A DNA stretch of 20,073 nucleotides from a virus. The position numbers and the translations under genes are program-made. The notes below the pieces were generated by a model. The model was not told the DNA's origin. It searched no databases and saw only the letters and a list, made by a program, of their open reading frames with translations. Where the stretch lies: IMG/VR virus record IMGVR_UViG_3300021413_000003, positions 1 to 20,073 of that record. One strand, written 5' to 3'. Of the stretch, positions 1 through 20,073 are shown piece by piece (the first letter of the stretch is position 1; every line of letters begins with the position of its first letter).

Positions 1-69
1 CGCGCCGAACAGACGCACGGCCGTGGCGAACAGGGTCAGCCACAGCGCGGGGTCACGAGACAGCTTCAC
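1..69 (-). CDS. Small membrane protein, partial (N-terminus only)
   Basis: Only the first 23 codons are inside the window. The frame opens with GTG at 69-67, six bases after an AGGAG ribosome binding site at 80-76. It reads MKLSRDPALWLTLFATAV and continues hydrophobically to the window edge, so a membrane segment begins near residue 9. Short proteins with this kind of start are common after the lysin in actinophages, where they are usually listed as membrane or holin-like proteins; that comparison is from memory. The gene is last in the minus-strand lysis group seen here and lies back to back with the plus-strand gene starting at 92. Function is not established. Confidence 0.6.
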   Translation of the reverse strand, partial: MKLSRDPALWLTLFATAVRLFGA

Positions 70-91
70 AGCTCGCTCCTAGGGTTGAGTG

Positions 92-325
92 ATGGACCGG
101 GTGGATCTGGCGCGGGAGTACGGCACGACCAGCCACGGCCGGTGGCACATCGACGACGTCCCCTACTGGCAGGAGGCGTACGTCTACCTCGGGCAGCTCG
201 CCGACGGCAGGTGGTACGCCGACCACACCCGCATCCCCGGCGGCGCGCACGTGGGCAGCGAGGCGCAGGTGCGGGCGGTCGTGGACGACTGGCTCACCGA
301 CGGCCGGACCTGGGTGCAGGCGTAG
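92..325 (+). CDS. Hypothetical 77-residue protein, only plus-strand gene
   Basis: I do not recognise this protein. It is small, soluble-looking and rich in Trp, Tyr, His and Asp (WHIDDVPYWQEAYVYLGQL, then RWYADHTRIPGG), with no membrane segment or signal peptide. Almost every codon ends in G or C, which separates it from the arginine- and proline-rich shadow frames around it. ATG at 92 is preferred because AGGG at 81-84 lies seven bases upstream; GTG at 89 would add one residue. Its stop codon directly abuts the stop of the minus-strand gene that follows, so the two converge with no space between. Orientation and position inside the lysis region suggest an independently expressed accessory gene; that is inference. 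Confidence 0.65.
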   Translation: MDRVDLAREYGTTSHGRWHIDDVPYWQEAYVYLGQLADGRWYADHTRIPGGAHVGSEAQVRAVVDDWLTDGRTWVQA

Positions 326-667
326 CTACTTGTCCCGTGGCGGCTGGCATCCGGAGAGCCGGTAGAACTCCAGGTAGTTCTCCTGGATGTTGCGCCCGGT
401 CGCCGTGGTCGGTGGCGTCTCCTTGTAGGCGTCCAGCGACGCGCCGAAGAACGAGCACGCGACCCGGCGGCCCTCCGCCTGCGCCTCGACCTGCGCCTGC
501 TGCTGCTCCCGCACGATCCGCTCGGAGTTGTTCCGCGCGATCGTCACCGAAGCCCACACCGACGCGATCGGCGAGATGAACACGACCGCGACGCCGACCA
601 GCAGCCAGTAGATCGGGATCCGGATCTCGCGCCGCAGCTTCGGCTGCGCGGTCACCGACTGACCCAC
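326..667 (-). CDS. Small single-pass membrane protein in the lysis region
   Basis: The protein has 113 residues. A basic N-terminus (KLRREIRIP) precedes one strong membrane segment at about residues 18-42. A Gln/Glu-rich helix with REQQQAQVEAQAEG follows (about 52-67), then a C-terminal tail with two cysteines. The topology is compatible with a holin partner or a spanin-like protein with its C-terminus outside the membrane, but no motif decides this. It starts with GTG at 667, four bases after the preceding gene ends, and has no clear ribosome binding site, so it is probably translated by coupling. Similar small proteins follow the endolysin in many actinophages. The specific lysis role is inferred from position. 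Confidence 0.7.
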   Translation of the reverse strand: MGQSVTAQPKLRREIRIPIYWLLVGVAVVFISPIASVWASVTIARNNSERIVREQQQAQVEAQAEGRRVACSFFGASLDAYKETPPTTATGRNIQENYLEFYRLSGCQPPRDK

Positions 668-671
668 CAGA

Positions 672-947
672 TCACGATGGCTGCGAGTCCGCTTGCTCCG
701 GAGAGGCTGACGGCGAGCCGCCGGTACCAGTCCGGTTGCGGACGGCGTCGGCCACCGAGGAAGCGCCGATAGCCAGACCGGGGATGCCGATCGCTACCCC
801 CGCGAACAGCAGGACGGCTTCGCGGATCTCCGTGCGCTGCACTTCGTTCCAAATCATCCACCACCCGCCAACCCATGACCCGACGTCCCGAATGAGCGTC
901 CAGGCTCCAGGCAACCGGGGATGCTGCTGCGTTCCTCGCCTGCTCAC
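672..947 (-). CDS. Holin-like small membrane protein
   Basis: The protein has 91 residues. A polar, Trp-rich N-terminal half includes VGGWWMIWNEVQR. One hydrophobic segment follows at about residues 44-65 (AVLLFAGVAIGIPGLAIG), then a charged, Ser/Pro-rich tail. GTG at 947 is chosen because GGAG at 956-953 lies five bases upstream; an ATG at 951 in another frame is only one base from it and opens an arginine-rich shadow. It is the first gene after the endolysin, so a holin or lysis-regulator role is likely, but such proteins share little sequence and only size, hydrophobicity and position support this. Confidence 0.65.
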   Translation of the reverse strand: MSRRGTQQHPRLPGAWTLIRDVGSWVGGWWMIWNEVQRTEIREAVLLFAGVAIGIPGLAIGASSVADAVRNRTGTGGSPSASPEQADSQPS

Positions 948-1019
948 TCATGCTCCGCCATTTCCAGTAGCCAGGGCGCGCAGCCGGGGTCTAGGGCTGC
1001 CCGGGTAAGGGGACGGGGT

Positions 1020-1820
1020 CTATGCGGCTTCGGTGCCGGTGCGCAGCACGTCACGGAGCGCGGTCTCGACGTCGGCCGCGGTGAGGCTGCCTGGGTGGTC
1101 CTCGAGGAACGCCTCGAGCTGGGCGAGCACGGACGCCGAGAGTGCCGGAGCCAGCGCGTTGGCCAGGGCCGTCTCGTCGACCTCGTCCAGGTTGGCGAGC
1201 ACGGACGCCAGTCCCTGCACGGCGGTCAGGATCGGCGCGGTCGCCTGAGCTACCTGGTAGCGCAGGCCGGTCGCGACGCCCGAGTTCGAGTTGGGCGGTT
1301 GCGTGTCGCCGCCCCACTTGGATGCGGCGGCCTGAGCGATGGCGACAGCCTCGGGTCCTTGCGGGTCGGTCAGTGCCATGTCGTTGCTCCTGATCTTGTC
1401 GGCGAGCGCCTTGACGGCGGCCGCGTTCTTGTTGATCTCGAAGTGCATCTCGTCGACGGTGGAGTTGTAGTCGCCGCCCCAGCGGATGACGCCGTTGCAG
1501 TCGGCGAGGATCCGGCGGATGGCCCGCACCTGCGCGGCGGTGTACGTGCCGCGGGCGCCGAGCGGGTGACGCTGCCAGTTGCAGTCGATCGCCGTGGCCG
1601 ACGCGTGGTTGGACCACACGTCGCTGCCGGGAATCTTCCGCGGGTTGTAGCAGCCGCACGTGCCCGCGATCAGTCGTTCGACCTCGGCGTCGTACCGGGT
1701 CGCCACGTACTCGAGCACGACATGGGCGTCGCCGGTGTGAGCGCCGCCGAACGTGACCCCGTGGACGGTGAGGTCGGCGAGCGGCGGGTTGATCGTCCAC
1801 CCGTTCTGGCTGACGGGCAT
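1020..1820 (-). CDS. Endolysin, peptidase M15 (D-Ala-D-Ala carboxypeptidase-like)
   Basis: This 266-residue protein should cut cell-wall peptide stems to release phage. The zinc-ligand pattern of the M15 family is visible: SNHASATAIDCN gives His72 and Asp79, and DEMHFEI gives His126, preceded by WGGDY at 114-118. The catalytic part covers roughly residues 15-132. The rest is Ala/Leu-rich and helical (about 133-266), ending in a likely multimerisation or wall-attachment region; no LysM or SH3 repeat is visible. ATG at 1820 is chosen because a perfect AGGAGG at 1830-1825 lies four bases upstream, overlapping the stop of the preceding tail gene. There is no signal peptide, so export depends on a holin. 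The M15 call is strong; the role of the C-terminal part is not known. Confidence 0.9.
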   Translation of the reverse strand: MPVSQNGWTINPPLADLTVHGVTFGGAHTGDAHVVLEYVATRYDAEVERLIAGTCGCYNPRKIPGSDVWSNHASATAIDCNWQRHPLGARGTYTAAQVRAIRRILADCNGVIRWGGDYNSTVDEMHFEINKNAAAVKALADKIRSNDMALTDPQGPEAVAIAQAAASKWGGDTQPPNSNSGVATGLRYQVAQATAPILTAVQGLASVLANLDEVDETALANALAPALSASVLAQLEAFLEDHPGSLTAADVETALRDVLRTGTEAA

Positions 1821-1828
1821 GACGCCTC

Positions 1829-2344
1829 CTATAGGGGTCGCAGGAATTCGACTTCGAGGAAGGACGAGAGGCGCTGCGCGATGTGCGTGTTGATCGCCAC
1901 GCCGGTGACCTGGTTGGCCATGCACTCGAAGTAGTCCGTGGTGCCGTTCGCGGACAGGATGGCACCAGCGATACACATCAACTGAGTGTTGGTCGTCGCT
2001 CCGCCCTGACGTTCCCCGGACGCTGCGGAGACGCCGTTCTTGGCGACCGCGCAGTCTATCGAGTTCGCAGCGGCGAAGCTCGACGTCGTGGTGACGTAAC
2101 CCCCGGTCACCCGGTAATACCCGGCGACGGTCGGGGTGACGCGGGTGTTGTTGGTGACCGTGTCATGCCACCCGTTTGTGTCGATGTCCTCGGACCCGGC
2201 ACCGAACGTGATCGCAGTCGATATGCCGCTCGGGATCGACTGGGCTACCTGCTGGATCAGCCGGACCAGCGGCTTGCCTGAGCTGGCCTGGGTGATCACA
2301 TCATCGTCGGTCGCGCGGATCGGGTCGCCTGCCGCCGTCGCCAT
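1829..2344 (-). CDS. Minor tail protein with C1q-like jelly-roll domain
   Basis: The protein has 171 residues. A short helical N-terminus (about 1-40) leads into a beta-rich domain with FGAGSEDIDTNGWHD, then VTPTVAGYYRVTGGYV, ending in FLEVEFLRPL. That pattern of alternating strands and a hydrophobic C-terminal strand is typical of the C1q/TNF-like domains found in phage tail appendages. Such proteins usually trimerise at the tail tip and may touch the host surface. It follows the large tail-tip gene by nine bases and has its own AAGGAG site about six bases before ATG at 2344. A structural tail role is well supported by context; receptor binding is inferred. Confidence 0.7.
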   Translation of the reverse strand: MATAAGDPIRATDDDVITQASSGKPLVRLIQQVAQSIPSGISTAITFGAGSEDIDTNGWHDTVTNNTRVTPTVAGYYRVTGGYVTTTSSFAAANSIDCAVAKNGVSAASGERQGGATTNTQLMCIAGAILSANGTTDYFECMANQVTGVAINTHIAQRLSSFLEVEFLRPL

Positions 2345-2353
2345 CGCCGCTCC

Positions 2354-5221
2354 TTACAGTGAGTAGTAGCAGGTGTCGAACAGCTCGACGACCGCGCCCA
2401 CGCCGTGCGCCTTGACGATGCCGTTGACCGACCGGGTCACACCGGTGAACGTCTGCGGACTGGTGCTCCCCGCGGGCGCGCTGTTCAGGGTGATCACTTC
2501 GCCCTCGATCGTGATGTTGAACGGGTACGACGCTCCGACCGTGGTCCAGTTGTCGCCGGCCGTGGAGTAGGCCAGCACCAGCGTGGTCACCGTCGTGTTC
2601 ACCGCGGTCGACACCGTTGACCCGGAAGTCGTGTAGCGGGGTGTGCCGGCCGCGTCGGCCTGGTCGTAGCGTCCGGTCCGGTACGGGCCGCCCGGGGACG
2701 TGTTGAACGTGATGTCCCACAGCAGCTTCTTCAGGGTTTCCGTGTATCCCTGGGTGAGCAGTTGCACGTCGTCGGGTGGCATCGCCGTCGCCGGCAGATG
2801 AACCAGCGACACCGTGTCGCCGAGGTCGAGGCCGCGGACCTGCTCCGCAAGGGAGTTCGTGCCGATCGCCGTACGGTGCAGGGACACCTTGACGTTCGGG
2901 AATCGCGGCTCATCCCACGACCCGACGTGGGCTTTCCAGCCGGCGATGTCAGGGAGCTGGGAGTCGAGGTTCACGCTGACCGTGCTGCCGCCGGTCACCG
3001 TGCCGGCGCCCGCGGGCGGGTCGAGGACGGACAGCTGGTGGTAGCCGTTCGCGGCGATGGTCGCGCGGGCGGAGGATCCGCCGGTGCGGGTCATGGTGAC
3101 GTCGTTGGTGAACCCCTGATCATCCTCACTGGGTAAGGGCGGGTCGGTGAGGTGGAACAGCGACTCGTCCAAGGTCAGGTCGCGGCGGGTCTCCAGGTCG
3201 GCGGCGCACCGGTAGGTCAGCGCCAGCATGCTGCGGCTCTCGCCGAGGATGCCGCCGTCCGCGGCCGCGCAGGACTGGACCAGGTTCGCGAACGTGTCCG
3301 TGGTCTGGTAGCCCATGGCGGCGGTGCGGTCCCACTGGCCGATGATCTCCGTGGGCACGCCTTCTTCGGTGCCGAGCCGGTCGATGCGGTCCGCGGCCAG
3401 CTCCCCGTTGTAGGCGTTCATCGCGTTGGCCACCGCAGCGGACACGAAGCCGACATCTACTGAGGACAGGAACACGTGGGACAGCTGCATGCCCTGGAAC
3501 TCGACGGCGTTCTTCGCCGTGATCCGCGCGGACGTCCAGATCCCTGTGGTCCCGGCGAAGGTGAACGGGCCCTTCCCGGTGAAGCCGGCGTCACCCAGGC
3601 CGAGCCAGCGGATGAACCAGGAGATGGTGCCGGCGCTCTCGGTCATGAGGACGTTGACGCCCACCGGCCCTAGCGACGGGTTCAGGGTGGGCGCCGGCGC
3701 CGACCCGAACGCGGTGGTGTCCGTGACCAGCACGCTGCCGTCGGCGGCGAGCCAGTCGAAGCGCCATCCGCCGGTGGACAGGATGACGTCGACCCGGCGC
3801 ACTGTGCCGGTGCCATAGAACGAGGCGATCGTCTTCGGCGCGGTCGGCAACGGGGTCGGGCAGGAGACGAAGAACATGAAGAACAGGTTCGGCGTGGCCG
3901 GCACGTTCTTCGGCGTGAAGATGATCTGGGATCCGGTGGTCGGGTCCCCGAACGTCGCCACCGAGGATGCGCCCGGAATCGGGGAGGTGCCGCCCATCGT
4001 CACCGTGTACAGCGACGCGGGCCGGACCCCGGCGATCGGCGAGCTCGCCGTCTGCGACGCGCTGCCGTCCTCAAGCGGCCAGTAGCCGGAGCTGGTGAGT
4101 TTCTTGAACGCCCGGGTCATCGCGCTGCCGAGGGTCTGCCCGGTGGTGGTCAGCCGCTGCAGCAGCCCGCCCGAACTGACCGGGACGGTGAAGTCGCGGG
4201 CGGACTGATCCCACACCTGCGGCAACTTGCTGAGTTCGCCGACGTAGCGCATCCGATCGGAGATGATCCGGGCCTTGTTCGACAGCGCCCACGTGTTCGG
4301 CGTGCCCAACCCGTCGGAGAACGACGTCGCGCCGAGCGCCTGGTTGCCGAAGATCGGATTGGCGACGATGGTGCCGCCGATCGAGTTGCGTACCTGCAGC
4401 TCGTACATCTTGCCGCCGTACGTGAACCCGCCGGTGAAGAACGCCGAACTGTCTCCCCCCGTGCCGATCGTCATCGGCGCACTGCTGGAGAAGATCGACG
4501 TCACACCCGCAGTCGTGACCGGCGAGCCGAGCGCGGTGTACGTACCGTTGATGCTAGACGCGGTGGCGAAGTTGGCGGTCCAACCGGCGGCACCGTTGTT
4601 CACATCCAGGGTGACCTTGACGGACAGCCGGCCCGTGGTGACCGGCACCGAGACGGTGGACACGGCGATGATCCGTGAGGCGGTCGTGCCGTCCGGCGTC
4701 CAGGTGAGACGCAGGGATCCGTCACTGAGCAGGTAGAAGACCCACGATCCCTGGTTGCCGGCGGATACCCACTTCGCGGCGATGACCATCGTGCTGTTGC
4801 CCTGGCCGGGAATGTCGATCGGCGGCCGCCACGTGTGCGGCCAGATGTCGGCGCGGATCTCGATGTCGCCGACGATGTCCAGGACAGCCTTGTCGGCGGT
4901 CCTCGCCTCGTTGAAGCCCTGCTGGTCGTTGAACGGGATCCACAGGTAGTTGTCGCCGTCCCCGGCGCGGTGCCTCACCTGCGTGTTGCGGGGCAGGAGC
5001 CCGTAGTACGGCGAGTTCGGGTTCCGGTTCGAGAATCGGCCGTTGCGGTTGTTCACCGTGAACGTCGAGGTTTGCGGGCCGACGGTGCCCTGCTCGCTGG
5101 ACTTCCCGCGGGTGATGGTGATCCCCGGATCGGCCCGCGCGGCGTTCGTCGCGCTGATGTCGGTCCATACCCCGTTGATCAGGAACTCGGTGATCGGCTG
5201 ACTGGTCTGCGGGTACGCCAT
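2354..5221 (-). CDS. Large tail-tip / minor tail protein with Dit-like start and two LamG-like domains
   Basis: The protein has 955 residues. Residues 1-85 (ITEFLINGVWTDIS, GITITRGKSSEQGT, FTVNNRNGRFSNRNPNS) match the distal-tail-like N-terminus common in actinophage tail proteins. Two beta-rich, Trp- and Thr-rich regions at about 93-315 and 375-600 look like LamG/concanavalin-type sugar-binding folds. Residues 610-850 resemble a tail hub region. Residues 900-949 form a short beta module (ITIEGEVITL through VNGIVKAHGVG). No separate Dit or Tal gene lies between it and the tape measure, so this one chain probably combines those roles. Its ATG overlaps the tape-measure stop as TGATG, so translation is coupled. 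Domain names are by pattern only. Confidence 0.85.
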   Translation of the reverse strand: MAYPQTSQPITEFLINGVWTDISATNAARADPGITITRGKSSEQGTVGPQTSTFTVNNRNGRFSNRNPNSPYYGLLPRNTQVRHRAGDGDNYLWIPFNDQQGFNEARTADKAVLDIVGDIEIRADIWPHTWRPPIDIPGQGNSTMVIAAKWVSAGNQGSWVFYLLSDGSLRLTWTPDGTTASRIIAVSTVSVPVTTGRLSVKVTLDVNNGAAGWTANFATASSINGTYTALGSPVTTAGVTSIFSSSAPMTIGTGGDSSAFFTGGFTYGGKMYELQVRNSIGGTIVANPIFGNQALGATSFSDGLGTPNTWALSNKARIISDRMRYVGELSKLPQVWDQSARDFTVPVSSGGLLQRLTTTGQTLGSAMTRAFKKLTSSGYWPLEDGSASQTASSPIAGVRPASLYTVTMGGTSPIPGASSVATFGDPTTGSQIIFTPKNVPATPNLFFMFFVSCPTPLPTAPKTIASFYGTGTVRRVDVILSTGGWRFDWLAADGSVLVTDTTAFGSAPAPTLNPSLGPVGVNVLMTESAGTISWFIRWLGLGDAGFTGKGPFTFAGTTGIWTSARITAKNAVEFQGMQLSHVFLSSVDVGFVSAAVANAMNAYNGELAADRIDRLGTEEGVPTEIIGQWDRTAAMGYQTTDTFANLVQSCAAADGGILGESRSMLALTYRCAADLETRRDLTLDESLFHLTDPPLPSEDDQGFTNDVTMTRTGGSSARATIAANGYHQLSVLDPPAGAGTVTGGSTVSVNLDSQLPDIAGWKAHVGSWDEPRFPNVKVSLHRTAIGTNSLAEQVRGLDLGDTVSLVHLPATAMPPDDVQLLTQGYTETLKKLLWDITFNTSPGGPYRTGRYDQADAAGTPRYTTSGSTVSTAVNTTVTTLVLAYSTAGDNWTTVGASYPFNITIEGEVITLNSAPAGSTSPQTFTGVTRSVNGIVKAHGVGAVVELFDTCYYSL

Positions 5222-7185
5222 CAGTCGCGCCCCGGCTGGCCCCAGTACGTCTGGGCGCTGCCCGAGCCCAGGGTGCGGACCTTCTCGCGCAGCGGCTCAA
5301 CCACTGTCGACGCCAGTACCTCCCGGTCGACGACCAGGTTCACCACGATCTGCTGCGCGCCGTCCCCACCCCGCGACGCCATCCGGGCGGAGTCGCCGGC
5401 GGACCACACCCGCGACCCTGCTCCCAGGTCGGCGAGCTCGGGCCCGTTCTCCCCCACCCAGGTCAGCCCGTTGGGGCTCATGCCGGACGCAGCGCCCTTG
5501 ATGCCACCGGAGGCGAGACCTCCGACGTTGCCGGAGCTGATGCCCGCCTGGCTGTACGGCTTGCCGAAGGTCAGGAACGACGTGCGTACGGTGATGTTCC
5601 AGTTGGTCTTCATCGACGCGAGTTCCTGCTTCAGCGTCTGGATGTTGTGCCGGGCGGTCGGCACCCCGTTGACCACGGCCTTCGCGGCGTACGTCTTGGC
5701 GAAGTCGTCGCCCTTCTTACGGCTCGCCGCGAACTGCTTGCCCAGCTCGTCGATCATCGGCTTCGTCACGCCCGCGGCCTCCAGGGTGGAGATCAGCGCC
5801 GGGGTGAGCTTCCCGTCGAACTTGTCGCCAAGCGTGCCGACCGCGCCTTCCAGATCGAGAGACGCGAGGACGGCCTTGTCCATGGCCTCTTTGTAGGCGT
5901 CGCTGTTCTTGCCGTGATCGTGCATCGCCTTGGCGGCGTCCTTCTGCGCCGCCGTGAGATCCTTCTGCGCTTTGAACATGGCGAACACCGGATCGACCTG
6001 ACCCTTGAGTTCGCTGCTCAGCGCGGCCAGAGCATCCTGCTCCCCGCGGGCAGCCTTCTCGGCGGTGGACATCTCCCGGGCCACATCGCCGGTCGCGTCG
6101 CTGAAGTTGTTGGACGCGTCGGCGGCGCCCATGTAGTGCTTGATCAGGGTGGGCAGCATCCCGGACCACGGGCTGTTCGCCAGCTTCGTCATCGCACCGA
6201 TCACTTTGCCGGTGACCCGCAGGATGTCCGCCATCGCCCCGGCGATCAGCACCAGCGAGCCGGCCGCGTCGGTGCCGTTCTGGCTGATCTCCTCCAGGAA
6301 GTCACCGATGCCGTCGGCCAGTAGCTTCACCGACGCACCGATCCCGATCAGTGCGGGTCCGGCGTTGGCGCTGACCTTCTGGAAGGCCCCGCCGATCCGG
6401 TTGACCGCGACCAGCACGTCCTCGATCAGCGGCCGCAGGAACGGGGCGAGGTTCTTGAAGGTGCCCTCGATCGAGCCCTCGAGTGTCTGAAGCTGGCCCT
6501 TGATCATGGGGACGGAGTCGAGCAGCGGCTTCTGGAACCACTTGACCGCGGACTTGCCGATCACGCTTTGGAACTGGGTGGACAGGTCGGTGGCCGCCTT
6601 GGAGACCAGCGGATCCTGCGCGGCCAGGGCGACCCCGCCGACGATCCCGCCGATGCCGACACCACCGGTGACCGCGGCGGACAACGCCCCGGCGACTGTG
6701 GGACCGACCGCCACGATCGCGGCCGCGATGCCGGCCGCGGTGATAATGCCGCCCTTCGCACCCAGCTCGCGCATCGAATCAGCGAAGCCGGTGGCGCTCT
6801 TACTGGAGACGCTCGGCGCGACATCAACGAGGAGCTTCTTCGCCTTCGTGGCCAGGTCCAGATCGTGCTGGACCTTCTTCATCGACTTCTCAATGTCGAT
6901 CTTCTTGGCCGAGTCGTTGGTGTCCGCGAACGCCTTGGCGAGTTCTTTCAGCTTGCCCTGGGAGCCGGTGATGCTGGCATTGAGAGAGGTGAGCCGACGT
7001 TCGGTTTCGTTTAGGGACTTACCCGCACCCAACGCGGCCTTGTCGGACTCGGTCATCTTGTCGGACAGGCCGTCGACGACCGGGATCGTCTCTTTCGCCT
7101 TCGCCTTGAGCTTGTCGATCTCGGCGTTGGTTTCCTTGATCCCCGACGTGTCGGCCGTGACCTCGATGTGGACTTCATTCGGCAT
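5221..7185 (-). CDS. Tape measure protein
   Basis: The protein has 654 residues and is rich in Ala, Lys and Leu. A coiled-coil N-terminal third (about 10-125) is followed by a hydrophobic, Gly/Ala-rich stretch at about 145-190 (GIITAAGIAAAIVAVGPTVA, then GVGIGGIVGGVALAA), more helices, and a glycine-rich C-terminal region. That region has the segment common to such proteins, GLTWVGENGPELADLGAGS, at about 573-591. It sets tail length and is thought to pass into the host membrane; with the usual rule of about 1.5 angstrom per residue the tail would be near 100 nm. The gene lies directly after the frameshifted chaperone pair, which is diagnostic. ATG at 7185 overlaps the chaperone frame by 11 bases. 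No peptidase domain is visible. Confidence 0.93.
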   Translation of the reverse strand: MPNEVHIEVTADTSGIKETNAEIDKLKAKAKETIPVVDGLSDKMTESDKAALGAGKSLNETERRLTSLNASITGSQGKLKELAKAFADTNDSAKKIDIEKSMKKVQHDLDLATKAKKLLVDVAPSVSSKSATGFADSMRELGAKGGIITAAGIAAAIVAVGPTVAGALSAAVTGGVGIGGIVGGVALAAQDPLVSKAATDLSTQFQSVIGKSAVKWFQKPLLDSVPMIKGQLQTLEGSIEGTFKNLAPFLRPLIEDVLVAVNRIGGAFQKVSANAGPALIGIGASVKLLADGIGDFLEEISQNGTDAAGSLVLIAGAMADILRVTGKVIGAMTKLANSPWSGMLPTLIKHYMGAADASNNFSDATGDVAREMSTAEKAARGEQDALAALSSELKGQVDPVFAMFKAQKDLTAAQKDAAKAMHDHGKNSDAYKEAMDKAVLASLDLEGAVGTLGDKFDGKLTPALISTLEAAGVTKPMIDELGKQFAASRKKGDDFAKTYAAKAVVNGVPTARHNIQTLKQELASMKTNWNITVRTSFLTFGKPYSQAGISSGNVGGLASGGIKGAASGMSPNGLTWVGENGPELADLGAGSRVWSAGDSARMASRGGDGAQQIVVNLVVDREVLASTVVEPLREKVRTLGSGSAQTYWGQPGRD

Positions 7186-7707
7186 CCGTGTTCACCCCCT
7201 CCCGCTCGATCGCCAGCAGCCGGAGCAGCTCGGAATCCTCGGCCATCAGGGTGGTGTACGTGTAGCCGCCGAACCGTTCCAGAATCCGCAGAATCCTTTC
7301 CGCCCTGATCAGCTCGGCGGGTTTGGCGACAGGGGTTCCATCGGCATGGACAGCTCCATGCTGGCCGTATCCGGTGACGGCTGCCCACTGTCCGATGGCG
7401 GATCTAAAGGGGCGGTGATCCCCAGCCCCGCCTTCAGCCACGCCACGATGATCTCCTTGAGGACCGGCATCTCAAGGTGCTCCCTGAGTGCCTCCTCCGT
7501 CTGCTTCAGCGGCTCACCGTCCGGGTCCTCGAGGTTCCAATCCTCGAGGTACTCGAGCAGCAGCGGGATGCTGTCGGTGAAGTTCAGCTTCTCCAGCTCG
7601 TCGAGCACACTGATGGGTGTGGACCGGATCCGGATCTCCGCGCCGTCGAGGTAGGTGCCGGCGGCGAAGTGCAGCACGTATGTGCGGCGCTCCAGGCGCT
7701 TACCCAT
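7175..7707 (-). CDS. Tail assembly chaperone, -1 frameshift product (gpGT-like)
   Basis: A -1 slip in the overlap between 7441 and 7309 joins the upstream frame to a second frame ending at 7175. It gives a 177-residue product wherever in the overlap the slip occurs. The second frame contributes a helical segment, AELIRAERILRILERFGG then LMAEDSELLRLLAIEREG, which looks like a real protein. Its only in-frame ATG, at 7441, has no sensible upstream site and would give a poor N-terminus. Two heptamers in the correct register are present, CCCTTTA at 7411-7405 and AAACCCG at 7324-7318. Frameshifting of this gene pair is conserved across long-tailed phages. The exact slip point is not settled by the sequence. 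Confidence 0.8.
7309..7707 (-). CDS. Tail assembly chaperone, upstream frame (gpG-like)
   Basis: This 132-residue protein corresponds to the shorter product of the two-frame chaperone gene found before the tape measure in siphophages. It should bind the tape measure and guide tail-tube polymerisation, and is not itself in the virion. Residues 1-95 are compact and acidic (ISVLDELEKLNFTDSIPLLLEYLEDW), and the last 30 are Pro/Ser-rich. ATG at 7707 lies about eight bases after GGAG. It follows the tail-tube gene by three bases and overlaps a -1 frame that runs to 7175. The sequence alone would not identify it; gene order and the overlapping second frame do. Confidence 0.85.
   Translation of the reverse strand: MGKRLERRTYVLHFAAGTYLDGAEIRIRSTPISVLDELEKLNFTDSIPLLLEYLEDWNLEDPDGEPLKQTEEALREHLEMPVLKEIIVAWLKAGLGITAPLDPPSDSGQPSPDTASMELSMPMEPLSPNPPS
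7318..7411 (-). other. Candidate -1 ribosomal slippery sites of the tail chaperone gene
   Basis: Two X XXY YYZ heptamers lie in the zero frame. C CCT TTA at 7411-7405 has the weak T/A bases favoured at the Y and Z positions, and its second codon is TTA, very rare in GC-rich actinomycetes, so a slow A site may help slipping. A AAC CCG at 7324-7318 is nearer the upstream-frame stop, as is usual in this gene pair. Between the two sites the upstream frame ends codons in G or C more often (about 23 of 31) than the -1 frame (about 17 of 30), which favours the later site. I cannot decide between them. Confidence 0.55.
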
Positions 7708-7710
7708 GCC

Positions 7711-8115
7711 CTAGCTCCACGTCGGTACGGTGCCGTCCGCGAGGACCCCGGGCGCCGACCACGTTAGGGAGCCGTCCTGGCCGCGGGTGATGGCGTAGTC
7801 GGAGTACAGCACTTCCGGTGCCAGGGTCTGCGAGCTGATCGCGAGCGTGGTCGTGCGGGCCACGCTGGTCGACGGGACGGTCTTGAACACCGCGTGCTGC
7901 TTGTTCGCGGCGTTGTTGTGCACGCCGTTCAGCGTGCACGAGAAGTCGGCCAGCAGCAGCAGCCGCTCGATCGCGCTCTTGTCCACGCCGGTCACGTCCT
8001 GGACGCCGCGGGGAGTGGAGAAGGTGAAGTTGGTGATGTCGTTGGAGAGCACTTGCACGGCAGCGGCGGCGTCGTCGACGCTGACCGCATACCCGAGTCC
8101 ACTCTGCTTGGCCAT
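7711..8115 (-). CDS. Major tail (tube) protein candidate
   Basis: The protein has 134 residues and is beta-rich (TNFTFSTPRGVQDVTGVDKSA, then FSCTLNGVHNNAANKQH, and a TRGQDGSLTWSAP strand pair near the end). This is the pattern of actinophage tail-tube proteins, and its place directly before the tail chaperones fits. ATG at 8115 is used, with AAGGAAGG a few bases upstream; a TTG two codons earlier is less likely. It begins MAKQSGLG, very like MSKQAGMG at the start of the 245-residue protein two genes upstream, so the two may be related. Which of them builds the tube is not certain; size and position favour this one. Confidence 0.75.
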   Translation of the reverse strand: MAKQSGLGYAVSVDDAAAAVQVLSNDITNFTFSTPRGVQDVTGVDKSAIERLLLLADFSCTLNGVHNNAANKQHAVFKTVPSTSVARTTTLAISSQTLAPEVLYSDYAITRGQDGSLTWSAPGVLADGTVPTWS

Positions 8116-8117
8116 TG

Positions 8118-8564
8118 TCAACCTTCCTTAATCGCGTCTGCGATGGTCTGCTGGTGCTCGGCGAAATCGTCCCGCCAGTCCTCGAGGCTGCTGTGCTGGC
8201 GGGTGAACCCGGTGGGATTACCGCGCCAGTCCCCACCCCGCACGATGAGCAGAGGCTCCCGGAACAGCGGGACTGTGTGCGGTTCGAAGCAGCGCTGCCC
8301 CGGGGGGAACGTGAACGCGACCATCGTGCCGTGCTCTTCGACGGTGAAGCGGCGGCCGGAGCGCAGCCGGATGTAGTTCGCCCGCGCCGCTCCTAGGTCG
8401 GTGGATACGTCCAGGGTGGTCTTCCACCCGTACACGTACGCCTCGCACTCGAACTCGCGGCACGACGCCGCACGGCGATGCGTGGTGACGGGGGCGCGCA
8501 GCTCGTAGGACTGCATCGCCTGCACAGGCATCACGGGATCCGGCCGGTACAGCGGCCGGCTCAT
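8118..8564 (-). CDS. Conserved-type small tail-region protein with Cys/His pairs
   Basis: The protein has 148 residues and I do not know its function. It starts SRPLYRPDPVMPVQAMQSYE and contains Cys35-x4-Cys40 (ASCREFECEAY) and Cys92-x3-His96 (RCFEPH), a spacing compatible with one metal site. It then has IVRGGDWRGNPTGFTRQH and an acidic helical end (LEDWRDDFAEHQQTIADAI). A protein of this kind in the same place is familiar from Streptomyces-type phages, also without assigned role; this is from memory. ATG at 8564 overlaps the upstream stop as ATGA, and its own stop is two bases before the tail-tube start, so all three genes are coupled. A tail assembly or completion role is inferred from position only. 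Confidence 0.7.
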   Translation of the reverse strand: MSRPLYRPDPVMPVQAMQSYELRAPVTTHRRAASCREFECEAYVYGWKTTLDVSTDLGAARANYIRLRSGRRFTVEEHGTMVAFTFPPGQRCFEPHTVPLFREPLLIVRGGDWRGNPTGFTRQHSSLEDWRDDFAEHQQTIADAIKEG

Positions 8565-9298
8565 GTCTGGGCGACTTCGTACGCGACGGCGTTGACCATG
8601 AACTGCGCGTTGGAGAACGTACCGGTGGTCGCGATGCGCAGGTACCGGCGGACCGTCTGCGTCAGGCCGGTGGCGATCCGCTCAAACCCTGCCGCGGTGA
8701 CGACGGTGAACGTGCCGCCGGTGACGTCGGCGAACGACACGTTGTCCGCCGAGTCCTGAATCTTGATCGTGACCGAGGTGCCGGTGAAGGCGAACACGTG
8801 CAGGTAGCCGGCCAACCCGAACGCCGTGCTGGCGTAGGTGACAGTGCGGTCGACGCCCACCCCGTTCGTGGCGCCGGTGTCGGTGCGGATCCCGTTGGTG
8901 AGCTGGACACCCCACTCCAGGCCCGTACCGGCCGACGCCTGCCAGTCGACGGCGAAGGACAGGGAGCCGTCGGCGGCTTCGGTGCCGTCGTAGTTGACCT
9001 GCTTCGCCAGACAGGACACGGCCGGGTTGCCCAGTGTCTGCCCGACGCCGTACGTGCATAGCTGGTCCGCGGTCGGCAGGGCGCGCAGGGCCAGGTGCGC
9101 GCGGGCCGGGTTGAACCAGACGGCTCCGCTGAGGCCGCCGTCGCGGCGCAACCCGATGCGGGACTGGGCGGACTGGGTGATGTCGGTGACCACGCCCGGG
9201 TTGGGGCCGCCGTGCACGTTCGACAGGGAGCCGATGTCCCCGCCGAGCGCGTTGGAGCCGACGTAGAAGTGGTCGCCCATCCCGGCCTGTTTGCTCAT
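8561..9298 (-). CDS. Tail protein, tube-like (second major-tail-type protein)
   Basis: The protein has 245 residues. It begins MSKQAGMGDHFYVGSNALGG, then GDIGSLSNVHGG, typical of a tail-protein family common in actinophages. A C-terminal beta-sandwich follows at about residues 150-240 (GLAGYLHVFAFTGTSVTIKI, then an RRYLRIATTG strand), resembling discoidin-type or Ig-like decoration domains. Start ATG 9298 has a GGGAG about eleven bases upstream, somewhat far. It lies after the tail terminator and before the small Cys/His gene. It may be a tube subunit with a surface domain, or a decoration protein for the tube formed by the 134-residue protein. The virion role is likely; the exact place is uncertain. 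Confidence 0.7.
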   Translation of the reverse strand: MSKQAGMGDHFYVGSNALGGDIGSLSNVHGGPNPGVVTDITQSAQSRIGLRRDGGLSGAVWFNPARAHLALRALPTADQLCTYGVGQTLGNPAVSCLAKQVNYDGTEAADGSLSFAVDWQASAGTGLEWGVQLTNGIRTDTGATNGVGVDRTVTYASTAFGLAGYLHVFAFTGTSVTIKIQDSADNVSFADVTGGTFTVVTAAGFERIATGLTQTVRRYLRIATTGTFSNAQFMVNAVAYEVAQT

Positions 9299-9326
9299 GA
9301 ATGCCCAGCTCCCTTATCCACGAACA

Positions 9327-9785
9327 TCACTCGGCCTGATTCCACAGATCGTTGACGATCAGCGGCAGGGTGATCGTCATGATCCGGTAGTTGCCGTTGC
9401 CCACCTCGAGGTAGCCGGCTTGCGCCGACATCGGGGCGCCGTGTGCGCCGAGCAGGTCCACGTTCCTGATCAGGCCGCCCAGGGTGAAGTCGCCCGAGTA
9501 GAGCGCGAACAACTCGTCGACAGCGGTCAGCATCGCCGGGTCGATGGCGTCCTGCGGCTCGGCGATCATGTTCTGGTAGGTACGGACGTTGAATTCGATG
9601 CGCCCGGTGGTGCTCGACAGTCCCGACGCCGCCGGGACCGGGAACACCGACTGCGCCCACACCGCCGCGGTGATGCCGTTTCCGGGGCTGCTCTTCGGCT
9701 CGTGCGCGTTGACCCGCTCGAACAGGCCGGTGGTCAGCGCGTGCGACACGATGGCGTCGGTCAGCGCATCGGTGAGCAAGCTCAT
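9327..9785 (-). CDS. Tail terminator / tail completion protein
   Basis: The protein has 152 residues with a mixed alpha/beta layout: an N-terminal helix (LLTDALTDAIVSHALTTGLF), then strands GRIEFNVRTYQ, and a central helix DPAMLTAVDELFALYSG. It ends in a strand-rich region, GNYRIMTITLPLIVND. This size and order match the proteins that cap the tail tube and join it to the head (HK97 gp11 / lambda U-like). The gene sits between the gp10-like neck gene and the tail protein, the standard position. The start is ATG at 9785, overlapping the upstream stop as ATGA with GGGAG before it; upstream codons in the same frame are arginine-rich shadow and were excluded. The call rests mostly on position. Confidence 0.7.
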   Translation of the reverse strand: MSLLTDALTDAIVSHALTTGLFERVNAHEPKSSPGNGITAAVWAQSVFPVPAASGLSSTTGRIEFNVRTYQNMIAEPQDAIDPAMLTAVDELFALYSGDFTLGGLIRNVDLLGAHGAPMSAQAGYLEVGNGNYRIMTITLPLIVNDLWNQAE

Positions 9786-10156
9786 CCGCCCAGCTCCCGG
9801 ATCAGCCGCGGCATCCGCTGCTGCAGCATCGCGCCGGCGTCGCGGTCGAGTTGCTGACCCACCATGCGGAACGTGTGGTAGCCCTTGAACCGGGTGCTCT
9901 GGTTCGCCGAGCTGACACCTTCGAGCCACCGCCCGTAGACGACACCGGAGTCCGTGACGGAGACGTCGCCGACGGAGCGGTCCGTCTTCACCCGCGAGTC
10001 GTAGTAGCCGGTCGGGTGGCGCAGCACCTGACGTAGCCGGGCGTGCACCCGGTTCTCACCTTCCTGCGCGATGTCCTGCTGGGTGTCGGCGACGAACCGC
10101 TCGATCAGCGGCCCGGCGCGGCCGTCGAACAGTGGCCCCGACATGGTGATCGTCAT
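9782..10156 (-). CDS. HK97 gp10-like neck / head-tail joining protein
   Basis: The protein has 124 residues. An N-terminal helix with GPLIERFVADTQQDIAQEGE leads to the segment RQVLRHPTGYYDSRVKTD. Strands GVVYGRWLEGVSSANQ and STRFKGYHTFRMVGQQL follow, and the chain ends in a helix ending LIRELGG. The pattern of a tail-completion protein with GRWLEG and KGYHTFR is typical of the gp10-like family in actinophages. ATG at 10156 overlaps the adaptor stop as ATGA; an ATG four codons later is the alternative. The gene is between the adaptor and the tail terminator, as expected. Role: closing the head-tail interface. Confidence comes from motif and order together. Confidence 0.75.
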   Translation of the reverse strand: MTITMSGPLFDGRAGPLIERFVADTQQDIAQEGENRVHARLRQVLRHPTGYYDSRVKTDRSVGDVSVTDSGVVYGRWLEGVSSANQSTRFKGYHTFRMVGQQLDRDAGAMLQQRMPRLIRELGG

Positions 10157-11154
10157 GCGAAAACCATCGAGGCACGGCCGTGCGCGGTGAACGCCCGCGC
10201 CTGCAGCGCGGCCAGGGCCTTCTCGTCGTCCACGGTGTAGCCGCCGGAACGCTGCTGCGCCGCCCGCACCGCGTACGCCACGGTGAGCGCGTTCACCAGG
10301 CCAGGCGGCACCCACACGGTGACCGGTGCCGACAGGCTTGCGATGGCCGCGGTGGTGCCGGTGACACCGCGTACCACGGTCAGGGAACGCGGCGCGTACA
10401 CGGTCGCGGCGGTGAGGTGCGCGGCCAGCACCGACCCGTCGGCGGCGCGGTCCACGACCAGGGTGTTGCCGGCCTTGTCGACCACCTGCATGGTTTCGGC
10501 GTCGATGAGGATCCGCTCGCCGACGTTGACCGCCGCACCGGATGCCACCGGGACCGCGGTGGTCGACGCCTTCGCGTCGAGCCCGGCCGTGGTGGTGGTG
10601 CCGGTGGTGATCTGCGCCTTGCCGGTGACGATCATCCGTTCGGTGCCGACGGTGAGCAGCGACCCGATCCCGATCGCCGACGAGTCGGTGACGTCCACGC
10701 CCGTCTCGACCGCGTCGAGGACCTCGGCGAGCGCACCCGCGGGGGCCAGGTTGTATTCGCCCCACTGGCCGGCGACGGCGACAGCGCGCTGGCTGGTGAT
10801 GCCGGACGACGACACCCAGTCGGAGGCGGTGCGGTCGAACTCGATGACGCTGTACGGCGGCCCGGAGTCGGGTTCCAGGAAGTAGCCGGTGACCACCGTG
10901 CCGCCCACGGTCAGGGTGGTGACCGTGTTGATGTCGTGGTCGCCGAGCCGCAGCCGCCACGCGGTGCTCGCCAGGCCGGGCCAGTCGAAGCGGCGGGTGC
11001 CCGACCAGGGGTAGAACCGGCGCCGCAGGAACCCCTCGGCGGCCCGCGTCGCGGATTCGATGTCACGGTCGATGTCCGCGCCCATCCGGGCGCTGGCCTT
11101 GTTGTCCGTGGCGGACATGACGTCCTCACGGGTGCAGTGCCACGGCCCGTTCAC
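10153..11154 (-). CDS. Head-tail adaptor (connector) protein, long form
   Basis: The protein has 333 residues. The N-terminus (CTREDVMSATDNKASAR, then DRDIESATRAAEGFLRRRFYP and TRRFDWPG) is the helical start typical of adaptors that bind beneath the portal. The middle (about 140-260) is an extra beta-rich region holding two short repeats, IGSLLTVGTERMIVTG (163-178) and VGERILIDAETMQVVD (211-226). The C-terminal helices (about 284-320) complete the adaptor fold. It is long for a connector because of that insertion. It starts with GTG at 11154, overlapping the stop of the second glycosyltransferase as GTGA with no good ribosome site of its own. Its translation therefore probably depends on the sugar cassette. 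Confidence 0.78.
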   Translation of the reverse strand: MNGPWHCTREDVMSATDNKASARMGADIDRDIESATRAAEGFLRRRFYPWSGTRRFDWPGLASTAWRLRLGDHDINTVTTLTVGGTVVTGYFLEPDSGPPYSVIEFDRTASDWVSSSGITSQRAVAVAGQWGEYNLAPAGALAEVLDAVETGVDVTDSSAIGIGSLLTVGTERMIVTGKAQITTGTTTTAGLDAKASTTAVPVASGAAVNVGERILIDAETMQVVDKAGNTLVVDRAADGSVLAAHLTAATVYAPRSLTVVRGVTGTTAAIASLSAPVTVWVPPGLVNALTVAYAVRAAQQRSGGYTVDDEKALAALQARAFTAHGRASMVFA

Positions 11155-11834
11155 GACGGTGCCTGCGCGCGCCGGACCTGCGTGCCCAGTGGCAGGCGAA
11201 CCAGCTCGGGCCCGCGCTCGCCGACCCAGCGCCGATCGCCGCGCTTCGCGGCCTCGAACACCTGCCGGTCGTGGGCCATCCGCTCGGGCATGGTCATACC
11301 CGCGCCGCGGCGCGGCTGCGCCCAGTGGTGGGTGAACGCGAACGCCCGCCGGACGACGGTCAGATAGCCGGCCCGCTCACCGCGCCACGAGATCCAGTTG
11401 TCGGTGAAGTAGTGGCAGTCCAGGCTGGGCCCGATGTCGTCCCACTGCTTGCGGGACATGAACGGCACCACGGACATGTCGACGATGACCTTGTCCGGCA
11501 GTTCCCGCCCGTGCACACCGCAGTAGTCGCAGTAGTCGCGGCCGCCTTCGCGGCGAATGATCCGCGGTGCGGGCAGATAGCCGCGGTGTACCGCCTCCAG
11601 CGCCGGCTCCAGCCAGCCGTCGTGCGGTTCCAGGTCGTCGGCGGTGAAGTGGATGTAGTCGCCTGTGGCCTGGGCTGCGCCCTCGTTCCAGGCGATGCCA
11701 CAGGTGGGCCGGTCCCGGATGGTGATGATTTCGATCCGGTCGCCCGCGGTCCGTTCGTAGGCGGCGACGCAACGCGCGTAGTGGTCCTCGCGGCCGGCGA
11801 CCGTAGGAATCACGACGCTGACGAGTGCGCTCAT
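11151..11834 (-). CDS. GT-A type glycosyltransferase with tape-measure-like C-terminal tail
   Basis: The protein has 227 residues. The start VSVVIPTVAGRE (residues 5-16) is the nucleotide-binding strand of family 2 glycosyltransferases. GAAQATGDYIHFTADDLEPHDGWL (52-75, centred on ADD at 65-67) is the DxD-like metal and sugar-nucleotide site, and FTHHW (167-171) lies at the end of the catalytic part. Cys102 and Cys105 sit in YCDYC. The last 25 residues, from WVGERGPELVRLPLG at 203, do not belong to the fold and match the tape measure C-terminal segment of this phage. ATG at 11834 overlaps the epimerase stop (ATGA) and the stop overlaps the adaptor start. Likely job: adding sugar to a virion protein. 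Substrate unknown. Confidence 0.8.
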   Translation of the reverse strand: MSALVSVVIPTVAGREDHYARCVAAYERTAGDRIEIITIRDRPTCGIAWNEGAAQATGDYIHFTADDLEPHDGWLEPALEAVHRGYLPAPRIIRREGGRDYCDYCGVHGRELPDKVIVDMSVVPFMSRKQWDDIGPSLDCHYFTDNWISWRGERAGYLTVVRRAFAFTHHWAQPRRGAGMTMPERMAHDRQVFEAAKRGDRRWVGERGPELVRLPLGTQVRRAQAPS

Positions 11835-12841
11835 CGAAGCACCCCGTCCCGGTCGTAGCGGCGCACGTGCTCGTAAACGCGCTCCATGCCGTCCTCAAGC
11901 TCGACGGTCGGCGACCAGCCCAGCGCGCGGAGCCGGTCGGTGGCCAGCCGCTTCACCACGGTCTGCCCGGGCGGTGCGTCCACCTCGACGATCAGGTCCT
12001 CGGGTGCGCCCGCGATCTTGCACGCCAGCCGCGCGATGTCGAGCATCGCGCGCGGGTCGTCGTCGCGGCCGATGTTGTACACCGCAGGGGCCGGCCGTGT
12101 TTCGCGCCACGGAGCCTCGTCGTCCGATTCGAGTCGCGCGCACAGCTCACCGCACGTGCCGAGCGACCGTGGGCATTTGCGGGTGGGCATCAAGCGACAG
12201 TCGCTTATCACGGGCGCGGGCTGCTCGATCGCGAGGCGGATCCCGCGCACGACGTCGCCGACCCAGCACCACGAACGCTCAGCGCCGCGGTGCACGGTGA
12301 TCGGCATGCGGTGATGCGCCTGCCACAGCATGGTGTCCATCGCGCGGCGGCCGCGTCCGGGTGGGGCACCGGGGCCGTACGGCATCGACGGGCGGACGAT
12401 GACCAGCCCGTCCGGGGCGTACAGCCGGGAGGCTTCCTCACCCCAGCGTTTGGTCAGCCCGTAAGCGCCCTGCGGCTGCACGGTCGGGCCGTCCTCGGTG
12501 CAGAGCTGGTCGCCCTGGTCGCCGTAGATCTCCGACGTGGACGCGTACGCCAGCCGGACACCCGCCTGGCCGCAGGCTTGCGCGACGACCATGCTCATCT
12601 CGGCGTTCAGCCGGACGGTGCGGCGGATGTCGTCCTCGGAGAAGACCCGGCCCACCTGCGCGGCGAGGTGCACCACGATGTCCGGGTCGGTCAGCCGGAG
12701 CCAGTCGGCGGCGAGGCCGGGCTGCAGCAGGTCGTAGCCGTCGACCAGGTCGATGGTGCGGACATCGTGGCCAGCGTCGACCAGCTCCCGGCACAACCAC
12801 TGTCCGATGAACCCGGCCGCGCCGGTGATCCCGACGCGCAT
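11831..12841 (-). CDS. NAD-dependent sugar epimerase/dehydratase (extended SDR)
   Basis: The protein has 336 residues. The Rossmann start MRVGITGAAGFIGQWL has Gly7, Gly10 and Gly13 of the GxxGxxG motif. YASTSEIYG (99-107) holds the catalytic Ser/Thr, and AYGLTK gives Tyr127 and Lys131 of YxxxK. It should epimerise or dehydrate a nucleotide sugar in the cytoplasm and so supply the neighbouring glycosyltransferases. Unusual is an insertion at about 213-246, before VYNIG, with four cysteines (215, 223, 230, 234). ATG at 12841 overlaps the upstream stop as TGATG; upstream codons in frame are arginine- and glycine-rich shadow. Family membership is clear, but substrate and product cannot be read from the sequence. 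Confidence 0.88.
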   Translation of the reverse strand: MRVGITGAAGFIGQWLCRELVDAGHDVRTIDLVDGYDLLQPGLAADWLRLTDPDIVVHLAAQVGRVFSEDDIRRTVRLNAEMSMVVAQACGQAGVRLAYASTSEIYGDQGDQLCTEDGPTVQPQGAYGLTKRWGEEASRLYAPDGLVIVRPSMPYGPGAPPGRGRRAMDTMLWQAHHRMPITVHRGAERSWCWVGDVVRGIRLAIEQPAPVISDCRLMPTRKCPRSLGTCGELCARLESDDEAPWRETRPAPAVYNIGRDDDPRAMLDIARLACKIAGAPEDLIVEVDAPPGQTVVKRLATDRLRALGWSPTVELEDGMERVYEHVRRYDRDGVLR

Positions 12842-13599
12842 CACGCGGCCGCCTCTTCGTCCGGCCAGTCGGCGACCTTCATCGTGAGAGCCTGCTGAAC
12901 CTCGAAGTCCTCCTCGGACAGCCACAACTCCTTGTGGTGAGTGGTCTTCACCCCGGTGTGGACCTGCGGGACGATCCCAGCCTTCAACACCCGCCCGCAG
13001 AACGCGATGTCCTCACCCACGAAGTCGCCGGCGGCATCGTAGATCTGGTCGAACCAGTGGTCGCCGTGCTCGGCGCGCAGCTTCTCCAACACCGAGCGGT
13101 GAATCATCAGGAACGCCGCACCGGTCGCGGCGACCGGGGTGATCGTGTTGTCTTCGTAGTCGCCGAAGTGGCAGAACGACGCCTCCCCGGACGCTGTCGT
13201 GCCCAGGCCGTACATGGTCGGGACGATCCGGCGCCGCCAGCCGCCCATCCCGTCGTACTGCGCCTCCATCAACGCGAAGCACAACGCGCCGACGACCGGG
13301 CGTTCGACCGGGTCGGCGGCCTCGTCGAGGAGCCGGTGCACGGCATCGGGCGCGAAGCCCATGTCGGTGTCGATGAACAGCAGCCACTCGTGCGGCAGCT
13401 TGTCCAGGAACAGCCGCGCCGCGAAGTTGCGGATCTGCGCGACCATGCCGACACCGCAGCGCATGTTCAACGGCTTACGCGCGAGGCGGCCGTGGGCGAG
13501 GTCGTACTCGTACATGGCGCGCATCGACTCGACCCACGAGTGGGAGACGTGCTCGTTGTGCAGATAAGCGACCTGCACGATGCCGTCGGGTTCGGCCAT
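12841..13599 (-). CDS. GT-A type glycosyltransferase
   Basis: The protein has 252 residues. The segment LPHEWLLFIDTDMGFAPDAV carries the DxD motif (Asp77-Thr-Asp79). MVAQIRNFAARLFL (52-65) is the helix usual before it. GAAFLMIHRSVLEKL (160-174) and FVGEDIAFCGRVLKAG (193-208) match the acceptor side and the ED catalytic motif, and HTGVKTTHHK (214-223) supplies the late His. It is a soluble cytoplasmic enzyme with no membrane segment. ATG at 13599 has AAAGGGG six bases upstream; a TTG five codons earlier is less likely. It is the first gene of the three-gene sugar cassette and the only one with its own ribosome site, 87 bases after the capsid gene. Virion glycosylation is inferred. Confidence 0.85.
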   Translation of the reverse strand: MAEPDGIVQVAYLHNEHVSHSWVESMRAMYEYDLAHGRLARKPLNMRCGVGMVAQIRNFAARLFLDKLPHEWLLFIDTDMGFAPDAVHRLLDEAADPVERPVVGALCFALMEAQYDGMGGWRRRIVPTMYGLGTTASGEASFCHFGDYEDNTITPVAATGAAFLMIHRSVLEKLRAEHGDHWFDQIYDAAGDFVGEDIAFCGRVLKAGIVPQVHTGVKTTHHKELWLSEEDFEVQQALTMKVADWPDEEAAA

Positions 13600-13616
13600 C
13601 GGTGCCCCTTTCAATC

Positions 13617-13672
13617 GGAGAGTCCAGATCCGTTCCGTGGCGCGGGACTCTCCTCGCGCGCCACGGAACGGA
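13617..13672 (-). promoter_or_regulatory. Long hairpin with loop-to-downstream pairing, between capsid and sugar cassette
   Basis: On the transcript a perfect 16-bp stem forms between 13672-13657 and 13644-13629 (TCCGTTCCGTGGCGCG and its complement) with a 12-base loop. Nine loop bases, GGAGAGTCC at 13653-13645, are perfectly complementary to GGACTCTCC at 13625-13617, three bases after the stem. That is a pseudoknot, or a choice between two hairpins. No T run follows, so it is not a classic terminator. It starts 13 bases past the capsid stop and ends 17 bases before the first glycosyltransferase codon. It probably protects capsid mRNA or limits expression downstream. Confidence 0.7.
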
Positions 13673-13685
13673 CGACTGAATACGC

Positions 13686-15065
13686 TCAGCTACCGCTGTA
13701 CGTTATTTTCGTTACTGCTTTTGGCCTGCGGCCGAACGTGACCGCCTCGTAGCCCCACACGCCGACCCGCACCAGTGCGGGCCCCGCGGGCTGCTCGAAC
13801 TGGAACTGCATCGGCGGCGAGATCGAGAACAGGTGTTCCTGCGAGTTGACGATGAACCCGGTCGACGCGGCGACCGTCGGCGACGTCACCGCCAGAAGGT
13901 TCTCCAGGGTGCCCTGAACCGGGCTCCGGAACCCGTTCGTCGCGCCGCCCTCACCGATCGCGTTCTGCGGGCTGTAGGCCTGCGCCAGGATCAGCGGCCG
14001 GCCGGTCGTGTCCGCGAACTTCAGGTACGTCGTCCACCTGGACGTGCGGCCGACGAAGATGTCGGCGTCCCCCGCGGGGGCGTCGGAGATCGCGGCGATG
14101 CCGTCGAGGAGCCCGGCCCGCTGCGCCGCGATGTCGGTCGTGGTGAGCACACCCGCCGACACGGTGACCGCGTTGACGTTGGCCTGCCCGTTGAGGGCGA
14201 CGATGACCTCGAGCTCGGCGTTGTCGTAGAAGTCGCCCATCAGGTCGCCCCAGATGATGCCGTCGACCGCCGGGTTCGAGGCCTCCAGCATCTGCCGGGA
14301 CACCTCGGAATACCCCATGATCGCCTTCGGGGTGACCGTCAGGACCGTGTACGTCGGGTCCGTCTCGGTCGTGTTGACACCCTCGGCCACCGACGACGTC
14401 TTCGCGACGGTGCCCGCGATCGGGATGCTCCACGCGAACGGCCCGGCCCAAGGGACCTGCCGCAACTGCGCAGCCAGCCGCAGTTTGCGGTGCATCACCG
14501 GCGCGAACTGCTCCGCCAGCCACACCGGCGGGACCAGGCCAGCGCCGCCGGTCGTGGCGCCCGCGCCGAGCACGTCACGCAGGTGCACGTTGTCGCGCAG
14601 CGCGTTCGAGTGCCGCTGCAGCCGCTCGGCTGCGCCGGTGTCGCCCATCTTCGACGACCGGAACTGGTCGCCGACGAACGAGAACTGGCCGCCTCGGGTG
14701 TAGAAGCCGGGATCGCGGTCCTGGGTCTTCGCGCCGCCCAGCTTCACCGACCGGGTCTGGTCGTCGTCGGCCGACTGCTGGCCGGTGTCGGTGTCGTCGG
14801 GCTTGCCGTCGGCGATCGCGGCGTGAACCCGCTCGTTCATCGCGGCGACCTTGGCGTTGCGCAGCTCGATCTCGGACAGGTCCTCGATCTGCGTGAACAG
14901 GGACTTGGCCTTCTCGCCCTGCTCGACGACGGAGCGCAGCTCCTCGTTGGTCAGGTCGCGCTTCGCCTCGGCGGCGCGGGCCTGCAGTCCCTGAATGCTG
15001 TTCTTCAGCGCGTCGTACTGCTCGCGCAATGACTTGAGATAGACGTTGTCGGGCACGTCGGCCAC
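13686..15065 (-). CDS. Major capsid protein, HK97 fold with N-terminal scaffolding domain
   Basis: The protein has 459 residues. Residues 1-85 are a charged coiled coil (LKSLREQYDALKNSIQGLQA), the delta domain that serves as built-in scaffold and is removed by the prohead protease. A polar linker with DDTDTGQQSADDDQ follows (about 90-118). The HK97 core begins near residue 150, with GLVPPVWLAEQFAPVMHRKL, PIAGTVAKTSSVAEG, MGYSEVSRQMLEASNPAVDGII and an E-loop-like region before that. It ends in the strand VRVGVWGYEAVTFGRRPKAV. GTG at 15065 is preferred since AGGA lies five bases upstream; GTG at 15056 is the alternative. The gene follows the protease after 100 bases and is followed by a strong hairpin. 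Confidence 0.93.
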   Translation of the reverse strand: MADVPDNVYLKSLREQYDALKNSIQGLQARAAEAKRDLTNEELRSVVEQGEKAKSLFTQIEDLSEIELRNAKVAAMNERVHAAIADGKPDDTDTGQQSADDDQTRSVKLGGAKTQDRDPGFYTRGGQFSFVGDQFRSSKMGDTGAAERLQRHSNALRDNVHLRDVLGAGATTGGAGLVPPVWLAEQFAPVMHRKLRLAAQLRQVPWAGPFAWSIPIAGTVAKTSSVAEGVNTTETDPTYTVLTVTPKAIMGYSEVSRQMLEASNPAVDGIIWGDLMGDFYDNAELEVIVALNGQANVNAVTVSAGVLTTTDIAAQRAGLLDGIAAISDAPAGDADIFVGRTSRWTTYLKFADTTGRPLILAQAYSPQNAIGEGGATNGFRSPVQGTLENLLAVTSPTVAASTGFIVNSQEHLFSISPPMQFQFEQPAGPALVRVGVWGYEAVTFGRRPKAVTKITYSGS

Positions 15066-15165
15066 CCATTTCCTGGTCAGACGGAATCGGTAGCTCCGAG
15101 TGACCGGGGTGGCCGCATCGAGGGGCGGGGGTGGCGGTCCTATGTTTTGCGAAGAGGTTAGCAGG
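15066..15165. other. Intergenic leader before the major capsid gene
   Basis: These 100 bases between protease and capsid are the longest non-coding stretch in the minus-strand operon. The strand that carries the genes has a short AT-rich patch, CGCAAAACATAGGAC (about 15154-15140), in an otherwise GC-rich surrounding, then a C-rich run and the capsid ribosome site. TAGGAC is four-of-six like an actinomycete -10 box, but no good -35 lies 16-18 bases upstream. A capsid-specific promoter is therefore possible but not supported well enough to call. Confidence 0.3.
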
Positions 15166-15780
15166 TCAGTACGGCATACCCAGCTGAATGGACCGCATCG
15201 CCAGCTCATGATCGGTGGGATCCGGCAGACCGGAGCCCATCAGGAACTCCTCAGCGGCCGCCCGCAGATCCAGGTCGTTCGCCGCCGCCGGCAACTGGGC
15301 CGAACGGACACCGACCGCCGTAGCCAGTTCGCCGTACGCGCCCTGCATGACGACGGCGACCTCCGCCAGGTCGGCCTTGACCCGTTCGGTGACCCCGCCG
15401 GCAAGCCGGCGGTTCTGCCGCTCCCGGAACATGATCGACAACTGGTCCAGTGCGCCGTCCTTGACCAGCTCGAGCGTGGCGTCACCGGTCGGGGTCCGCG
15501 CCGCCCGCAACTCGACGTACAGACCGGCGGCGTCGTCACGCATCGCCGACGCCGAACCGATCAGCTCGCCGCCCAGCAGGACGTGCTCGCGGGCGAACTT
15601 CACCCGCGACGGCTTGGCCATCTGGTGGGAGAACGCACCGCGGGCGAACTGCTCGACCAGCGAGTCATCGATCCGGGTCGGCGCGTTCCACGGCACCGCG
15701 ATCCCGTAGATGGTGCGACCGTCCCCGCCGGAGCGCACCTCGAGGTCCGGGGCGAACGACCGGTAGTGCGTCTCGTTCAC
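15166..15780 (-). CDS. HK97-type prohead maturation protease
   Basis: The protein has 204 residues. Strand GRTIYGIAVPWNAPT (21-35) opens the fold. KFAREHVLLGGELIGSA carries the catalytic His66, and LDQLSIMFRERQ carries Ser115. LAEVAVVMQGAYG (138-150) ends the core with an acidic residue at 140 that fits the third catalytic position. It should cut the delta domain from capsid subunits inside the prohead. The C-terminal 40 residues are helical and end HELAMRSIQLGMPY. GTG at 15780 overlaps the upstream stop as GTGA; the longer in-frame option at 15852 adds arginine-rich shadow. It sits immediately before the capsid gene, as usual. Size and motifs agree with the family. Confidence 0.9.
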   Translation of the reverse strand: MNETHYRSFAPDLEVRSGGDGRTIYGIAVPWNAPTRIDDSLVEQFARGAFSHQMAKPSRVKFAREHVLLGGELIGSASAMRDDAAGLYVELRAARTPTGDATLELVKDGALDQLSIMFRERQNRRLAGGVTERVKADLAEVAVVMQGAYGELATAVGVRSAQLPAAANDLDLRAAAEEFLMGSGLPDPTDHELAMRSIQLGMPY

Positions 15781-16016
15781 GGCGTCGCCGCCTTCACGTG
15801 CTCGGCGCGCGGCGTCCCGTCCGCCTTGTAGCGCATGGCGTGCGCCGAGCACACCTTGCCGTTGACGGCCCGGCCCATGTGCGCGGTGCCGTCATCGACC
15901 ACACAGTCGCCCGGGGCCTTCTTGGGCGCGCCATCGCCCGGGTCGGCGGTAGCGGCCGGCGGCGGCTCGTTGCCGACCGTCACGGGGTTGATCTTGTTCT
16001 CTGCAGGCCTAGCCAT
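15777..16016 (-). CDS. Small Cys/His protein, possible metal-binding, unknown function
   Basis: The protein has 79 residues. The first 35 are Pro/Ala-rich and probably disordered. The rest contains Cys38, His46, Cys56 and His59 in CVVDDGTAHMGRAVNGKVCSAH, followed by RYKADGTPR. This resembles a worn form of the small zinc motif seen in phage HNH-type proteins (Cys...Gly-x-Cys-x2-His...Arg...Gly-Thr-Pro), with one cysteine missing, so binding is uncertain. ATG at 16016 has GAGGAG six bases upstream, and the stop overlaps the protease start as GTGA. It lies between portal extension and protease, where it could be a head-assembly accessory or scaffold-like protein; nothing in the sequence proves this. 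Confidence 0.65.
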   Translation of the reverse strand: MARPAENKINPVTVGNEPPPAATADPGDGAPKKAPGDCVVDDGTAHMGRAVNGKVCSAHAMRYKADGTPRAEHVKAATP

Positions 16017-16025
16017 GACTGCTCC

Positions 16026-17914
16026 TCACTGCGTGCCCATTAGTGTCGCGATCGCCTGGTCGAGCTTCTTCAAGGCCTGCGGGGACCGGGTGCGGAAGTC
16101 CTCGCCCCCGGAGCCACCCACGGTCGTCCGCGGAGCGAGGGAGAAGAACATCTCGCTGTCGATGGCCTCTTCGCCGGCGACCGTGATGTAGTCGCCGCCC
16201 TCTTCGCGGGTGGCGGACCATTCGAGATCACCCCAACGCGTGCCGTGGATGACGCCCTTGGCGATGTCCGCGTCGGTGCTGGGCCACTCGTCCACCGGCA
16301 GGCCCGCCTTGATCGCCTTGCGCAGCTCCGCCCGGTAGTCGGCGACGCTGCGCTTCCCGGCGTCGAGCGAGCGCCGGATGGCCGCCTGAAGCTCGCCCGC
16401 CTGTGCGACGTCCAGCTCGACGGTGCGGCCCTTGGGTTCGGCCGCCCACCGGCGCCGATCCTCCGACGGGACGATCCCGAGACGGATACGCGTGCCCTTC
16501 GGGCCGTCTACGCGGGCGAGCACGGCGGACACGCCTTGGTTTTTCTCGTCCACCGCGGCGCTGCCGGCGAAACGCTCATCCGGGTCGAGCTTGATCCGGC
16601 CGGCCAGCTTCAGTACGTCGCCGACGGACGGGCCGGGGATCCCGTCGCCCCACTCCCCGTCGGGGTCGCGCGGCTGGGCCGGGTTGAACGACCGGGCGCC
16701 GGTGGCGCTTTTGGGTAGGCACCACCCCCGCCGGGCGTCGGGCGGAGGTCGTTGAACGGATCCGGGTCCGGCTGCTTGTCCGGCATGGGCGCCCGGTGCT
16801 CGTATTCGCGCACCTCGTCGACGTCCAGGAACGGCTGTCCGCCGAGCGCGATCGAATGCGCCTGGTAGCGGGTCAGGGTGTCGGCGCGCAACACCGCGTC
16901 CAGGTTCGCCCGGGCCACCGTATCGGTCGGATACACCAGCGACAGGGTCTGCTCGAACCGAGCGAAGTGCCCGCCGAGAGAGAACTTCAGCAGGTTGACG
17001 GCGTCCTGCTCGATGTTGGCGTAGGTGCGCGACGACGTCTGGCCGCCGAGCCAGCCCACTGGCAGGCCGAAGACGAGCTCCAGTTCGGTGAGGCTCATCT
17101 TGCGGGCTTCCACCAGTTGCAGCTGCTCCGGATTCCACGACAGCGGCGTGAACTTCGTCGCCGAGTTCAAAACCGCCACCGTGCGGGTCTGCTGCGACGC
17201 CAGCCACGCCGACTTCATGTCGGCGGCCTCATCGTCGGTCAGATCCGGGTTGGACGACTCCAGAATCCCCGTCGGCACCCCATGCGCCGACAACGAGCGG
17301 GCCTGCCGTGATTGGTCCGTGGCCAGCGAGAATGTGTTCAGATGCGCCTCGAGGACGCCCATTCCCCGCACGGCGCCCGGCTTACAGGGCCCTTTGATGT
17401 GGATGACGTCCTGGCTGCCCAGTTTCATCGACCCGATCGAATACTCGAGCGCGCCGACCGGCAGCGGCGACGACGCGAACGGAGTGATCCGGCGCACCCC
17501 GACGTTGCAGGCCTGCACCGGGATCGCCGCGGTCGGCTGGCCGAACGCGTCACGGGCCGCGATCACCCCGACCGCGTTGCCTTCCCAGATCAGATCCAAC
17601 GCCCAGGACGAGAACGTGGACATCCGGGTGTCCGGCGGGTTCGGCTGCTCGAGCAGCGGCGGCGTGGGCTGCAGCTTCTCCTCCGGCCGGCCGGACGGCT
17701 GACGGTAGGCGTTCCACGGCACCTGCCCGATCAGGTCGGACAGCAGCGTCGACGCCCGCCACGCGCCGGGAATCCCCATCGCACCCTGATATGTGGACAC
17801 GCTGGGCCAGTCCGGGCCCAGATTGTCGAGGACCGTGTACGTCGCGGTCGCGCCAGTCACGGTGTCGGTCGCCGTGTACTGCGTCGACCTCGTGAACAGC
17901 CGACCGAGTCCCAC
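16026..17914 (-). CDS. Portal protein with C-terminal extension, predicted -1 frameshift product
   Basis: A -1 slip at CCCAAAA (16715-16709) would join portal residues 1-402 to a 227-residue continuation ending at 16026, giving 629 residues. The continuation starts SATGARSFNPAQPRDPDGEW, a linker-like segment often seen in phage head proteins, then VGDVLKLAGRIKLDPDERF. A beta-rich region and helices follow, with LRKAIKAGLPVDEW in the middle and SPQALKKLDQAIATLM at the end. It is not MuF-like by any motif I can see. In its frame there is no ATG, GTG or TTG for more than 150 bases upstream of the heptamer. The first downstream one, GTG 16553, lacks a ribosome site and would cut off the ordered start. 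A sequencing error is the main alternative. Confidence 0.7.
16610..17914 (-). CDS. Portal protein (zero-frame product)
   Basis: The zero-frame product has 434 residues, of the HK97/SPP1-type portal family. It forms the dodecameric ring at the capsid vertex through which DNA passes. Landmarks are PGAWRASTLLSDLIGQVPW (49-67), the WALDLIWEGNAVGVI segment (104-118), SQDVIHIKG (167-175), GVLEAHLNTFSLA (186-198) and the family motif VFGLPVGWLGGQTSSRTYANIEQ split over 281-303. The last 32 residues after Lys402 are Pro/Ser/Thr/Arg-rich and have the codon pattern of an out-of-frame stretch. GTG at 17914 directly follows the stop of the preceding gene, with GGGGAAG seven bases before. The portal identity is firm; the C-terminus is discussed with the frameshift. 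Confidence 0.92.
   Translation of the reverse strand: MGLGRLFTRSTQYTATDTVTGATATYTVLDNLGPDWPSVSTYQGAMGIPGAWRASTLLSDLIGQVPWNAYRQPSGRPEEKLQPTPPLLEQPNPPDTRMSTFSSWALDLIWEGNAVGVIAARDAFGQPTAAIPVQACNVGVRRITPFASSPLPVGALEYSIGSMKLGSQDVIHIKGPCKPGAVRGMGVLEAHLNTFSLATDQSRQARSLSAHGVPTGILESSNPDLTDDEAADMKSAWLASQQTRTVAVLNSATKFTPLSWNPEQLQLVEARKMSLTELELVFGLPVGWLGGQTSSRTYANIEQDAVNLLKFSLGGHFARFEQTLSLVYPTDTVARANLDAVLRADTLTRYQAHSIALGGQPFLDVDEVREYEHRAPMPDKQPDPDPFNDLRPTPGGGGAYPKAPPAPGRSTRPSRATPTGSGATGSPARPSATY
16709..16715 (-). other. Predicted -1 slippery heptamer CCCAAAA in the portal gene
   Basis: The portal frame reads TAC CCA AAA GCG, which gives C CCA AAA, an ideal X XXY YYZ heptamer. After it the -1 frame reads AGC GCC ACC GGC and ends nearly every codon in G or C, while the portal frame drops to about three quarters. 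Before it the situation is reversed. Short GC-rich hairpins follow directly, such as GCGCC-ACC-GGCGC and CCCC-GAC-GGGG, and could stimulate slipping, although the first begins unusually close to the heptamer. Confidence 0.7.
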
Positions 17915-18160
17915 CTAGATCTTCCCCGCCTCGCGCAGCGCGCCCAGAAGTGCGGCGGTCACACCGCCCGTAATCAGGGTGATCGCCAACCCGGCGGCCA
18001 GATACACGCCCGTGAGGGTGGCAAGACCCCCACCGAGCTGGGTGAGCAGCGTCCCCGACGGGATCACTGGCATCCGCAGACCCCGCAGCCGGCGCCGGGC
18101 GGGCGTGGCCGTCAGGCCGTCGAGCCGCCAGCCGTCCGGGCGCAATTCAGTCGTCGTCAT
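17915..18160 (-). CDS. Small membrane protein between terminase and portal
   Basis: The protein has 81 residues. A basic N-terminal part (TATPARRRLRGLRMP, about 17-31) is followed by a long hydrophobic region at about 35-73 (TLLTQLGGGLATLTGVYLAA then GLAITLITGGVTAALLGAL). That region is enough for two membrane helices with a short turn, or one long one. I do not recognise the family. ATG at 18160 has AAGGAG seven bases upstream and overlaps the previous stop as ATGA; its own TAG directly precedes the portal GTG. A small membrane protein in this place is unusual for a packaging module. It could be a superinfection or membrane-docking factor, but that is speculation. Confidence 0.65.
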   Translation of the reverse strand: MTTTELRPDGWRLDGLTATPARRRLRGLRMPVIPSGTLLTQLGGGLATLTGVYLAAGLAITLITGGVTAALLGALREAGKI

Positions 18161-18399
18161 GCGGCACTCCTTTTCCTGTCCGCCATGTCGTTTTCGATCT
18201 CGGCCGCACGGTCTTTGCCCACTTCAAGGGCCTGATCCCGGTGACGCTTAGTGCCGGTCGCCATGTGGCGGAGGATTCTGCCGTCGGGGGCTTCGATGTA
18301 CACCCGCCAGCGCCACCGGCTCCGCCACGTGCGCATGTCCTCGGAGACGGGCTCGACTTCGGCGCGGACCTTCAGGTCGCTCAGGAGTCCCACTCTCAC
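18157..18399 (-). CDS. Small basic protein of unknown function
   Basis: The protein has 80 residues. It contains a Trp/Arg cluster, MRTWRSRWRWRVYIEAPDGR, and a charged helical C-terminal half, QALEVGKDRAAEIENDMADRK. The first part reads as a short beta-hairpin like those of small DNA-binding domains, but no named family is recognised. GTG at 18399 overlaps the terminase stop as GTGA and lies four bases after GAAGG; GTG at 18402 is one codon earlier and closer than normal to the site. The gene is between large terminase and the membrane protein with overlapping ends on both sides, so it belongs to the packaging operon. Function is open. Confidence 0.6.
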   Translation of the reverse strand: MRVGLLSDLKVRAEVEPVSEDMRTWRSRWRWRVYIEAPDGRILRHMATGTKRHRDQALEVGKDRAAEIENDMADRKRSAA

Positions 18400-19958
18400 C
18401 ACACCTTCGAACGGGGGACGGCCTTGCCCTTCACTTCAGCGCCGTGCATCGCCAAAACCACCGCGTACAGGTCGATGATCTCCGCATCGGAACCCTTAGA
18501 CATCAGCGTGAACGCGCCCGCGGGCAACTCCAGTTTCCGCGCCGTCGCCAACGCCCGCGCCAGCACCCGCTGGCCAAGGTGGAACACCCGAGTCGGATCG
18601 GCAGGAGCCTCATCCGACGACCCGGGAGCCTGCTCGCCGGTCGCGTCATAGAACCGGCCACACGCCCCGGCGATGTCGTTCTGGTTCGGGGTCAGCACGT
18701 CCACGCCCTTGTTGCGCAACGGCACGATCAGCGACGCCGCCGGCCGCCGCGGGTCGATCACCACCGTGCACGCGTCCGCCTCACGCACCAGCTCCAGCAC
18801 GCGGGGCAGCATCCACTCCACACCGGTCGCGCCCGCCGCGATCTGGTACCCGGGCTCGGCGATCGCGACATGCCAGTTCAGGTCGGCGCGGCGGCCGCCA
18901 ACCCCGATCACGCCGCGTGACCGGTCCTCGGCCATCTCCACGGCCAGCGCGGGCCGGCCGGCCACCGCCGACAGCGGATCGAGCAGGCCCTTCCAGGTCT
19001 GCTCGCTGACCAGCGACCACTTCGGCACGCTCTCCGTCGGCGCCCACCCCAGATACTCGGCGCAGAATTCCGCCAGCGGCAACGAGTCGAAGTCCTCACG
19101 CACCGTCTTCTCAGTGACGGTCCGGCCCAACCCGGCCATGCACGTCCGCCATGTCGCCGGGTCGCCCGGATCGGACCCTTCCGGCGCGGTGAAGTCGAAG
19201 AACGCCGTGCTGTGGTTGACCCCCGCCTCAACCCGGGCCCGGCCCAACTGCCGCTTCCCGGCGAGATACGGCCACGTCCCGGGAAGCGCCCGCGACAACC
19301 CCGGGATCATCGACGTCACCCACAGCTGCCGCCACGGGCGAGTCATCATCGCCGGCCGCACACCCAACTCGGTGCGGACGGTATGCGACCAGGCCTCGTC
19401 AATCACCGGCAGATCCACCGAATCACCGGTACCGGCCGTTTTGCCGGTCGCGGAACCCGGCGCCCACATCGAGCCGTTGTTCCAGACGAACGCTTCCTGG
19501 TTCTGCTTCAGCCGGGCGTAGAACTCGTCCTTGTACGCCGACTTCTCCAGCCGCGGCCGGTGGATGTCACGCCACTTCTCCTGCGCCTTGTCCGCCGTCT
19601 GCGCGATATAAAGCACCGTCTGCGGGCCAGGGTCCGGCACTTCCCACAGCGACTTACCGAACTCGCGCCGCGACCAGCCGGCCAGTACCGCATCGACCGC
19701 GGTGCACCGGTGGGCCATCACCGGGAACAGCAGCTCCGATTTTCCGGAGACCTGCCGCGGGCCGATCCACACCACCTCGGAATAGGCCAGCAGGCCCGTG
19801 TCCGGGTCAATCTCCCCGATGATGTCCGCGATCGCCTGCTGATGCGGCATCAACGGCTTACCCAGCCGCCGGGCCGCCTCCCCGATCCGCCGGCCCACCG
19901 ACGGCCGGTCGCTCCTCGGCGTCCCATACAGGGGTTGTATCGCCGGCAGCGGGCTCAT
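18396..19958 (-). CDS. terL: Terminase large subunit
   Basis: The protein has 520 residues and is the DNA-packaging motor and nuclease. Residues 33-60 hold GKPLMPHQQAIADIIGEIDP, the adenine-binding start. WIGPRQVSGKSELL (64-77) is Walker A with Lys73, and VDLPVIDEAW (181-190) is Walker B with Asp187 and Glu188. WVTSMIPG (213-220) is the coupling motif region. The nuclease half shows LAVEMAEDRSRGVIGVG (Glu341, Asp345), VVIDPRR (Asp402) and DAEIIDLYAVV (Asp491, Asp496); the first acidic position is Glu where Asp is more common. ATG at 19958 has GGAGGG eight bases upstream. It overlaps the preceding gene by 101 bases, which is long, but its N-terminal residues look like the family. Confidence 0.93.
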   Translation of the reverse strand: MSPLPAIQPLYGTPRSDRPSVGRRIGEAARRLGKPLMPHQQAIADIIGEIDPDTGLLAYSEVVWIGPRQVSGKSELLFPVMAHRCTAVDAVLAGWSRREFGKSLWEVPDPGPQTVLYIAQTADKAQEKWRDIHRPRLEKSAYKDEFYARLKQNQEAFVWNNGSMWAPGSATGKTAGTGDSVDLPVIDEAWSHTVRTELGVRPAMMTRPWRQLWVTSMIPGLSRALPGTWPYLAGKRQLGRARVEAGVNHSTAFFDFTAPEGSDPGDPATWRTCMAGLGRTVTEKTVREDFDSLPLAEFCAEYLGWAPTESVPKWSLVSEQTWKGLLDPLSAVAGRPALAVEMAEDRSRGVIGVGGRRADLNWHVAIAEPGYQIAAGATGVEWMLPRVLELVREADACTVVIDPRRPAASLIVPLRNKGVDVLTPNQNDIAGACGRFYDATGEQAPGSSDEAPADPTRVFHLGQRVLARALATARKLELPAGAFTLMSKGSDAEIIDLYAVVLAMHGAEVKGKAVPRSKVW

Positions 19959-20073
19959 CCTCGGTTCCCTCCGCCAGCCGGCCCAGAATGACGCGCAGTT
20001 CCTGGATCGCCTTCGCGATCGCGCTCAACTCGGCCGGCGACTGCGCCTGCGCGGCGTACGCGTCGATCGCCCG
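19858..20073 (-). CDS. C-terminal part of probable small terminase or packaging protein
   Basis: Seventy-one residues and a TAA stop are visible; the N-terminus lies beyond the window. The first 36 residues form an Ala-rich helix (AIDAYAAQAQSPAELSAIAK, then AIQELRVILGRLAEG). They are followed by an acidic, Pro/Gly-rich tail that is translated across the first 101 bases of the large terminase in another frame. Position directly before the large terminase makes a small terminase likely, and a helical multimerisation region with a disordered tail is compatible with that. The DNA-binding part is not in view, so this remains an assignment by place. Confidence 0.5.
   Translation of the reverse strand, partial: RAIDAYAAQAQSPAELSAIAKAIQELRVILGRLAEGTEDEPAAGDTTPVWDAEERPAVGGPADRGGGPAAG

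Follow-up and report, generated by a model that had tools for sequence, protein, structure and literature searches.

A predicted programmed −1 frameshift in a phage portal gene that would give a minority of portal subunits a C-terminal payload

The portal gene of the soil phage described here very probably uses programmed −1 frameshifting to equip a minority of the portal subunits with a C-terminal payload, as judged from sequence. The stretch of DNA analyzed (the window) is a virus record of 20,073 bases, in which the head genes are located on the minus strand in the usual order of terminase, two short open reading frames (ORFs), portal, one short ORF, head maturation protease, and major head protein (Table 1). 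The portal in its 0 frame matches Pfam PF04860 (Phage_portal, E=2.7e-46, residues 51 to 372) and the PHROG 12 portal family (E=1.2e-43), so that an HK97-type portal domain is present. Between the head and tail genes, at 13614-11151 on the minus strand, are glycosyltransferase-like and NAD-dependent sugar epimerase-like ORFs (MRVGITGAAGFIGQW...).

Table 1. Positions of the portal frames, the candidate frameshift signals, the payload, and neighboring head genes in the window
Feature	Position	Strand	Remark
Terminase large subunit	19958-18396	−	PHROG 9; portal downstream
Portal, 0 frame, unshifted product	16610..17914	−	GTG start, 434 aa
SD-like element GGGGGTGGTGCC directly upstream of slip	16718..16729	−	anti-SD pairing
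Slippery heptamer C CCA AAA	16709..16715	−	X XXY YYZ register; kept in 7/7 cases
−1-frame extension, C-terminal part of 629-aa product	16026..16715	−	229 codons plus stop
Adaptor motif FNPAQPRDPDGEW at payload start	16650..16688	−	residues 10-22 of extension
0-frame stop TGA of short portal	16610..16612	−	103 nt past heptamer start
Payload domain, predicted Pur-alpha (PUR repeat) type fold	16038..16580	−	AlphaFold2 plus Foldseek
Head maturation protease	15166..15786	−	PHROG 80, E=1.1e-21
Major head protein	13686..15209	−	PHROG 2263, E=8.6e-23

The slip site and its surroundings

The initial annotation had placed a slippery heptamer in the correct register of the portal gene, and the reading TA[C CCA AAA] at 16715-16709 bears this out. 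It is the sole in-register CCCAAAA of the portal gene; the coding strand of the window contains one CCCAAAA, compared to 0.35 expected in 20 kb under a first-order Markov model. The −1 frame ends with a stop at 16028-16026, and its 229 codons include the P and K of the slip, which together with the 400 preceding codons yields the shifted product of 629 residues that had been predicted. The G/C content at third codon positions (GC3) passes from the portal frame to the −1 frame at the slip, again as proposed: it was 0.90 in the 0 frame versus 0.43 in the −1 frame within the 300 nt upstream of the slip, 0.77 versus 1.00 from the slip to the 0-frame stop, and 0.78 versus 0.88 in the 300 nt beyond this stop. 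Two statements needed correction. The −1 frame was said to possess no start codon for more than 150 bases upstream, which is true but understated, since the closest ATG, GTG, or TTG is at −423 nt. The first one downstream is a GTG at +162, and these two positions rule out an independent start of this kind for the window extension. The adaptor motif, said to follow directly after the slip, is close to it, albeit nine residues into the extension.

A stimulatory element may be located upstream of the slip. The 20 nt preceding the heptamer pair with the anti-SD sequence at −17.8 kcal/mol, the top value of about 1,070 positions scanned in the portal gene, and the window thus possesses the internal SD about 10 nt upstream that characterizes stimulators of bacterial −1 sites. 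Its spacing resembles that of the stimulator in Escherichia coli dnaX. Among the seven contigs with this arrangement (the window and the six described below), the slip ranks first among all anti-SD positions scanned in the portal gene in five, the window, L002, L027, L037, and L101, with energies of −14.7 to −17.8 kcal/mol for pairing with the 16S 3' end; L061, L098, and a further contig, L076, have the slip within the top 1 to 4%. Folding of the downstream RNA, calculated without pseudoknots, did not surpass that of shuffles with equal composition in the window (z value of −0.27) or in most others. L037 gave a z value of −2.6; GC-rich sequence of this kind folds anyway. A hairpin GCGCC-N3-GGCGC right after the heptamer in the window and L002 was rejected as a conserved signal because it is absent elsewhere and does not exceed the shuffles.

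The same arrangement in other contigs

The same layout is present, at the level of sequence, in six other phage contigs that belong to two portal groups; in the comparison that the initial annotation had proposed, related portals (L002, L027, L037, L061, L098, and L101) keep both the heptamer and a −1 continuation. A search with the window portal as query yielded 23 viral loci, among them L002 with a portal 98% identical at the protein level, the same heptamer, a −1 extension sharing 54% identity with the window extension, and likewise no start codon for it. The differences between the window and L002 are distributed as 6/3/37 over positions 1/2/3 of the 0-frame codons upstream of the slip and as 23/25/48 over those of the −1-frame codons downstream. 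Both frames are, judged by these substitutions, constrained as protein, each on its own side of the slip. The close portals L003 to L018 have neither an in-register CCCAAAA nor such an extension and are followed by a different gene.

The remaining five contigs (L027, L037, L061, L098, and L101) have the same layout in a portal group without BLASTP similarity to the body of the window portal. L027 was found by a search with the extension; by BLASTP, its portal resembles the window portal nowhere save for the region from slip to stop, and PF04860 is present in both. The portal of L037 shares 94% identity with its counterpart in L027 and has the same heptamer, followed by a different −1 payload. 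The homologous −1 extensions are 54% (L101, where the contig ends inside), 42% (L027), and 41% (L098, incomplete) identical to that of the window in amino acid sequence. The GC3 frame switch at the slip recurs in L002, L027, and L101, is weaker in L037, and is ambiguous in L098.

How these contigs were found determines their weight. L002, L027, and L037 were recovered without the heptamer as criterion. L061, L098, and L101, portals with −1 payloads, were obtained together with L076 by a DNA pattern derived from these cases, GGNGRTGCCNNCCCAAAAGC, and do not provide independent support for the heptamer because they were found through it; many of the 49 matches of this pattern are plainly due to chance, with the 0 frame just continuing. 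The seven cases are without exception virus contigs taken from sequence collections. Among the relatives looked for, none that is cultured carries the extension, and GGTGRTGCCNNCCCAAAAGC had no match in 395 actinomycete genomes, nor did a motif scan of genome contigs yield any.

A survey set of 103 loci was collected by portal protein similarity alone, with near-duplicates dropped. An in-register CCCAAAA no more than 130 nt before the stop of the portal was found in 3 of them, L002, L106 (which is L027), and L107 (which is L037), and the same three loci are those carrying a −1 payload. About 70 relatives of the L061 portal have no in-register CCCAAAA at that position except L061 itself (L208). 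A mechanical test for start-less −1 frames was noisy: 7 of 100 heptamer-free loci passed it with Arg/Pro/Ser-rich frames that are not protein-like. GGGTTTC heptamers occurring in many portals were discounted as slip sites because they encode a conserved Gly-Phe codon pair.

Adaptor motif, payloads, and competing explanations

Close to the beginning of each extension is an adaptor motif of the type [FY][ND]P.Q.RDPDGEW or related to it, which is kept in L002, L027, and L101 and occurs as variants in L037, L098, and L061; the payload beyond this motif differs between phages. The initial annotation had asked whether the same domain is fused in frame elsewhere. The window form of the motif, with related domains, is indeed fused in frame to the Mu-type portals of L025, L031, and L032, with PF06074 matches in L025 and L031. 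Several of the surveyed portals are in-frame fusions too, including that of L135, which contains an ADP-ribosyltransferase (E=5.4e-28). An ORF of L028 (2388-4448) carries the motif and a related domain at its N terminus, in addition to a peptidoglycan-binding domain and an S78 head maturation protease. The in-frame fusions of L025 (2898), L031 (1645), and L238 (3706) possess an in-register CCCAAAA close to the portal-payload boundary and a −1 frame that closes after 8 to 11 codons, which could produce a short portal by reverse use of the signal. No SD-like element was found at these three heptamers, where 34 to 93% of the positions are equally strong, and the linkers concerned are rich in Pro and Lys.

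The payload domains themselves are diverse. Separate AlphaFold2 runs for the extensions of two different contigs gave a pLDDT of 67 (window) and 73 (L002), and Foldseek against the PDB returned Pur-alpha as all of the top 8 and top 11 matches, respectively, with best E values of 9e-6 and 4e-5. The TM-scores to Pur-alpha were low (0.34 to 0.40 by query and 0.48 to 0.58 by target), and the window payload had no Pfam match and no PDB sequence match to PUR-repeat proteins, so that the Pur-alpha fold should be regarded as a lead. Pur-alpha is a single-strand nucleic-acid binder. No MuF domain was detected, and the extension had no Pfam or PHROG match at E≤1. The −1 payload of L061 matches the ADP-ribosyltransferase family ADPrib_exo_Tox of Pfam (E=1e-15).

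Evaluation of the frameshift needs to consider whether the extension may be a separate gene, translated by termination-reinitiation where a start overlaps the portal stop. Such an overlap is offered by a CTG at +102 in the window and at +99 in L002 (both CTGA) and by a TTG at +93 in L027 (TTGA), and coupled starts are common, since most homologous portals and most other surveyed portals precede a gene with its own start, often overlapping as ATGA or GTGA. Reinitiation at CTGA or TTGA would nevertheless omit the adaptor motif, which is upstream of that codon, is the most conserved part of the extension, shows a coding signal in the −1 frame, and occurs on other portals as an in-frame fusion. 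The CTGA and TTGA sequences are explained by conserved Leu-Lys codons of the payload, as the 0-frame TGA is located inside −1-frame Leu-Lys codons (CTGAAG, CTGAAA, TTGAAG) in 5 of the 7 cases, and no stop-overlapping start exists in L098 and L061. Possible starts inside the payload are the TTG of L027, a GTG at +15 and an ATG at +69 in L061, and an ATG at +135 in L037, and these might be used as well. None of the homologues offers a start of its own that would serve the entire extension; the initial annotation had named such a start as speaking against a frameshift. Reinitiation would also leave the heptamer and the SD-like element unexplained and is, therefore, improbable.

A base error or a recent indel, which the initial annotation had likewise named as speaking against a frameshift, would mean that the true gene is a single in-frame portal fusion that has been misread or broken, and the in-frame fusions of L025, L031, L032, and L135 demonstrate that such genes exist. 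The −1 relation, however, occurs at the same heptamer in seven contigs, with extensions 41 to 54% identical to that of the window or unrelated to it. A sequencing error is excluded because independent contigs, L002 and five others, keep the arrangement, and the separate constraint of each frame on its own side of the slip is not expected from an indel error, which makes this explanation very improbable. Transcriptional slippage at the run of four A at the slip is the least credible source of a −1 product, because it explains neither the in-register X XXY YYZ heptamer nor the anti-SD element at translational spacing, and slippage of this type in bacteria ordinarily requires A or T runs of greater length.

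Proposed mechanism and relation to known frameshifts

If programmed frameshifting is responsible, the majority of the ribosomes would read C CCA AAA in frame and terminate at the 0-frame stop, leading to the 434-residue portal. A minority would pause at the upstream SD-like element, tRNA-Pro and tRNA-Lys would slip one base back onto CCC AAA, and translation would continue for 227 more codons into a product composed of the portal and a C-terminal payload with the adaptor motif and the Pur-alpha-like domain. In co-assembled rings, a few of the twelve subunits would then bear the payload. Portals have their C-terminal crown oriented toward the inside of the head, so that the payload would probably be directed into the head and sit there at the unique vertex, where it might bind packaged DNA, assist in packaging, or be virion-borne cargo, which in L061 would be an ADP-ribosyltransferase. 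We infer the slippage itself, its rate, and the incorporation of the payload into the virion, as well as its location and function.

The literature describes frameshifting for tail chaperones, capsid proteins, and tail-tube proteins, as well as portal-MuF and MuF-VIP2 fusions that are made in frame (PMC5009743, PMC6316719, PMC7881722, PMC7302621, PMC10885494). Full-text literature searches, with most subscription papers outside their scope, found no portal frameshift, and the portal is unmentioned in the review text consulted on frameshifted structural proteins. As far as the lambda G/GT type of −1 frameshift in tail assembly chaperones (Xu, Hendrix and Duda 2004) is described in PMC6316719 and PMC7911831, it shares with the present case an X XXY YYZ heptamer shortly before the first frame terminates, a start-less −1 extension, and two products per gene; it differs in that the gene here encodes a portal and the extension is a large folded payload that is swapped between phages. 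Frameshifted structural proteins such as T7 10A/10B, those of Lactobacillus phage A2 and Listeria phage PSA, SPP1 17.1*, and proteins with Ig-like extensions (PMC5009743, PMC6316719, PMC7881722) likewise carry a C-terminal extra domain on a minority of the copies in a ring or shell, but all of them are capsid or tail-tube proteins, with no portal among them. In Microbacterium phages (PMC7302621), the portal-MuF and MuF-VIP2 fusions resemble the present case by a C-terminal payload on the portal or an ADP-ribosyltransferase on a head protein; they are in frame without a frameshift, which indicates that all copies carry the payload. In MuF polymorphic toxins and SPP1 gp7 (PMC5576092), MuF is encoded by a gene of its own that follows the portal gene, unlike here, where no MuF domain was detected and the low copy number would be determined by frameshifting itself. 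Frameshifting could in this way reach a low payload copy number by another route.

Slip signals were also observed at other genes. L076 contains the same cassette (GGTGATGCCNNCCCAAAAGC, GGTGATGCCGACCCAAAAGC) with the heptamer at 1094-1088 on the minus strand, a 0-frame stop 10 nt past the heptamer start, and a 119-codon −1 extension; it is probably a tail assembly chaperone because the gene is located directly before a tape-measure-like gene. In the window, an ORF pair at 7707-7175 on the minus strand lies just before a long tape-measure-like ORF (7185-5221). Its first ORF has an in-register CCCTTTA at 7411-7405 with a 78-codon −1 continuation, which in this position probably represents the frameshift customary for tail assembly chaperones, although neither part has a PHROG match. 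An assignment of the portal heptamer to this chaperone was wrong, since CCCTTTA alone is in register there. In L058 and L081, the same slip cassette is located in a long ORF, and the −1 frame of 399 codons is similar to an AAA-type ATPase, which is possibly another frameshift or just a pair of overlapping genes.

A tentative extension of the frameshift reading, possible though not favored, is that of a mobile slip-plus-payload cassette. Frameshift signal, adaptor motif, and an exchangeable domain (the Pur-alpha-like DNA binder, the ADP-ribosyltransferase, or others) would have been joined to distant portal lineages, and frameshifting, in place of a separate gene, would set the payload number at the unique vertex, perhaps so that the payload is delivered into the host bacterium.

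Portals, the passage for DNA into and out of the head, are commonly regarded as uniform rings of twelve subunits. Gene finders truncate portals of this kind and overlook the second frame. Through its ADP-ribosyltransferase payload, L061 ties the case to virion-borne phage effectors, among them T4 Alt and the MuF toxins. If a fixed share of the subunits has a payload inside the head, ring asymmetry, binding of the DNA end, or cargo loading at the unique vertex would become testable, and the payload number would be fixed by ribosome slippage instead of by a separate gene.
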